In this document: positions 1 to 64,000 of the stretch, piece by piece
Layout of the letters: every line of letters begins with the position of its first letter
Numbering within the stretch: the first letter of the stretch is position 1
Assembly: GCF_017833525.1 (NCBI RefSeq)
Contig: NZ_JAFICD010000002.1
Location: 682,001-746,000, forward strand
Direction of reading: 5' to 3'
Length of the DNA stretch: 64,000 nucleotides
Origin: Duganella sp. 1411
Lineage (GTDB): Bacteria; Pseudomonadota; Gammaproteobacteria; Burkholderiales; Burkholderiaceae_D
Program-made: the position numbers and the translations under genes
Notes under the pieces: model-generated
What the model was told of the DNA's origin: nothing
The model's input: the letters and a program-made list of their open reading frames with translations, nothing else
Databases searched by the model: none

Positions 1-1705
<1,705 letters not shown>

Positions 1706-1706
1706 C

Positions 1707-2870
1707 TTATTTTTTCTCCGTTGCTTCCATCATGCTGATGAAGCGGTCAAACAGGTAAGCGACGTCAGTCGGGCCGGGCGAGGCTTCAGGGTGGCCCTGG
1801 AAGCAGAACGCCGGCTTGTCGGTGCGGGCGAAGCCCTGCAGCGAGCCGTCGAACAACGAGCTATGGGTTACGCGGGTGTTGGCTGGCAGCGTCGCGGCGT
1901 CCACGGCGAAACCGTGGTTCTGCGAGGTGATCATCACCTTCTTGCTGTCGAGGTCCTGCACCGGGTGGTTGGCGCCGTGGTGGCCGAACTTCATCTTCAG
2001 CGTCTTCGCGCCGGAAGCCAATGCCATGATCTGGTGGCCCAGGCAGATGCCGAAGACGGGGATGCCCTTGTCGATCAACTCCCTGGTGGCCTTGATCGCG
2101 TAGTCGCATGGCTCCGGGTCGCCGGGACCGTTCGACAGGAACACGCCGTCCGGATTCAGGGCCAGCGCGTCGGCGGCGGTGGCTTGCGCCGGCAGCACCG
2201 TTACCTTGCAGCCGCGTTCGACCAGCATGCGCAGGATGTTGCGCTTGACGCCGTAGTCGTAGGCCACCACGTGGAATTTAGGCTCCTGCAGTTTGCCGTA
2301 GCCTTCGCCGAGCTTCCATTCCGCTTCGGTAAATTCGTAGGCGGTCTTGGTCGAGACAACCTTGGCCAGGTCCATGCCGGCCAGGCCTGGGAAGGAGCGG
2401 GCCAGTTCCAGCGCTTGCGCGGTGGACGGCTCGTTGCCCTGGGTGCCGACCAGGATGGCACCGGACTGTGCGCCTTTTTCGCGCAGGATGCGGGTCAGTT
2501 TGCGGGTATCGATACCGGCGATGGCGACGACGTTCTCGGCCTTCAGGTAATCGGACAGCGACTGGGTGGAGCGGAAGTTCGACGCGATCAACGGCAGGTC
2601 ACGGATGATCAGGCCTGCGGCGTGGACTTTCGAGGACTCGACGTCTTCCGGATTGACGCCGGTGTTGCCGATGTGTGGATAGGTCAGGGTGACCATTTGA
2701 CGGCAATAGCTGGGATCGGTCAGGATTTCCTGATAGCCGGTCATGGACGTATTGAAAACGACTTCCCCGGTGGTATGGCCGGCGGCGCCGATAGAAAAAC
2801 CTTTGAAAATGGTTCCGTCAGCGAGGGCCAGTATGGCTGGAACGGCGGGGCCAGAAAAAAATGGCGGCAA
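1707..2870 (-). CDS. carA: Carbamoyl-phosphate synthase small subunit
   Basis: This is the glutamine amidotransferase subunit that supplies ammonia to CarB. It has 387 residues, normal for the family. The N-terminal CPSase small-chain domain ([24 protein letters not shown]) precedes a class-I GATase domain with the nucleophile cysteine in [13 protein letters not shown] and the histidine of [11 protein letters not shown]. The best start is a TTG at 2868-2870, preceded by GGAG six bases upstream; no ATG sits near the conserved N-terminus. It is the first gene of carA-carB. A sigma70-like promoter about 150 bases upstream and a structured leader suggest control at the RNA level. Confidence 0.96.
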
Positions 2871-2889
2871 GGGTAACTCCTGATAAAGT

Positions 2890-2994
2890 TACCGTAGCTG
2901 CGCCACGTCAGACGACCGTCGTGTACCCAAGGCCGTCGCAGGCCGGGGTGGAAGGTCAGATTGAATATGGAGTGAGTGGTAGTCGGCTACGGTA
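2890..2994 (-). promoter_or_regulatory. Long-range inverted repeat in the carAB leader
   Basis: TACCGTAGC at 2890-2898 is the exact reverse complement of GCTACGGTA at 2986-2994. Both lie in the predicted 5' leader of carAB. The downstream arm ends about 20 bases before the TTG start codon, close to the ribosome site. The 9-bp pair would close an 87-base loop. A regulatory role is inference; bacterial carAB leaders are often controlled by pyrimidines or arginine. Confidence 0.35.
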
Positions 2995-3019
2995 GAGGTG
3001 AGATTGGCTAAACCTTTGA

Positions 3020-3048
3020 ATTATAACCAAATCCCACCTACTTGGCAA
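3020..3048 (-). promoter_or_regulatory. Sigma70-type promoter of carAB
   Basis: Read on the minus strand there is TTGCCA (3043-3048), a 17-base spacer and a perfect TATAAT (3020-3025). Transcription would start near 3013, giving a leader of about 140 bases before the carA TTG. No other strong promoter was seen in the 2871-3234 gap. Confidence 0.7.
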
Positions 3049-3087
3049 TGCAGGAGAAGCGAAATCGGGGCAAAAAAGTCCACTCCG

Positions 3088-3228
3088 GGGTCAGGTCCAC
3101 CAATGCTACACGGCCTGATCCGTCGAGTATTCGCGTAGGGCGGATTAGCGCAGCGTAATCCGCCATGTAAGCGCCGCCGATGGCGCCCCCCTAGTGTCGA
3201 GCCCGTGTAGAAATGGTGGACCTGACCC
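3088..3228. repeat. Palindromic element, GGGTCAGGTCC family, with a nested second repeat
   Basis: The arms GGGTCAGGTCCACCA (3088-3102) and TGGTGGACCTGACCC (3214-3228) are perfect 15-bp inverted repeats. A second inner pair follows (CTACACGG at 3106-3113, CCGTGTAG at 3203-3210). The loop holds a complete copy of the other repeat family at 3135-3164. The ends resemble the GGGGTCAAGTC elements at 48.5 and 55.8 kb. The layout looks like a REP/BIME-type element. A trans-acting RAYT transposase is the known mobiliser of such elements, but none is in the window. Confidence 0.8.
3135..3164 (+). repeat. GTAGGGCGGATTA palindromic repeat, copy 1
   Basis: An imperfect palindrome that opens GTAGGGCGGATTA and closes with TAATCCGCC around a GCGCAGCG centre. 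It lies inside the loop of the 3088-3228 element. Further copies occur near 8.1, 38.4, 41.3 and 42.8 kb. Confidence 0.85.
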
Positions 3229-3234
3229 TGGAGC

Positions 3235-3645
3235 TTAAGCGAGCGCGGCGATGCCGGCTTTGGCGATCTGCGCGTCTTCCGCCGATTTGACGCCCGAGAC
3301 GCCGACGGCGCCGATGATGTGGCCGTCAACGATGATCGGCACGCCGCCTTCGAGCATGCCATCGGTCTGCGGCGCAGGCGCGCTCAGGAACGAGACGCGG
3401 CCGTTGTTGATCATGTCTTCATAAATCTTCGATTCGCGCCGGCCCAGCGCCGACACGCGCGCCTTGGCCGGGGCGATGTGCGACGACAACGGCGCGGCGC
3501 CGTCCTGGCGCTGCAGCCACAGCAGGTGGCCGCCGTCATCGACGATGGCGATCACGACCGCCCATTTGTTGGCGACAGCCTCGGCTTCGGCGGCGGCGGC
3601 GATTTTCTTGACGTCGGCAAGCGACAGATATGGTTTGGTTTGCAT
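3235..3645 (-). CDS. GlcG/HbpS-family (DUF336) small protein
   Basis: A 136-residue single-domain protein of the GlcG/HbpS family. Members bind heme or cobalamin-like ligands or sit in glycolate and propanediol loci; the role here is unknown. Family features are ADVKKIAAAAEAEA at the N-terminus, VVIAIVDDGGHLLWLQR, and the C-terminal GGVPIIVDGHIIGAVGVSG. There is no signal peptide, so it is probably cytoplasmic. The ATG at 3643-3645 has AAGGAA about seven bases upstream. The neighbour at 3682 is on the same strand, but no pathway link is visible. Confidence 0.8.
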   Translation of the reverse strand: MQTKPYLSLADVKKIAAAAEAEAVANKWAVVIAIVDDGGHLLWLQRQDGAAPLSSHIAPAKARVSALGRRESKIYEDMINNGRVSFLSAPAPQTDGMLEGGVPIIVDGHIIGAVGVSGVKSAEDAQIAKAGIAALA

Positions 3646-3681
3646 GGTTCTTCCTTATTATTGGAGCGCTAATTGTAAAGC

Positions 3682-4602
3682 CTACGGCTTGCGCCGCGCT
3701 TCGAGTTTCTGTTTGATCTGCGCCATCACCAGCGCGGCGGCCTGCTCGCCCGCCAGGATCGCCTGGTTGCGCCCGGCGAAGTCGTTGCCGGCCATTTTGC
3801 CCAGGCTCGGCGCGATGACGATGTCCGCGTCCTTCAATTCATACTGGTTGATGCGCTGGCCCATGATGCTGAAGGTTTGCATGATCACGTCCACCGAGCT
3901 GACCGTGGCCTGCACGTCGGCCTGCGTGGAGATGTTGACGGCGATGACGAAGTCGGCCCCCATGTCACGCGCGAAGCGCACCGGCACCGGCGCCACCAGC
4001 CCGCCGTCGACGTACGAGCGCCCGCTGATCGTCACCGGCTGGAACACGCCCGGCACCGCCGACGACGCCCGCACCGCCATGCCGGTGTTCCCGCGCTGGA
4101 AAAGAATCGGCTGGCCGGTCTTCAAATCCGTCGCCACCGCGCCGAACGGCACCTTGAGCTTTTCCATCGGCTGGTTGTTGACCGCCTTGTTGACGTAGGC
4201 CTGCAGCGCCTCCCCTTTCAACACGCCGGTGCTCTTGCCGAACAGCGGCATGGCCCAGTCGGAGATCGCCGCTTCGTCCATGTCGAAGGCGATTTTTTGC
4301 AGCTGGAAGCCGGTGTTCCCGGCCGCGTACAAGGCGCCGACCACGCTGCCGGCGCTGGTGCCGACCACCAGGTCCGGATAGATGCCCTGCGCTTCGAGCG
4401 CCTTGATCACGCCGATGTGGGCGAAGCCGCGCGCGGCGCCGCCGCCCAGCGCCAGGCCGATCTTGATTTTTCGCGGCGGCAGCGGTTCCGGCACGGCGAT
4501 CGGCTGGACCGGGGTTTCAACGGTCGGCGCGGTTTTGCAGCCGATGATGGCGGTTGCGGCAAAAGTGGCTAAAGCGGCAAGGGTAAGACGGCGTAGTTGC
4601 AT
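3682..4602 (-). CDS. Patatin-like phospholipase lipoprotein (RssA family)
   Basis: A predicted serine acyl hydrolase of 306 residues. The start at 4602 gives a lipoprotein signal ending in IIGC (Cys22), which suggests an envelope location. The catalytic dyad is visible: oxyanion loop GGGAARG (53-59), nucleophile elbow GTSAG with Ser83, and Asp199 in the DGG motif. The C-terminal part matches the RssA/YchK group (AVPGVFQPV, FVIAVNIS). An upstream in-frame extension exists but has no lipobox or homology. It is likely monocistronic. The substrate is probably phospholipid or lysophospholipid (inference). Confidence 0.88.
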   Translation of the reverse strand: MQLRRLTLAALATFAATAIIGCKTAPTVETPVQPIAVPEPLPPRKIKIGLALGGGAARGFAHIGVIKALEAQGIYPDLVVGTSAGSVVGALYAAGNTGFQLQKIAFDMDEAAISDWAMPLFGKSTGVLKGEALQAYVNKAVNNQPMEKLKVPFGAVATDLKTGQPILFQRGNTGMAVRASSAVPGVFQPVTISGRSYVDGGLVAPVPVRFARDMGADFVIAVNISTQADVQATVSSVDVIMQTFSIMGQRINQYELKDADIVIAPSLGKMAGNDFAGRNQAILAGEQAAALVMAQIKQKLEARRKP

Positions 4603-4740
4603 GAGTTGGTATAGTGGCTGGATTGGCGCAGCAGATTGTAACTGAATAGGCCCAAACGACTCCAAACGCGCACGTCTTTGAGTGAAAGGCGCGTTCGGAT
4701 TGGTTGATAATCGCGCTACCCTCGTTTTGCAAGGCACTCC

Positions 4741-7700
4741 ATGACACGCATCCTCGCCATCGTCCTCCTTTGCCTCGCGGCCTGCGCGCACGCCGTGCCG
4801 CGCGCGGCGCCGACGCGCGAGACGCGCGACCTCGCCGGCGAGTGGCGCTTCGCCATGGACCGCGACGACGAGGGCGTGGACCAGGCGTGGTTCACCCGCG
4901 ATCTGAAGGACGGCATCGCCCTCCCCGGCATCCTCCAGGCGCAAGGCTACGGCGACGACATCACCGCCAAGACGCCATGGGTGCTGTCGCTCTACGATAA
5001 GAACTGGGACCAGCGCGAAGACTACAAGACCCATACCGCCGCCGGCAACGTCAAAGTGCCCTTCCTCTCGCAGCCGCCCAAACACTATCTCGGCGCGGCC
5101 TGGTACCAGCGCGACATCGACGTGCCGGCCGCCTGGCGCGGCAAGCGCGTGGCCTTGTTCCTGGAGCGTCCGCGCTGGGGCTCGACCTTGTGGATCGACG
5201 GGCGCAAGGTCGGCTCCAATCTGAGTCTGGTGGCCGAACACGAATACGACCTGGGCCTGCTGGCGCCGGGCCGGCACCGCGTCTCCGTGCGCGTCGACAA
5301 CCGCATGCTGATGCCCTACCGGCCCGACGCCCACAGCGTCTCCGACTCCCTCGGCATGAGCTGGAACGGCATCGTCGGCAAAATCGAGTTGCGCGCCAGC
5401 TCGCCGGTGTGGTTGGACGACGCGCAGGTCTACCCCGACGTGAAGACGAAAACGGCGCGCGTCAAAATCAGCATCGGCAACGCCGGCGGCCGCGCCGGCG
5501 GCGGCACGCTGATGGCCAACGGCGTGGCATACAAAGTGGAGTGGAGCGCCCAGGGCGGCAGCGTCGACATCAAGGTGCGCTTCCCGGCGAACACGCCGAC
5601 GTGGGATGAATTCACTCCGGCGCTGCAAACCATCCGCCTCCAGCTCAATGGCGCGGGCGCCGCCGACGCGCGCGACGTCAGCTTCGGCTTCGCGCAGATC
5701 GCGGCCAAGGGCAACCAGTTCCTGCTAAACGGGCGTCCGCTGTTCTTGCGCGGCACCCACCACGGCGGCGACTTCCCGCTGACCGGCTATCCGCCGACCG
5801 ACATCGCCTACTGGCGCAAGATCATCCAGATCAACAAGGACTGGGGCATCAACCACATACGCTTCCACTCCTTCTGCCCGCCGGAAGCGGCGTTCCAGGC
5901 GGCCGATGAATTGGGCGTGTACCTGCAGCCGGAACCGGGCATGTGGAACGAGATCTCGCCCGGCACGCCGATGGACAAGATGCTGTACCAGGAAACCGAA
6001 CGCATGATCAAGGCCTACGGCAATCATCCGTCCTTCATCCTGTTCAGTCCCGCCAACGAGCCCAAAGGCCGCTGGAAGGAAGCCTTCGACGCCTGGATCG
6101 CCCACTACCGCAAGGCCGATCCGCGCCGGCTGTACTCCAACGGCACCGGCCACACCGAGAAGGAAGTCCCCGGCCTGGCCGACGGCACCGACTTCCTGTC
6201 GATGCAGCGCATCGGCCCCAAGCCGCTGCGCGGCGAAAAAGGCTGGTTCGGCCGCGACTACGGCGCCTCGCTGGCCGGCGTCAACGTGCCGGTGGTGTCG
6301 CACGAGACGGGCCAGTGGGCGGCCTATCCCGACTACGACGTCATCGACAAATTCCGCGGCTACCTGCGGCCCGGGAACTACGAGATCTTCCGCGACTCGC
6401 TGGCCCGCCACGGCATGGCGGCGCGCGACAAGGACTTCGCCTGGGCCTCGGGCAAATTCCAGGTGCAGGCCTACAAGGAGGAGATAGAGGCCAACCTGCG
6501 CACGCCCGGCTTGATGGGCTATCAGCTGCTCGACCTGCACGACTATCTGGGCCAGGGCACGGCGCTGGTGGGCATCCTGGACACGTTCTGGGAGCCGAAA
6601 GGCTACGCCACCGCCGAGGAGTTCCGCCGCTTTAACGGCCGCACCGTGCCGCTGGCGCGCCTGCTCAAGCGCACCTGGACCACCGACGAAACGCTGACGG
6701 CGGAGGTGGAGATCGCCCACTTCGGCGCCGCGCCGCTGACCGATGCCCAACCGTGGTGGAAGCTGATCGACGCCACCGGCCGCGTCGCCGCCGGCGGGGA
6801 CTTCGCTCGCCGCACCATCGGCATCGGCAAGAACATCCCGCTCGGGCAGATCCGGTTGCCGTTGGCGGAGCTGGCGGCGCCGCAGGCTTATCACCTGCAG
6901 GTCGGCGTCGGCGCCGCCACCGATACGCTGGCGGAGAACGACTGGAGCATCTGGCTCTACCCCGCGAAAATCAGCGCGCCGGAACCGGCCGACGTGCTGG
7001 TCACGCACAGCTGGCAGGCCGCCGGGAGGCGCCTGGCGCGCGGCGGCAAAGTGCTGTTCCTGCCGCTGGCGTCGGACCTGGACTGGAGCGGCCCGCCGCT
7101 CGACAGCGTGCCGGTGTTCTGGAACCGCCTGATGAATCCCGCGTGGAGCCGCACGCTGGGCGTCTGGATCGACAACAAGCATCCGGCGCTGACACAGTTC
7201 CCCACCGACCGTTTCAACGATTGGCAATGGTCGGAGCTGATCAAAGGTACGCGCACGGTCAATCTGGACCGGCTGCCGCCGGCGCTGCAACCCATCGTGC
7301 AGCCGGTCGACGACTGGAACCGCAACTTCAAACTGGGCCTGCTGCTGGAGGCGAGGGTCGGCGACGGCAGGCTGATGGTCGCCAGTCCGGACCTGGAAAC
7401 CGATCTGGATAAGCGTGTGGTCGCGCGCCAGCTGCGCAAATCGGTGCTCGACTACATGGCCAGCGACAGCTTCAATCCGCAGACGTCGATCAGCGTCGCC
7501 GAATTCCGCAAGGCCTTGTTCGATACGCAGGTGATGAAGAAGCTGGGCGCAAAGGCCGACGGCGGCAACAACCCCGCCTACGCCATCGACGGCGATCCGA
7601 ACACCTTCTGGACGGCCGGTACGCAAGCGCAGGCGCGCACGCCGCAAGCGCTGACGCTGGGCTTCCCGGCGCCGGCATCGTTCTCCGGGCTGTTGCTGAT

Positions 7701-8049
7701 GCCGCGCCAGAATCACCGCGACCATGAAGGCGACGTGCGCGAGTACCTGATCGAAACCAGCGACGACGGCGACAACTGGCGCGAACTCAAACGCGGCGCG
7801 CTGGTGTCCACGTACGATCAGCAGCGGATTGAATTTGGCGGGAATGTCAGCGCGCGCTGGCTGCGCTTCACGGCGCTGAGTGGCTTCGGCGGCGACAACA
7901 CCGCCGCCATCGCCGAACTTGCGGTGCTTTACACCGGCGTGCCGCTACCGGAAAACAGCGGCGGCGTGACGTATCGGCGCGTGCGCTCGGCATCGAGCGA
8001 TATCGACGAGAATATCGCGCCGGCCACGGAGAAACCACCGGCGCGCTGA
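4741..8049 (+). CDS. Glycoside hydrolase family 2 protein with C-terminal discoidin-like domain
   Basis: A secreted or lipid-anchored exo-glycosidase of 1102 residues. The signal is MTRILAIVLLCLAACAHA, with LAAC as a possible lipobox. An N-terminal GH2 jelly-roll and Ig-like region is followed by a TIM barrel carrying the acid/base Glu440 (FSPANEPKG) and probable nucleophile Glu522 (VVSHETGQW). Residues about 940-1080 look like an F5/8 type C carbohydrate-binding domain (YAIDGDPNTFWTAG, SDDGDNWREL). Beta-galactosidase, mannosidase or glucuronidase activity cannot be told apart by eye. It stands alone, starts after the divergent patatin gene, and is followed by a repeat pair. Confidence 0.88.
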   Translation: MTRILAIVLLCLAACAHAVPRAAPTRETRDLAGEWRFAMDRDDEGVDQAWFTRDLKDGIALPGILQAQGYGDDITAKTPWVLSLYDKNWDQREDYKTHTAAGNVKVPFLSQPPKHYLGAAWYQRDIDVPAAWRGKRVALFLERPRWGSTLWIDGRKVGSNLSLVAEHEYDLGLLAPGRHRVSVRVDNRMLMPYRPDAHSVSDSLGMSWNGIVGKIELRASSPVWLDDAQVYPDVKTKTARVKISIGNAGGRAGGGTLMANGVAYKVEWSAQGGSVDIKVRFPANTPTWDEFTPALQTIRLQLNGAGAADARDVSFGFAQIAAKGNQFLLNGRPLFLRGTHHGGDFPLTGYPPTDIAYWRKIIQINKDWGINHIRFHSFCPPEAAFQAADELGVYLQPEPGMWNEISPGTPMDKMLYQETERMIKAYGNHPSFILFSPANEPKGRWKEAFDAWIAHYRKADPRRLYSNGTGHTEKEVPGLADGTDFLSMQRIGPKPLRGEKGWFGRDYGASLAGVNVPVVSHETGQWAAYPDYDVIDKFRGYLRPGNYEIFRDSLARHGMAARDKDFAWASGKFQVQAYKEEIEANLRTPGLMGYQLLDLHDYLGQGTALVGILDTFWEPKGYATAEEFRRFNGRTVPLARLLKRTWTTDETLTAEVEIAHFGAAPLTDAQPWWKLIDATGRVAAGGDFARRTIGIGKNIPLGQIRLPLAELAAPQAYHLQVGVGAATDTLAENDWSIWLYPAKISAPEPADVLVTHSWQAAGRRLARGGKVLFLPLASDLDWSGPPLDSVPVFWNRLMNPAWSRTLGVWIDNKHPALTQFPTDRFNDWQWSELIKGTRTVNLDRLPPALQPIVQPVDDWNRNFKLGLLLEARVGDGRLMVASPDLETDLDKRVVARQLRKSVLDYMASDSFNPQTSISVAEFRKALFDTQVMKKLGAKADGGNNPAYAIDGDPNTFWTAGTQAQARTPQALTLGFPAPASFSGLLLMPRQNHRDHEGDVREYLIETSDDGDNWRELKRGALVSTYDQQRIEFGGNVSARWLRFTALSGFGGDNTAAIAELAVLYTGVPLPENSGGVTYRRVRSASSDIDENIAPATEKPPAR

Positions 8050-8083
8050 TTCGATCGCTCTTCGAGGGCCGCCGACGGAGCAT

Positions 8084-8200
8084 GGCGGATTACGCTACGC
8101 TAATCCGCCCTACGTGGCTCCCCGCGGCGCATACGTTCGTGCTCGCCCGTTTGAACATGGAAACACGTAGGGCGGATTAGGCGGAACGCCGTAATCCGCC
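8084..8200. repeat. Inverted pair of GTAGGGCGGATTA repeats (copies 2 and 3)
   Basis: Copy 2 (8084-8113) reads GGCGGATTACGC to CCGCCCTAC, i.e. in minus orientation. Copy 3 (8168-8200) begins GTAGGGCGGATTAGGCGG in plus orientation. Head-to-head they form a BIME-like composite between the GH2 gene and the convergent hydrolase gene. It could fold as one long hairpin and act as a bidirectional transcript end. Confidence 0.8.
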
Positions 8201-8227
8201 ATCTATGAGCCGCCAGAGGCGCGTCAT

Positions 8228-9010
8228 TTACGGCTCCAGGCACGCCTCGAGCGACAACTCCAGCAACGGGAAATGCCCGGTCGGCAGCGTGCGGATGACG
8301 GCCTGCGGGAACACCTCGCGCCAAATGTCGCCATCGCGCGCCGGATCGATCATCGGATCGAACTCGCCGAAAATCACCGACACCGGCCCCTGATACGGAC
8401 TGCGCGCCGGCACCTGCGCATTGGCGGCAAAATCATCCGACGTCGCCACCGACGACGGCCCGTCGAACACGCCCGGTTGCCGCAGCAGATACGCGAACAC
8501 CTGCGGCTCGTCGCCCGAGTTCGGGCCGAAATACAGCGACGTCACGTTCGGCAGCAGCCACAAGGCGCCCATCACGTCCCAGAAGCGCGCGCGCCCCGGC
8601 GCGGCCTCGTAATCCGCCAGCGCCGCCACCAGCTTGCCGGCGTTGGCGTCGGCCGCGTGCAACGCCAGGCCATGGCGCGCCAGCCGCAGCGCGGCTTCCT
8701 CGGGATCGAACGTCGGCGCCAGCAGCACGATGCGGGCGATCGACTCCGGCATCTGCCGCGCCAGGTGCAGCGCCAGATGGGCGCCGAAGGAGCTGGCCAT
8801 GATCGTCATCGGTCCGCCGAGCATGTCGACGCTGAGCCGGAACTCGGCCACCGTCGCCGCCAGCAGGTCCTGATACGGCCGCGTGGCGCACGAGACGGCC
8901 GACGGCTGCTGCCACCAGTGCACCTGGTCGGCGTCGGGATAGCGCTGGCGCTCGAACGCCGTGCCCAGACCCGGCCCGCCATGCAAATAAAATATCGTCG
9001 GTGGCTGCAC
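8228..9010 (-). CDS. Alpha/beta-fold hydrolase
   Basis: A cytoplasmic alpha/beta hydrolase of 260 residues. It shows the oxyanion HGG near the start (FYLHGGPGLGTAFE), a nucleophile elbow ASSFGAH with the catalytic serine, the acid in FGEFDPMIDP and the histidine in PTGHFPLLE. The HGGPG start resembles prolyl iminopeptidase-type enzymes, but the substrate is not predictable. The start at 9010 follows a minus-strand GGAGG about ten bases upstream. It is divergent from the M24 peptidase at 9085, so the 74-base gap holds both promoters. Confidence 0.8.
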   Translation of the reverse strand: MQPPTIFYLHGGPGLGTAFERQRYPDADQVHWWQQPSAVSCATRPYQDLLAATVAEFRLSVDMLGGPMTIMASSFGAHLALHLARQMPESIARIVLLAPTFDPEEAALRLARHGLALHAADANAGKLVAALADYEAAPGRARFWDVMGALWLLPNVTSLYFGPNSGDEPQVFAYLLRQPGVFDGPSSVATSDDFAANAQVPARSPYQGPVSVIFGEFDPMIDPARDGDIWREVFPQAVIRTLPTGHFPLLELSLEACLEP

Positions 9011-9084
9011 TCTGTGTTCCTCCAGGTTAGTTGGCTTGCATCCGAATTGTTGACTTCATTGTAATCTGCCGTCAACATCCCAGC

Positions 9085-10398
9085 ATGAAAAAATATCTCA
9101 TCGCCCTCGCCCTGCTGCTCTCCCCTGCCTGCCATGCCGGCGTACTGCCGCTGCGCGACCAGGCCACCGTCGTCAACGAACTGCTGGCCGACCGGTTGGA
9201 CAACCTGCTGCCGGCGATGATGGAGCAGACCGGCATCGACATGTGGGTGGTGCTCTCGCGCGAGTACAACGAGGACCCGGTGCTGAAAACCATGCTGCCG
9301 GCCGAGTGGCTCAACGCCCGCCGCCGCACGATACTCGTGTTTTACCGCGATCCGGCGACGAAAACCGTGGAGAAGCTGGCCGTGGCGCGCTACGCGGTCG
9401 GCAAGAGCATCGCCGCCGCCTGGGACATGAAAAGATTCCCGGACCAGTGGGCGGCGCTGGTCGATATCATCAAGACGCGCGATCCGCAGCGCATCGCGCT
9501 CAACACCTCGCGCCATTTCGGCCACGCCGACGGCATCGACCACACCGACTACACCGAGTTGCTGGCGGCGCTGCCGGCGGACTTGCAGCGCCGGGTCGTC
9601 TCGGCCGAGCCGCTGGCGATCCGCTGGCTCGAAACCCGCAGCGAGCGCGAAATGCAGATCTATCCGCAGCTGGTCAACGCCACCCACAAGATCATCGACG
9701 AGGGTTTTTCCGAACGCGTCATCACACCCGGCGTCACCACCACCGACGACGTGGTGTGGTGGTTCCGCCAGAAGATCCGCGAGCTCGGTTACGACACCTG
9801 GTTCCACCCGTCGGTGGAAATCCAGCGCGCCGGCAAGGGCCCGGCCAACCCGAACCTGATCGTGCCGGGCGACCTGCTGCACGTCGATATCGGCATCACC
9901 TATCTGCGCCTGAACACCGACGTCCAGCAGCACGCGTACGTGCTCAAGCCGGGCGAGGACGCGGCGCCGGCGGCGCTGGCGCGGGCGTTCGCCCAGGCCA
10001 ACCGCCTGCAGGACATCCTGCTGGCGCAGTTCCGCCAGGGCCGCACCGGCAACCAGATGCTGGCCGGGGCGCTGGCCCAGGCGCGCGCGGCCGGCATCAC
10101 GCCGACCATCTACAGCCATCCGCTGGGCTATCACGGCCACGCGGCCGGCCCGGCCATCGGCATGTGGGACATGCAGGACGGCGTGCCCGGCAGCGGCGAC
10201 GAGGCGCTGCGCCCGCGCACCGCGTACTCGATCGAACTGAGCGCGGCGTCGGTTTTGCCCGGCTGGCCGGCGCCAGTGAATATCATGTTGGAAGAGGACG
10301 CGTACTTCGACGGCGACGGCATCCGCTATCTCGACGGCCGCCAAAAAACCATGTATTTGATCCCGCGCGCCACTGCCGGCGCGGGTCGCGGCGATTGA
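9085..10398 (+). CDS. Secreted M24-family metallopeptidase (Xaa-Pro aminopeptidase-like)
   Basis: A 437-residue pita-bread metallopeptidase homologue. The start MKKYLIALALLLSPACHA gives a clear signal peptide; an upstream in-frame TTG at 9031 would bury it. Residues about 20-170 form the creatinase-like N-domain. The catalytic domain carries the expected ligands: two Asp in LLHVDIGITYLRLNTDV, His in SHPLGYHGHA, Glu in AYSIELSA and Glu in NIMLEEDAYF. The likely role is periplasmic release of an N-terminal residue before proline (family inference). It does not appear to share an operon with the phasin downstream. Confidence 0.86.
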   Translation: MKKYLIALALLLSPACHAGVLPLRDQATVVNELLADRLDNLLPAMMEQTGIDMWVVLSREYNEDPVLKTMLPAEWLNARRRTILVFYRDPATKTVEKLAVARYAVGKSIAAAWDMKRFPDQWAALVDIIKTRDPQRIALNTSRHFGHADGIDHTDYTELLAALPADLQRRVVSAEPLAIRWLETRSEREMQIYPQLVNATHKIIDEGFSERVITPGVTTTDDVVWWFRQKIRELGYDTWFHPSVEIQRAGKGPANPNLIVPGDLLHVDIGITYLRLNTDVQQHAYVLKPGEDAAPAALARAFAQANRLQDILLAQFRQGRTGNQMLAGALAQARAAGITPTIYSHPLGYHGHAAGPAIGMWDMQDGVPGSGDEALRPRTAYSIELSAASVLPGWPAPVNIMLEEDAYFDGDGIRYLDGRQKTMYLIPRATAGAGRGD

Positions 10399-10556
10399 GT
10401 GTCCGACAGCATTTATTGACCGGACTAAACGAATAGTTCCGCCAGGCTCTGGTGTGTCATTTTTCCCGCACACCTGAGAAAATACTGCTTCCGGCGTCCG
10501 GCCAAAGCGCCTGTGTGGACTCACATTTTGGCCGCTATTTGAATGAGGAGCTCAAC

Positions 10557-11087
10557 ATGAATTCGTTTGTGGAAACCATATCGCCAGCAGCCAAGAATCA
10601 CATCGAAGCCCGTATCGCTTATTTTAACGATGTGTCGCTTGCCATGGTGCAGACGATGCGCGAACTGGCAGAAGTGAACCTGCAGTTCAGCCGCAGCTGG
10701 ATGCAGGATTCCACGCAAATGCTGCAAACCGCATTGCTGACGGCGCCAAACGAGCGCGCCGACGCGACGCCGTCGGTCGAAGCGGTCTCGCAGAAACTGC
10801 AGAACTATCAACAGCAGCTGGTGAAGATCACCAGCGACTTCCAAACGACGATCAACCAGGTGGCGCAACAGCACGTGCCACAGACGGCGCGCACCGCCAG
10901 CGAACTGGCCGACGTGGTGACCCAAAAGGCCGCCGCCCAGACCGACCAGCAACTGCGCATGCAGAAGGCCGCCGGCAAGGAAATCCTCGACCAGGCCAGC
11001 CAATTCGCCCACGTCGCGGCGCAGAACCGCGCGATGCAGCAGCCGGCCTCGATGCAAAGCGATGAAAACAAGGGCAACAAAAGCTAA
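10557..11087 (+). CDS. phaP: Phasin family protein
   Basis: A 176-residue helical protein of the phasin family, which coats polyhydroxyalkanoate granules. It is rich in Gln and Ala with long amphipathic helices (IEARIAYFNDVSLAMVQTMR, LQNYQQQLVKITSDFQTT). The chosen ATG follows GAGGAG by six bases; a longer in-frame version from 10452 lacks family similarity. The 158-base upstream gap probably holds its promoter. PHA storage is common in Oxalobacteraceae. No PHA synthase is in this window. Confidence 0.85.
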   Translation: MNSFVETISPAAKNHIEARIAYFNDVSLAMVQTMRELAEVNLQFSRSWMQDSTQMLQTALLTAPNERADATPSVEAVSQKLQNYQQQLVKITSDFQTTINQVAQQHVPQTARTASELADVVTQKAAAQTDQQLRMQKAAGKEILDQASQFAHVAAQNRAMQQPASMQSDENKGNKS

Positions 11088-11121
11088 CAGCCCAGTACCA
11101 CCCCGCACGACGTTCCGTCGC

Positions 11122-11149
11122 GGGGTCGTACCCCACCGGGTACGACCCC
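11122..11149. repeat. GGGGTCGTACCC hairpin repeat, copy 1
   Basis: A perfect 12-bp stem GGGGTCGTACCC / GGGTACGACCCC with a CACC loop, 34 bases after the phasin stop and just before the convergent GST gene. It lacks a T-tract on either strand. It may still end both transcripts. A related hairpin lies at 39737-39758. Confidence 0.7.
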
Positions 11150-11183
11150 TGTTTCCGTCGTGCTGGTTGGCAGCGCGCCCCGC

Positions 11184-11846
11184 CTACAAAAACCGCTCCG
11201 GGATATCCTGCACGAACGGATACAGCGAGAAATACGGTTTCGACTCCTCCAGCACCTGCTTGACCGACGGCCGCATCACCAGCCGTTCGAAGTACGCCTG
11301 CAGCTGCGCGTACTCCTCCGGGAACGGCAGGATCGTGCTGGCATAGAACAGCGCCGGCGCGGCCGCGCAGTCGGCCATGCTGAAGGCGTCGCCGCACATC
11401 CACACCCTGCTCGCCATGCGTTTTTCGATCATCTTGTAGGCCGTCTTGAGCTTGGTGCGCTCCTTGGTCTGGTCGCACTGCAGGCCGGTCAGGTGGCCGT
11501 TGACGATGGCTTGCATCGGCTCCTGCACATAGTTGTCGAAAAAGCGGTCCCACAGGCGCACGTCGAGCGCCGCGTCCCAGTCCGCCGGGATCAACGGCTG
11601 CGCGCCGGGGAAATGACGGTCCAGGTACTCGATGATGACCGAGGTCTCCGGCACGTCGCGCTTGCGCTCGTGGTCGCGGATCACCGGGAACTTGCACGGC
11701 GGCCACATCGCCTGCAATTCCGCGCGGTCGGCCTCCTCGCCCAGGTTGATGATGCGTTTGTCGAATTGGGTGCCGTTTTCATACAGCGCGATCAGCACCT
11801 TGTGGCAGAACGAGGCCAGCGGGTGGTAGTAAAGGGTCAAAGACAT
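11184..11846 (-). CDS. Glutathione S-transferase family protein
   Basis: A cytosolic GST of 220 residues. The thioredoxin-fold N-domain (LTLYYHPLASFCHKVLIALYE, then FPVIRDHERKRDVPETSVIIEYLD) has the cis-proline and the ES/TS glutathione-binding motif as ETS. The all-helical C-domain contains GDAFSMADCAAAPALFY, the usual N-capping box. The start at 11846 has AGGAG six bases upstream; the longer version from 11873 adds nine non-conserved residues. Probable detoxification by glutathione conjugation; the substrate is unknown. Confidence 0.87.
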   Translation of the reverse strand: MSLTLYYHPLASFCHKVLIALYENGTQFDKRIINLGEEADRAELQAMWPPCKFPVIRDHERKRDVPETSVIIEYLDRHFPGAQPLIPADWDAALDVRLWDRFFDNYVQEPMQAIVNGHLTGLQCDQTKERTKLKTAYKMIEKRMASRVWMCGDAFSMADCAAAPALFYASTILPFPEEYAQLQAYFERLVMRPSVKQVLEESKPYFSLYPFVQDIPERFL

Positions 11847-12012
11847 GTCGGCTCCTGGGTGCGGCATCGCCACGCGATACCAAAGAATTCAGCACATGAT
11901 ACTTCAGCCAAGCCGATGGCGGCGGACCGTGAATGTTGCCACACTTCAGCCCGTTCCGAGCCGGGCAATCACGCACCGGCGGACCCCGAACCACACTGAC
12001 AGGATGACCACC

Positions 12013-12801
12013 ATGCGCCACGCCCCCCATCTCAAGCTCGCCCTCGCACTGACCACCCTCTGCGTCCTCGCCGGCAACGGCCGCGCGGCCGACAAGCCCG
12101 ACGCCGACAGCCTGATGGTCGGCCTGGGCGCGGCCTACGTGCCGGAATACGCCGGCAGCGACGACAGCCACGTGGTGCCGGTGCCGTTCCTCGAGCGCAG
12201 CTACGCCAACGGCTTCTTCATCAGCACCCGGCGCGGCATCGGCTATCAAACCGACGTCGGCCCTGTCAACCTGAGCGGCGCGCTGAGCTACGGCGGGTCG
12301 CGCGACGAGCACAAGCGCACCTTCGGCGCCGGCTCCGACGCGCTCCGGGGCATGGGCGATATCGACGGCGGCCTGCAGGGCGTGCTGACGGCCAGCTACC
12401 AGCTCGGCAAGGTCGGCCTGAGCCTCGGCACCACGCAGGCGCTCGGCAAGCGCGAGAACGGTTCGACCTACACGCTGGGCGCCTCGCTGCCCCTGTACAG
12501 CGGCACCAACGACCAGATCGGCCTGGGGGCGTCGGCGGTCTACGGCGACAACAAGCACATGCGCACCTACTTCGGCGTCAGCGACGCCCAGAGCGTGCGC
12601 TCCGGCTACCGGGCCTACCGCGCCAAGGCGGGGTTCGAAACGGTCAGCGCCGCCGTCAGCTGGGACCACGTGATCGACAAGAACTGGTCGACCCACACGG
12701 CGCTCGGCTTCACCCGCCTGACCGGCGACGCCGCCGACAGCCCGCTGACCAAGCGCAAGACCACGCCGGTGCTGATGACCGGATTCAGCTATAAGTTTTG
12801 A
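12013..12801 (+). CDS. MipA/OmpV family outer-membrane protein
   Basis: A 262-residue outer-membrane beta-barrel of the MipA/OmpV family, linked in other bacteria to murein scaffolding or to beta-lactam and osmotic stress. It has a signal peptide (LALALTTLCVLAGNGRAAD), the family opening GLGAAYVPEYAGSDD, alternating hydrophobic strands and a C-terminal aromatic ending GFSYKF. Two ATGs are possible, at 12004 and 12013; 12013 is preferred because AGGA lies eight bases upstream. It is followed closely by a CPBP protease homologue. Confidence 0.86.
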   Translation: MRHAPHLKLALALTTLCVLAGNGRAADKPDADSLMVGLGAAYVPEYAGSDDSHVVPVPFLERSYANGFFISTRRGIGYQTDVGPVNLSGALSYGGSRDEHKRTFGAGSDALRGMGDIDGGLQGVLTASYQLGKVGLSLGTTQALGKRENGSTYTLGASLPLYSGTNDQIGLGASAVYGDNKHMRTYFGVSDAQSVRSGYRAYRAKAGFETVSAAVSWDHVIDKNWSTHTALGFTRLTGDAADSPLTKRKTTPVLMTGFSYKF

Positions 12802-12851
12802 TTGAAGTTGCCCAGGTGATATTATTGGACGAAAAATCAACACCTCGTTCA

Positions 12852-13727
12852 ATGATCTCCGACATCACCCTCGCAACTTATATTCTCTTGGCGGCCGCGA
12901 TCTGCGCCGCCTGGGCCAAACCGATCAGCCTCGGCCGGGCCGCCATCCAGCCCTGGCTGGCGTTCTTCGTCGCCGCGCTCGCCTTCGGCATGGCCGCCGG
13001 GGTGCTGCGCGCGCCGGCCATCGTCGCGCTGGCGGCGCTGGCCGGCAGCGCCTATCTGACGGCCCGCGCGCCGCAGCGCTATGTGCGCGTGGTCTGCGGC
13101 GTCGTCACGGCGGTGCTGGCCCTGGCGCTGGCGGTCCACAAGCTGCCCGGCTTCAACAACGCGATCGTCATCGACGCGGTGACGCTCTCGCCCGGCGCGC
13201 CGCCGTTCACGCAGTACGCCAACTTCGACAAGGGCGCCGTCGGCCTGATCCTGCTGGCCTTGCTGTGCAGCCGGGCCCGCTCGTGGAACGAGTTCGGCGG
13301 CGTGCTCAAGCAGGTCCTGCCGGTGCTGCTGGCCACGCTGGTGGCGGTGCTCGGCCTGGCCGTGGCGATGGGCGCGGTGCGCCCCGACGTCAAGCTGTCG
13401 CAGCTGACGATGCAGTTCATCGCCGTCAACCTGTTCTTCACCGTGGTGGCGGAGGAAGCCTTCTTCCGGGGCTTCCTCCAGCACCGCCTGGCCGCGGCCC
13501 TGGCGCGCCGGCCTTCCGGCCAGTGGATCGCCATGGCCTGCTCGGCGCTGCTGTTCGGCGCCGTCCACCTGCCCGGCGGCGCGGCGTACGCGCTGCTGGC
13601 CACCGTCGCCGGCGTCGGCTACGCCTACGCCTACCACCTCACGCGGCGCATCGAGGCGCCGATCTTGCTCCACATCGCCCTCAACGCCATCCACTTCGCC
13701 GCCTTCAGCTACCCCGCCCTGCGCTGA
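12852..13727 (+). CDS. CPBP family intramembrane metalloprotease
   Basis: A polytopic membrane protein of 291 residues in the CAAX protease/bacteriocin-processing (Abi) family. Conserved motifs sit in the last third: EEAFFRGFLQHRL (the EExxxR motif), FGAVHLPGG, and the final HIALNAIHF (HxxxN). About eight hydrophobic segments precede and surround them. The ATG at 12852 is chosen although its ribosome site is weak; a TTG at 12798 overlapping the MipA stop would also be in frame. Substrate unknown. Confidence 0.84.
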   Translation: MISDITLATYILLAAAICAAWAKPISLGRAAIQPWLAFFVAALAFGMAAGVLRAPAIVALAALAGSAYLTARAPQRYVRVVCGVVTAVLALALAVHKLPGFNNAIVIDAVTLSPGAPPFTQYANFDKGAVGLILLALLCSRARSWNEFGGVLKQVLPVLLATLVAVLGLAVAMGAVRPDVKLSQLTMQFIAVNLFFTVVAEEAFFRGFLQHRLAAALARRPSGQWIAMACSALLFGAVHLPGGAAYALLATVAGVGYAYAYHLTRRIEAPILLHIALNAIHFAAFSYPALR

Positions 13728-13749
13728 CACGACAGCAAAAACACAACAG

Positions 13750-13768
13750 GCTAGCATCGTGCTAGCAA
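13750..13768. terminator. Small inverted repeat after the CPBP gene
   Basis: GCTAGCA / TGCTAGC, 7-bp arms around TCG, followed by AAAATTT. It could end the CPBP transcript, or it could be an operator half-cluster because it abuts the first HutC-like site. Weak. Confidence 0.3.
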
Positions 13769-13771
13769 AAT

Positions 13772-13973
13772 TTGTATATACAACATTGCGATCGTCGTGT
13801 TACCTTACTTTCACCCCTGAAACATCGCGCCAGCCGGGCTTTCCCGGGCATTTGGCCAGCCGGCACGTGTACCCCACCCTCCCCGGCCGCGATAAATGCT
13901 GGCACGTATCCTGCTCTACAAGCTTGCTGTCCAGTTATTTGTATAGACAACATTATCCAACCTGTATAGACAA
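13772..13973. promoter_or_regulatory. Three HutC/GntR-type operator-like sites
   Basis: Three related 12-mers: TTGTATATACAA (13772-13783, perfect palindrome), TTGTATAGACAA (13939-13950) and CTGTATAGACAA (13962-13973). The last two are 23 bases apart, about two helix turns. They match the kind of site bound by HutC-type GntR repressors of histidine-utilisation genes, as far as I recall. They precede the TonB receptor/HutXWV-like operon. No hutC gene lies in the window, so the regulator would act in trans. The 13728-14088 gap holds these sites, the small inverted repeat before them and a leader hairpin; nothing coding was seen. Confidence 0.6.
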
Positions 13974-14015
13974 ATATGGGAACGATAAGCCTTAATCCGC
14001 CGGAGCGATGGGCAA

Positions 14016-14045
14016 GTGGCGCCCCACCATGGGGCGCCCCGCCAC
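14016..14045 (+). promoter_or_regulatory. Strong hairpin in the leader of the TonB-receptor operon
   Basis: GGCGCCCC (14018-14025) pairs with GGGGCGCC (14031-14038) over a five-base loop, extended by GTGGC/GCCAC on the flanks. It lies between the operator sites and the receptor start, about 45 bases before the ATG. It may stabilise or attenuate the mRNA; function not known. Confidence 0.4.
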
Positions 14046-14088
14046 GTAATGGTGCAATTTCATGCAGCTAGACCAGAGGGAAATCAAC

Positions 14089-16386
<2,298 letters not shown>

Positions 16387-16418
16387 GCGGGCGCGCGCCA
16401 ACTTCAAGGGAGGGGTTC

Positions 16419-17459
16419 ATGACGCGACTTCATCAGCTCCCCGCCGCCGTGCTGCTGGCCGCCGCCTGCTCCGCGCAAGCGGCGCCGGCCGGGGCCCCGG
16501 CGGCGTCGACTTGGTGCGCCGGCGGCAAGACCGTCAACTTCGCCGGCCTGAACTGGGAAAGCGCGCGCCTGCTGACCGAGGTCATGCGCTACGTGCTGGA
16601 ACAGGGTTACGGTTGCAAGACCGATGCGCTGCCCGGCAACAGCATCGCCATGGAACTGGCGTTGTCGCGCAACGACATCCAGGTCTTCGCCGAGGAGTGG
16701 ATCGGCCGCAGCACGGCATGGAACGACGCGGCCAAGGCCGGCAAGGTGGTGGGCATGGGCGAGATCATCAAAGGCGCGGTCGAAGGCTGGTACGTGCCGG
16801 AATACCTGGTGCTGGGCGACGCCCGACGCGGCATCAAGGCGCGCGCGCCGGGCCTGAAGTCGGTGGCCGACCTGCCGAAGTATAAAGATCTGTTCCAGGA
16901 CGACGAGGAGCCGGACAAGGGCCGCTTCCTCAACTGCCCCGCCGGCTGGACCTGCCAGGGCGTCAACACGCAAAAGCTCAAGGCGTACGGCCTGGGCGGC
17001 AGCTACATCAACTTCCGCCCCGGCACCGGCCCGGCGCTGGACGCGGCGATCGCCTCGGCGGTGCAGCGCGGCCGGCCGGTGCTGTTCTACTACTGGAGCC
17101 CGACGGCGATGATGGGCCGCTACAAGTTCATCCGCCTGGAAGAGCCGGCGTTTTCGCAAGCGTGCTGGGAAACGCTGACCAACCAGAACAACACCAAGCC
17201 GTGCGGCACCGTCAACCCGCCCAACAAGCTGCAGGTGGGCGTGTCGCGCGTGTTCCACGACGCCGATCCGGTGTTGATGGCGCTGTTCGACAAGATGAAC
17301 ATGCCGGCCGATCTGCTCAACGCGCTGCTGGCCGAGCGCGAAGCGAAAAAGATCGAGCCGGCCTTGCTGGCGCGGCAATTCCTGCAGCGCCAACCGGCCA
17401 TCTGGCAGGCCTGGATGCCGGCCGCCAACGCCGCCAAAATCAGCGCAAGTCTTAAATGA
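16419..17459 (+). CDS. hutX: ABC transporter substrate-binding protein, HutX/ProX type
   Basis: A periplasmic binding protein of 346 residues in the OpuAC/ProX group that includes HutX of the histidine importer HutXWV. Signal peptide MTRLHQLPAAVLLAAACSAQA. Conserved features include VNFAGLNWESARLLTEVMRY, IQVFAEEWIGRSTAWN and VLFYYWSPTAMM, where aromatic residues usually box a cationic or amino-acid ligand. The start has AAGGGAGGGG upstream, 32 bases after the receptor stop. A longer frame reaching back to 15705 overlaps the receptor and is not real. Choline or betaine cannot be excluded as ligand; the downstream HAL-like gene favours histidine or urocanate. Confidence 0.8.
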   Translation: MTRLHQLPAAVLLAAACSAQAAPAGAPAASTWCAGGKTVNFAGLNWESARLLTEVMRYVLEQGYGCKTDALPGNSIAMELALSRNDIQVFAEEWIGRSTAWNDAAKAGKVVGMGEIIKGAVEGWYVPEYLVLGDARRGIKARAPGLKSVADLPKYKDLFQDDEEPDKGRFLNCPAGWTCQGVNTQKLKAYGLGGSYINFRPGTGPALDAAIASAVQRGRPVLFYYWSPTAMMGRYKFIRLEEPAFSQACWETLTNQNNTKPCGTVNPPNKLQVGVSRVFHDADPVLMALFDKMNMPADLLNALLAEREAKKIEPALLARQFLQRQPAIWQAWMPAANAAKISASLK

Positions 17460-17466
17460 GGTAGTT

Positions 17467-18348
17467 ATGTCATCCTTTCCCGAAGCGCTCAGCATTTCCC
17501 TGGTCGAGCCGATCAACACGGCGGTCGACGCCGTCAACAGCCGGTTCGGCGACACCTTCCACGACGCCTCGATCTGGCTGCTGCGCCACGTGCTGGTACC
17601 GTTCGAGGGCGCGCTGCGCGCCCTGCCCTGGTGGCTGGTGCTAGCCGCCGTCTTCCTGCTGAGCCTGCACGCGACGCGGCGCCTGGCGCACGCCATTGGC
17701 TTCACCCTGTGCCTGCTGCTGGTGGGCGCGTTCGGGCTGTGGGACCAGCTGATCCAGACGCTCGCGCTGGTCATCGTCGCCACCTCGATCTCGGTGGCGC
17801 TGGCGATCCCGCTGGGCATCCTCAGCGCCCGCAGCAACGCGCTGCGCAACGTGCTGATGCCGGTCATGGACGTGATGCAGACCATGCCCAGCTTTGTGTA
17901 CCTGGTGCCGGTGCTGATGCTGTTCGGCCTGGGCAAGGTGCCGGCCATCCTGGCCACCATCATCTACGCCACGCCGCCGCTGCTGCGCCTGACCGACCTG
18001 GGCATCCGCCAGGTCGGCGAGGAGCTGGTCGAGGCGGCCACGTCGTTCGGCACCACCGGCTGGCAGTTGCTGATCGAGGTGCAGCTGCCGCAGGCGCGGC
18101 CCAGCATCATGGCCGGCCTGAACCAGACCATCATGATGGCGCTCGGCATGGTAGTGATCGCCTCGATGATCGGCGCGCGCGGCCTCGGCGAGGACGTGCT
18201 CGAAGGCATACAGACCGTCAACATCGGCAAGGGCTTGCAGGCCGGCATCGCCATCGTCATCCTGGCGATCGTCATGGACCGCATCACCCAAGGCTACGGC
18301 AAGGACAGCCGCCAACGTCTGGCGCTGGCCGGCAAGGGGACCAAATGA
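17467..18348 (+). CDS. hutW: ABC transporter permease, HutW/ProW type
   Basis: An inner-membrane permease of 293 residues with about six hydrophobic segments. The coupling loop is EAATSFGTTGWQLLIEVQLP (EAA motif) and the family stretch MGLNQT is seen as AGLNQTIMMALGMVVIASMIGARGLG. It starts seven bases after the binding-protein stop and overlaps the ATPase start by four bases (ATGA), so the three importer genes are co-translated. Confidence 0.85.
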   Translation: MSSFPEALSISLVEPINTAVDAVNSRFGDTFHDASIWLLRHVLVPFEGALRALPWWLVLAAVFLLSLHATRRLAHAIGFTLCLLLVGAFGLWDQLIQTLALVIVATSISVALAIPLGILSARSNALRNVLMPVMDVMQTMPSFVYLVPVLMLFGLGKVPAILATIIYATPPLLRLTDLGIRQVGEELVEAATSFGTTGWQLLIEVQLPQARPSIMAGLNQTIMMALGMVVIASMIGARGLGEDVLEGIQTVNIGKGLQAGIAIVILAIVMDRITQGYGKDSRQRLALAGKGTK

Positions 18349-19178
18349 ACGACCATAAAATCGAAGTCCGCAACGTCTGCAAGATCTTCGGGCCGCGCTG
18401 GAAACAGGGGCTCAAGATGCTGCGCGACGGCGGCGACAAGGGCGCCGTGCTGGCCGCCACCGGCTGCAACGTCGGCCTGAGCGACGTCTCGCTCAACATC
18501 CGGGCCGGCGAGATCTTCGTCATCATGGGCCTGTCCGGCTCGGGCAAGTCGACCTTGGTGCGCCACTTCAACCGCCTGATCGAACCGAGCGCGGGCGAAA
18601 TCCTGATCGACGGCCGCGACGTGCTGACCATGTCCGGCGCCGAGCTGCGCGAACTGCGGCGCCGAACCATCAGCATGGTGTTCCAGGGCTTCGGCCTGAT
18701 GCCGCACAAGACCGTGCTCGACAACGCCGCCTTCGCCCTGCTGACGCGCGGCGACGACCAGGCGGCGGCCCACGCCAAGGCGCGCGACTGGCTCGAACGG
18801 GTCGGCCTGAAGGGCTACGAGGCCAACTATCCGGACGAGCTGTCGGGCGGCATGCGGCAGCGGGTCGGCCTGGCGCGCGCGCTGGCGGCCGACACCGACA
18901 TCCTGCTGATGGACGAGGCCTTCAGCGCGCTCGACCCCTTGATCCGCGACGACATGCAGGACCAGTTGCTGCGCTTGCAATCGACGCTGCACAAGACCAT
19001 CATCTTCATCACGCACGATCTGGACGAGGCGTTGAAGCTGGGCGACCACATCGCCATCCTGCGCGACGGCAAGCTGGTGCAGGTCGGTACGCCGGACGCC
19101 ATCCTGCAAGCCCCGGCCGACGACTACGTGCGTAAATTCGTCGAAAAGCGCGCCCACGCGGCGCCGCGGCCGGCATGA
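18345..19178 (+). CDS. hutV: ABC transporter ATP-binding protein, HutV/ProV type
   Basis: The 277-residue ATPase of the importer. Walker A is GLSGSGKST, the Q-loop is VFQGFGLMPHKTVLDN, the signature LSGGMRQRVGLARAL, Walker B ILLMDEAFSALDPL and the switch His lies in FITHDLDEAL. The Q-loop wording and the long N-terminal insert before Walker A match the ProV/HutV group. There is no C-terminal CBS pair, unlike osmosensing ProV/OpuAA, which fits nutrient uptake rather than osmoregulation. It overlaps both neighbours by ATGA. Confidence 0.87.
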   Translation: MNDHKIEVRNVCKIFGPRWKQGLKMLRDGGDKGAVLAATGCNVGLSDVSLNIRAGEIFVIMGLSGSGKSTLVRHFNRLIEPSAGEILIDGRDVLTMSGAELRELRRRTISMVFQGFGLMPHKTVLDNAAFALLTRGDDQAAAHAKARDWLERVGLKGYEANYPDELSGGMRQRVGLARALAADTDILLMDEAFSALDPLIRDDMQDQLLRLQSTLHKTIIFITHDLDEALKLGDHIAILRDGKLVQVGTPDAILQAPADDYVRKFVEKRAHAAPRPA

Positions 19179-20722
19179 ACGGGGGCACGGCCATGCAAAC
19201 GGACATCGTGGTATTGAGCGCGGCGGCCCCGGCCACCTACCAGCAAGTGGTCATGGTGGCGCGCGGCGCCCGCCTGGAACTGAGCGACGCCTTGTGGGAA
19301 CGCATCGGCAACGCCCGGCTCATCGTCGAGCGCATCGTCGCCGACGGCGTCAAGGCCTACGGCATCAACACCGGCCTCGGCGCGCTGTCCGAGGTGGTGC
19401 TGAGCGGCGCCCAACTGGGCGAGCTGTCGCGCCGCACGCTCAAGAGCCACGCCTGCGGGCTGGGCGCGCCGCTGGGCGTGGTCGAAACGCGCGCCATCAT
19501 GTGCGCGCAGATCGTCAACTACAGCCGCGGCCACTCCGGCGTCAGCGCGCCGGTGGTGCGCCAGTTGCTGGACTTCCTCAACGAGGGGCTGACCCCGGTG
19601 GTGCCGGCGCAGGGCTCGGTCGGCTACCTGACCCACATGGCCCACATCGGCCTGGCCCTGATCGGGCTGGGCGAGGTGCGCTTCCGCGGCCAGCTGATGC
19701 CGGCCGGCGCGGCGCTGGCGATGCTGGGCATGCAACCGGTCGCGCTGGGCGCCAAGGACGGCCTGAGCCTGGTCAACGGCCTGCCCTGCATGACCGGCCT
19801 GCTGTGCCTGGCGCTGGACCACGCCAAGCGGCTGGCCTGCTGGGCCGATATGATAGGCGCGATGAGCTTCGAGGCGCTGCGCGGCCAGCTCAGCGCCTTC
19901 GACGCCGAGGCGATGGCGCAAAAGCCCTATCCGGGCCAGCTGCGGGTGGCGGCCAACCTGCGCGCGCTGCTGGCCGACAGCGCGGTGCTGCAAAGCGGCG
20001 AAGGCATCCGCACCCAGGATGCGCTGAGCCTGCGATCGATGCCGCAGATCCACGGCGCCGCGCGCGAGCAGTTGGCCCACGCGGAACGCCTGATCGGCAT
20101 CGAGCTGCAATCGGCCAACGACAATCCGCTGGTGTTCGGCGACATCCACAGCTACCGCGTCATTTCGCAGGCCAATCCGCACGGCGAGGCGATGGCGATG
20201 GCGGCCACCTCGCTGTCGGTCGCCGTGGCCGAGCTGGGCGGCGTGGCCGAGCGCCGCATCGACCGCCTGGTCAACCCCTACGTCAGCGGCCTGCCGCCGT
20301 TCCTGATCGCCGAAAGCGGCGTCAATTCGGGGCTGATGATCGTGCAGTACGCGGCGGCGTCGCTGGTGGCGGAAAACAAGATGCTGGCACAGCCCATGGT
20401 GCTGGACAACTACATCACCTCGGCGCTGCAGGAGGACCACCTGTCGCTGGGCACGCCCGCCACCTTGAACCTGCTGCGCATCCTCGGCAACGTGCAAAAA
20501 GTGCTGGCCATCGAGTACATCACGGCCGGCCAGGGGCTGCACTTCCATCCCGGCATGCGGCTGGGCAAAGGCACGGCGCTCGGCCTGGCCTACTTGCGCA
20601 CCAAGGTCGATCCCTTGCTGGAGGACCGCATCGTGTCCCACGACATCATGCGCGCCGACTACCTGCTCGACGACCGCGAGCAACTGCGCCTGTTCGAGGC
20701 GGCGCTGGGCCGCGAGCTCTAG
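19175..20722 (+). CDS. Histidine/aromatic amino acid ammonia-lyase-like protein lacking the MIO triad
   Basis: A 515-residue member of the HAL/PAL fold family. Most hallmarks are kept: Tyr62 in AYGINTGLG, KSHACGLG, DGLSLVNG, RTQDALSLRSMPQIHG, ELQSANDNPLVF and SALQEDHLSLGTPA. The usual GSVGASGDLAPL block, whose Ala-Ser-Gly cyclises to the MIO electrophile, reads GSVGYLTHMAH here (GSVG at 147-150). The triad is absent, apparently through a short in-frame deletion, with clean frame around it. Classical deamination by MIO is therefore not expected. It is last in the receptor-importer run (ATGA overlap; alternative ATG at 19193). A HAL paralogue beside hutXWV is also known in pseudomonads, from memory. 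A binding, isomerase or regulatory role is open. Confidence 0.85.
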   Translation: MNGGTAMQTDIVVLSAAAPATYQQVVMVARGARLELSDALWERIGNARLIVERIVADGVKAYGINTGLGALSEVVLSGAQLGELSRRTLKSHACGLGAPLGVVETRAIMCAQIVNYSRGHSGVSAPVVRQLLDFLNEGLTPVVPAQGSVGYLTHMAHIGLALIGLGEVRFRGQLMPAGAALAMLGMQPVALGAKDGLSLVNGLPCMTGLLCLALDHAKRLACWADMIGAMSFEALRGQLSAFDAEAMAQKPYPGQLRVAANLRALLADSAVLQSGEGIRTQDALSLRSMPQIHGAAREQLAHAERLIGIELQSANDNPLVFGDIHSYRVISQANPHGEAMAMAATSLSVAVAELGGVAERRIDRLVNPYVSGLPPFLIAESGVNSGLMIVQYAAASLVAENKMLAQPMVLDNYITSALQEDHLSLGTPATLNLLRILGNVQKVLAIEYITAGQGLHFHPGMRLGKGTALGLAYLRTKVDPLLEDRIVSHDIMRADYLLDDREQLRLFEAALGREL

Positions 20723-21187
20723 TCAGCCCCTGGCCGCGTGGGCGGCCAGCTTCTCTGGCAGCTCCAGCATGTTCAACTGCGTGTAGTCCTGGTTGATCTC
20801 CAGCGTGACCGTCGCCTTGACCTGCTCGTCGAGCACCCGGCGCAGCACGCCGAGGAAATTCGGCGACGCCGACAGCATCAAATGCCGGTAGCATCCCGCC
20901 TGCAAGGCCGTCAGCAGGAAATCCGCCACGTCCCTGGCCAGCAGCTCCGTCTGGTGCTCGTCGGGCAACTGGCTGTGTTCGCAGCCACTGGGTGGCGTCG
21001 GCGCACCCGTATCAGAGCGGCTGTTGGATGCTGAATGCGGATCGATCTGGTCGTGTGCAAGTTCCGAGTTACGCAGCCGCGCCTTCGGATTGACCATGTC
21101 GTTGACCTCGACCAGCCGGTTCTGCTTCTCTTGCTGGAAAAAACGCGCGCGACCGGCGTTGGCCACGACTATCCAAGTGGTGTCCAT
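20723..21187 (-). CDS. Host attachment family protein
   Basis: A 154-residue protein of the host-attachment family (PF10116 type), named from plant-associated bacteria. The opening TTWIVVANAGRARFFQ and the end YTQLNMLELPEKLAAHA are typical. The middle (about 45-85) is a variable polar stretch. There is no signal peptide. The start at 21187 has GGAGGGAGG upstream; the longer version from 21322 runs through the promoter region. Its stop abuts the HAL-like stop with no gap, so the two genes are convergent. The function is poorly defined; the fold has been related to release-factor-like domains. Confidence 0.8.
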   Translation of the reverse strand: MDTTWIVVANAGRARFFQQEKQNRLVEVNDMVNPKARLRNSELAHDQIDPHSASNSRSDTGAPTPPSGCEHSQLPDEHQTELLARDVADFLLTALQAGCYRHLMLSASPNFLGVLRRVLDEQVKATVTLEINQDYTQLNMLELPEKLAAHAARG

Positions 21188-21324
21188 GCGGTCCTCCCTC
21201 CTTAAATCAAAGATATTAGACCTGCGCGCACGCACGGATGTTCCGCCGATGTGGAGCTTTATCGCGCGACAGGCTACACTGGCTGCGCATGGGCTTTTAA
21301 TGTTGGAACTCAGGGAGAACAAAT

Positions 21325-21666
21325 ATGGCCAAGACCGAGTATGCGTCGCACTATTCCGATGCCGGCTTCTGGAACAAGGTAAAGACGCAGGCCAGGAGCG
21401 CCGGACAAAAAGTGCTCGAACAGGCGCTCAAGATGTACTACTCGGCCACCGATCCGGACACGCCGTTGTGGGCCAAGACCACCATCTACGGCGCGCTCGG
21501 CTACTTCATCTCGCCGATCGACGCGATCCCGGACCTGCTGCCGGCGCTGGGCTACACCGACGACATCGGCGTGCTGATCGCCGCCGCCACCGCCGTCGCC
21601 GCGCACATCAAGGACGAGCACGTGCAGAAAGCCCGGGACACGCTTAAACAATGGTTCGGCGACTAG
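21325..21666 (+). CDS. DUF1232 (YkvA-like) small membrane protein
   Basis: 113 residues. The DUF1232 core is clear: YGALGYFISPIDAIPDLLPALGYTDDIGVL, with the family's SPIDxIPD signature and one or two hydrophobic helices. The N-terminus is charged and polar. The ATG follows GGGAGAAC. It is divergent from the host-attachment gene, with 137 bases between them. Family function is unknown; members occur in inner membranes of many bacteria. Confidence 0.85.
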   Translation: MAKTEYASHYSDAGFWNKVKTQARSAGQKVLEQALKMYYSATDPDTPLWAKTTIYGALGYFISPIDAIPDLLPALGYTDDIGVLIAAATAVAAHIKDEHVQKARDTLKQWFGD

Positions 21667-21733
21667 TCCGATGGTAGTTTCGACCGTGCGCAAATCGACG
21701 CATGGTATGGTGTTGCGCGGCCGGGAGATAGGC

Positions 21734-21739
21734 TACAAT
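21734..21739 (+). promoter_or_regulatory. Possible -10 hexamer upstream of the 98-residue gene
   Basis: TACAAT preceded by GGC, with a poor -35 match (TTGCGC, 15 bases upstream). Only a weak promoter call for the gene at 21792. Confidence 0.25.
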
Positions 21740-21791
21740 TGGTCTCATTCAAATTTCCTCCCTTCTAATCCCCCGTTGCAAGGAGTACGAC

Positions 21792-22088
21792 ATGAGTCCA
21801 GAACACGACAGACGTCAGAGCCGGCCGGCGGAAACGTCGGAAACGGCGGGTTGGCACTCGCTCGAGTTCATCGTCCGCCAAGCGCTGGAGGTGCAACGCG
21901 ATATCGGCACGGCCAGCGCGGTCGAGTTTTTGCAGAGCATTAATATCAACCCCAAAGTCATCGAGCGCGTGCTCGCGCCCGACGCCAGGCTGCGCGAGGC
22001 CGACCAGCTGGCGCTGGCCAATTCGGTCACCGTCTCGGACCTGCCGATTTCGACCCCCGCCAACTACCTGCGCCGCAGCACCACGTAA
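21792..22088 (+). CDS. Hypothetical 98-residue protein
   Basis: I do not recognise a family. The coding call rests on a good ribosome site (AAGGAG, six bases before the ATG), codon use like its neighbours and a complete frame. The sequence is soluble, with a basic polar start, then a helical stretch LEFIVRQALEVQRDIGTASAVEFLQSINI and an acidic-to-polar end. It lies between DUF1232 and the AI-2E family transporter on the same strand. An antisense frame of similar size (21765-22100) has no better support. Confidence 0.6.
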   Translation: MSPEHDRRQSRPAETSETAGWHSLEFIVRQALEVQRDIGTASAVEFLQSININPKVIERVLAPDARLREADQLALANSVTVSDLPISTPANYLRRSTT

Positions 22089-22102
22089 GCGCCGAAGCAC
22101 GC

Positions 22103-22127
22103 TGGGCGGGACACCGTCATCCGCCCA
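22103..22127. terminator. Hairpin downstream of the 98-residue gene
   Basis: TGGGCGG (22103-22109) pairs with CCGCCCA (22121-22127) over an 11-base loop, 14 bases after the stop. No T-tract follows, so termination efficiency is uncertain. Confidence 0.35.
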
Positions 22128-22260
22128 ACGTGATCAGCCGATTCCGACAGTAGCTTGCGGCAAAATAGCAAGCAGGCATTGACACACGATACCCCTTAAT
22201 TTAGGCTCGAAAGGCAGGCTCGTTGAGCCCGCGCCCGCCAGACTATTCACAAGGAACAAG

Positions 22261-24144
22261 GTGTCAGACTCACTCCCCGCCCGCGCATTGCCCAACGCCG
22301 TCGTCGGCCTGGTCGGCACCGCCACCGTCCTGGGCCTGCTGTACTTCGGCCGCGACGTGCTGATCCCCATCACGCTGGCCTTCATCCTCAGCTTCCTGAT
22401 CGCGCCGTTCGTGCGCTCGCTGCGCCGCATCGGCCTCGGCCACACCGCGTCGGTGCTGACCGGCGTGCTGATCGTCGCCGCCGCGCTGTTGATGACGGGC
22501 GCGGTGATCGTCTCGCAGGTCAGCCGCCTGGGCGCCAGCCTGCCGCAATACCAGGACACCATCGCCGCCAAGATCGAAACGCTCGACAGCCTGACCCGCG
22601 GCACCATCGGCAGCCTGGGCGGCCCGGCCGGCCAGTTGATCGAACATTTCACGCAGGATGGGCCCGGCGCGCCGGACCAGGCGCAGCCCGGCCTGCCGGC
22701 GTCGAGCCGCACGCCGGTGCCGGTCGAAGTGCGCGAGCCGGCGCTCAAGCCGCTGCAGCTGCTGGGCAAGGTGATCGCCTCGGTGTGGCCGCCGCTGGAG
22801 ATGGCCGGCATCGTCTTCATCGTGCTGATCTTCGTGCTGCTGGAACACGAATCCTTGCGCGACCGCTTCATCCGCCTGGCCGGCGGCGAGGATTTGCGCG
22901 CCACCACCGTCGCCGTCAACGACGCCGGCGAGCGGCTATCGCGCTTCTTCATCTCGCAATTCGCCGTCAACGCCTGCACCGGCATCGCCATCTGGATCGG
23001 CCTGAGCGTGATCGGCCTGTCGCAGGCGCTGCTGTGGGGCACGATGGCCGCCGTGCTGCGCTTCGTCCCGTACGTCGGCTTCTGGATGGCGGCGTTCTGC
23101 GCCACCCTGCTGGCGGCCGCCATCGAACCCGGCTGGTCGCTGGCGCTGATGACCTTCGGCCTGTTCCTGGTGATCGACATCGTCGTCGCCCAGACCATCG
23201 AACCCAAGCTGTACGGCCACACCACGGGCCTGTCGCCGCTGTCGGTGGTGGTGGCGGCGATCTTCTGGAGCGCGATCTGGGGCCCGGTCGGCCTGGTGCT
23301 GTCGACGCCGCTGACCTTGTGCCTGGTGGTGGCCGGCCGCTACATCCGCGCGCTCAAGGTGCTCGAGATCATGTTCGGCGAATTGCCGGCGCTGACCATG
23401 CCGCAGAATTTCTACCAGCGCGTGCTGTCCGGCGACGCCCACGAGATCGTCGCCAGCGCCAAGCGCTACATGCAGCACAAGTCGCTGGCCGCATACTGCG
23501 ACGGCGTGCTGGTGCCGGCGCTGCACCTGGCCCATTTCGATTTGAAGGACAACGCCATCACGCCGGCCGAGGAAGTGAAGGTCAGCACCACCGTCATCGC
23601 CGTCATCGAGGCGCTCAGCGGCAATCCGAAATGGTGGAAGAAAAGGAAGACCGTGTCGGCGCTGGCCGGGGTGGGCATCGGCCGCCAGCTGCGCGACAGC
23701 CGCATCTCGGCCACCGGCGAGTGGCAGGGGTCGTTCGACGTGCCGGCCGGCAGCCTGGTGCTGACCATCGGGCTCGGCACCCAGGCCGACGAGCTGGCCA
23801 CGGAAATCCTGGTGCGCGTGCTGCGCGAACAGAAAATCGACGCCCGCAGCGTGAGCATGGAGGATCTGGACGCGCCGGCGCCGCCCGAGGCGTCGCCGGA
23901 GCTGGTGTCGATCGTGTGCCTGGTGAGCATCGATCCGCTCAACGACCGCGAGAAGATGGAACAGGCGATGCGCAGATTCCGCGAGGACCTGCCGCATTGC
24001 AAGCAATTCGCGGTGTTGTTACCGAGTCCGTTCGAGAATCCGGATCTGCGGGATTGCACGTTCGAACAAGCCGATCACGTCGTCCATTCATTCGAGGACG
24101 CGTTGCAAAGCTGCGTGAAAGCGTTGCAAAGCAAGGGAACGTAA
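22261..24144 (+). CDS. AI-2E family transporter with long soluble C-terminal region
   Basis: A 627-residue inner-membrane protein. Residues 1 to about 365 are the AI-2E/PerM transporter domain with about eight hydrophobic helices (VVGLVGTATVLGLLYFGRDV, FIVLIFVLLEHESLRDR, VLRFVPYVGFWMAAF, IEPKLYGHTTGLSPL). The final 260 residues are soluble, which is much longer than PerM/YdiK. They include a four-helix-like part and a region around VLVTIGLGTQADELATEILV-type sequence, then LVSIVCLVSIDPLNDREK. The start is GTG with AAGGA upstream. Substrate export is unproven for most of the family. The extension may be regulatory (inference). Confidence 0.85.
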   Translation: MSDSLPARALPNAVVGLVGTATVLGLLYFGRDVLIPITLAFILSFLIAPFVRSLRRIGLGHTASVLTGVLIVAAALLMTGAVIVSQVSRLGASLPQYQDTIAAKIETLDSLTRGTIGSLGGPAGQLIEHFTQDGPGAPDQAQPGLPASSRTPVPVEVREPALKPLQLLGKVIASVWPPLEMAGIVFIVLIFVLLEHESLRDRFIRLAGGEDLRATTVAVNDAGERLSRFFISQFAVNACTGIAIWIGLSVIGLSQALLWGTMAAVLRFVPYVGFWMAAFCATLLAAAIEPGWSLALMTFGLFLVIDIVVAQTIEPKLYGHTTGLSPLSVVVAAIFWSAIWGPVGLVLSTPLTLCLVVAGRYIRALKVLEIMFGELPALTMPQNFYQRVLSGDAHEIVASAKRYMQHKSLAAYCDGVLVPALHLAHFDLKDNAITPAEEVKVSTTVIAVIEALSGNPKWWKKRKTVSALAGVGIGRQLRDSRISATGEWQGSFDVPAGSLVLTIGLGTQADELATEILVRVLREQKIDARSVSMEDLDAPAPPEASPELVSIVCLVSIDPLNDREKMEQAMRRFREDLPHCKQFAVLLPSPFENPDLRDCTFEQADHVVHSFEDALQSCVKALQSKGT

Positions 24145-24163
24145 CCCAATAACGACCGCCTGA

Positions 24164-25066
24164 TTACTCGCCGAACGCCTCCACCACCAGCGTGCGCAGC
24201 CAGCGGTTGCCCTCGTCCTGGTTGTAGCGGCGGTGCCAGAACACGTTGGTCTGCAGGGCGGCCAGCGGCAACGGCGACTTCACATACACCAGCCCGAACG
24301 GGGCGGCCACCCGCTCGGCCAGCTTTTGCGGCACCGTCACCACCAGGTCCGTCGTGCTGACGATGTACGGCGCCGCCGAAAAGTGCGGCACCGAAAAGCT
24401 GGCGGCAGCGAGGATGCCGGCCTTTTGCAGCGCCGTGTTGATGCCGTCGTAGGGGCTTTCCAGCGCGGCCACCACCAGGTGGCGCGCCTCCATCAACCGC
24501 TTCATCGTCAGCGGCGCGCCGGCCAGCGGGTGCCCGGCGCGGAACAGGCACACGTGGTCCTGGCGGAACAGGCGGCGCTGGTACAGCGCCTCGGGCGCGT
24601 CGTCGAACGCGCCGATCGCCAGGTCGATGCGGCCGGCCTCCATCTCCGCCCGCAGGCCGGCCGTGCCCACGCGCACCGAGGCGATCTCGACGCCGGGCGC
24701 GGCCTTGCCGCACAGCTCGACGAGCAGCGGCATGAAATACACCTCGCCCACGTCCGTCATGGCGATGCTGAAGCGGCGCCGGCTGGTGGCCGGCTCGAAC
24801 ACCTGGGCCGGCGCCAACGCCTGCTCCAGGTGCGCCAGCGCCGTGGCCACCGGTTCGGCCATGCGCTGCGCGTACGGCGTCGGCTGCATGCCGGCGGCCA
24901 CGCGCACGAACAGCTCGTCCCCGGTGGCGCGGCGCAGGCGGGCCAGCGCGTTGCTCACCGCCGACTGCGTCAGGCGCAGGCGGCGCGCGGCGGCGGAAAT
25001 CTGCCGCTCGCGAAATACTTCCTGGAACACCAGCAGCAGGTTCAAGTCCAGTTCACGCAGCTCCAT
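24164..25066 (-). CDS. LysR-type regulator, divergent from the homogentisate operon
   Basis: A 300-residue LysR family regulator. The N-terminal winged HTH is LNLLLVFQEVFRERQISAAARRLRLTQSAVSNALARLRR; the rest is a periplasmic-binding-like effector domain resembling the NodD/LinR group (FSIAMTDVGEVYFMPLLVELC). The start MELRELDLNLL at 25066 fits the family; the 25108 version adds a non-conserved stretch. It is divergent from hmgA with 94 bases between, so control of hmgA-fahA-maiA is the natural inference. The effector is unknown, possibly homogentisate. Confidence 0.87.
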   Translation of the reverse strand: MELRELDLNLLLVFQEVFRERQISAAARRLRLTQSAVSNALARLRRATGDELFVRVAAGMQPTPYAQRMAEPVATALAHLEQALAPAQVFEPATSRRRFSIAMTDVGEVYFMPLLVELCGKAAPGVEIASVRVGTAGLRAEMEAGRIDLAIGAFDDAPEALYQRRLFRQDHVCLFRAGHPLAGAPLTMKRLMEARHLVVAALESPYDGINTALQKAGILAAASFSVPHFSAAPYIVSTTDLVVTVPQKLAERVAAPFGLVYVKSPLPLAALQTNVFWHRRYNQDEGNRWLRTLVVEAFGE

Positions 25067-25075
25067 GCCCACCTC

Positions 25076-25092
25076 TATTTCCAACGTAAATA
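25076..25092. promoter_or_regulatory. Candidate LysR-box between the regulator and hmgA
   Basis: TATTT-CCAACGT-AAATA, 5-bp perfect arms, with T-N11-A geometry inside. It is in the 94-base divergent gap, close to the LysR gene start. Confidence 0.4.
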
Positions 25093-25160
25093 CCCACCAT
25101 TTTCGCATTCATCACGCTAATGGTCTACAGTAATACCGCGCCCCGCACAAAGGAGACAAC

Positions 25161-26453
25161 GTGAACCCACATCATCCCCACGCCGGCTACCTGTCCGGCT
25201 TTGGCAACGAATTTGCCACCGAAGCGGTGCCCGGCGCCCTGCCGCCGCACCAGAACTCGCCCCAGCGCGCGCCGCACGGCCTGTACGCCGAGCAGCTGTC
25301 CGGCACGGCCTTCACGGCGCCGCGCGCCCACAACCGCCGCAGCTGGCTGTACCGCATCCGCCCGGGCGCCATGCACCAGCCGTTCACCCGGCTCGACAAC
25401 GGCCGCATGGTGGGCCGCCACGATGCCGTGGAAACGCCGCCGAACCAGCTGCGCTGGGACCCGCTGCCGATGCCCGACGCGCCCACCGACTTCATCGACG
25501 GCTGGGTCACCATGGCCGGCAACGCCGGCGTGGGCATCCACCTGTATGCCGCCAACCGGTCCATGGAAGGCCGCTATTTCTACAACGCGGACGCCGAGAT
25601 GCTGCTGGTGCCGCAGGAAGGCCGGCTGCACATCGCCACCGAACTGGGCGTGCTGGACCTGGAACCACAGGAAATCGCCGTGATCCCGCGCGGCGTGCGC
25701 TTCCGGGCCGCGCTGCCCGACGGCCAGGCGCGCGGCTACCTGTGCGAAAATTTCGGCGCGCTGCTGCGGCTGCCCGACCTGGGCGTGATCGGCTCCAACG
25801 GCCTGGCCAACCCGCGCGACTTTCTGACGCCGCACGCAGCCTTCGAGGACCGCGAGGGCGACTTCGAACTGGTGGCCAAGTTCGGCGGCAACCTGTGGCG
25901 CGCGGCGATCGGCCACTCGCCGCTGGACGTGGTGGCCTGGCACGGCAACTATGCGCCGTACAAGTACGACCTGCGCCACTTCAACACCATCGGCTCGATC
26001 AGCTACGACCATCCCGACCCGTCGATCTTCCTGGTGCTGCAGGCGCCCAGCGATACGCCGGGCGTGGACACGCTGGACTTCGTGATCTTCCCGCCGCGCT
26101 GGCTGGCCGCCGAAAACACCTTCCGCCCGCCGTGGTTCCACCGCAACGTCGCCAGCGAATTCATGGGCCTGATCCACGGCCAGTACGACGCCAAGGCGCA
26201 AGGCTTCCTGCCCGGCGGTGCCAGCCTGCACAATTGCATGAGCGGCCACGGCCCCGATGCGCCGACGTTTGAAAAAGCCAGCGTAGGCGACACCACGCGA
26301 CCGCACAAGGTGGACGCCACCATGGCGTTCATGTTCGAGACGCGCGACGTGATCCATCCCACCGCCGCCGCCCTCGCCTCGCCCCAATTGCAGCCCGATT
26401 ATTACCAGTGCTGGCAGGGCTTCCACAAACATTTCAAGGATCCACGCGCATGA
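25161..26453 (+). CDS. hmgA: Homogentisate 1,2-dioxygenase
   Basis: An Fe(II) dioxygenase of 430 residues that opens homogentisate to maleylacetoacetate in tyrosine and phenylalanine breakdown. It opens with the canonical [20 protein letters not shown] and has [18 protein letters not shown]. The C-terminal metal site region is intact: [23 protein letters not shown] and [15 protein letters not shown]. Length is normal. ATG with AAAGGAG upstream. Its stop overlaps the fahA start by four bases. Confidence 0.97.
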
Positions 26454-27772
26454 CCCATACCCTCAACGAAACCCATGACGCCGCGCTGACCAGCTGGGTC
26501 GAATCGGCCAACGATCCGCAATCGGACTTCCCGATCCAGAACCTGCCGTTCGCCGTGTTCCGCCGCGCCGGCAGCGGCGCGCCGTTTCGTGGCGGCGTTG
26601 CCATCGGCGACCAGGTGGTCGATCTGGCCGCGCTCGACGCCGTCCTGGCCGGCCGGCCCGACCACGCCGTGGCCCGCCAGGCGGCGGCGCTGGGCGCGCG
26701 CGACAGCCTCAACGCGCTGATGGCCGCCGGTCCCGCAGCATGGTCGGCCCTGCGCCTGGCCCTGTCGCGCCTGCTGCGCGCGGACGCGCCGGCGCGCCCC
26801 GACCTGCTGGTGGCCCAGGCCGACGCCGAGTTCGCCGTGCCCGCCACCATCGGCGACTACACCGACTTTTACACGTCGATCCACCACGCCACCGCCGTCG
26901 GCAAGCTGTTCCGGCCGGATAATCCGCTGCTGCCCAACTACAAGTGGGTGCCGATCGGCTACCACGGCCGCTCGTCCACGATCGGCGTGTCCGGCCAGGA
27001 GTTCCGCCGTCCGCTCGGCCAGACGCGCGGCGCCACCGACGCCGAACCCGTGTTCGGCGCCAGCAAGCGCATGGATTTCGAGCTCGAGGTGGGCATCTTC
27101 GTCGGCCCCGGCAACGCCCCGGGCGAGCCGATCGCGGCGGCGGACGCCGAGGCGCACGTGTTCGGCCTGTGCCTGCTCAACGACTGGTCGGCGCGCGACC
27201 TGCAGGCGTGGGAATACCAGCCGCTGGGGCCGTTCCTGTCGAAAAACTTCGCCACCACGATCTCGCCGTGGATCGTCACGACCGAGGCGCTCGCGCCCTA
27301 CCGCACCGGCTGGCGGCGCGACGCCGCCGACCCGCAGCCGCTGCCCTACCTCGACTACCCGGCGCTGCGCGGCGGCGGCGGCTTCGATATCGAACTGGAG
27401 GTGCAATTGCAGACGGCGGCGATGCGCCAGGCCGGCCAGGCGCCGGCCACGCTGGCCACGTCGAACTTCCGCCATTCGTACTGGACCGTTGCGCAACTGC
27501 TGGCGCACCACACCGTGAACGGCTGCGCGCTGCGCCCCGGCGACCTGCTGGGTTCAGGCACCCAATCGGGCCCGGAAGCGGCGCAGGCGGGATCGCTGCT
27601 GGAACTGAGCGCGGGCGGCAAGCAGCCGCTGACCTTGCCCAACGGCGAGCAGCGCGTGTTCCTCGAAGACGGCGACCGCGTCGTGCTGCGCGGCCGCGCC
27701 GCCCGTCCCGGCTTGCCGCGCATCGGCTTTGGCGCGGCGTCGGGCACCTTGCTGGCGGCCGATAAACGCTAA
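26450..27772 (+). CDS. fahA: Fumarylacetoacetase
   Basis: Hydrolyses fumarylacetoacetate to fumarate and acetoacetate, the last step of the homogentisate route. 440 residues: N-terminal FAH_N SH3-like domain, then the FAA hydrolase domain with [36 protein letters not shown] and [19 protein letters not shown], which include the Ca/Mg-binding acids. The start at 26450 overlaps the hmgA stop (ATGA); a longer frame from 26408 would overlap more. Followed five bases later by maiA. Confidence 0.95.
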
Positions 27773-27777
27773 CCGCC

Positions 27778-28419
27778 ATGAAACTTTATACCTACTTTCG
27801 CAGTTCCGCCGCCTACCGGGTGCGCATCGCACTGGCGCTCAAGGGCATCGCCGCCGAGCTGGCGCCGGTGCACCTGGTCAATGGCGGCGGCGAGCAGTTC
27901 AGCGCAGCCTACAGCGAGAAAAACCCGCAGCACCTGGTGCCGCTGCTGGAACACGGCGACCTGCTGCTGCCGCAGTCGCTGGCCATCATCGAATACCTGG
28001 ACGAGACCCACCCGCAGCCGCCGCTGCTGCCCGCCGACGCGCGCGGCCGCGCACGCGTGCGCGCGCTGTCGCAGGTGATCGCCTGCGACATCCACCCGAT
28101 CGACAATCTGCGCGTGCTGAAGTACCTGACCGACAAGCTGGGCGTGTCACCGGAACAGAAGACCGACTGGTACCGCCACTGGGTGGCGCTGGGGCTGGAA
28201 GCGCTGGAGCGCCAGGTCGCGCACGCGCCGGAGACGGGCCTGTACTGCCACGGCGACCAGCCGACGATGGCCGACTGCTGCCTGGTGCCGCAGTTATACA
28301 ACGCCCGCCGTTTCGATTGCGACCTGTCGCCCTATCCCACGCTGACAGCCATCGCCGCGCGCTGCGAAGCGCTTCCCGCGTTCGTCAGCGCGCTGCCGGA
28401 AAACCAGCCCGACGCATAA
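27778..28419 (+). CDS. maiA: Maleylacetoacetate isomerase
   Basis: A zeta-class GST-like isomerase of 213 residues that uses glutathione to turn maleylacetoacetate into fumarylacetoacetate. The diagnostic SSAAYRVRIALALKG (family SSCxxRVRIAL) is present with the first Cys replaced by Ala, as SSAAYR also occurs in bacterial members. The thiol-binding QSLAIIEYLDE and the helical domain with MADCCLVPQLYNARRF follow. It completes the hmgA-fahA-maiA operon. No terminator was seen in the 30 bases before the convergent phoR. Confidence 0.93.
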   Translation: MKLYTYFRSSAAYRVRIALALKGIAAELAPVHLVNGGGEQFSAAYSEKNPQHLVPLLEHGDLLLPQSLAIIEYLDETHPQPPLLPADARGRARVRALSQVIACDIHPIDNLRVLKYLTDKLGVSPEQKTDWYRHWVALGLEALERQVAHAPETGLYCHGDQPTMADCCLVPQLYNARRFDCDLSPYPTLTAIAARCEALPAFVSALPENQPDA

Positions 28420-28449
28420 ATACCGGTATAGTACGCATGACGGCCACCA

Positions 28450-29763
28450 TCAATTCAACATCAACTCCGGCTGCCGCTGCACGATGGCGGTCTTCGGCAG
28501 GCACACGATGAAGCTGCTGCCCTTGCCCGCCTCCGATTTGATCTGCAGCGTGCTGCCATGGCGCAGCAGCACATGCTTAACGATCGCCAACCCCAAACCG
28601 GTGCCCTGCGTCTCGCGCGAGCGGCTCTTGTCAACCCGGTAGAAACGCTCCGTCAAGCGCGAAATATGCTCGGGGCTGATGCCTATCCCCGTATCCTCGA
28701 CCTTGAACTTGACGCCGCTTTCAAACTCGCGCCACACCAGGTTGATCTTGCCGCCGGCCGGCGTGTAGCGCACGGCATTCGAGGCCAGGTTGCCGAACGC
28801 GCTGTGCAACTCCTCATAACTGCCCATGACATCCGGGCCGTCGAGCTCCAAGGCGATCTCGTGCTTGCCGGCCGACAGCGCCCGCGCGTCGCGCAGCACC
28901 TGCTCCATCAGCTTGCGCACATCGACCCGCTCCGGCCGCATCGGATAATCGACCGATTCCAGCCGCGACAACGTCAGCATGTCCTCGATCAAATGCTGCA
29001 TGCGATGGCCCTGCTCGGTCATCAGCTTCAGGTGCGCCGAGCGCGTGGCCACGTCCAGCCCCTCCGAGGCGGCGATCTCCAGGAAGCCGACGATCACCGT
29101 CAGCGGCGTGCGCAACTCGTGCGAAGCGTTGGCGATGAAGTCGCGGCGCATCTCCTCGATGCGCTCGGTCTCGGTGGCGTCGTGGGTAACCAGGATTTGC
29201 CGGCGGTTTTCAAACGGAATGATGTGCACGATCAGCTTGCGCTCGCGGAAGCTGATCGTCAGCGGCTGCTCGTAGCGGCCGAGGATGATGTAATCCATGA
29301 AGTCGGGATTGCGCACCAGGTTGGTCACGCGCATGCCCTTGTCGCGCTCGTGCGTCAGGCCCAGGTGCTTTTCGGCGGCCGGATTGCACCACTCGAGGAA
29401 CAGCACGTCGTCCATGATGACCACGCCGTCCGGCAGCAGGTGCATGGCCTGGCGGAAGCGCGCCAGCCATTCGGTCAGCTCGGCCTGGTTCTTCTCGTCG
29501 TCGCGGCGCATGCGATACAGGCGCGAGAAGATGTTTGTCCACGCGCCCCAGCCGTCGGGCAGCTTGGCGCTTTGGGGATCATCCATCCAGTTGCTCAGCT
29601 GGTAGAGATAGGACAGTTGCACGAACACCATCACCATCATCGCCACCAGGGCGACCACCAGGCCGGTCATCCACCCGAACATCCAACCGAGCAAGGCGCA
29701 CCCCGCCAGGATCAGAACGGTGCGCAACGCTGCCGGCACCCAGAACACCAGTTTAGGATTCAT
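28450..29763 (-). CDS. phoR: Phosphate regulon sensor histidine kinase
   Basis: The inner-membrane sensor kinase of the Pho system, 437 residues. Two N-terminal transmembrane helices (about 12-55) have almost no periplasmic loop, as in E. coli PhoR. A PAS domain follows (about 95-195), then HisKA with phospho-acceptor His215 in NASHELRTP and an HATPase domain (FGNLASNAVRYTPAGG, DTGIGISPEH, GTGLGLAIVKH). It is the last gene of the pst-pho run, ten bases after phoB. Confidence 0.95.
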   Translation of the reverse strand: MNPKLVFWVPAALRTVLILAGCALLGWMFGWMTGLVVALVAMMVMVFVQLSYLYQLSNWMDDPQSAKLPDGWGAWTNIFSRLYRMRRDDEKNQAELTEWLARFRQAMHLLPDGVVIMDDVLFLEWCNPAAEKHLGLTHERDKGMRVTNLVRNPDFMDYIILGRYEQPLTISFRERKLIVHIIPFENRRQILVTHDATETERIEEMRRDFIANASHELRTPLTVIVGFLEIAASEGLDVATRSAHLKLMTEQGHRMQHLIEDMLTLSRLESVDYPMRPERVDVRKLMEQVLRDARALSAGKHEIALELDGPDVMGSYEELHSAFGNLASNAVRYTPAGGKINLVWREFESGVKFKVEDTGIGISPEHISRLTERFYRVDKSRSRETQGTGLGLAIVKHVLLRHGSTLQIKSEAGKGSSFIVCLPKTAIVQRQPELMLN

Positions 29764-29773
29764 TTTGCGAGAC

Positions 29774-30463
29774 TTATTTTTCCGAAAGCATGTAGCCTAC
29801 ACTACGCACGGTCTTGATCAAATGCTCGGCTTCCTTCAGCGCCTTGCGCAGGCGCAGCACATGGACGTCGACGGTGCGCTCCTCGATGACGACATGGTCG
29901 CCCCACACCTTGTCGAGCAGCTGGCTGCGCGAGAACACCCGTTCCGGATGCGCCAGCAGGAACTTGAGCAGCTTGTATTCGGCGTGGCCGATGTCGATCT
30001 TCTGCTCGTCCATCGAGACGGTGCAGCTGACCGGGTCGAGCATGACGTTGGCGGCGCGCATGGCCGACTGCGCGTGCTCCGGGCTCTTGCGGCGCAACAG
30101 CGCCTTGGCGCGCGCCAGCAGCTCGCGCGGCGAGAACGGCTTGGTGACGTAGTCGTCGGCGCCGCTGTTGAGGCCGGCCAGCTTGTCCTCTTCCATGCTC
30201 TTGGCGGTCAGCATGATCACCGGGATCTCGTTGAACTGGCGGTCCGAGCGGATGCGCGCCAGCAGGCGCAGGCCGGTCTGGTCCGGCAGCATCCAGTCGA
30301 GCAGGATCAGCTGCGGGGTGCGGCTCTGGATGAAGTCCCAGGCCTCGCCCACGCTTTGCACGGCGCAGCAGTTCCAGCCCGCCTCGCGCAGCGAGAACGT
30401 GACCAGTTCGACAATCGCCGGCTCGTCTTCAACGATCAATACTGTGGTTTTATCAGATGCCAT
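29774..30463 (-). CDS. phoB: Phosphate regulon response regulator
   Basis: 229 residues. Receiver domain with acidic pocket VEDEP (12-13), phospho-acceptor Asp56 in LILLDWMLPD and Lys in IMLTAK. The OmpR-type winged-helix DNA-binding domain ends RTVRSVGYMLSEK. It should bind the two Pho boxes found between pstS and ppk1. Same operon as phoU and phoR. Confidence 0.96.
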   Translation of the reverse strand: MASDKTTVLIVEDEPAIVELVTFSLREAGWNCCAVQSVGEAWDFIQSRTPQLILLDWMLPDQTGLRLLARIRSDRQFNEIPVIMLTAKSMEEDKLAGLNSGADDYVTKPFSPRELLARAKALLRRKSPEHAQSAMRAANVMLDPVSCTVSMDEQKIDIGHAEYKLLKFLLAHPERVFSRSQLLDKVWGDHVVIEERTVDVHVLRLRKALKEAEHLIKTVRSVGYMLSEK

Positions 30464-30472
30464 TTCTTTTTT

Positions 30473-31189
30473 TTACTCGGTTTGCGCGGAGACGTCGTCG
30501 GGAATCGGCGGCGTGGTCTTGGTGTGGCGGATATCCTTGCCTTCAACGACGTAGATGACGTATTCGGCGATGTTCTTGGCGTGGTCGCCGATGCGCTCGA
30601 TCGCCTTGGCGACCCACAGCGTATCGAGCGCGGCAGAGATGGTGCGCGGATCTTCCATCATGAAAGTGATCAGGTTGCGCATGATCGAGCGGAACTCGTG
30701 GTCGATCACGGCGTCCTGGGCGATCAGTTGCAAGGCCTGCTTGCCATCGTTGCGCGCGAACGCGTCGAGCGCGTCGTGCAGCATGTCGCTGGTGTTGTTG
30801 GCGATGCCGCGCACCATTTCGTAATGGTTGACGGTGACCGCGCCGCGCGCGTGGAGCGCTTTGGCGGTGCGGGCGATCTTGGTGGCCTCGTCGCCGATGC
30901 GCTCGAGGTCGGTGATGACCTTGATCGTCGCCATGATGGTGCGCAGGTCGTTGGCGGCCGGCTGGCGGCGCACGATCAGGTGGCTGCAGGCGTCGTCGAG
31001 CGACACTTCCAGCTGGTTGACGGTGTCGTCCTCGCGCATCACGCGGTCGGCGCGCTCGGGGTTGCCGATGCGGAAGCAGGTCATCGCGTCGAGGAATTGC
31101 GTCTCGACGATGCCGCCCATCAGCAACACCTTGGAGCGGATGGCTTCTAATTCATTGTCGTACTGTTTGGATGAGTGCTCACCGATCAT
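30473..31189 (-). CDS. phoU: Phosphate signalling protein PhoU
   Basis: 238 residues, two three-helix PhoU repeats. It links PstSCAB transport state to PhoR and holds the Pho regulon off when phosphate is ample. Metal-binding acid motifs are visible (DLERIGDEATKIAR, AKAIERIGDHAKNIAEYVIY). ATG with GGAGAAGAAC. It lies between pstB and phoB. Confidence 0.96.
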   Translation of the reverse strand: MIGEHSSKQYDNELEAIRSKVLLMGGIVETQFLDAMTCFRIGNPERADRVMREDDTVNQLEVSLDDACSHLIVRRQPAANDLRTIMATIKVITDLERIGDEATKIARTAKALHARGAVTVNHYEMVRGIANNTSDMLHDALDAFARNDGKQALQLIAQDAVIDHEFRSIMRNLITFMMEDPRTISAALDTLWVAKAIERIGDHAKNIAEYVIYVVEGKDIRHTKTTPPIPDDVSAQTE

Positions 31190-31225
31190 GTTCTTCTCCG
31201 TATCCGGTTGATATTATAAATGCAA

Positions 31226-32029
31226 TCAGCCGAAACGGCCGGTGATGTAGTCCTGGGTTTCCTTGCGGGCCGGGTTCATGAAGATCTGATCGGTCTCGCC
31301 GAATTCCACCAGCTCGCCCAGGTACATATAGGCGGTGTAGTCCGAGCAACGCGCGGCTTGTTGCATGTTGTGGGTGACGATGGCGATCGTGTAGTCCTGC
31401 TTCAGTTCGCTGATCAGCTCCTCGACCTTCGAGGTCGAGATCGGGTCCAGCGCCGAGGTCGGCTCGTCGAGCAGCAGCACGTCCGGTTTGACGGCCACGC
31501 CGCGCGCGATGCACAGGCGCTGTTGCTGGCCGCCCGACAGCGACAGGCCGCTCTTGGTCAGCTTGTCCTTGACCTCGCCCCACAGCGCGGCCTTCTTCAG
31601 CGCCCATTCGACGCGCTCGTCCATCTCGCCCTTCGACAGGTCTTCATACAGGCGCACGCCGAAGGCGATGTTGTCGTAGATCGACATCGGGAACGGCGTC
31701 GGCTTCTGGAACACCATGCCGACCTTGGCGCGCAGCATGTTGACGTCCTGGCCCTCTTCCAGGATGTTGCGGCCGCGGTACATGATCGAGCCTTCGGCGC
31801 GCTGGCCCGGGTACAGGTCGTACATGCGGTTCAGGGTGCGCAGCAGGGTCGACTTGCCGCAGCCGGACGGGCCGATGAAGGCCGTCACCTGGCGCTCGTG
31901 GATGTCGAGGTTGACGTTGGTCAGGCTCTGGGTCTTACCGTAGAAGAAATTCAGGCCGCTGATTTCGATGGTCTTGCGTTTGTTGCCGGTCATGACTGCG
32001 GTGTTCTCTGGGCTCAGTTGCGTATTCAT
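31226..32029 (-). CDS. pstB: Phosphate ABC transporter ATP-binding protein
   Basis: 267 residues. Walker [10 protein letters not shown] (53-61), signature [14 protein letters not shown], Walker [14 protein letters not shown], His switch [11 protein letters not shown]. The family C-terminus DYITGRFG is intact. The ribosome site for the 32029 ATG is weak; a later start is possible but would trim only the variable N-terminus. Part of pstSCAB. Confidence 0.96.
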
Positions 32030-32057
32030 TATCGATCGCTTTTCTAGTGGTCGAGGA

Positions 32058-32948
32058 TTAGTTCGGGATTTTCTGGCTGAACAGGGTGCGCGAGACGATA
32101 TTCAGCGCCAGGACGCTAAAGGTCACCAGCAGCGCGCCGCCCCAGGCCAGTTCGCGCCAGTTGTCGTAAGGGCTCATCGCGAAGCCGTAGATCACCACCG
32201 GCAGGTTGGCCATCGGGCCGTTCATGTCCTTGCTGAAGAACTGGTTGTTCAGCGCGGTGAACAGCAGCGGCGCGGTTTCGCCGGAGATGCGGGCCACGGC
32301 CAGCAGCACGCCGGTGATGACGCCGGCCTTGACGGCGCGCAGGCGCACCAGCATGGCCACCTTCCAGCGCGGCGCGCCGAGCGCGAAGGCCGCTTCGAGC
32401 AGGCTGTTCGGCACCAGGCGCAGCATGTTGTCGGTGGTGCGCACCACCACCGGGACGGCGATCAGCGCCAGCGCCACCGAGCCGGCGTAACCGGAATAGT
32501 GCTTGGTGGTGGCCACGTACATGGCCCAGACGAACATGCCGATGACGATCGACGGCGCCGACAGCATGATGTCGGTGACGAAACGGGTGATCGCGGCGAT
32601 CTTGTTCTCCTCGCCGTACTCGGCCAGATAGATGCCGGCCAGGATGCCGATCGGCGTGGCCAGCAAGGTCGACAGGCCGACGATCATCAAGCTGCCGAAG
32701 ATGGCGTTGGCCAGGCCACCGCCTTCGCTGCCGGGGGCCGGCGTGGTTTCGGTGAACATGTTGACGCTCAGCGCACCGAAGCCCTTGATGATCAGCGTGA
32801 TCAGGATCCAGGCCAGCACGGCCAGCCCGACCGACATGGCCAGCACCGACAGCGCGATGCCGACCCGGTGCTGCAGCAAACGCTTGCGGTAGACCTTGTT
32901 GACCGGCGCGGCGGTGCCGGCGGCGGTGTTGATGACGGCTTGGTTCAT
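32058..32948 (-). CDS. pstA: Phosphate ABC transporter permease PstA
   Basis: 296 residues, about six transmembrane helices, with the EAA-like loop [21 protein letters not shown]. Works with PstC to form the high-affinity phosphate channel. The start overlaps the pstC stop by four bases. Confidence 0.95.
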
Positions 32949-33943
32949 TTGACGCCTTCCTTGCGGGACATGCCGGCCAACATCAGTTTGGCGGCGGACA
33001 GAACGATAAAGGTGATGACGAACAGGATCAGCGCCAGCGCGAACAGCGACGACGTGTGCAGCACGGTGTCGGACTCGGCGAACTCGTTGGCCAGGGTCGA
33101 GGCGATCGAGTTACCGGCGGCGAACAAGGAGAACGACAGCTTGTTGGCGTTGCCGATGACGAAGGTGACGGCCATCGTCTCGCCCAGCGCGCGGCCCAGG
33201 CCGAGCATGACGCCGCCGACGACGCCGGTCTTGGTGTAAGGCAGCACGATCTTGCGCACCACTTCCCAGCGGGTGCAGCCGAGGCCGTATGCCGATTCCT
33301 TCAGCACGGACGGCACGATCTCGAACACGTCGCGCATCACCGACGAGATGAACGGGATGATCATCACGGCCAGGATCAGCGCGGCGGTCAGGATGCCGAT
33401 GCCCATGGTCGGACCGCTGAAGAACGGGCCGATGATGGGCAACGGCCCCAGCACGGCTTTGAGCAGCGGCTGCACGTGGTCGCCGAACAGCGGCGCGAAC
33501 ACGAACAGGCCCCACATGCCGTAGATGATCGACGGCACGCCGGCCAGCAGCTCGACGGCGGTGCCCAGCGGGCGGCGCAGCGCGGCCGGGCAGATTTCGG
33601 TGAGGAACAAGGCGATGCCGAAGCTGACCGGGAAGGCGATCAGCAGCGCGATGCCGGACGTGGCCAGGGTGCCGACGATGGCGATCAGCGCGCCGTATTT
33701 GTCGTTGACCGGGTCCCATTCGACGGTGGTGATGAAGGCCGGGCCGAACTCCTTGAAGGCCGGCCAGGCGCCGACCATCAGCGAGATGATGATGCCCAGC
33801 AGCACCGCCAGCACGGACAGCGCGAACAACATCGTGGTCTTGTGGAAGAAGAAATCCTGGATGCGCTGGTTGCGCATGGTGCGGTGCATCGCTTGCATGG
33901 CAGCTTGCTCGGCAGCGGTCGCCTGTGCTGTGCTGGTGTGCAT
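32945..33943 (-). CDS. pstC: Phosphate ABC transporter permease PstC
   Basis: 332 residues from the preferred ATG at 33943, which has GGAG seven bases upstream. An in-frame ATG at 33991 would give 348 residues but has no clear ribosome site. About six transmembrane helices; EAA loop [23 protein letters not shown]. The long polar, Gln/Met-rich N-terminus before the first helix is typical of PstC in this group. Confidence 0.94.
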
Positions 33944-34013
33944 CGACTGCTCCGGTTTTGGAAGTGGCGTGGAAGTGATATCAGCGCTCATATTGTAGTC
34001 TCGTGATGTAGGC

Positions 34014-34079
34014 TAGCCTGCGGCTCCCGGATGGGCGCCGCAGGCTAACCCCCTCGCCGCCGCAGGGTGCCGGCGGCGA
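34014..34079 (-). promoter_or_regulatory. Tandem hairpins between pstS and pstC
   Basis: Hairpin 1 has an 11-bp stem (34014-34024 with 34037-34047, TAGCCTGCGGC arm). Hairpin 2 has a 9-bp stem (34054-34062 with 34071-34079, TCGCCGCCG arm). Neither is followed by a U-run on the minus strand. They are well placed to protect pstS mRNA or reduce read-through, so that PstS is made in excess over PstCAB. Confidence 0.55.
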
Positions 34080-34093
34080 AGGGAGGTTGGGGA

Positions 34094-35140
34094 TTAGTAG
34101 ATGGCCTTGCCCGAAGCGTCTTTCAGGTTGGCTTTCCACGAATCCTGCACCAGTTTGATCACCGAGGCTGGCAGCGGGACGTAGTCCAGTTCGACAGCCG
34201 AATTGCCGCCGTTCTTGAAGGCCCAGTCGAAGAACTTGATGACTTCCTTGCCTTTGGCGGCGTCGGCCTGCACCTTGTGCATCAGGATGAACGACACGCC
34301 GGTGATCGGCCACGAGTTTTTACCGGCCTGGTCGGTCAGCACGACGCCGAAGCCGGGGGTCTTGGTCCACTCGGCGTTGGCGGCGGCGGCCTTGAAGAAC
34401 TCGTCGTCAGGCTGCATGAAGTTGCCGTCCTTGTTCTTCAGCTGGGTGTGCGACATCTTGTTCTTCTTGGCGTAGGCCCACTCGACGTAGCCGATCGAAC
34501 CCTTGATGCGCTGCACGTTGGCGGCGACGCCTTCGTTGCCCTTGCCGCCCACGCCCACCACCCACTTGACGGCGGTGCCGGAACCGATCTTGGTCTTGAA
34601 CTCAGCATTGGTTTTCGACAGGAAATCGGTGAACAGGAACGAGGTGCCCGAACCGTCGGCGCGGTGCACCACGGTGATGTCTTCGGCCGGCAGCTTCACG
34701 CCCGGGTTGACGGCGGCGATTTCCGGCGCGTTCCATTTGGTGATCTTGCCCAGGTAGATGTCGCCGACGATCTGGCCGGTCATTTTCAGCTGGCCCGGGG
34801 TCACGCCGTCGAGGTTGACGATGGTGACCACGCCGCCCATGATGGCCGGGAACTGCATCAGGCCTTCGGCGTCCAGGTCTTCCGCCTTGAGCGGCATGTC
34901 GGACGCGCCGAAGTCGACGGTCTTGGCTTTGATCTGCTTGATGCCGGCGCCGGAACCGACGGACTGATAGTTCAGGCCGTTGCCGGTGGAGGCTTTGTAC
35001 TGCTCGGCCCACTTGGCGTAGATCGGGTACGGGAAGGTGGCGCCGGCGCCGGTCATATCGGCGGCGCTGGCGGCCGACGAGAATGCCATGACGGCAGACA
35101 CGCCCACTACCAGGGAAGAGATCAATTGTTTGATTCGCAT
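34094..35140 (-). CDS. pstS: Phosphate-binding periplasmic protein PstS
   Basis: The 348-residue high-affinity phosphate binder. Signal peptide MRIKQLISSLVVGVSAVMAFSSAASA, then the classic DMTGAGATFPYPIYAKW. Phosphate-site segments are VGSGAGIKQIKAKTVDFGASD and HRADGSGTSFLFTDFLS. The start at 35140 follows AAAGGA; a version from 35245 would run through the promoter. First gene of pstS-pstC-pstA-pstB-phoU-phoB-phoR, under a Pho box at 35194-35211. Confidence 0.97.
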   Translation of the reverse strand: MRIKQLISSLVVGVSAVMAFSSAASAADMTGAGATFPYPIYAKWAEQYKASTGNGLNYQSVGSGAGIKQIKAKTVDFGASDMPLKAEDLDAEGLMQFPAIMGGVVTIVNLDGVTPGQLKMTGQIVGDIYLGKITKWNAPEIAAVNPGVKLPAEDITVVHRADGSGTSFLFTDFLSKTNAEFKTKIGSGTAVKWVVGVGGKGNEGVAANVQRIKGSIGYVEWAYAKKNKMSHTQLKNKDGNFMQPDDEFFKAAAANAEWTKTPGFGVVLTDQAGKNSWPITGVSFILMHKVQADAAKGKEVIKFFDWAFKNGGNSAVELDYVPLPASVIKLVQDSWKANLKDASGKAIY

Positions 35141-35177
35141 TTCAAGTCCTTTGTTATGACAGGTTAGGATGCTGCGC

Positions 35178-35211
35178 AGTCTACCGGCCCAATATGACAG
35201 GTTTATGACAT
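35178..35211 (-). promoter_or_regulatory. Pho box and -10 of the pst operon
   Basis: On the minus strand the Pho box reads ATGTCATAAACCTGTCAT (35194-35211), two TGTCA half-sites 11 bases apart. TAGACT (35178-35183) follows after exactly 10 bases and is the likely -10. This is the usual PhoB-activated layout with no good -35. A further ATGACAG half-site lies at 35156-35162. Together with the ppk1 site this accounts for the 35141-35456 gap. Confidence 0.85.
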
Positions 35212-35358
35212 GCCAAAAAAATCTCGAAAATATCCATCCGTCCATGTTTCTCGCCCCGCTCCCCCTATGAAAACGGCTAACATGTCATGAACAAACCCGC
35301 GTTTGTTACACGCCCTTGTCATAATCGGCGCCGCTGTCACAATCATTTATGACAGCCT

Positions 35359-35392
35359 TTGTCACAGAGTTGTCATATTTGATCTTTACACT
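35359..35392 (+). promoter_or_regulatory. Pho box and -10 of ppk1
   Basis: TTGTCACAGAGTTGTCAT (35359-35376) is a Pho box in plus orientation. TACACT (35387-35392) lies 10 bases downstream, the same spacing as on the pstS side. An additional CTGTCAC half-site at 35334-35340 may strengthen PhoB binding. Confidence 0.8.
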
Positions 35393-35456
35393 GTTGCAAT
35401 CATTGTTCTGTCAATACAGGCTAGAATTACACCATCTGCAAAGTGATTAAAAAGAC

Positions 35457-37556
35457 ATGAAGCCTGACTTGCATGCTGAAGTAAATAAGAACTCTGCGTT
35501 TCTGGACCGGGAACTGTCGCAACTGATGTTCAACCGGCGGGTGCTGGCGCAAGCCGAAGACAAGAGCATCCCTTTATTGGAGCGCCTGCGTTACCTGTGC
35601 ATCGCCAGCAGCAACCTGGACGAGTTCTTCGAGGTGCGCGTGGCCAGCCTGCTGGCCGCCGGCAGCGTCGACGGCTCGCTGGCCAACCACCCCGCCCTGG
35701 TCGCCACCCTGTCGCGCATCTGCGAGGAATGCCACATATTGGTCGAGCACCAATATGAAATCCTCAACCAGGAGGTGCTGCCCGAACTGGCCGCCAACGG
35801 CGTCCACCTGGTGCGCCACAACGAGCGCAACGACGCCCAGCGCGCGTGGGTCAAGGAATACTTCGACACCGAGGTGCGCCCGCTGCTGACGCCGATCGGC
35901 CTGGACCCGGCCCACCCGTTCCCGCAGGTGGTCAATAAAAGTCTCAATTTCATCGTCTCGCTCAACGGCAAGGACGCCTTCGGCCGCGGCACGGCGATCG
36001 CCATCGTCAAGGCGCCGCGCGTGCTGCCGCGCGTGATCCGCCTGCCCGACGAACTGTCCGACAGCGGCGGCGTGTCGTTCTGCCTGTTGTCGTCGATCAT
36101 CCACGCGCACATCTCCGACCTGTTCGCCGGACGCGAGGTGATCGCCTATTCGCAATTCCGCGTCACCCGCGACAGCGACCTGTGGGTCGACGAGGACGAG
36201 GTCAAAAACCTGCGCCAGGCGCTCAAGGGCGAGTTGCAAGGCCGCCAGTTCGGCACCTCGGTGCGGCTGGAGGTGGCCAAGAACTGCCCGCCGGAACTGT
36301 CGCAATTCCTGCTCGACCAGTTCGGCCTGCATCAGAGCCGTCTTTACGCGGTCAACGGCCCGGTCAACCTGGTGCGCCTGACCGAAATCATGGACCACGT
36401 CGACAATCCGGCGCTGCGCTTCCCGCCGTTCTTCCCCGGCATCGCGCAAAAGCCCGGCAGCCCGGACATCTTCGCCGCGCTGCGCAAGAACGACATCCTG
36501 CTGCACCACCCGTTCCAGTCGTTCCAGACGGTGATCGACTTCATCCGCAGCGCCGCGCTCGACCCGGCCGTGGTGGCGATCAAGCAAACCATTTACCGCA
36601 CCGGCATGAACTCGGACTTGATGGAGTCCTTGATCACGGCCGCGCGCATGGGCAAGGAAGTGACCGTCATCGTCGAGCTCAAGGCGCGCTTCGACGAGGA
36701 GGCCAACATCAACTGGGCCGACAAGCTCGAGCAGGCCGGCGCGCAGGTGGTGTACGGCGTGGTCGGCCTGAAAACCCACGCCAAACTGGCGCTGGTGATA
36801 CGCCGCGAGGACAACAAGCTGCGCTTTTACGCCCACCTGGGCACCGGCAACTACCATCCGACGACCACCAAGTTCTACACCGACTTCGGCCTGCTGACCT
36901 GCCACCACGGCATCAGCCAGGAGGTCAACGAGGTGTTCATCCACCTGACCAGCCTGACCAAGCCGCACCGGCTCACGCACTTGTGGCTGGCGCCGTTCGC
37001 GCTGCAGAACGAGATCATCAAATGCATCCGCAACGAGGCGCGTATCGCGCGCGCCGGCCGGCCGGGACGTATTATTGTTAAAATCAATGCGCTGGTCGAC
37101 GAATCGGTGATCCGCGCGCTGTACGCAGCGTCCAAGGACGGCGTCAAGATCGATTTGATCGTGCGCGGCGCCTGCACCTTGAAGCCGGGCGTGCCGGGCT
37201 TGTCCGAGAACATCCGGGTGCGCTCGATCGTCGGCCGCTTCCTCGAGCACAGCCGCATCTATTACTTCCGCAACGATCTGGCGCACGACGTGATGCTGGC
37301 CAGCGCGGACTGGATGAGCCGCAACCTGTTCCGCCGCATCGAGGTGGCGTTCCCGGTGCTGGACAAGGCGCTCAAGCGGCGCGTGCTGTCGGAGGGCTTG
37401 AATCCGTACCTGAAGGACAACCTGAACGCGTGGGAGCTCGAGGCGGACGGCCATTACCAGCGCCGCCGGGCGCGCGGCAAGCAGCTGCCCTTCGGCGCCC
37501 AGCAATATCTGATGGAGTCGCTGGGCACGCCCGGCGCGGCGCTCGGCGAGGGCTAA
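35457..37556 (+). CDS. ppk1: Polyphosphate kinase 1
   Basis: Makes polyphosphate from ATP, reversibly. 699 residues. The N-domain opens FLDRELSQLMFNRRVLAQA and SSNLDEFFEVR; the catalytic domains carry histidine motifs VGLKTHAKLALV and FLEHSRIYYF and the conserved PRRIEVAFPVLD-type end. ATG at 35457 with an A-rich leader. It is divergent from pstS and carries its own Pho box, so polyphosphate synthesis is tied to phosphate starvation. Followed by sixA. Confidence 0.96.
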   Translation: MKPDLHAEVNKNSAFLDRELSQLMFNRRVLAQAEDKSIPLLERLRYLCIASSNLDEFFEVRVASLLAAGSVDGSLANHPALVATLSRICEECHILVEHQYEILNQEVLPELAANGVHLVRHNERNDAQRAWVKEYFDTEVRPLLTPIGLDPAHPFPQVVNKSLNFIVSLNGKDAFGRGTAIAIVKAPRVLPRVIRLPDELSDSGGVSFCLLSSIIHAHISDLFAGREVIAYSQFRVTRDSDLWVDEDEVKNLRQALKGELQGRQFGTSVRLEVAKNCPPELSQFLLDQFGLHQSRLYAVNGPVNLVRLTEIMDHVDNPALRFPPFFPGIAQKPGSPDIFAALRKNDILLHHPFQSFQTVIDFIRSAALDPAVVAIKQTIYRTGMNSDLMESLITAARMGKEVTVIVELKARFDEEANINWADKLEQAGAQVVYGVVGLKTHAKLALVIRREDNKLRFYAHLGTGNYHPTTTKFYTDFGLLTCHHGISQEVNEVFIHLTSLTKPHRLTHLWLAPFALQNEIIKCIRNEARIARAGRPGRIIVKINALVDESVIRALYAASKDGVKIDLIVRGACTLKPGVPGLSENIRVRSIVGRFLEHSRIYYFRNDLAHDVMLASADWMSRNLFRRIEVAFPVLDKALKRRVLSEGLNPYLKDNLNAWELEADGHYQRRRARGKQLPFGAQQYLMESLGTPGAALGEG

Positions 37557-37613
37557 GGCGGGCCGGAAGGCACGCCACTGGGATCTTTTTCTAATGATAG
37601 TCGGGAGAAAAGC

Positions 37614-38081
37614 ATGGATCTCATTTTATGGCGGCATGCCGAGGCCGAGGACGCGGCCGCCGGCATGTCCGATCTGGAACGGGCGCTGACGACCAAGGGC
37701 GTCAAGCAGGCGCGGCGCATGGGGCAATGGCTAGCTTCCCAGTTGCCCGACAGCTGCCGCATCCTCTCCAGCCCGGCGGTGCGCACCTTGCAGACGGTCG
37801 ACGCGCTGGGGCGCAAGTTCAAAATCCACACCGACCTGGCGCCGGGCGCCGATCCGGCCGACATCCTGAAGGCGGCCAACTGGCCCGGCGGCAAGGATTC
37901 GGTGCTGGTGGTGGGGCATCAGCCCACGTTGGGCCAGGTGGCGTCGTTGCTGCTGACGGGGGACGACCTCGAATGGGACATCCGCAAGGCCAGCGCCTGG
38001 TGGTTCTCGCAGCGCGACCCGGGCAATCCGATGAGCGTGTATCTGAAGGCGGTGATGGCGGCCGACCTGGTGGTGAAATAA
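37614..38081 (+). CDS. sixA: Phosphohistidine phosphatase SixA
   Basis: A 155-residue histidine-phosphatase-fold enzyme. The phospho-accepting His8 is in LILWRHAEAED and the second His102 in VVGHQPTLG. SixA removes phosphate from histidine of HPt-type or PTS proteins in E. coli. Placed 57 bases after ppk1 in the same direction, so probably co-expressed. Confidence 0.92.
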   Translation: MDLILWRHAEAEDAAAGMSDLERALTTKGVKQARRMGQWLASQLPDSCRILSSPAVRTLQTVDALGRKFKIHTDLAPGADPADILKAANWPGGKDSVLVVGHQPTLGQVASLLLTGDDLEWDIRKASAWWFSQRDPGNPMSVYLKAVMAADLVVK

Positions 38082-38161
38082 CGACGGCGGCGTTGTTGTC
38101 GAGCTTGTAAATCGGCAACGATCTGCTAAAGTTTAATCGTACCAACCAGAGGAGGGATACG

Positions 38162-38278
38162 ATGTTTACCTTGCTCACCATGGGCATCTTCGGAGGAATG
38201 ATCGCCCTTGTTGCCTACGAAATAGTGCAGGAAACCGCAGGCAGCAAACAGAAACTGACCGACCGCTATCACGAATAG
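38162..38278 (+). CDS. 38-residue single-span membrane microprotein
   Basis: A short ORF below usual size cut-offs. It begins MFTLLTMGIFGGMIALVAY and ends in a polar, mostly basic tail (SKQKLTDRYHE). There is one N-terminal hydrophobic helix. The Shine-Dalgarno GAGGAGG about five bases before the ATG is among the strongest in the window. Family unknown. It stands between sixA and a repeat pair. Confidence 0.55.
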   Translation: MFTLLTMGIFGGMIALVAYEIVQETAGSKQKLTDRYHE

Positions 38279-38362
38279 CATGCCGCTTCATTGAAGCCCG
38301 CTCGGCGCCATCGGCGCCGATGCTCGTTTACGGGCGTGCCGGTTGCGATAGCGGCGGCGCCT

Positions 38363-38468
38363 GGCGGATTACGGCGTGCCGCCTAATCCGCCCTACGTGT
38401 CTCCGTGGCCAAGAAACGCCGCGATGCCGTTGAGACACGTAGGGCGGATTAGCGCAGCGTAATCCGCC
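38363..38468. repeat. Inverted pair of GTAGGGCGGATTA repeats (copies 4 and 5)
   Basis: Copy 4 (38363-38396) is in minus orientation and copy 5 (38439-38468) in plus orientation. The palindrome extends outward-in through ACGTGTCTC / GAGACACGT. It sits between the microprotein and the convergent potF-like gene, where a bidirectional end is expected. Confidence 0.8.
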
Positions 38469-38497
38469 ACGCTCCGCCAACGGTCCCTGCTTACACC

Positions 38498-39610
38498 CTA
38501 TCGTCCGGTTTTGAACTTGGTGTAGGTCCGGGTGATAACGCGACGGATGTCGGCCGGCACCGCTTCCGGCGCGGCCATGCGCTGCTTGTCGGCCTCGGAC
38601 AGGAAGATGGTCTTGTTGGTAGCGATATCCTTGCGCACGAACTTCAGGCTGGCCGCGTTCGGGTTGGCGTAAAACACCTTGTTGGTCAGGCTGGCGTGCA
38701 CCTCCGGCCGCAGTATGTAATTGATCCACAAATGCGCGTTGTTCGGATGCGGCGCGTCGGCCGGGATCGCCATCGTATCGAACATCAGCGCCGCCGGCGT
38801 CTTCGGGATCAGCGCTTCGATCACATTGCCGTTCTTGGCGTCGACGGCGCGCTGGCGGGCGATGTTGATGTCGCCGGACCAGCCCAGCGAGACGCACACC
38901 GCCCCGTTGGCCAGGTCGTTGATATAGCCCGACGAGCTGAACAGCGTAACGCTGGGGCGGATCGCCGCCAGCAGCTTGCCGGCCTCGGCGTAGTCGCCGG
39001 CGTTTTTCGAGTACGCCGGTTTGCCCAGGTACATCAACGCGGCCGGCAACACCTCGGACGGCGAGTCGAGGAACGACACGCCGCACGATTTGAGCTTCGA
39101 CACGTATTCCGGCTTGAACAGCAGGTCCCAGGCGTTGTCCGGCATCGGCAGGCTGCCCAGCGCCGCCTTGACCTTGTTGACGTTGATGCCGACCGTGGTA
39201 TAGCCCCACAGCCAGTCGACCAGATATTCGTTGGCCGGATCGATGCTGGCCAGCTTGGCCTGGATGGCCGGATCGAGGTTCTTCAGGTTCGGCAGCTTGG
39301 ACTTGTCCAGCTTGCGCAGCAGCTTGCCCTCGATCTGCAGGCGCGCCCACGGCGCGGTCGGCACGACGACGTCGTACCCAGACTTGCCGGCCACCAGTTT
39401 GGAATTGAGAATCTCGTTGTTGTCGAAAACATCATAACGGACCTTGATGCCCGTTTCTTTTTCGAAGTTTTTAACCGTGTCTTCCGCGATGTAATCGGAC
39501 CAGTTATAGATGTTGAGGACTTTTTCCTCCGGCGCCTGGGCGGCTACCTGCCCCACGGCGGCCATCAACCCTGCGGCGACCAGCGCCGCGCCAACGAACT
39601 TCCCTGCCAT
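38498..39610 (-). CDS. Polyamine ABC transporter substrate-binding protein (PotF/SpuD type)
   Basis: A periplasmic polyamine-binding protein of 370 residues. Signal peptide MAGKFVGAALVAAGLMAAVGQVAAQA; then VLNIYNWSDYIAEDTVKNFE, the family opening, and WLWGYTTVGINV, SLGWSGDINIARQ. The aromatic and acidic residues expected around a diamine are present in these blocks. The start at 39610 has GGAGG upstream; an ATG at 39634 is also in frame. No permease or ATPase gene is adjacent, so its partners are elsewhere. Confidence 0.9.
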   Translation of the reverse strand: MAGKFVGAALVAAGLMAAVGQVAAQAPEEKVLNIYNWSDYIAEDTVKNFEKETGIKVRYDVFDNNEILNSKLVAGKSGYDVVVPTAPWARLQIEGKLLRKLDKSKLPNLKNLDPAIQAKLASIDPANEYLVDWLWGYTTVGINVNKVKAALGSLPMPDNAWDLLFKPEYVSKLKSCGVSFLDSPSEVLPAALMYLGKPAYSKNAGDYAEAGKLLAAIRPSVTLFSSSGYINDLANGAVCVSLGWSGDINIARQRAVDAKNGNVIEALIPKTPAALMFDTMAIPADAPHPNNAHLWINYILRPEVHASLTNKVFYANPNAASLKFVRKDIATNKTIFLSEADKQRMAAPEAVPADIRRVITRTYTKFKTGR

Positions 39611-39736
39611 AGCACCTCCGAAAAGTGGATTCATACACAACCCGTGATGATCGGGCATCCACCGTTTCCACGCAAGGAGTTCGTTATAAAATCAAACCCG
39701 CAGGCTCCCGGGCAATCCGCCGCCGCGTGCGATGGG

Positions 39737-39775
39737 GTCGTACCCCGTGGGGTACGACGGGGACGCCGAGTCCCC
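39737..39775. terminator. GGGGTCGTACCCC hairpin (copy 2) and second hairpin after fliD
   Basis: GTCGTACCCC (39737-39746) pairs with GGGGTACGAC (39749-39758) over two bases. Next to it GGGGAC (39759-39764) pairs with GTCCCC (39770-39775). The pair begins about 18 bases past the fliD stop on the minus strand. It is related to the 11122-11149 hairpin, so it is both a likely transcript end and a dispersed repeat. Confidence 0.55.
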
Positions 39776-39792
39776 TGCCCGGCCGTGCGGGT

Positions 39793-41175
39793 TTAGCCCA
39801 GCATATCGAACAAGGTGCCGGTGCCGCCGCCGGAACCGTTGAGCGCGCTGCCGGCGCCGGTCTGCGCCTGCGCCGTGTACAGCGCCACCAGCGCGTTGGC
39901 CTGCGCCGTCAGCGCCTTGGTCAGCACCGTGCGCTTGCCGTTCAGGCTGGCGATTTCCGTGTTCATTTGCTTGGTTTCCTTGCTGATCACGCTGGTCGAG
40001 GACGTGAACGCCGACGCCTTGGCCGACATCAGGTCGGCGATGCCCTTGCCGTCGTTGGTGAACAACTTGGCCACGGCGGACGAATCGGCCGTCAGCGCCG
40101 CCTGCAGCTTTTTGTCGTCGATCACCATATTGCCCTTGGCATCCTGGCTGACGCCGGCCGCGCCCAGGGCCGGGACCGAGACGCTGCCGCCGCCCGTCTT
40201 CAACAGCATGCTCATCTGGCTGACCACCTGTCCGAGCGCGGTGTCGCCCTTCAGGTCGCCCTTTTGCAGCGCCTGCAGCTTCTTGTTCAAGTCGTTGTAG
40301 GCGGCCACGAACGACTTCAGGTTGGCGCCGATCTGGCTGGAATCCTGCTTGATCGTCACGTCGGACTTGCCGGTGCCGGTCAAGGTCAGCGTGGCGCCCG
40401 CGATGCCCTGGTCCTTGGCCAGCGTATTGGTCGCGCTGGTGAGCTCCTTGCCGTCCACGGTCAGGATGGCGTTTTGCGCCGCCGTCGTTTGCTTGAGCTT
40501 TTGGGCGCCGTCAGGATCGTAGGCCAGCAGGCTTTTCAGCGCGGCGTCGCCGCTGACGCTGATGCGCATGCTGTTGGCCGCGCCGCTCTCGCCGGCGATC
40601 CCCAATGAAAACTTACCGTCGTCACCCTTGACCACCTTGACGTCCACGCCGGCCGCCTTGAACGCCGCAGCCATGCCTTCGAGCGTGTTGTTGGTGCTGT
40701 CGATGGTGACGGTTTTGCTGGCGGTCGTACCGTTGGCGACAAAGCCCTTCTCGCCGCCGGCGGTGCCGAAGTCGATCTTCACCGTCGTCGTGGCGCCGCT
40801 GCCGATCTTTGTGGTGGCCGAGGTGAATTCCTCGCTGGTCAGGAACTGGCCCTGCGCCAGCTGCTTGACATCGATGGCGTAGGTGCCGGCCTTGGCCGCG
40901 CCGGTGGAGCTTGCCGTCAGCACGGTCTTGGCGGAGCTGGCGGCGCTGGTGGTCAAGCCGCCGCCGGTCAGGCCGGCCGCCAGCGACTGGAAGTTGGCCA
41001 GCGCGCTTTGCAGCTGGCCCAATCCGGACAGCTTGGTCTGGTCGCGCGTGAGCGAGGCGTTGAGTTTGGTCGCCGCGCTGTTTTGCGACGTCATGGTCTG
41101 CTCGACGCGTTTATAGATATCGTTGGAGACCGCCGTGCTGGCGGTGCTGGTCGCGGAATTGATAGGGGTCGCCAT
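39793..41175 (-). CDS. fliD: Flagellar hook-associated protein 2 (filament cap)
   Basis: FliD caps the flagellar filament and inserts flagellin. 460 residues. N-terminal FliD_N helix region (SNDIYKRVEQTMTSQNSAATKLNASLTRD), IDVKQLAQGQ, a variable Thr/Gly-rich centre and C-terminal coiled region ISKETKQMNTEIASLNGKRTVLTKALTAQ that assembles in the filament end. No other flagellar gene is nearby, and the centre is low in aromatics. It could be a second FliD for another filament. A GCCGTATC box 50-60 bases upstream may be a sigma28-type signal. Confidence 0.85.
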   Translation of the reverse strand: MATPINSATSTASTAVSNDIYKRVEQTMTSQNSAATKLNASLTRDQTKLSGLGQLQSALANFQSLAAGLTGGGLTTSAASSAKTVLTASSTGAAKAGTYAIDVKQLAQGQFLTSEEFTSATTKIGSGATTTVKIDFGTAGGEKGFVANGTTASKTVTIDSTNNTLEGMAAAFKAAGVDVKVVKGDDGKFSLGIAGESGAANSMRISVSGDAALKSLLAYDPDGAQKLKQTTAAQNAILTVDGKELTSATNTLAKDQGIAGATLTLTGTGKSDVTIKQDSSQIGANLKSFVAAYNDLNKKLQALQKGDLKGDTALGQVVSQMSMLLKTGGGSVSVPALGAAGVSQDAKGNMVIDDKKLQAALTADSSAVAKLFTNDGKGIADLMSAKASAFTSSTSVISKETKQMNTEIASLNGKRTVLTKALTAQANALVALYTAQAQTGAGSALNGSGGGTGTLFDMLG

Positions 41176-41227
41176 GATGAGTTCCTGCCTGGATGATTAC
41201 ATAGTATGCAATATAGCCGGAAATGTC

Positions 41228-41252
41228 GATACGGCGAACAGAACGGGATTTA
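41228..41252 (-). promoter_or_regulatory. Possible sigma28-like promoter of fliD
   Basis: On the minus strand TAAA (41249-41252), 13 bases, then GCCGTATC (41228-41235). The FliA consensus is TAAA-N15-GCCGATAA; the spacing is two short, so this is a weak match. Confidence 0.3.
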
Positions 41253-41310
41253 CCCGCCTATCCCCGCCCCGGGCCACGCAACCACAGAGCAAAAAAAGCC
41301 ACGAAAACAC

Positions 41311-41344
41311 GTAGGGCGGATTAGGCGGAACGCCGTAATCCGCC
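41311..41344 (+). repeat. GTAGGGCGGATTA repeat, copy 6
   Basis: Single copy of the family, GTAGGGCGGATTAGGCGG to TAATCCGCC, between fliD and the CoA-transferase gene. Nearly identical to copy 3. Confidence 0.85.
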
Positions 41345-41377
41345 ATCGACGAGCCGCCGCCAACACACGCATACCCC

Positions 41378-42760
41378 TCAAAACCCCGCCGGCGACGAAC
41401 CGAGCGAAGCCGCCGGCCGGTCCCAAGCCATCGCCGCTCCGCCAACGAGCACCGGCGGCAACAATCGCCGCGCCGCCCCCCACTCGGTATGCTCGATGAC
41501 CGGCGACAGATCAGCCTCGCCGGCGGCGGCCAGCGGCTGCGCGCCGGCCTCGGGCGCGAATCCGGCCAACAACCCGGCGGTGCGCGCCAGCGACAAGCGC
41601 GCCCGCATCGAGCGGCCGTCGGCAACCCGGAACAACCCCCCCCGCACCACCGCCGCCGCCATCAAATACCCGGTGGCGTGATCGAGCGCCTGCACCGGCA
41701 ACGGCACCGGCTTGCCGGCGCCCCGCATCCGCATCCCGTGCTCGGCGATGCCGCAACTCATCTGCACCAGACTATCGAAGCCGCGCCTGTCGGCCAGCGG
41801 CCCCGTCCAGCCATAGGCGTCCAGCGCCACATCGATCAAGCCGGGATTCAGCGCCCGGCGGAATTGCTCGCCGTAGCCCAGCCGCTCCAGCGCGGCGGGA
41901 CGGTAGCCGTGCACCAGCACGTCGGCCCGCGCCAGCAAATCCTCGAAGACGGCGCGGTCGGCCGCCTGACGCAAATCCAGCCGCGCGCAGCGCTTGCCCA
42001 GCGTCACCTCGGGAATCGCGCCGGGCTCGTTCCAGCTTGGCGGATCGATACGCAGCACGTCGGCGCCATAGCCGGCCAGAAAGCGCGTGGCGACCGGCCC
42101 GGCCAGCACCCGTGTCAAATCGAGCACCTTCAACCCCGCCAGCGGACGCGCGGCGGTGGCGGCGCGGGGCCAGCCCTGGCCAGCGCCGGCGCCTTCGAGC
42201 GGCCGCGCCTCCACCGCGATCAGCGGCTCGGCGGCGACGGCGACGCCCTGCGGATGCGCCGCCCACGCGGCCGCCGAGCGCATCATCGCCGCGCAGCCAC
42301 CGTTGCCGACCACCGCAGCCTCCAACTCCTCGCCGCGCCATCCGGCGACGGCGCGCGCGACGGCCTCGCGGTCCACTGCGCAACCGAGCACCGCCAGCGC
42401 GGCGTCGCGGTGATGGACGGCGTTGGTGTGCAGGCGTATCCAGCCGTCGGCGGTGGCGTAATCGCCGGCCACGGCGTCCCACAGCGGCGGGCGTTCCCAG
42501 CCGATCGGGTGGATCGACCAACCGAACCACAGCGACGCCAAGCGGCGGTCGACCCGCACCGGCGCCGCATCGCCACCAAGCGCGACGATCAATTGGCGCA
42601 ACGCCAATCCCGCCGCGCCGACCGACGCCGCGGCCAGATCGGTCACGGCGTAGTACGATGGCAGCGCACCGGCGCCATCGAAACGGACGGCGTCAACAAC
42701 GCCGCCGGGCAAATCCAGCTCCGACGAAACGGCTTGCAACATATGACGAGAGACAGACAT
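41378..42760 (-). CDS. Family III (CaiB/BaiF) CoA-transferase with reversed half order
   Basis: 460 residues. The C-terminal part holds the usual family III opening, LAGLKVLDLTRVLAGPVATRFLAGYGADVLRI, then VLVHGYRPAALERLGYG and LDAYGWTGPLADRRGFDSLVQ, where the Asp of GFD is the likely acyl-accepting residue. The first 200 residues look like the normally C-terminal half (WIRLHTNAVHHRDAALAVLG, GGCAAMMRSAAAWAAHPQGVAVA). So the halves appear permuted or only partly duplicated. The start at 42760 has AGGAG. It is divergent from an HTH-citrate-synthase gene. Substrate unknown. Confidence 0.8.
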   Translation of the reverse strand: MSVSRHMLQAVSSELDLPGGVVDAVRFDGAGALPSYYAVTDLAAASVGAAGLALRQLIVALGGDAAPVRVDRRLASLWFGWSIHPIGWERPPLWDAVAGDYATADGWIRLHTNAVHHRDAALAVLGCAVDREAVARAVAGWRGEELEAAVVGNGGCAAMMRSAAAWAAHPQGVAVAAEPLIAVEARPLEGAGAGQGWPRAATAARPLAGLKVLDLTRVLAGPVATRFLAGYGADVLRIDPPSWNEPGAIPEVTLGKRCARLDLRQAADRAVFEDLLARADVLVHGYRPAALERLGYGEQFRRALNPGLIDVALDAYGWTGPLADRRGFDSLVQMSCGIAEHGMRMRGAGKPVPLPVQALDHATGYLMAAAVVRGGLFRVADGRSMRARLSLARTAGLLAGFAPEAGAQPLAAAGEADLSPVIEHTEWGAARRLLPPVLVGGAAMAWDRPAASLGSSPAGF

Positions 42761-42805
42761 AAAAACTCCTGAAAACTCCCCACAACCAAGGATCCACGTA
42801 TCCAC

Positions 42806-42843
42806 GTAGGGCGGATTAGCGGGCAATGCCCGCCAATCCGCCC
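42806..42843 (+). repeat. GTAGGGCGGATTA repeat, copy 7, with degenerate remnant
   Basis: GTAGGGCGGATTAGCGGGCA to CCGCCAATCCGCCC. A degenerate second half continues to about 42910 (GGCGGCACGCCGTAATCGGCC). It lies in the 259-base divergent gap of the CoA-transferase/citrate-synthase pair, upstream of the operator-like repeats. Confidence 0.75.
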
Positions 42844-42981
42844 CGGGGGCACGTCGATGGCACGGCCTACCTGCCGGTAGGCCTTGAGAGGCGGCACGCC
42901 GTAATCGGCCAAGCTCCGCCGGCGGCGCGTAACAGATCCCGCGCCCCACGAAAACCAGCTTAGGCCCCGCAAGGCCGCAAC

Positions 42982-43005
42982 GTCAATCTTGACTTGAAGT
43001 GTCAA
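42982..43005. promoter_or_regulatory. GTCAA/TTGAC repeat cluster before the HTH-citrate synthase
   Basis: GTCAATCTTGAC (42982-42993) and TTGACTTGAAGTGTCAA (42989-43005) share a TTGAC arm, giving three alternating half-sites 14 bases before the ATG. This is a plausible operator, and the protein it precedes has its own DNA-binding domain. Confidence 0.45.
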
Positions 43006-43019
43006 CATAGGAAGCGCAA

Positions 43020-44183
43020 ATGGTCTGGATGACGGCCGCCGAAGCCCTAACCATCTTGAATGTCCGCCCGCAAACGCTGTACGCCAACGTCAGCCGGGGC
43101 AAGATCCGCGCCAAGGCCGACGACGCCGATCCGCGCCGCAGCCTCTACCACCGCGACGACGTGCTGCGCATGGCAAGGCGCGCCAACGGCCGCCGCAAGA
43201 TCGACGCCGTGTCCGCACAAGCCATGCAGTGGGGCGACCCGGTGCTGCCGTCGTCGATCTCGACCACGGCCGACGGCAGGCTGCTGTATCGCGGGCAGGA
43301 CGCCGCCGTGCTGGCCGCGTCGGCGACGCTGGAGGAAGTCGCCGCGCTGTTATGGGAATGCGACGCGTCGCGGATCCGCGCCGCCCTGCCCGCCAGGCAC
43401 GATGCTCCGCCAGCCGCCGCCGCACCAACCAGCTTCCTCGGCGCCTGCCTGTCCAGCCTGGCGACGCTGGCCGCCAGCGATGCGCCCTCGCTGGCCCGAC
43501 CGGCGGACGAACTGCGCGCCGACGCCGCCACCATCCTGGCCACACTGACCGAAACGGTCGCCGGCCCGCCGCCGGACGGCGCCGCCGGCCTGACCATCAG
43601 CGCCCGCCTGGCCCACGCCTGGGGCCGCCCGAACCAGGAAGACCTGATCCGCCGCGCGCTGGTGCTGATGGCCGACCACGAACTGAACGCCTCCACCTTC
43701 GCCGCCCGCGTCGCCGTCTCAACCGGCGCCTCGCTGGCGGCCGGCGTGCTGGCCGGACTCGCCACGCTCAGCGGTCCGCTGCACGGCGGCGCCTCGGCGC
43801 AATTCGCCCGCCTGCTCGCGCTGGCCAGGCAGACCGGCGCGCGCGACGCCGTCGCGCAATGGCTGGCCGGCGGGAGGCCGCTGCCCGGCTTCGGCCACCC
43901 GCTGTATCCGGAAGGCGACCCGCGCGCCCGCGCCCTGCTGGAAATGCTGCCGAAAACACAACCCCACGCGGCGCTGGCCGCCGAGGCCGAGGCGCAGGCG
44001 GGCGAGCTGCCCACGGTCGATTTCGCGCTGCCGCTGCTGGCGGCGACGTGCGGCCTGCCGGACGACGCGCCGTTGATCTTGTTTACGTTGGGGAGATGCG
44101 TCGGCTGGCTGGCGCATGCGTTGGAGCAGGCGCAAGCCAACCGGCCGATCAGGCCGCGCGCCCGGTATGTCGGGCCGGCCTAA
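43020..44183 (+). CDS. Citrate-synthase-like protein with N-terminal DNA-binding domain
   Basis: 387 residues. Residues 1-55 look like an excisionase/MerR-type helix-turn-helix (MTAAEALTILNVRPQTLYANVSRGKIRAK). The rest is citrate synthase: the active His in GPLHGGASAQ, the second His in GFGHPLYPEGDPRARAL (GHPLY where GHRVY is usual), Asp in TVDFALPLL and RCVGWLAHALEQ. All three catalytic positions therefore remain. ATG with AGGAA. Divergent from a CoA-transferase; similar pairs occur in other Burkholderiales (from memory) but have no assigned role. It may be a metabolite-sensing regulator, an acyl-citrate synthase, or both. Confidence 0.82.
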   Translation: MVWMTAAEALTILNVRPQTLYANVSRGKIRAKADDADPRRSLYHRDDVLRMARRANGRRKIDAVSAQAMQWGDPVLPSSISTTADGRLLYRGQDAAVLAASATLEEVAALLWECDASRIRAALPARHDAPPAAAAPTSFLGACLSSLATLAASDAPSLARPADELRADAATILATLTETVAGPPPDGAAGLTISARLAHAWGRPNQEDLIRRALVLMADHELNASTFAARVAVSTGASLAAGVLAGLATLSGPLHGGASAQFARLLALARQTGARDAVAQWLAGGRPLPGFGHPLYPEGDPRARALLEMLPKTQPHAALAAEAEAQAGELPTVDFALPLLAATCGLPDDAPLILFTLGRCVGWLAHALEQAQANRPIRPRARYVGPA

Positions 44184-44192
44184 CGGAGGAAC

Positions 44193-44513
44193 TTAGCGGA
44201 TGAACTTGTTGACGATGCTGGTGGTGGCGGCGTCCGGGTTGACGAACTGGTAGCCGATCTTGAAGTGATCGCCACTGAAGATGCAGTACGTGACCTTGGC
44301 GCGGGAGCTGACTAGCTGGCCCTTGCCGTCCAAAAACAGCTCGAACGTCACCTGCCCCGTGTGGCCGACCGCCAGCTTGTGGTCGAACGTGAGCGACAGA
44401 CCGGTGGCGCAAAGGTCGAGTGTGCGCCCCTGCTGCGGCGGCATCCCATCCATCACCACGACTGCTTTGGCGCGTACGATCTTGCGCGCCCCTGACCGTT
44501 GATCGACTAACAA
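44193..44513 (-). CDS. PilZ domain protein
   Basis: 106 residues, a stand-alone PilZ domain, a c-di-GMP binder in many bacteria. The two signature parts are seen loosely: RxxxR-like RSGARKIVRAK near the start, and D-L-C-A-T-G-L-S for (D/N)xSxxG, in which the Ser is Cys. C-di-GMP affinity is therefore uncertain. The start is TTG at 44511-44513 with AAGGA about nine bases upstream. Convergent with the citrate-synthase-like gene. Confidence 0.72.
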   Translation of the reverse strand: MLVDQRSGARKIVRAKAVVVMDGMPPQQGRTLDLCATGLSLTFDHKLAVGHTGQVTFELFLDGKGQLVSSRAKVTYCIFSGDHFKIGYQFVNPDAATTSIVNKFIR

Positions 44514-44586
44514 TTTATTCTTCCTTTAATTACATAATGTTACGTGTTAAGCATTCTTGCTGATTACAACACATAACAATACATCC

Positions 44587-45963
44587 TTATTGGATTTCGC
44601 GCAGCTTATTGAAGGCATCATCGATGCGATCGACGGCAATGATCGTCATTCCCTCGATCGGCTGCTTGGGCGCGTTGGCGGTCGGGATCATCGCCATCGA
44701 GAAGCCCAGCTTGGCGGCCTCGCGCAGCCGCTCCTGGCCGCGCGGCGCCGGCCGGATCTCGCCGGCCAGGCCAACCTCGCCGAACACGACGAAGCCGCGC
44801 GGCAGCGGCTTGTTGCGCATCGACGAGTTAATCGCCAGCAGCACGGCCAGGTCGGCGGCCGGCTCGGTGATCTTGACGCCGCCGACGGCGTTGATGAACA
44901 CGTCCTGGTCGAAGGCGGCGATGCCGGCGTGGCGGTGCAGGACCGCCAGCAGCATCGCCAGCCGGTTCTGCTCCAGGCCGACCGACAGGCGGCGCGCGTT
45001 GGGCAGGTGGCTGGCGTCGACCAGCGCCTGGATCTCCACCAGCAGCGGCCGGGTGCCCTCCTGCGTCACCATCACGCACGAGCCGGGCACCTGGTTGTCA
45101 TGCTGCGACAGGAACAGCGCCGACGGATTCGACACGCCCTTGAGCCCCTTTTCGGTCATGGCGAACACGCCCAGCTCGTTGACGGCGCCGAAGCGGTTCT
45201 TGATCGCCCGCACCAGGCGGAAGCTCGAATGGTTGTCGCCCTCGAAATACAGCACGGTATCGACGATGTGCTCGAGCACGCGCGGGCCGGCCAGCGCGCC
45301 CTCCTTCGTCACGTGGCCCACCAGGATGATGGTGATGCCGGTCTGCTTGGCCACGCGGGTCAGCTGGGCGGCGCATTCGCGCACCTGCGCCACCGATCCC
45401 GGCGCCGAACTGAGCGCGTCCGAATACACGGTCTGGATCGAATCGATGACCGCCACGTCGGGCTTGAGGTCGGCCAGGGTGCCGAGGATTTTCTCCAGCT
45501 GGATCTCGGCCTGCAGTTTTAAATCGCGGGCGTCGACCTGCAGCCGCTTGGCGCGCAGCGCGATCTGGGCGCCGGACTCCTCGCCGCTGACATATAAAAC
45601 TTTCTTTAAATGCGACAGGTTGGCCAGCGCCTGCAGCAGCAGAGTCGACTTGCCGATGCCCGGGTCGCCGCCGATCAGCACCACGCCGCCGGCCACCAGC
45701 CCGCCGCCGAGCACGCGGTCGAACTCCTCGATGCCGGTGCCGAAGCGCGGCACGTCGATGGCGTCGATATCGGCCAGCGACAGCACCGGCGCCGTCTGCG
45801 CCAGCGCCATGTGCTGCGGCTGCGAATAGCGGTTGTTGCCGCCGGTCTCGATCAGCGTCTCGACCATCGTGTTCCACTGCTGGCACGACGAGCATTGCCC
45901 GGTCCACTTGGTGGCGATGGCGCCGCATTCGGTGCAGGTGTAATTGGTTTTCGCCTTGGCCAT
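44587..45963 (-). CDS. radA: DNA repair protein RadA
   Basis: A RecA-like branch-migration helicase of recombination repair, 458 residues. N-terminal zinc finger C10-x2-C13 ... C24-x2-C27, Walker A GDPGIGKST (99-107), the RadA-specific KNRFG as IKNRFGAVNELGVF, and a Lon-like C-terminal domain (AVHGG-type region seen as ADLAVLLAINSSMRNKPLP). The start at 45963 has GAGGA; it follows the alr stop by two bases, so the two are co-transcribed. Confidence 0.95.
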   Translation of the reverse strand: MAKAKTNYTCTECGAIATKWTGQCSSCQQWNTMVETLIETGGNNRYSQPQHMALAQTAPVLSLADIDAIDVPRFGTGIEEFDRVLGGGLVAGGVVLIGGDPGIGKSTLLLQALANLSHLKKVLYVSGEESGAQIALRAKRLQVDARDLKLQAEIQLEKILGTLADLKPDVAVIDSIQTVYSDALSSAPGSVAQVRECAAQLTRVAKQTGITIILVGHVTKEGALAGPRVLEHIVDTVLYFEGDNHSSFRLVRAIKNRFGAVNELGVFAMTEKGLKGVSNPSALFLSQHDNQVPGSCVMVTQEGTRPLLVEIQALVDASHLPNARRLSVGLEQNRLAMLLAVLHRHAGIAAFDQDVFINAVGGVKITEPAADLAVLLAINSSMRNKPLPRGFVVFGEVGLAGEIRPAPRGQERLREAAKLGFSMAMIPTANAPKQPIEGMTIIAVDRIDDAFNKLREIQ

Positions 45964-45965
45964 GC

Positions 45966-47069
45966 TCAGTCCTCGACGACGGTGACGCGCTGCCCCAGCG
46001 CACACATCAGCTCATAGCCGATGGTGCCGGCCGCGTTGGCCACCTCGTCGACGGGCAAGCCCTTGCCCCACAACGTCACCTTGCTGCCGATCTTCGCGTC
46101 CGGCAAATCGGTCAGATCGACCGTCAGCATGTCCATCGACACCCGCCCGACCAGGCGGGTGCGCACGCCGTCGACCAGCACCGGCGTGTCGACCGGCGCG
46201 TGGCGCGGATAGCCGTCGGCATAACCGCAGGCGACCACGCCGACCCGCATCGGCCCCTCGGCCTGGAAGCGGCTGCCGTAGCCGACCACGTCGCCGGCGG
46301 CGATGCGCTGCACGCCGATGATCTCGCTGCTCAGGGTCATGGCCGGCAGCAGGCCGTAGTCGTCGGCCGATTTGCCGCCCGGCGTGCCGCCGTACAGCAT
46401 GATGCCGGGACGCACCCAGTCGTTGCGCAGGATGTCGACCAGCTCGTCCTGGCGCAGCACGCCCGCCGAGTTCGACAAACTACGCATGCCCGGCAGGCCG
46501 GCGGCGGCCGCCTCGAAGCGGCGGATCTGCTCGGCGATCGGCAACAGCGGATGGGCGGCGTCGTCGGCGTTGGCGAAGTGGGTCATCAAAGTGATGCTGC
46601 CGACGCAAGAAATGGCCACCAGGCGCGCGTGGGCGGCGGCGAACACGTCCGGCATGAAGCCGAGCCGGTTCATGCCCGTGTTCATTTTGAGGTGCAGATC
46701 GAGCTTGATGCCACGCGCCGTCAGCGCCTCCTGGGCCGCCTCCAGCCACGCCAGTTGCTCGTCGCAATGGACCGCCGCCTGCAGGTTGTAGCCGGCCATG
46801 GTGTTCAAATCGTCCGGACCGAAGAAACCCTCTAGTAACAATATCGGCTTCTTCCAGCCTATCTCGCGCAGCCGGACCGCGTTGTCGAACTCGATCAACG
46901 CCAAGCCGTCGGCATCGGCGAAGCCGCGCATCGCCCGCTCCAGGCCGTGGCCGTAACCATTGGCCTTGAGCACCCCCCACGCCTTGGCGCCGGGGGAGCA
47001 CGCCTTGGCGCGCGCCAGGTTGTGCTGCAGGGATGCGATGTGGATGGTGGCGACGATGGGCCTTGGCAT
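45966..47069 (-). CDS. alr: Alanine racemase
   Basis: A PLP enzyme that makes D-alanine for peptidoglycan. 367 residues from ATG 47069. The PLP lysine lies in WGVLKANGYGHG, which has Gly where KANAYGHG is usual. The second-face Tyr is in DVVGYGSRF. MNTGMNRLGF and RPGIMLYGGTPG are also present. A longer frame from 47147 has no family match. First in alr-radA; divergent from lplT. Confidence 0.93.
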   Translation of the reverse strand: MPRPIVATIHIASLQHNLARAKACSPGAKAWGVLKANGYGHGLERAMRGFADADGLALIEFDNAVRLREIGWKKPILLLEGFFGPDDLNTMAGYNLQAAVHCDEQLAWLEAAQEALTARGIKLDLHLKMNTGMNRLGFMPDVFAAAHARLVAISCVGSITLMTHFANADDAAHPLLPIAEQIRRFEAAAAGLPGMRSLSNSAGVLRQDELVDILRNDWVRPGIMLYGGTPGGKSADDYGLLPAMTLSSEIIGVQRIAAGDVVGYGSRFQAEGPMRVGVVACGYADGYPRHAPVDTPVLVDGVRTRLVGRVSMDMLTVDLTDLPDAKIGSKVTLWGKGLPVDEVANAAGTIGYELMCALGQRVTVVED

Positions 47070-47211
47070 AGTGCTATCTTTGGTAAAAACAGTGGAGCCG
47101 TATTTTACCGTGCGCATGCCGTTAGCGCCTGCAACCGCACTGCTCAATTCTTGGGGTTCCGATCAAAGCGTGGTATAAAGCAAGCCAATACAAGCTTTCA
47201 GGCATCCCAGA

Positions 47212-48474
47212 ATGAATCGTGGTTTCTATACCATCATGGCAGCGCAATTCTTTTCGTCGCTGGCGGATAATGCGTTGCTCTTTGTTGCGATTGACCTGCT
47301 AATAAATATGAAGTCTCCGGGGTGGATCACGCCCCTGCTGAAGCTCTCATTTACGCTCTTTTACGTGCTGTTGGCCGCTTTTGTCGGCGCCTTCGCAGAT
47401 TCGATGCCCAAGGGCAAAGTCATGTTCATCTCCAACCTGATCAAGGTTGGCGGCTGCCTGCTGATTTTCGCCAATGTCCACCCGTTGCTCGCCTACGCCA
47501 TCGTCGGCTTCGGCGCCGCCGTCTATTCGCCGGCCAAGTACGGCATCCTGACGGAATTGCTGCCAGCCGAAAAGCTGGTCGCCGCCAACGGCTGGGTCGA
47601 AGGCTTGACCGTGATGTCGATCATCTTCGGCACCGTCATGGGTGGCGCGCTGGTGGGCCACCGGGTCTCGTCCTTCCTGCTCGACTTCGACCTGCCGCTG
47701 ATCGACACCGGCATCACCACGCCGACCCAATCGGCGCTGTGCGTGGTGGTCGGCATCTATATCCTGGCGGCCATCTTCAACACCCGCATCCCCGACACCG
47801 GCTGCCGCTACGGCCATCAGGAACGCAACCCGATCAAGCTGGTGACCGACTTCGCCAACTGCTACAGCCTGCTGTGGAAAGACAAGCTGGGACAGATCTC
47901 GCTGGCCGTCACCACCTTGTTCTGGGGCGCGGCGCAAACCTTGCAATTCATCGTGCTGGAATGGGCCAACCGCACGCTCAAGCTCAGCTACGAGCAAGCG
48001 ACCAGCCTGGTCGGCGTGGTCGCGATCGGCGTGGCGGCGGGCGCGGTCATTTCGGCGCGCTCGATCACACTGCGCAAGTCGCTCACGGTGATCCCGGTCG
48101 GCATCGCCATGGGCGTCATCGTCATGGGCATGACCATGGTCCACTCGGTGGCGCTGGCGTATCCGCTGCTGGTGCTGGTCGGTCTGCTGGGCGGCTTCTT
48201 CCTGGTGCCGATGAACGCGCTGCTGCAGCACCGCGGCCACGTGCTGATGAGCGCCGGCCACTCGATCGCGGTGCAGAACTTCAACGAGAACCTGTCGATC
48301 CTGGTGATGCTGGCGGCGTACTCGCTGATGCTGCGCGGCCATTTAAACCTGGACATCATCATCCTGATCTTCGGCCTGTTCCTGGCCGGCACGATGTTCA
48401 TCATCATGCGCAAGCACAACTCCAACCAGCGCGAGTTCGACTCGGTCAGCCTGATCGGCGAAGCCAAACATTGA
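47212..48474 (+). CDS. lplT: Lysophospholipid transporter LplT
   Basis: A 12-helix MFS protein of 420 residues that flips lysophospholipid inward for re-acylation. Family features: MNRGFYTIMAAQFFSSLADNALLFVAIDLL, SPAKYGILTELLPAEKLVAANG, and NALLQHRGHVLMSAGHSIAVQNFNEN. In enterics LplT is paired with the acyltransferase Aas; no aas is adjacent here. ATG at 47212. Its promoter shares the 142-base gap with alr. Confidence 0.93.
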   Translation: MNRGFYTIMAAQFFSSLADNALLFVAIDLLINMKSPGWITPLLKLSFTLFYVLLAAFVGAFADSMPKGKVMFISNLIKVGGCLLIFANVHPLLAYAIVGFGAAVYSPAKYGILTELLPAEKLVAANGWVEGLTVMSIIFGTVMGGALVGHRVSSFLLDFDLPLIDTGITTPTQSALCVVVGIYILAAIFNTRIPDTGCRYGHQERNPIKLVTDFANCYSLLWKDKLGQISLAVTTLFWGAAQTLQFIVLEWANRTLKLSYEQATSLVGVVAIGVAAGAVISARSITLRKSLTVIPVGIAMGVIVMGMTMVHSVALAYPLLVLVGLLGGFFLVPMNALLQHRGHVLMSAGHSIAVQNFNENLSILVMLAAYSLMLRGHLNLDIIILIFGLFLAGTMFIIMRKHNSNQREFDSVSLIGEAKH

Positions 48475-48489
48475 CGGCGCCCCCCGCAG

Positions 48490-48570
48490 GGGGTCAAGTC
48501 TAACATTCGTACATGAACTCGGCAGCTTACACTGCGGCTGAGCACGTGTATGAATGTTAGACTTGACCCC
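48490..48570. repeat. GGGGTCAAGTC palindromic element, copy at 48.5 kb
   Basis: GGGGTCAAGTCTAACATTC (48490-48508) and its exact reverse complement (48552-48570) form 19-bp arms around a 43-base centre that is itself partly palindromic. It lies between lplT and the convergent monooxygenase gene. Same family as the 55.8 kb cluster and related to the 3.1 kb element. Confidence 0.85.
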
Positions 48571-48583
48571 ACCGCACAGCCGT

Positions 48584-49711
48584 TCACGCGCTTGCGCCAG
48601 CGAACATGTCTAGTAAGCTCTGCGGCGCATTGGGGCCGAAACAGGCGTCAAACACGCCAACCGCCTCTGCCGCGGCAAGCGCACTGCGGGGAAACAGGTC
48701 GTTCTCATAAGCTGCCAGCGCCGCCTCGATATCGCCCGGATGGGCGACGATCGCCCTGGCCAACTCCGCGCCATCGAACATCGCCAGGTTGGCCCCTTCG
48801 CCGGACGGCACCATCAGGTGCGCCGCGTCGCCAACCAGCGTCACGCCAGGCGTGCGCGCCCACCGATGGTCGCCAGGCAAGGACATCACCTCGCGCGCCA
48901 CCGGGTCGGTGGCACTGCCGGTGATCAGGGTGGTGAGCGCGGGCGCCCACCCTTCAAATTCAGCGGCGACGCGGGCCAGCGCCGCGCCGCGATCGCTAAA
49001 ATCGATGCCAGCGGCCCATCCCTGCGGTTTATTTAAGGCCGCGTAGGTATGCAGCACGCCGTTCGGCTCGCGGTGGGCAAAGATGCCCTGGCCGCCAGCC
49101 ATCGCGAACAGCGCGCCACCGCCAACCGCCTGTGCGCTGTCCGGGTAGAGGCGGTCGCTGTCGAACAGGAATGTTTCGACGAAGGTCTTACCCGAGTACG
49201 TCGGCTTGACGTCGGTCAGCAGCTGACGCACCTTCGACCAGGCCCCGTCGGCGCCCACGAGCAAGCGCGTCGTCACGCGACTGCCGTCGGCAAACGTCAC
49301 CACATGCTCGCCGTCGGCAAGCGCGGCGATGCTAGTCAGTTTGCGGCCCCACTGGACGGCGCCGGCGGGCAGCGATGCGAGCAGGAGCCTGCGCAACTCG
49401 CCACGCAAGACCTCCGGCCGTCCGCCGCTTCCATCGTCGGCTTGGGCGAACAGGAGCGCGCCGTCCTTGCTCAACACCCGCATCGCCTCGCCGCCCGGAT
49501 GGATCAGCCCGACGAATTGGTCGTACAGCCCGGCCGCCCTGAGGGCCGGCTGGCCGTTGTAGTCATGGATGTCGAGCATGCCGCCCTGGGTGCGCGCATG
49601 GGCCGACGCATCGGCCTCGTAGACCGTGGCGGCAATGCCGTGCACGTGCAGCACACGGGCGAGCATCAGGCCGCCGAGGCCGGCGCCGATGATGGTGATG
49701 GCTGAAGTCAT
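48584..49711 (-). CDS. FAD-dependent monooxygenase (TetX-like)
   Basis: A flavoprotein hydroxylase of 375 residues. Rossmann motif GAGLGG (9-14), the group marker GGMLDIHDYNGQPALRAAGL, the second FAD motif LVGDAAHLMVPSGEGANLAM. The overall layout is that of the TetX/PHBH group that hydroxylates tetracyclines and other aromatics. Whether it confers resistance cannot be told from sequence. Divergent from a TetR gene with a palindromic operator between, a usual drug- or phenol-inducible unit. Confidence 0.85.
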   Translation of the reverse strand: MTSAITIIGAGLGGLMLARVLHVHGIAATVYEADASAHARTQGGMLDIHDYNGQPALRAAGLYDQFVGLIHPGGEAMRVLSKDGALLFAQADDGSGGRPEVLRGELRRLLLASLPAGAVQWGRKLTSIAALADGEHVVTFADGSRVTTRLLVGADGAWSKVRQLLTDVKPTYSGKTFVETFLFDSDRLYPDSAQAVGGGALFAMAGGQGIFAHREPNGVLHTYAALNKPQGWAAGIDFSDRGAALARVAAEFEGWAPALTTLITGSATDPVAREVMSLPGDHRWARTPGVTLVGDAAHLMVPSGEGANLAMFDGAELARAIVAHPGDIEAALAAYENDLFPRSALAAAEAVGVFDACFGPNAPQSLLDMFAGASA

Positions 49712-49726
49712 CTGCTTACCTTTATG

Positions 49727-49764
49727 ATATCAATATTTATGGAACATCGTTCCATTGTATATTG
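49727..49764. promoter_or_regulatory. TetR-type operator between monooxygenase and regulator
   Basis: Core TGGAACATCGTTCCA (49740-49754) is a perfect palindrome around ATC. It is embedded in a wider one with outer arms TCAATAT / ATATTGA. It occupies the whole 69-base divergent gap and covers both likely promoters. Confidence 0.7.
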
Positions 49765-49780
49765 AAATACTCCGCCGATC

Positions 49781-50503
49781 ATGTCAAGATTTGCCATGAC
49801 CAAGAACACACGCCGCGCGCAACGCGGAGAACCGGCGCTGACGCGCGAAAGCATTATTGACGCGGCCATCGCGCTGCTGGACAGCGCGGGCGAAAGCGGC
49901 CTGACCTTCCGCGCCCTGGCCACGGCGCTGAGCACAGGCGCCGGCGCCATCTATTTTCATGTCGCGAACAAGGATGATCTGGCCAACGCCGCCTGCGACG
50001 CCGTCGTGGCGCGGGCGATGGCGATGGCGGCAACATTAACAACGACGACGCCGCAGGGACGGCTGCGCGCCATCGGCCTTGGACTGTTCGATGCGATCGA
50101 CGCGCATCCGTGGGTCGGCGCGGAACTGGCGCGCGCGCCGGGCAGCATGCCGATGGTGCGTATCCTGGAAGGCATCGGACAACAGGTACAAGCGATGGCC
50201 ATGGAGGAGCGCGCGCTGTGGTCGGCCACCTCCACCCTGTTCAGCTATATCGTCGGCGTGGCCGGGCAAAACGCGGCCAATGCCCGCATCGGCCGGGAGC
50301 GCGCGCTGGATCGTTCAACATTCCTGGAGGCGCTGGCGACGCAATGGTCGCAACTCGATGCCGACGCGTATCCATTTACCCGAAGCATGGCCACGCAATT
50401 GCGCGACCACGACGACCGCGCGGACTTCGTGGCAGGCCTCGACCTGATCCTGGATGGGATCGCCCAGGAAGGCGGCAAGTCTGGAGTTCGGACAAGAACT
50501 TGA
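49781..50503 (+). CDS. TetR family transcriptional regulator
   Basis: 240 residues. N-terminal HTH: TRESIIDAAIALLDSAGESGLTFRALATALSTGAGAIYFHVANKDDLANA; the ligand-binding domain is helical. The GLTFRALATALSTGAGAIYFHV type recognition helix fits TetR proteins with a C-terminal all-alpha domain. An in-frame ATG at 49796 is an alternative start; neither has a good ribosome site. It is divergent from the TetX-like gene, which it probably represses together with itself. Confidence 0.86.
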   Translation: MSRFAMTKNTRRAQRGEPALTRESIIDAAIALLDSAGESGLTFRALATALSTGAGAIYFHVANKDDLANAACDAVVARAMAMAATLTTTTPQGRLRAIGLGLFDAIDAHPWVGAELARAPGSMPMVRILEGIGQQVQAMAMEERALWSATSTLFSYIVGVAGQNAANARIGRERALDRSTFLEALATQWSQLDADAYPFTRSMATQLRDHDDRADFVAGLDLILDGIAQEGGKSGVRTRT

Positions 50504-50704
50504 ATTCCAGCTGGGCATACAGCCATGGCTATAACGTCAGCCAATGGCCTATCGACGCTCCTATTTCCCCTCTTCGACCCACTTAGGTGGCCACGGGCGA
50601 ATTGTATGACAAGGCTTGGGCCATGCCCGCAGACAGGACAATATTCAATCACCTCAACTTCACCTTTTCGTCGCCGTAATTCTTGCACCACATATCATCC
50701 TGGT

Positions 50705-51970
50705 CTATTGCTTACCCGGCCGCTCGGCGGGCATTGCACGCGAGGGCGCGGGTACCAGTATCGTCTGCAAAACATACGTGCCGACATCCGCTCCAAGTGC
50801 CTCGCCGACTTCGTTACTGTTGCGATAGTGCACACCGCCCCAGATGCGCGCCATGGAGACCTCATCTTGCAGCTGCCGAAGGCTGGTGTACTCGCGCTTC
50901 ACGTCGGGCATCCCGCGATACGTGACCTTGAAAGGCGGCACGGCGCCACTGCCGAAGGCCGATCGCAAGATCACCGCCGCCGCGCCGTCAGCCGTACAGT
51001 GGGCGCACGGGTATTCCGGGTGGGGCGGCGTGTCGATCAGGGGGCTCCAGCCGGCGTCGCGCTGGGTCGCGTCGTTGTTGTCCCGATCCGCGTTGCGGAT
51101 GGCCGTGATCGGTCGCCAAAAGTTGTAGTGATACTTGGCGTCGAAGACCGCCAGATATGCATCGAACACAGCGGCGTTCAGCAGGGCGAAAATCCGTGCA
51201 TTCTCGGCCAGCGGCAACGGGCGGGTGGTGGACAGCGCACGCGCCACCTGATTCCATGCGGGCGGTCCCAGCTGCTGCCAGAATCGCGCGGTTTCAGTCT
51301 GGGAGGCATCGCGCAGCGGGCTTTGCGCCGCGCCCCATTCCCTGGTCTCGTTGAAATCCCTGGCCCACAGCGCGCTCGTCAGCGCCGGTGGAGGCCCCGG
51401 CCGGAACTGGGAGACGCTCTTGAGTACGAACGGCTTGCGCACCGCCACGTTGCTCACAACAGGCAAACCGGTCGGGACATACACGCCCGGCGCCGTAAAG
51501 GGCCGATAGGTATCGGCGCCGTCAAACGTCCGGTCGTCCTCGCGCTGCGCGAGCAGCAACTGGGCCGCCTTCCTGCCAATCTCGAGACCCGCCGCTTTGG
51601 CGTCGCCGTCCGCTACCGCCGTCAACGCTTCGGCATAATATTGCTCGATCGCCTTGCTTTGGGCTGGATGCAATGCAACAAGCACCGTCCTCGCCGCCGA
51701 ACTGGCCGCCGCCTGTGGCGAGGCGCCGGCTGCGCCCGGCAACGCGCCAAGGTAAGGTTTGAACATCGGTTCGCACGCGCCGATCGCGTCGACCATCGCT
51801 AAGTGCATCATCGCCAGCGTGCGGGCCATCGCAATCGGGTTGCCGGCGATTCCGGGCCGCTCCAGTGCCAGCGCTTCATTCGCCTGCCGGTTCCAGTCGG
51901 AGATGACGTCCGCGCGTGGCGCTGGGGACACGATCGATAATGCAACAACGAGTACCCAACGCAGGTTCAT
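50705..51970 (-). CDS. Vanadium-dependent haloperoxidase homologue (PAP2 fold)
   Basis: 421 residues, with a signal peptide from the ATG at 51970 (MNLRWVLVVALSIVSPAPRA). Vanadate-pocket-like segments are KYHYNFWRPITAIR, HPEYPCAHCTADG and ARIWGGVHYRNS, which supply Lys, Arg and two His as in the PAP2/haloperoxidase superfamily. PSG of the usual HPxYPSGH is PCAH here. It may be an inactive homologue, a phosphatase or a haloperoxidase; many bacterial members are uncharacterised. It lies 201 bases after the convergent TetR gene; nothing coding was seen between them. Confidence 0.82.
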   Translation of the reverse strand: MNLRWVLVVALSIVSPAPRADVISDWNRQANEALALERPGIAGNPIAMARTLAMMHLAMVDAIGACEPMFKPYLGALPGAAGASPQAAASSAARTVLVALHPAQSKAIEQYYAEALTAVADGDAKAAGLEIGRKAAQLLLAQREDDRTFDGADTYRPFTAPGVYVPTGLPVVSNVAVRKPFVLKSVSQFRPGPPPALTSALWARDFNETREWGAAQSPLRDASQTETARFWQQLGPPAWNQVARALSTTRPLPLAENARIFALLNAAVFDAYLAVFDAKYHYNFWRPITAIRNADRDNNDATQRDAGWSPLIDTPPHPEYPCAHCTADGAAAVILRSAFGSGAVPPFKVTYRGMPDVKREYTSLRQLQDEVSMARIWGGVHYRNSNEVGEALGADVGTYVLQTILVPAPSRAMPAERPGKQ

Positions 51971-52142
51971 CATGCCCTCGCGGCTCAAGGTCCTCTGCGC
52001 GCCCTGCCTTTGCGCGCGCAGCAAAGGGACAGTATATCTCCGCTGAACTGTTTTTTTGACGGTTATAAAAACTATATCAATCGGGTCGCGGAAGAATGCT
52101 CCGATTTATCCCGCGCGACGGCTACGGACCGTGACGATCCCC

Positions 52143-53126
52143 CTACGCCGGCAATGCTCCCTCTTGGCGGCGCTGCGCCGCCCGCGCCTGCCAATCGTCG
52201 GGCACGACAAACCCGCGCCGCTGCTCGACCAGCCAACCGCCCTCCTCTCGCATCACCGCCACCATCACCGGGGCACTGAGCTTGGCCATCTGCTCGTCCA
52301 GCGCAGCCAGCAAGCCGTCGCTGTCCAGCGCCTGGTCCGGGGTAGCCTTCAACGGCGCCAGCCACAACAACCGATGCATGATGACGAAGCGCTCGCCGCG
52401 CAACGCGCGCGCCTGCGCCATCGTCATCCAGAAACCATTGCAATGCGGCTGGGAGATGCCAGCCATGCCGCGCTCGCCCTCGTCGCCGGGATAGAACAGC
52501 CAGCCTTTGACCAGCGCCAGCGCGCGCGCCACCGGTTGCGGCAGCAGCGGCTGCGCGGCCGGATGTTGTGCCAGCGACAGTTGTTTATCAAAAATCTTGC
52601 GCATCTTCGCGCCCAGGGTGTCGGCAAGATTGGGGCCGATCAAGCCATTGAAGCCGTCGCCGGCGCTGTCGGCGTCGAGCAGATAAAACTTGGTGGCGAA
52701 CTCCAGGTGCACCAGATCGTCGCCGTCGCGCAGCAGGAAGTCGAACTCGCCGACGGTGTCGTTGCGGTTGGCGCGCACCTGCAAGCCGTGCGCGACCAGC
52801 TTGCCGTGCTCGGCGAAATAGAAGGCCATCAGTTTTTCGGCGTACAGGCCAAGCCGGGAGTAGTGCCGCGTGCCGAGCGCGGCTTCCAGCGGAATCGGGT
52901 CCTGCTCCAGCGCGGCCAGCCAATCGGCGGTGTCCGGCGTGATTTCACCGAGGGTGGCGATGCGGCCCTGCCAGTGCGGCGAGGCCGCGTCGAGCAGGTC
53001 GGGCGCGTCGAGCAGCCAGGCCAGCGCGCGCACATGGGGCCGCGTCAAGTGGCCCCAACGCCGCTCGAAACGCGCCTGATAGCCATCGGACGCGGTGTCG
53101 GGCGGCGCGGGCGGCTGCCTAGTCAC
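52143..53126 (-). CDS. DUF1853 family protein
   Basis: 327 residues, full length for DUF1853. It has GTRHYSRLGLYAEKLMAFYF, a region often seen near the start of these proteins, and GEFDFLLRD with HLEFATKFYL, an arrangement with D/E-x-K spacing like PD-(D/E)XK nuclease-type folds, so nuclease ancestry is possible. Start GTG at 53126. It overlaps the UDG stop by eight bases and is the last gene of the tsaB-rimI-UDG-DUF1853 operon. Confidence 0.82.
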   Translation of the reverse strand: MTRQPPAPPDTASDGYQARFERRWGHLTRPHVRALAWLLDAPDLLDAASPHWQGRIATLGEITPDTADWLAALEQDPIPLEAALGTRHYSRLGLYAEKLMAFYFAEHGKLVAHGLQVRANRNDTVGEFDFLLRDGDDLVHLEFATKFYLLDADSAGDGFNGLIGPNLADTLGAKMRKIFDKQLSLAQHPAAQPLLPQPVARALALVKGWLFYPGDEGERGMAGISQPHCNGFWMTMAQARALRGERFVIMHRLLWLAPLKATPDQALDSDGLLAALDEQMAKLSAPVMVAVMREEGGWLVEQRRGFVVPDDWQARAAQRRQEGALPA

Positions 53127-54078
53127 GGGCCGCCTTCGCCAGGCACAGGTCGCCCCAGGCCTTGGCCTTGTCCTCGGGCCGGCGCAGCAGGTCGTCCGGA
53201 TGGTAAGTGGCCACGACCGGCAACCCGGCGGCGCCGTAGCGCATCACCTTGCCGCGCGCGGCCGGGCCCATCATCAGCCCCCTGGCGGCGTGCTGGCCGA
53301 ACGTCATCGCCATGGCCGCGCCGGTCAGCTCCAGCTCGCGGTGCAGGTAGGGCCGGCAGGCGGTCAGCTCGTCGATGGTCGGCGGGCGGTCGGCGCCGTC
53401 CTCGCCGCTCGGACGGCATTTGACCAGGTTGGTCACATACACATCGGTATCGGGCTTGAGGGCGATCGCTTTGAGCATGTTGTCGAGCAGTTGCCCGGCC
53501 TCGCCGGCGACCGCACGCTGGTCTTTTTCGTCCAGCCGCGACGGACCGGCGGCCAGCGCGATCCACGACGCCTCGGTCGGTCCGCGGCCGTTGACGGCGT
53601 TGCGGCGCGTCGCGCACAGATCGCAGCGGGTGCAGCTGGCGACGGCGGTGCGCAATTGTGCCCAGTCCATCGCGGCGATCGCCTCGTCGCTGACGGGCGC
53701 CGCGCGTGCCGGCACCGGCGCCTCGTCGAACCAGGCGGTCGAATCGTCGTCGGCGCGCGGCGCGGCGGGAACCTCGGCGACGGCGCGCGGCACGGCGGGG
53801 ACCTCGGCGGCAACGCGCGGCGGCATGACCGGCGGCGGCACGGCCTCGGGCATCGGCGCCGGGACCGGCTGTTCGACGGCGGGCTGGACGCGTACCGGCG
53901 GCGCGGCCACCGGCCGTTCGACAGCGGGCACGGGCCGCTCGGCGTCCGCCACCGGCTCGGGCGCGGCCTCGACCACCTCTGCCGGCGCCAGGGCAGCAGG
54001 ACGATTGCGCAAGGACCAATGCGCGCCGACGCCCATCTCCTCCAGGAAGATTGCACTGCGGATTGCTGTCTGACTCAT
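53119..54078 (-). CDS. Uracil-DNA glycosylase, family 4-like, with divergent active site
   Basis: 319 residues. The first 130 are a low-complexity Ala/Pro/Val-rich stretch. The rest is a family 4 UDG with four iron-sulphur cysteines (CTRCDLC, NLVKCRP, TACRPYL) and the C-terminal ATYHPDDLLRRPEDK motif. The expected GEAPG active-site motif is replaced by AAGPS (WIALAAGPSRLDEKDQ). GEAGQLLDNML, which comes after it, is normal. Catalysis may be weakened or changed. Overlaps rimI by ATGA. Confidence 0.85.
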   Translation of the reverse strand: MSQTAIRSAIFLEEMGVGAHWSLRNRPAALAPAEVVEAAPEPVADAERPVPAVERPVAAPPVRVQPAVEQPVPAPMPEAVPPPVMPPRVAAEVPAVPRAVAEVPAAPRADDDSTAWFDEAPVPARAAPVSDEAIAAMDWAQLRTAVASCTRCDLCATRRNAVNGRGPTEASWIALAAGPSRLDEKDQRAVAGEAGQLLDNMLKAIALKPDTDVYVTNLVKCRPSGEDGADRPPTIDELTACRPYLHRELELTGAAMAMTFGQHAARGLMMGPAARGKVMRYGAAGLPVVATYHPDDLLRRPEDKAKAWGDLCLAKAARD

Positions 54079-54545
54079 ATTCCGAACCGCATAACGATGG
54101 CGTCCTCGCGTTGCTGGTTGGCGGCCGGGTAATATCCCTTGCGCCGGCCGATTTGTTTAAATCCGTAGCGCTCGTAAATCCTCAGCGCGCGTTCGTTCGA
54201 CGGCCGCACCTCCAGCAGCACCGATTCCATGCCCAGCCCGCGCGCGCAGGCGACGGCCTGGTTCAACAGCACGCGGCCGAGCCCCTGTCCCTGCATCCCG
54301 GCCGCGACCGCCACATTCAACAAATGCGCCTCGTCGACGATCGCCATCAGCAGGAAGTAGCCGAGCAGCGCGCCGTTCTGGTCGCGCAACACCCAGGCCT
54401 CGTAGTTGCTGTTGAGCGAATCGACGAAATTGCTCATGCTCCAAGGATGCGGATACACGCTCTCCTCCAGCGCCAGCACGTCGGCCAGGTCGGCCTCGCG
54501 CATCGGCTCGTAATTCAGCCGCGCCAAATCCCACAGCGGCTTCAT
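54075..54545 (-). CDS. rimI: Ribosomal protein S18 alanine N-acetyltransferase
   Basis: A GNAT acetyltransferase of 156 residues. RimI acetylates the N-terminus of ribosomal protein S18. Acetyl-CoA loop QGQGLGRVLL, LLEVRPSNERALRIYERYGF, typical RimI end. It directly follows tsaB, an arrangement widely kept in proteobacteria. Overlaps tsaB and the UDG gene by ATGA at each end. Confidence 0.92.
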   Translation of the reverse strand: MKPLWDLARLNYEPMREADLADVLALEESVYPHPWSMSNFVDSLNSNYEAWVLRDQNGALLGYFLLMAIVDEAHLLNVAVAAGMQGQGLGRVLLNQAVACARGLGMESVLLEVRPSNERALRIYERYGFKQIGRRKGYYPAANQQREDAIVMRFGI

Positions 54546-55246
54546 GCCACGCCTTCCGCCGCCTTGGCGACGGCCATCTCGCGCCGTTCGGCCTGGGTGT
54601 AGGCGATCTTGTTACGCAGATACAGCGGCTGGGCCTCGGCCGCTGTCACCGTCTTGCCGGCGGCGAAAGCGATGCGGGCCAAGCGCGCCACCTGCTCGGC
54701 GTGCGGCATGACCTCGGCATGGCCGCCGGCCGGGAACGCCTCGGCATAGGCCGACAAGCCGTTGCCGCAGGCCACCGGCGCGCCCTGCGGCGATACGCCA
54801 TCGGGCGCCGACAGCGCCGGCGGCAGCACGGTGGCGGGCGCGGCGGCATCGGCCTCGAAGCGGTATTGCGCCCAGTAGACCTCGCCCATGCGCGCGTCGA
54901 GCACGGCCAGCACGTCGGCCGCGCCATATTGCTGGCGGCAGGCGAGCGCCATCGCGTCGAGCGTGACGACCGGCACCACCGGCAGATCGGCGCCGAAAGC
55001 GAGCCCCTGGGCGATGCCGCAGGCGGTGCGCACGCCGGTGAACGAGCCGGGCCCGGAGCCGAAGGCGATGGCGTCGCACTGTTTGAGCGCGATGCCGGCC
55101 TCGGCCAGCAGTTCCTGGATCATCGGCAGCACCGATTGGGAATGGGTACGCACGCCGGACGAGACGCGGCTGATGACGGTGTCGCCCCGCAACAGCGCGC
55201 AGGACGCCAGTTCGGACGAGGTTTCAATGGCAAGAATAATAGGCAT
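54542..55246 (-). CDS. tsaB: tRNA N6-threonylcarbamoyladenosine biosynthesis protein TsaB
   Basis: 234 residues. ASKHA-fold partner of TsaD that helps make t6A37 in tRNAs reading ANN codons. Features: [48 protein letters not shown] (the GxGSFTGxR motif is exact). The start at 55246 suits the family; a 55294 version has 16 extra residues. First gene of a four-gene operon. Confidence 0.95.
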   Translation of the reverse strand: [234 protein letters not shown]

Positions 55247-55342
55247 CCCGTATTTTAACCCGGCCCGGTGGCAGGCGCGACCCCGCGCGGGCATGTAGAA
55301 TATCCCCTTTGGGCGCTGAGAACGCCGTCAATCGACGATCCT

Positions 55343-55771
55343 ATGCATAGCTTGACCTTGAATTCCGCCAATCGCCACCAAGTTGCCGCCGCGCTGGCGG
55401 GCGACCGCTGGATCGTCGCCTGCCTGTGCGCGGCGTGGTGCGGCACGTGCGAATCGTACCGCGCCACGTTCGACGAGCTGGCCGCGCGCCATCCCGACAA
55501 GTTCTTCGTCTGGATCGACATCGAGGACCACGCCGACGTGGTGGGCGACCTGGACGTCGAGAACTTCCCCACCTTGCTGATCCAGCATCACGAGCTGGTC
55601 ACCTTCTTCGGCACCATGCTGCCGGACGGCGGCCTGGCGCACCGGCTGGTGCAGTCGCAGACCCAGCAAAGCGACGCCGAGCTGATGGCGCTCGCGCTCA
55701 ACAGCGAGGAGCGGGCGCGCTGGCAGCACGACTGCAATCTGCGCACGCTGATGCGCAACGCGCTGGGCTGA
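55343..55771 (+). CDS. Thioredoxin-like protein with WCGTC active site
   Basis: 142 residues. Thioredoxin fold with CxxC at Cys33-Gly-Thr-Cys36 (AWCGTCESYR) and the cis-Pro loop VENFPTLLIQ. No signal peptide from ATG 55343, so it is probably cytoplasmic; a longer frame from 55268 is unsupported. The CGTC pair differs from the usual CGPC, which should raise the redox potential. It is divergent from tsaB and may act as a thiol-disulphide reductase. Confidence 0.82.
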   Translation: MHSLTLNSANRHQVAAALAGDRWIVACLCAAWCGTCESYRATFDELAARHPDKFFVWIDIEDHADVVGDLDVENFPTLLIQHHELVTFFGTMLPDGGLAHRLVQSQTQQSDAELMALALNSEERARWQHDCNLRTLMRNALG

Positions 55772-55785
55772 GCCGGCCCCAATTG

Positions 55786-55974
55786 GGGGTCAAGTCTAAC
55801 ATTCCAACACAAGCTCAGCGATAGACAACGCCGTAGCACGAGCAGTCGCCACACCTCAATTGCCGAGATCGTGTTGGAATGTTAGACTTGACCCCATCGG
55901 TGCCGTAGCACGAGCGGTCGCCACACCTCAATTGCCGAGATCGTGTTGGAATGTTAGACTTGACCCCATCGGTG
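55786..55974. repeat. GGGGTCAAGTC palindromic element with a duplicated right half
   Basis: Left arm GGGGTCAAGTCTAACATTC at 55786-55804 (pairing continues to 55810) matches right arms at 55871-55895 and 55943-55967. The right part is a tandem direct repeat of 72 bp (55831-55902 and 55903-55974) with one mismatch seen (GAGCAG versus GAGCGG). One extra copy of a half-element is unusual and points to slippage or a recombination event. Confidence 0.88.
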
Positions 55975-56021
55975 CCATCGGTGGGTTTTCCCATACCGGC
56001 GTCGAATTCCAGCCCCGCCAC

Positions 56022-56390
56022 TTATTTCCGCCCCGGATTGCCGTCGAGCGAAGACCACGCCGGCAAGCGGTACTTGCGCCGGCCGTGCGCGTAGTAGAGC
56101 GACATTAACAGGCCGAAAGCGGTGCCCGCCAGGGCGGCGATACAAAGCGTCATCGCCAAGGGGATACCCTGCCCGGACCAGACGGCCAGCCACATGAACA
56201 CACCCCACACGCCACCGAACCACACGGCCGCAGATAACATCACTTTCCAAAACGGCAAGAAGTGCGGCGGCGGAACTTCAAAACCGATTTTCCATAACGC
56301 CCGCAATACCGGCGGCTCGTAGTTGCTACGCAGCATGCCGGTGGATTTCAGCAGTTCTAACGCTTTCGCGCGGCGGGACTCGAAGTTCAT
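56022..56390 (-). CDS. Small membrane protein (DUF6404-like)
   Basis: 122 residues. A basic N-terminal helix (RRAKALELLKSTGML) and the block ALWKIGFEVPPPHFLPFWK that I associate with DUF6404-type proteins. Two transmembrane helices follow. Complete frame, good start. It lies next to the 72-bp repeat cluster and starts 99 bases from the RraA-like gene on the same strand. No function known. Confidence 0.65.
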   Translation of the reverse strand: MNFESRRAKALELLKSTGMLRSNYEPPVLRALWKIGFEVPPPHFLPFWKVMLSAAVWFGGVWGVFMWLAVWSGQGIPLAMTLCIAALAGTAFGLLMSLYYAHGRRKYRLPAWSSLDGNPGRK

Positions 56391-56488
56391 GGTAGTGGGG
56401 ATATTGTTCCAGATAAGAAACTATACCCGACCACGGCGCCGTCAAAGTACGCGCTTTGTCACACTTGCCGATTGAAAGCCGGACGATA

Positions 56489-57214
56489 TCACCCCGCCGC
56501 CGCCCGGCTCTGCAGCCACGCCTCGAACAGCGCCCGATTCCCCGGCTCGGTGAGCGGATACAGGCCGGTGATGCTGGCGCCGGCCCGTACCCGCTCCAGC
56601 ACGAAGTCCTCGTAACGCTCCATCGGCACCGCGTCGCGCGCGATCTCCTCCGCCAGGTGCGACGGGATGCACACCACGCCGTCGTCGTCGCCCACCATGA
56701 TGTCGCCCGGGTAGACCGCCACGCCGCCGCAGCCGATGGGCGCGTTCAAGTCGAGCGCATGATGGCGGATCAGATTGGTGGGCGCCGACGGCCCGGCGCA
56801 CCAGGCCGGGATCTCCAGCGCGGCGATGCCGCTGGCGTCGCGCAGCCCGCCATCGGCGACGATGCCGGCCACGCCGCGCACCTGCATGCGGGTCGCCAGG
56901 ATGCTGCCGGCCGCCGCCACCGTGACGTCGCCCCGGCAATCCATCACCAGCACCGCGCCGGCCGGGATTTCCTCCACCGCCACCCGCTGCGGATGGCGCG
57001 GATCGAGAAAGGCGTCGAGCCCGTCGAGGTCCTCGCGCGCCGGGATGTAGCGCAAGGTGAACGCCGGCCCGGCCAGCCGTTGGCCCGGCTTCAACGGCCG
57101 CGCACCCTGGATGAACACATTGCGCAAGCCGCGCTTGTACAGCAGCGTGGTGATGGTGGAGGTGGCGATGGCTTTCAACGTCGCCAGCGTTTGCGAAGTG
57201 ACCGGGGTGCTCAT
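56489..57214 (-). CDS. RraA-like class II aldolase family protein in the alginate operon
   Basis: 241 residues. RraA-like fold proteins are divalent-metal pyruvate aldolases (HMG/CHA aldolases) or RNase E inhibitors. The metal-binding pair is present: GGLRD at 122-126 in GIVADGGLRDASGIA, with Arg125 and Asp126. Start at 57214 overlaps the PL7 stop (ATGA). In this setting, with lyases, DEH reductase and KDG kinase but no Eda gene, it may cleave 2-keto-3-deoxy-6-phosphogluconate or a related 2-keto sugar acid (inference). Last gene of the run. Confidence 0.82.
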   Translation of the reverse strand: MSTPVTSQTLATLKAIATSTITTLLYKRGLRNVFIQGARPLKPGQRLAGPAFTLRYIPAREDLDGLDAFLDPRHPQRVAVEEIPAGAVLVMDCRGDVTVAAAGSILATRMQVRGVAGIVADGGLRDASGIAALEIPAWCAGPSAPTNLIRHHALDLNAPIGCGGVAVYPGDIMVGDDDGVVCIPSHLAEEIARDAVPMERYEDFVLERVRAGASITGLYPLTEPGNRALFEAWLQSRAAAG

Positions 57215-57981
57215 CGCTGGACTCCGTCGCGTTCGAAGATGGTGTGGCTGAAGCGGATATGGCTGCTGTCGATGTGGTTCTGGCGGTAGTATTCGTCCCA
57301 TTTTTCCGGGCTGGAGGTGTGCTCGCCGGTGACCGGGTCGCGCGCCTGCAGGTAGTCGCCGAACTTGAAGTAGATCTTGCGCGTGTCGGGCCGGATGCGC
57401 GTGAGCGGCGTTTTGAGCGTGCCGCCGTTGGCCGTGCGCGCGGTGACCTGCGCCTCGCCGCCGTTGAACACGATATCGAGATCGAAGCTCTCGCCGGAAC
57501 GCACCGTGCCCAGCGCGGTCGTGGCCTCCTTGCCGTCGGTGTCGAGGATGCGCACCAGGATGTCGAACACGCCGTTGCCGGTCTTGCCGTCCAGTCCCTT
57601 GCTGTCGGCGGTGTCCTGCACGTACACCTTGAGTATCGTGTCCAGCCCCTCGACGTGATATTGGGCGATGATGGTCTTGGCGACGTTCGGCAAGGTGGCC
57701 GTAACGCGGGCCGAGAAGTGTTCGCGCGTGTCGGCGGCGCTCAGCCGCGCGCTATCGACGATCTTCAATTCGTTGCGGTAGCCGTGGCCATTGGGCGAGG
57801 CGTATTTCGACTCGAGGGCGCTGAAATTAAGTGTGCCGGCGTACGGCGACGGATAAGGCGTGTTGCCCTCGAGCGCGAACAGGCGCTTCAGCGTGGCTTC
57901 TGGCGTGAACGCTTGCGCGCCGGCCGGCGTCAGCACGGCGGCAAGCAAGGCCAGGGCGGCAAATCGGATGGCGGCGCTCAT
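57211..57981 (-). CDS. Alginate lyase, polysaccharide lyase family 7
   Basis: 256 residues with signal peptide MSAAIRFAALALLAAVLTPAGAQA, so secreted or periplasmic. PL7 marks are all present: RNEL at 69-72 (GYRNELKI), QYH at 107-109 (for QIH/QVH) and YFKFGDY near the end. It should cut alginate by beta-elimination to unsaturated oligosaccharides. QYH is less common than QIH or QVH and may influence M/G preference. Overlaps both neighbours by ATGA. Confidence 0.92.
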   Translation of the reverse strand: MSAAIRFAALALLAAVLTPAGAQAFTPEATLKRLFALEGNTPYPSPYAGTLNFSALESKYASPNGHGYRNELKIVDSARLSAADTREHFSARVTATLPNVAKTIIAQYHVEGLDTILKVYVQDTADSKGLDGKTGNGVFDILVRILDTDGKEATTALGTVRSGESFDLDIVFNGGEAQVTARTANGGTLKTPLTRIRPDTRKIYFKFGDYLQARDPVTGEHTSSPEKWDEYYRQNHIDSSHIRFSHTIFERDGVQR

Positions 57982-58736
57982 TTCAGCATCCCTTCCAGCA
58001 CGGGTTGCATGGCGTCGGCCCATAACTGGTAACCGGCCGGTCCGGGATGCAGCTGGTCGGGCATGATGGCCGCCGGAATGCGTCCGTCCTGGTCGACGAA
58101 CACCGGGTTAATGTTGAGGAAGCGGATCGTCTTGCCATCGTCCAGCCCCGCCAGATCGCGGTTGACGGCGTCGATGGTTTGCATCCGCTTGGCCGCTTCG
58201 GCGACGCTCTTTTCGGTGACCGGCGAGCCGTCGCGCTCGCGCGGGCCGCGCGGGAAGATGCCCAGCACCAGGATCTTCGTGTCCGGCATCCTGGCGCGTA
58301 TCATGCCGACGATCTTGCGGTCGGCGGCGGCGATTTCGTCCGCCGTGTAATCGAGGCTGTTATTGGTGCCCAGCATCAGCACCGTGACCTTGGGCGACAA
58401 GCCATCGAGCTCGCCGTGCTCGATGCGCCAGATGACGTGTTGCGTGCGGTCGCCGCCGATGCCGAAGTTGGCCGGCTGGTGCGCGCCGTAATACTTCTCC
58501 CATATGTGCGGGGCGATGCGCCAGCGCTCGGTGATGGAATCGCCCAGGAACAGCAGGCCGACCGGCCCGCTCTTGCCGCGCGCGAGGATGGCCTCGTGCT
58601 TCTTGAGGAACACGCCGTTGTCCTGTTTCTCCACCGCTTCCGAGGCGCTGGCCTTGGCGCCGGCGGCGTGGGCGCCGACCTGGCCGACCGTCAACAGCGC
58701 GGCCAGCAGCAATCTGAGGTAGATCGATTTTTTCAT
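57978..58736 (-). CDS. Secreted SGNH/GDSL esterase
   Basis: 252 residues; signal peptide MKKSIYLRLLLAALLTVGQVGAHA. Block I GDSI with Ser67, block II GIGGD (92-96), block III GTNNS with Asn125, block V D227-x2-H230 in MPDQLHPG. It is the type often annotated as acetylglucosaminidase-like or acylhydrolase. Inside an alginate operon the natural inference is removal of O-acetyl groups from bacterial acetylated alginate before lyase action. Start follows GGAGA. Confidence 0.85.
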   Translation of the reverse strand: MKKSIYLRLLLAALLTVGQVGAHAAGAKASASEAVEKQDNGVFLKKHEAILARGKSGPVGLLFLGDSITERWRIAPHIWEKYYGAHQPANFGIGGDRTQHVIWRIEHGELDGLSPKVTVLMLGTNNSLDYTADEIAAADRKIVGMIRARMPDTKILVLGIFPRGPRERDGSPVTEKSVAEAAKRMQTIDAVNRDLAGLDDGKTIRFLNINPVFVDQDGRIPAAIMPDQLHPGPAGYQLWADAMQPVLEGMLK

Positions 58737-58751
58737 GAATATGTCTCCGGG

Positions 58752-60023
58752 TTAGTGTTTCGGCTGCACGCGGACCACCGGTCCGCCCAGCCAGATCGCG
58801 ACGAAAACCAGGGGCAGCAACAGCGCGCCCAGGATGAAGAACGGCGTGTAGTTGCCACCGGTCGTCAACACCGGCACCAGCTGCATGCAGATGATCACGC
58901 CCAGCACCGCCGAGGTGCCACTGAGGCCGGCCAGCGAGCCGACCGTCTTGCCCGAGAAGAAATCGCTGGGCAAGGTCTGGATGTTGGTGATGGCGGCCTG
59001 GAAGCCGAACAGGATCACGCCGATCGACAGCACCGCCAGCAGCGGCGTCTCGGCCGCCGCGCTCAACAGCAACGCCGGCGCCATGACCACCAGTCCCAGT
59101 GCGATGACGAACTTGCGTGCGCGGTTGACGCTCCAGCCGCGCGCCAGCAGGTTGCCGCACAGCCAGCCGCCGGACAAGGCGCCCACCGCCGCGCCGACGT
59201 ACGGCACCCAGGCGAACATGCCGATTTCCTTGACGTCGAAGTGGAAGCGCTCGTTCAGGTACAGCGGCAGCCAGCTGACGAACAACCACCACACGGGATC
59301 GATGAAGAAGCGCGCGGCGATCACGCTCCAGCTCTGGCGGTGGCGCAGCAGCTGGCGCAAGGTCGGCACGTAGTCGTCTTGCGCGGCGGCGGCGCCGGGG
59401 CGCTGGCCGGTGAGGATGTACTCGCGTTCCCCGGCGCTGACCCACGGATGGCTGCCGGGGCCGGATTTGTAGACGATCAGCCACGGCACGATCCACAGGA
59501 AACCGAGCGCTCCAATCAGCAGGAAGGTGGTTTTCCACCCGACGTAGGCGTACAGGAAGGCCACCAGCGGCGGCGCGATGACGGAGCCCAGCGAGGCGCC
59601 GGCGCCGAAGATGCCCTGCCCCAGCGCCCGCTCGCGCACCGGGAACCATTCGGCGATGGCCTTGGTGGCGCCGGGCCAGTTGCCCGCCTCGCCCACGCCC
59701 AGCAGCACGCGGAACAAGCCGAACGACATCGCCGAGCGCGCCACGAAATGCAGCGCGATGGCGCCGGACCAGACCACGATCGACAGCAGGAAGCCGATCC
59801 GGGTGCCGAGCGCGTCGAACAGCTTGCCGAACAGCGACTGGCCGACCGCGTAGCCGATCAAGAACACGGTGATGATGTTGGCGTAGTCGCGCTTGTCCAT
59901 GCCCAGTTCGGACGCGATGCCGGGCCACATCACCGCCAGCGCCGAGCGGTCGATGTAGTTGATGATGGTGGCGATGGCCACCAGCGTGATGACCAGCCAG
60001 CGCAAACCTTTGATAGTAGTCAT
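58752..60023 (-). CDS. MFS hexuronate/sugar-acid transporter (ExuT/ACS type)
   Basis: 423 residues, about 12 transmembrane helices, ACS family of anion:cation symporters. It has RWLVITLVAIATIINYIDRSALAVM, IGYAVGQSLFGKLFDALGTR and GVGEAGNWPGATKAIAEWFPVRERALGQGIFGAGAS, which are typical of ExuT. It should import unsaturated uronate, DEH or similar monomers from the periplasm. Ribosome site GGAGA. No start or stop defects. Confidence 0.9.
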   Translation of the reverse strand: MTTIKGLRWLVITLVAIATIINYIDRSALAVMWPGIASELGMDKRDYANIITVFLIGYAVGQSLFGKLFDALGTRIGFLLSIVVWSGAIALHFVARSAMSFGLFRVLLGVGEAGNWPGATKAIAEWFPVRERALGQGIFGAGASLGSVIAPPLVAFLYAYVGWKTTFLLIGALGFLWIVPWLIVYKSGPGSHPWVSAGEREYILTGQRPGAAAAQDDYVPTLRQLLRHRQSWSVIAARFFIDPVWWLFVSWLPLYLNERFHFDVKEIGMFAWVPYVGAAVGALSGGWLCGNLLARGWSVNRARKFVIALGLVVMAPALLLSAAAETPLLAVLSIGVILFGFQAAITNIQTLPSDFFSGKTVGSLAGLSGTSAVLGVIICMQLVPVLTTGGNYTPFFILGALLLPLVFVAIWLGGPVVRVQPKH

Positions 60024-60056
60024 GCGATTGTCTCCATTATTTTTGTACGGGGCGTG

Positions 60057-61001
60057 TCAGGCCGCCGCTAGTTGGGCGCGCGTCGGCAGGCCGTCGCAAT
60101 CGCCGCGACATTGCACCACGCGCGCGCCGATGGCGTTGCCGCGCGCGGCCGCCTCGCGCAGCGGCAATCCGTCCAGCAGCGCGCTGACGACGCCGACCGC
60201 GAAGCCGTCGCCGGCGCCGACCGTGTCGACCACCACGCGCACCGGCCGGCCGGGCACCGTGTCGGCACGACCGTCGGCGTCGGCGGCGTAGGCGCCCTCC
60301 GGTCCGAGCTTGACGACCACCCGGCCGGCGCCCCGTTCGAGGTAGTAGGCGGCGATGTCGGCGGCGCCCTGGCGGCCGGTCAGCAGGCGCCCCTCGGCCA
60401 GGCCGGGCATCACCACGTCGGCCTGGCTGGCCAGCGCGTTGATGGTGGCGACCATCTCCGCCTGCGAACGCCACAGGCGCGGCCGCAGGTTGGGATCGAA
60501 GCAGACCAGGCGCCCGTCGGCGCGCGCCTGGCGTGCCATGGCCTGCACCAGCTCGCGGCAGCCGGGCGACAGCGCCGCCGAAATCCCGGTCAGGTGCAGC
60601 ACGCGCGCGCGCTGGAAGTCGTCGCCCTGCTCCGGCATGTCCTGCGTCGACAAGTGGCTGGCGGCCGACCCGCGCCGGAAGTACTCGACCTGCGGATCGG
60701 CGCCGTCGTCCACCATCTGCTTGAGCATGAAACCGGTCGGATTGTCGTCATCCATGCGCAGATGGCGCAGGTCCAGCCCCTCGGCCTCCATGAAGGCGCG
60801 CAGGTGCCGGCCCAGGCTGTCCTGCCCCAGCCGGCTCACATACCCGACCTTGAAGCCCAGCCGGCTCAATCCCACCGCCACATTCAGCTCGGCGCCGGCG
60901 GTGGCGCGTTCGAACTCGCGCACCAGCTCCAGCGGGCCGGGTTGGCGGGCGATCATCAAGGTCATCGCCTCGCCCACCGTTACGACATCGGGTATTCGCA
61001 T
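60057..61001 (-). CDS. kdgK: 2-dehydro-3-deoxygluconokinase
   Basis: A PfkB-type kinase of 314 residues. GEAMTLMIARQPGPLE near the start, FDPNLRPRLW, and the phosphoryl-transfer motif DTVGAGDGFAVGVV with the catalytic Asp. It phosphorylates KDG to KDPG in the alginate/pectin route. It follows the heparinase-like lyase by 12 bases. The transport and lyase neighbours fit this assignment. Confidence 0.93.
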   Translation of the reverse strand: MRIPDVVTVGEAMTLMIARQPGPLELVREFERATAGAELNVAVGLSRLGFKVGYVSRLGQDSLGRHLRAFMEAEGLDLRHLRMDDDNPTGFMLKQMVDDGADPQVEYFRRGSAASHLSTQDMPEQGDDFQRARVLHLTGISAALSPGCRELVQAMARQARADGRLVCFDPNLRPRLWRSQAEMVATINALASQADVVMPGLAEGRLLTGRQGAADIAAYYLERGAGRVVVKLGPEGAYAADADGRADTVPGRPVRVVVDTVGAGDGFAVGVVSALLDGLPLREAAARGNAIGARVVQCRGDCDGLPTRAQLAAA

Positions 61002-61013
61002 GCGCGGTCCTCC

Positions 61014-63008
61014 TTAAAATGTCAGCGTGGTGGTCAGGGTGGCGTCCCTGGCGGCCGGCAGCGACAGCTTCAGCACGGTGCCGCGCTCCTCCCTCGGCCC
61101 CTTGTCGACATTGCCCGGCGGGCCGGCCGCCACCAGCACGCCCGGCGCGATCGCGGCGCTTGCGTTGGTCGTCGCCACGGCCACCCTCAGCGACTTGGGC
61201 TTTGCCGCCACGACGAAGCCGTGCGCGCCGGTCCTGGTGATATCGCCGTCGCCGTGCACCAGCGCCGTCAGCACCACCGGCTTATTGGCGCGCAGCGTGT
61301 CGGTCACGGTCCAGACGCCGCCGGCGTAGCTGAAGCGGCGCTCCAGTTTTTCCACGCCGAGTTCCGGCCGGTAGGCGCCGGCCAGTTGGGCGACGATGTC
61401 GGCGCGGCCGCGCTCCAAGGTCGCCTTGGTGATGCGGATCGTGTCGAGCCGCGCGTACGGGTAGCCGCGAAAGGCGTCATGGCCGCCACCCTCGTTGGCC
61501 TGGCCCTGGCCGTCGATCAGCAAGGTGTTACTCAGGTCGCTCTTGGGCACGCCCGCGTAACCCATCGGGCCGGTCAGATAGGTGCCGCCGCCGTACAGGA
61601 TGAAACTGCCGGCGTCCGGATGGGCGTGGCCCATCTCCAGGTGCCAGTCCGGCAACCGGTCGAGGATGGCGGCGACGTGGTGGCCCTCCGGCGGCCCGGC
61701 GCGGAAGGCGAAGGCGGTGGCCTTGGGCGTCCAGTCGCTGCGCCAGTACACCGTGCCCAGGTCGTCGAAGTGATGATGCGGCGCCAGCGCCGACATCGGC
61801 GTCGACTTGATCGCCGGATCGCGCCACAGCAAGGTCCAGAAATCCTCGGCGCAGACGTGGCCCAGCGATGCCATCCAGTCGGCCACGCCCTGCGCGTCCG
61901 CATTGTTGAAGCGCGCGGCCAGCCGGTACAGCAGGTTGTAGTTGGAATGGAGCTTGCCGCCGGGGTGAGTGCGGGCCGGCTCCTCGCCCACGCGCGAGCG
62001 GGTGATGGCGCCTTCGAAGGCGTCGCCGAAGTCGTAGATGTCCTGGCCGTTGGGCGTGATCGAATGGGCGATGTACAGGTGCGCCTTGCTTAGCGCCGGC
62101 GTGTCGTACATGTCGTCGCCGGCGGCGTGGGCGAAGGCGTCGAGCGCGTGGATAATCCACGGCATCGAGAAGATCCAGTATTCCACGCCCTCGTAAAAAT
62201 AGCCGTCCGGCGACGCCACTTCCAGCACGCGGGTAAAAATGGCGCGCGCCAGCGCCGCCCAGTTGGCCGCCTCCGGCGTGTCGTCCCATACCGCGTAGGC
62301 GGCCACCGCCAGCCCGGCGATCGGAATGAAGCAGTGGTTCTGGCTGTACGAATACGATTTGCCGGGCTTGGGCATGAAGTGGTTGGCGAGGATGGCCGCC
62401 TGGCGTATCAGTTTGTCGCGATAGCGTTTGCGCTCGTCGTCCGTCAGCGCGTCGTACAGCAGATCGTAGCCGGCGCCCAGGCCGTACAGCAGGTGGCCGG
62501 CGGCGAGGTCGATGTCCGGTTTGCTGTAGGTGTAGCCCCACACCTCGTAGCTGACCGCCGCGTCCATGTAGCGCTTGGCCGCCTCCAGGTATTGGGCGTC
62601 GCCCTCGATCTGGTAGGCCAGCGCGGCGCCGACGATGCCGATGGCGGTGTTGTTCTGCGCGCGGCGTTTTTGCGCGGGCGCGGCGGCCGGCGCGGTGCGC
62701 AGCGCGGTCAGGCCGGCCAGCGCCTGCCGCCACGCCGCCCGCCCTTCCCCTTGCGCGCGCTGGCGCAACGCCGCCAGGCCGGCCTTGGTGGTGTAGACGC
62801 GCGGATGGACGCCGCGCAGTTCGGGGCGCAGCGCCGCCGGCTGCGCCTTCATCAGCGTTGCGAGCGGATGCGGACCGGCGCCCGCCTTACCCTGCATGGT
62901 GCCCAGCGATTCGAGCGCGTCCTGCGCCAGCGCGTCCGTCAACGAAAACGCGGGCAAGGAGAGGGCCGCGGTGCCGAGGAAACGGCGCCGTGAGAAGGTG
63001 TCATTCAT
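61014..63008 (-). CDS. Heparinase II/III-fold lyase, probable exo-oligoalginate lyase
   Basis: 664 residues. Start at 63008 gives a Tat-type signal (SRRRFLGTAALSLPAFS). An alpha/alpha toroid N-part (about 55-350; SYSQNHCFIPIAGL, EGVEYWIFSMPWIIHALD) is followed by the heparinase II/III beta-sandwich (HFDDLGTVYWRSDW, MGHAHPDAGSFILYGGGTYLTG). Asn-His, Tyr and His expected for beta-elimination are seen. PL15, PL17 or PL39 membership cannot be settled by eye, but the neighbours (PL7, KdgK, DEH reductase) point to oligoalginate as substrate. Confidence 0.85.
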   Translation of the reverse strand: MNDTFSRRRFLGTAALSLPAFSLTDALAQDALESLGTMQGKAGAGPHPLATLMKAQPAALRPELRGVHPRVYTTKAGLAALRQRAQGEGRAAWRQALAGLTALRTAPAAAPAQKRRAQNNTAIGIVGAALAYQIEGDAQYLEAAKRYMDAAVSYEVWGYTYSKPDIDLAAGHLLYGLGAGYDLLYDALTDDERKRYRDKLIRQAAILANHFMPKPGKSYSYSQNHCFIPIAGLAVAAYAVWDDTPEAANWAALARAIFTRVLEVASPDGYFYEGVEYWIFSMPWIIHALDAFAHAAGDDMYDTPALSKAHLYIAHSITPNGQDIYDFGDAFEGAITRSRVGEEPARTHPGGKLHSNYNLLYRLAARFNNADAQGVADWMASLGHVCAEDFWTLLWRDPAIKSTPMSALAPHHHFDDLGTVYWRSDWTPKATAFAFRAGPPEGHHVAAILDRLPDWHLEMGHAHPDAGSFILYGGGTYLTGPMGYAGVPKSDLSNTLLIDGQGQANEGGGHDAFRGYPYARLDTIRITKATLERGRADIVAQLAGAYRPELGVEKLERRFSYAGGVWTVTDTLRANKPVVLTALVHGDGDITRTGAHGFVVAAKPKSLRVAVATTNASAAIAPGVLVAAGPPGNVDKGPREERGTVLKLSLPAARDATLTTTLTF

Positions 63009-63027
63009 CGATTGCTCCGAAGGGAAA

Positions 63028-63783
63028 TCAGTAGAGGCCGAGGCCACCGTTGACCTGGACGATCTCGCCGGCCAGGAAGGCGGCGCGCTCGGACGCCAGG
63101 AACACCACGACGTTGGCCACGTCCTCGGGCGCGCCTTCGCGCCGGGCCGGCGTGCGCTCGGCGATGGCCTGGCGGTTGGCCGGCGTGTTGAAGGTGTCGT
63201 GGAAGCGCGTGGCGATCAGCCCCGGCGCGACGCCGTTGACGCGCACGCCCGACGGGCCGACCTCCTTGGCCAGCGCGCGGGTGAAGGTGGCGACGGCCGC
63301 CTTGGAGGCGGCGTAGTGCGCCGAGCCGGGGCCGCCGCCGTCGAACGCGGCCAGCGACGACATGGTGATGATGGCACCGCGCCCGCGCGGCTCCATGCGC
63401 TTGAGCGCCGCCTGGCAGATCAGGAAGGTGCTGGTCAGGTTCAGGTTCATGGCCTCGTTCCACAGCGACAGCGGCATCTCGGCCACGCGGCAGCGCTGGA
63501 TCAAGCCGCCGATGTTGGCGAACAGGATGTCGATCTCGCCAATGGCGCCCTCCGCTTCGGCGAACACCCGCTCGGCGACGGCGCCGTCGGTCAGGTCGGC
63601 CTTGATCGCCTGCGCCTGGCGGCCGAGGGCGCGGATTTGCGCCACCACTTGCTGTGCTTCGTCGGCGCTGCTCCAATAGGTCAGCACGACGTCGGCGCCG
63701 GCCTGCGCCAGCGCCAGCGAGCTGGCTTTACCAATGCCCGAGGCGCCGCCCATGACGAGGGCGCGTTTTCCGATAAGTTCCAT
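63028..63783 (-). CDS. Short-chain dehydrogenase, probable DEH reductase
   Basis: 251 residues, classical SDR: GGASGIG (12-18), FANIGG in place of NNAG (89-93), Ser142 or Ser143, Tyr157 and Lys161. In alginate operons such enzymes reduce 4-deoxy-L-erythro-5-hexoseulose uronate to KDG with NAD(P)H; this is inference from position between the lyase and regulator. ATG at 63783, weak AGAAAG upstream. Other uronate or sugar substrates are possible. Confidence 0.85.
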   Translation of the reverse strand: MELIGKRALVMGGASGIGKASSLALAQAGADVVLTYWSSADEAQQVVAQIRALGRQAQAIKADLTDGAVAERVFAEAEGAIGEIDILFANIGGLIQRCRVAEMPLSLWNEAMNLNLTSTFLICQAALKRMEPRGRGAIITMSSLAAFDGGGPGSAHYAASKAAVATFTRALAKEVGPSGVRVNGVAPGLIATRFHDTFNTPANRQAIAERTPARREGAPEDVANVVVFLASERAAFLAGEIVQVNGGLGLY

Positions 63784-63819
63784 GGCGATGTTCTTTCTAG
63801 TGGGTGGTTGGGTGGTGGA

Positions 63820-64000
63820 TTACGTCGGTGGCGCCGCCGTCGACGCCCGCACGATCAGCTCCGGCGCGAACAGTTCGCCGCCGGCGCTGGCCGCGCCCGG
63901 CGCCAGGATGCGCTGGACGGCGGCGTCGGCCATCGCCTGGATCGGCTGGCGCAACGTCGTCAGCGGCGGGTCGTTGGCGGCGGAGAAGAAGATATCGTCG
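63820..64000 (-). CDS. LacI family regulator, C-terminal end only
   Basis: The last 60 codons of a gene running off the right edge, ending at a TAA at 63820-63822. The sequence LTTLRQPIQAMADAAVQRIL and the ELIVRAST end match the LacI/GalR ligand-binding domain. It lies just upstream of the alginate operon on the same strand and likely controls it. Confidence 0.75.
   Translation of the reverse strand, partial: DDIFFSAANDPPLTTLRQPIQAMADAAVQRILAPGAASAGGELFAPELIVRASTAAPPT

Follow-up and report, generated by a model that had tools for sequence, protein, structure and literature searches.

Sequence comparison indicates that a citrate-synthase-like protein of Duganella sp. 1411, here termed HTH-CS, very probably acts as a gene switch that senses a metabolite, and not simply as an enzyme. 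Its gene lies in the window analysed, a stretch of 64,000 nucleotides, and is transcribed divergently from a CoA-transferase gene. The reading that we hold to be likely is that HTH-CS is a one-component transcription factor, with a citrate-synthase fold as its sensor, which would repress the divergent pair until a metabolite binds.

The HTH-CS gene (43020-44183, forward strand; 387 aa) encodes a protein in which a winged helix-turn-helix is joined to an entire citrate-synthase domain; profiles, secondary structure and Foldseek place a DNA-binding domain and a ligand-type domain in one chain. The helix-turn-helix is HTH_17/MerR-like and occupies residues 3-54 (43026-43181, forward strand). The HTH_17 match (E 2.2e-5) agrees with the N-terminal DNA-binding domain of the original prediction; at 25.1 bits it lies below the 27-bit cut-off of that profile. 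HTH_17 was found at E<=0.01 in 13 of 14 family members, and helices at residues 6-13, 17-25 and 45-69 and strands at 31-33 and 41-44 make up the secondary structure of the N-terminus. The citrate-synthase domain spans residues 72-380 (43233-44159, forward strand). Pfam Citrate_synt (PF00285) matches as a whole domain (profile positions 4-357 of 357, E 1.6e-62), and the predicted fold was matched by Foldseek to methylcitrate and citrate synthases, with an E value of 2.9e-14 for the methylcitrate synthase of M. tuberculosis. By alignment, all three catalytic positions are present, as had been claimed: His255 (LHGG motif, 43782-43784), His293 (GFGHPLY motif, 43896-43898) and Asp334 (TVDFA motif, 44019-44021), all on the forward strand. 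R302, R359 and R378 are present as well. We take H255, H293 and D334 to be catalytic and the three arginines to bind oxaloacetate.

An ordinary second citrate synthase was considered insufficient as an explanation, because it leaves the helix-turn-helix, the operator described below and the changing divergent partners unexplained. It is possible, if improbable, that HTH-CS is instead a trigger enzyme, i.e. an active (methyl)citrate-synthase-type enzyme that is also a regulator, much as PutA is both enzyme and repressor. The catalytic residues are complete in 86 of 96 aligned HTH-CS rows (one gene, L077 = L130, both G100, is contained twice), so that an enzymatic role is conceivable, and the arginines R302, R359 and R378 are nearly invariant, being kept in 96, 95 and 96 rows, respectively. 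Against this, catalytic residues are lost in L129, L154, L171 and L175-L181; some members have lost them with the helix-turn-helix and the oxaloacetate arginines retained, and L129 and L171 also keep the operator. In addition, HTH-CS scores far under the NCBIfam citrate-synthase cut-offs (149.1 vs 421.3 bits for TIGR01800 and 147.6 vs 332 for PRK12350), and the genome encodes two further Citrate_synt proteins. Monophyly of HTH-CS received a support of only 0.67 in a tree that left out REF_L002, which counts against the switch.

The partner gene (41378-42760, reverse strand) encodes a class III CoA-transferase of 460 aa, apparently with a rearranged domain order. A putative promoter consists of a -35 element (TTGACG, 42981-42986) and a -10 element (TAAGCT, 42957-42962), both on the reverse strand, and the pattern TTGAC-N17/18-[TC]A[AC]GCT was found in 27 of 27 orthologous loci. 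Between this promoter and the start codon lies the inserted core of a dispersed repeat (42805-42819, forward strand), a 15-mer with 669 copies in the genome. An ORF of 523 aa starting at GTG 42949 was rejected, as it reads through the repeat insertion. The true gap between the divergent genes is therefore 42761-43019 (259 bp); relatives have shorter gaps, of about 87-106 bp when measured from one alignment edge to the other, and these lack the repeat. Thus the divergent pair originally described stands, with the CoA-transferase start corrected to ATG 42760.

The CoA-transferase had also been called permuted, and its sequence lends moderate support to such a domain order. Positions 1-202 of the CoA_transf_3 profile match at residues 207-398 (41567-42142, reverse strand), and only these, whereas the full profile (1-366) is matched in the genome's two other such genes. 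The canonical order, with the small domain after the N-terminal domain, is not followed; the CoA_transf_3 N-terminal domain and a candidate catalytic aspartate are present. The latter, Asp360 (QALDHATGY; 41681-41683, reverse strand), was located by alignment, is invariant across 19 aligned orthologues, and is presumably catalytic, judging from formyl-CoA transferase. A profile built from the first 200 residues of 12 homologues aligned to columns 188-290 of a canonical profile (probability 42% in hhalign, E 2.7e-4), the latter comprising 22 of 32 extracted proteins (10 were dropped for length). The N-terminus of one homologue weakly resembled canonical positions 176-330 (E 1.7e-4). These parts of the evidence favour permutation. 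Against it, the window protein itself scored -1.4 bits (E 0.44) in the canonical profile region, a Pfam search of its N-terminus gave no match, hhalign against one canonical protein was negative, and the structure model is poor (pLDDT 54).

The GTCAA/TTGAC half-sites that had been noted upstream of HTH-CS were found at 42982-43005, where they form part of a single predicted operator, TCAATCTTGACTTGAAGTGTCAA (TCAA-N2-TTGA-N9-TCAA; 42983-43005, forward strand). This pattern occurs once in the 7.63-Mb genome and its reversed-pattern control not at all; with 0.0 occurrences expected in the survey loci described below, chance half-sites were rejected. The stretches examined around the other two citrate-synthase genes of this genome (L001 and L002) contained no operator. 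The operator lies upstream of all 27 Duganella-type HTH-CS orthologues, among which identity is 89% for the HTH core vs 59% for citrate-synthase residues 72-205. It overlaps the putative CoA-transferase -35 element and its end is 14 bp 5' of the HTH-CS start codon; its occupancy should therefore repress both genes.

The survey comprised 53 further HTH-CS loci (482,019 bp) from 398 sampled Pseudomonadota genomes, 53 of which carry HTH-CS (54 genes at E<=1e-60). It is apparent that the operator accompanies the gene. Exact operators numbered 43 in the 53 loci. Of these, 42 lie within the 100 bp that precede HTH-CS, and the other is at -2897, in the promoter of the HTH-CS operon; Markov resampling predicted 0.0. 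Two further loci had the operator with one mismatch, and a recognisable operator was not found in eight (L154, L175-L181), seven of which have a degraded active site. No further exact operator was found in the 482,019 bp, and none on the opposite strand. The aligned operators share RTCAATCTTGATN6AATCAATAT, which includes positions outside the search pattern. Among plasmids, 13 of 13 loci examined, out of 76 matching plasmid records, contained the exact operator, one of them from Deinococcus (L093). Of 149 genomes from the Microthrix phylum, 16 had HTH-CS as well (matches that include the helix-turn-helix, E<=1e-40), and the operator in 16 Actinomycetota loci was exact in seven, had one mismatch in two, was a weak site in four and was missing from three. 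Loci with a weak operator or none count against the switch. In the loci examined, its location is near-exclusive to HTH-CS genes.

A stricter operator pattern gave 79 sites in the 398 genomes, vs 10 for the reversed control, and 41 of them were at HTH-CS genes; it was present in 40 of the 53 genomes with HTH-CS vs 33 of the 345 others (Fisher p 9.6e-24). The remaining 38 sites, away from HTH-CS genes, exceed the control's 10 and count against the switch. They would fit a conserved element that is another regulator's site, or an RNA or promoter element, to which the helix-turn-helix does not bind, as would its position near the start codon and its TTGAC, which resembles a -35 box. Such an element is nonetheless highly improbable, given that it tracks HTH-CS genes across phyla and is absent around the two other citrate-synthase genes. 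Furthermore, in two Burkholderia plasmids HTH-CS is the last gene of an operon and the operator is in the shared promoter, approximately 2.9 kb upstream. In L178 and L179, finally, the recognition region of the helix-turn-helix is changed, and a different palindrome was seen by eye in place of the operator.

A conserved predicted operator was thus found at the promoter of HTH-CS and at that of its neighbour. Autoregulation by HTH-CS and control of the neighbouring gene, as the original prediction proposed, are strongly supported by these sequence comparisons: the operator is conserved, HTH-CS is constant beside it as the partner changes, and in Burkholderia the operator is at the operon promoter. 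The sign of regulation is probably negative. Consistent with repression, the operator covers the -35 element in 27 of 27 loci, and L065 and L066, CoA-transferase loci that lack both HTH-CS and the operator, still have the promoter elements (by eye). One of the four CoA-transferase loci without HTH-CS, L067, still has the operator, which counts against the switch. An activator, in which ligand-bound HTH-CS at the -35 element recruits polymerase or distorts the promoter in the manner of MerR, appears unlikely. The helix-turn-helix is indeed MerR-like (MerR_1 matches nine of 14 members), and the operator touches the -35 element of a promoter with 17-18 bp spacing. That spacing is normal, however, unlike the 19-20 bp of promoters controlled by MerR activators, and promoter elements, including the -10, persist by eye where HTH-CS is gone (L065-L067), which is what the loss of a repressor would leave.

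The refuting condition originally proposed, that the two genes do not co-occur, was not borne out: in 148 related genomes, the CoA-transferase was present in 27 of the 27 with Duganella-type HTH-CS, and the pair was also found in Ewingella and in four of the 53 survey loci. These numbers favour a pair of enzymes that senses acyl-CoA and is devoted to CoA-transferase metabolism, a model that we consider rather unlikely in view of the other partners. The genes divergent from HTH-CS encode CS2, a sister citrate synthase without the helix-turn-helix, CoA-transferase, PrpB, an MFS transporter (a label that is assumed for L075 on the tree) and a 2-hydroxyacid dehydrogenase. In the survey, CS2 was the partner in 30 of 53 loci, and the 2-hydroxyacid dehydrogenase in one; the automatic selection of ORFs took antisense frames in several loci. 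prpB is beside HTH-CS in L147, L150 and L152, prpC is near it in L147 and L153, and prpF in L169; the prp assignment of L153 and L169 rests on prpC or prpF farther from HTH-CS. Four CoA-transferase orthologues lack HTH-CS and one is beside an HTH-CS remnant. The dedicated set with the CoA-transferase is therefore not upheld; the CoA-transferase is one of several partners, and HTH-CS is consequently not tied to its pathway.

As a repressor, HTH-CS would form a citrate-synthase-type dimer that places two winged helix-turn-helix domains onto the operator half-sites, and occupancy would silence CoA-transferase and HTH-CS. A metabolite bound at the former active site (oxaloacetate, citrate or 2-methylcitrate, possibly together with an acyl-CoA) may then alter the open/closed state of the dimer, so that DNA is released and the neighbouring organic-acid/CoA-ester enzyme is switched on. 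The pocket and the neighbours suit such a di- or tricarboxylate at least as well as the acyl-CoA that the original prediction had HTH-CS sense. In CS2, the catalytic Asp is replaced by Glu in 33 of 33 examined, and both CS2 partners tested pass the PRK12350 cut-off (450.8 and 434.7 vs 332 bits). In citrate synthases, subunits share active sites; CS2 could therefore form mixed dimers with HTH-CS, by which the product of the controlled gene would titrate its own repressor. A wider scenario, improbable when taken as a whole, would have a transcription-factor family, found in Pseudomonadota, Actinomycetota and Deinococcota at the least, with a single origin: after duplication of a citrate synthase, one of the copies acquired a winged helix-turn-helix, CS2 is the commonest target of the family, such mixed dimers couple promoter activity to substrate occupancy, and the CoA-transferase replaced CS2 in Duganella.

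If HTH-CS is a regulator, some of the proteins annotated as citrate synthase would be regulators too, and metabolic reconstructions that enter them as enzymes of the TCA cycle may be in error. As the operator is specific, their targets should be predictable. If its ligand proves to be oxaloacetate, citrate or 2-methylcitrate, the family would sense the TCA/methylcitrate node directly at the level of transcription and would offer a ready-made part for biosensors. Suvorova, Ravcheev and Gelfand (J Bacteriol, 2012) reportedly predicted new propionate regulators, one named PrpQ, and PrpQ might be the HTH-CS family in some gammaproteobacteria; a search of PMC5343134 by terms gave no mention. Among the matches listed in the literature, none described HTH-CS as a regulator. 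The adjacent putative citrate synthases SCO5831/SCO5832 (citA3/citA4) of Streptomyces coelicolor, whose intergenic region is bound by MtrA in EMSA, are both treated as citrate synthases, with no regulator role given in the available portion of the article (PMC12323332); they are probably an actinobacterial HTH-CS/CS2 pair. PrpR of X. citri, a repressor encoded upstream of prpB and compared by the authors with Salmonella PrpR (PMC12153269), was rejected as an experimentally studied member, since its operator, GTTGCAA-N2-TTGCAAC, differs from that of HTH-CS.

With type II citrate and 2-methylcitrate synthases (PF00285, TIGR01800), HTH-CS shares the whole domain, the predicted fold, the catalytic triad and the oxaloacetate arginines; it differs from them in the N-terminal winged helix-turn-helix, the operator at its own promoter, the sub-cut-off NCBIfam scores and the catalytic loss in some members. 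Its profile matches, and a winged helix-turn-helix followed by a long helix, recall the MerR and HTH_17 (AlpA, excisionase and BldC-type) domains, but a citrate-synthase fold forms the C-terminus in place of any known MerR effector domain. Enzyme-derived one-component regulators of the MocR/GabR type likewise combine a helix-turn-helix with a whole enzyme fold as sensor, and have local, autoregulated targets. HTH-CS is distinguished from these by a citrate-synthase rather than a PLP-aminotransferase fold, by another type of helix-turn-helix and by an operator that is conserved across phyla.

The gene at 43020-44183 (plus strand) encodes a protein of 387 aa, here termed HTH-CS, with profile matches to HTH_17 (residues 3-54) and Citrate_synt (residues 72-380). 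The DNA-binding domain placed ahead of a citrate synthase in the original prediction was thus confirmed. In an AlphaFold2 model (mean pLDDT 82), a winged helix (H6-13, H17-25, E31-33, E41-44) is followed by a helix at residues 45-69 and then by the citrate-synthase domain, with low confidence at residues 58-75 and 380-387. A Foldseek search with this model returned methylcitrate and citrate synthases (best E value 2.9e-14, TM 0.67). Among 27 orthologues, conservation is highest in the HTH (mean identity 89%); identity within the citrate-synthase domain averages 59% for residues 72-205 and 79% for residues 206-386.

The GTCAA/TTGAC half-sites noted earlier upstream of HTH-CS were found to form together a single 23 bp pattern, TCAA-N2-TTGA-N9-TCAA, at 42983-43005, the predicted HTH-CS operator. 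This pattern occurs once in the 7.63 Mb host genome (reversed control, 0), the nearest named relatives of which in the scan were Duganella and Rugamonas. It was present in 27/27 Duganella-type loci (own genome and L005-L030), across which 12 adjacent promoter-alignment columns are invariant, and in nine more distant relatives (L069-L075, L080 and L081, a subset of that search's matches), exactly in four and with one mismatch in five.

A profile built from 14 HTH-CS members detected HTH-CS in 53 of the 398 Pseudomonadota genomes sampled (54 genes; E<=1e-60). In the 53 survey loci, which leave out the window's own, an exact operator was situated within 100 bp of the HTH-CS start in 42 and at -2897 in one; a site with one mismatch was observed in two (L170, L173), and none was found in eight (L154, L175-L181). 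No further exact sites were detected on either strand of the 482,019 bp of these loci, for which Markov resampling expects 0.0. The consensus of the 42 aligned 23 bp sites was RTCAATCTTGATN6AATCAATAT, and positions unforced by the search pattern were also conserved (T5 in 41, C6 in 36, T11 in 41, A19 in 42 and T26 in 37). Thirteen plasmid loci, taken from 76 matched records (Ewingella, two Caballeronia, Pararhizobium, Ensifer, Agrobacterium, Pseudoroseomonas, Thioclava, a Comamonadaceae bacterium, Deinococcus, two Burkholderia and Paraburkholderia), all contained the exact operator, just upstream of HTH-CS in 11; on both Burkholderia plasmids HTH-CS ends an operon, and the operator lies approximately 2.9 kb away at the operon's divergent promoter. 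In the phylum of the Candidatus Microthrix genome (Actinomycetota), 16 of 149 genomes gave an HTH-containing match at E<=1e-40, with the operator exact in seven, with one mismatch in two, weaker in four and absent in three. The HTH-CS proteins of L178 and L179 have diverged, VGRKN replacing VSRG in the recognition region, and a different palindrome, TTTACA-N4-TGTAAA, was seen by eye upstream; judged from these sequences, a natural specificity switch is possible.

Genome-wide, a stricter operator pattern yielded 79 sites in 73 of the 398 genomes versus 10 for the reversed control. By hand count from the tables, 41 of the 79 were at HTH-CS genes; the 38 located elsewhere still exceed the control's 10. 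The stricter site occurred in 40/53 HTH-CS genomes versus 33/345 others (hand count; Fisher p 9.6e-24), and because 38 of those 40 have exactly one, the regulator looks local. Operator-like sites at G389:C7:247485, G244:C5:28740, G385:C1:1579212 and G183:C9:18423, in genomes lacking HTH-CS at E<=1e-60, may point to more divergent members of the family.

The gene immediately divergent from HTH-CS, within 200 bp, was recorded for the 53 survey loci. The CoA-transferase partner of the original prediction does recur (4/53), but the commonest partner, in 30/53, is CS2, a sister citrate synthase without the HTH. A 2-hydroxyacid dehydrogenase was found in one and other genes in nine (two prpB); the remaining nine were not divergent or were not resolved by the ORF picker. 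PrpB (methylisocitrate lyase, over the NCBIfam cut-off) is directly divergent from HTH-CS in L147, L150 and L152, and NCBIfam also identified PrpC (L147, L153) and PrpF (L169). Elsewhere HTH-CS is partnered by an MFS transporter plus a 2-hydroxyacid dehydrogenase, in Deinococcus by a gene with the annotation pyruvate carboxyltransferase, and in 7/9 more distant relatives by an MFS transporter (by eye; L069 profile-tested). From coordinates, 8/16 actinobacterial genomes have an HTH-less citrate-synthase match divergent within ~310 bp. In a tree of 135 HTH-CS, CS2, PrpC and canonical citrate synthase sequences, HTH-CS (support 0.67) and CS2 (0.993) were each monophyletic and together formed one clade (0.994) against the others; the Duganella clade nests with Ewingella and Caballeronia members and with CS2-linked members from rhizobia.

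His255, His293 and Asp334 are all retained in 86/96 aligned HTH-CS rows, at least one being lost in L129, L154, L171 and L175-L181; of these, L129 and L171 retain the operator. Three arginines, presumably equivalent to the oxaloacetate ligands of citrate synthase, are retained in 96, 95 and 96 of the 96 rows. This residue pattern is what would be expected if ligand binding were selected and turnover dispensable, and most members could still catalyse. In 33/33 CS2 partners, such as that at L050 4833-5972, a Glu (NVEFYT) takes the place of the catalytic Asp.

A putative CoA-transferase promoter, TTGAC-N17/18-[TC]A[AC]GCT, was found in 27/27 Duganella-type loci, and in all 27 its TTGAC is the outer operator half-site. 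In 148 related genomes the CoA-transferase accompanied 27/27 Duganella-type HTH-CS genes, none of which lacked it, so the predicted co-occurrence held. Its 32 orthologues comprise 27 with HTH-CS, one with a remnant (G025) and four without (G020, G041, G049, G081); the operator is missing in three of these four and retained in one (L067, G049). L065-L067, which have the CoA-transferase and no HTH-CS, keep the promoter elements, the operator having gone from L065 and L066 (by eye). A TonB-dependent-receptor-like gene (by eye) lies between the CoA-transferase and fliD at ~6400-8700 in these three loci. In L053 (5964-6700) and L084 (5001-5730), an HTH-CS remnant lacks the gene's middle, with the CoA-transferase intact and the operator kept. 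Repression is favoured because the half-site overlaps the promoter TTGAC and the promoter elements outlast HTH-CS in L065-L067: HTH-CS would repress, and a ligand would relieve repression. Judging from the pocket and from the adjoining prp, citrate-synthase and organic-acid genes, candidate ligands are oxaloacetate, citrate or 2-methylcitrate, perhaps together with an acyl-CoA.

The CoA-transferase (460 aa) runs divergently on the minus strand from 42760 to 41378. The longer reading frame first proposed was rejected, its GTG start falling inside an inserted REP/MITE-like repeat. The repeat core, CGTAGGGCGGATTAG, is present at 41310-41324 and 42805-42819, among 669 copies in the host genome (reversed pattern, 0). 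The 42805-42819 copy separates the CoA-transferase promoter from its start codon, extending the divergent gap to 259 bp; in relatives, the distance from one alignment edge to the other is ~87-106 bp. The longer 5' leader is specific to the host genome among those compared. Residues 207-398 match positions 1-202 (the N-terminal domain) of the CoA_transf_3 profile, and the host's two other family members match 1-366. By profile, the first 200 residues of the CoA-transferase resemble canonical columns 188-290 (probability 42%, E 2.7e-4), as one homologue's N-terminus resembles 176-330 (E 1.7e-4), so the domain order is probably rearranged. The permuted order described earlier is likewise probable from these alignments; some other tests spoke against it.

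Annotated plasmid records label HTH-CS proteins citrate synthase or citrate/2-methylcitrate synthase. A comparative study of propionate regulators, reportedly from 2012, may already predict part of the family. No report of an HTH-citrate-synthase fusion as a regulator was found among the matches listed in the open-access literature. The nearest listed match describes two putative citrate synthases of Streptomyces, citA3/citA4 (SCO5831/SCO5832), with an intergenic region bound by MtrA (PMC12323332); these are probably the actinobacterial HTH-CS/CS2 pair. One-component regulators built on enzyme folds are already known; one whose sensor has the citrate-synthase fold and whose operator is shared across phyla seems to be new.
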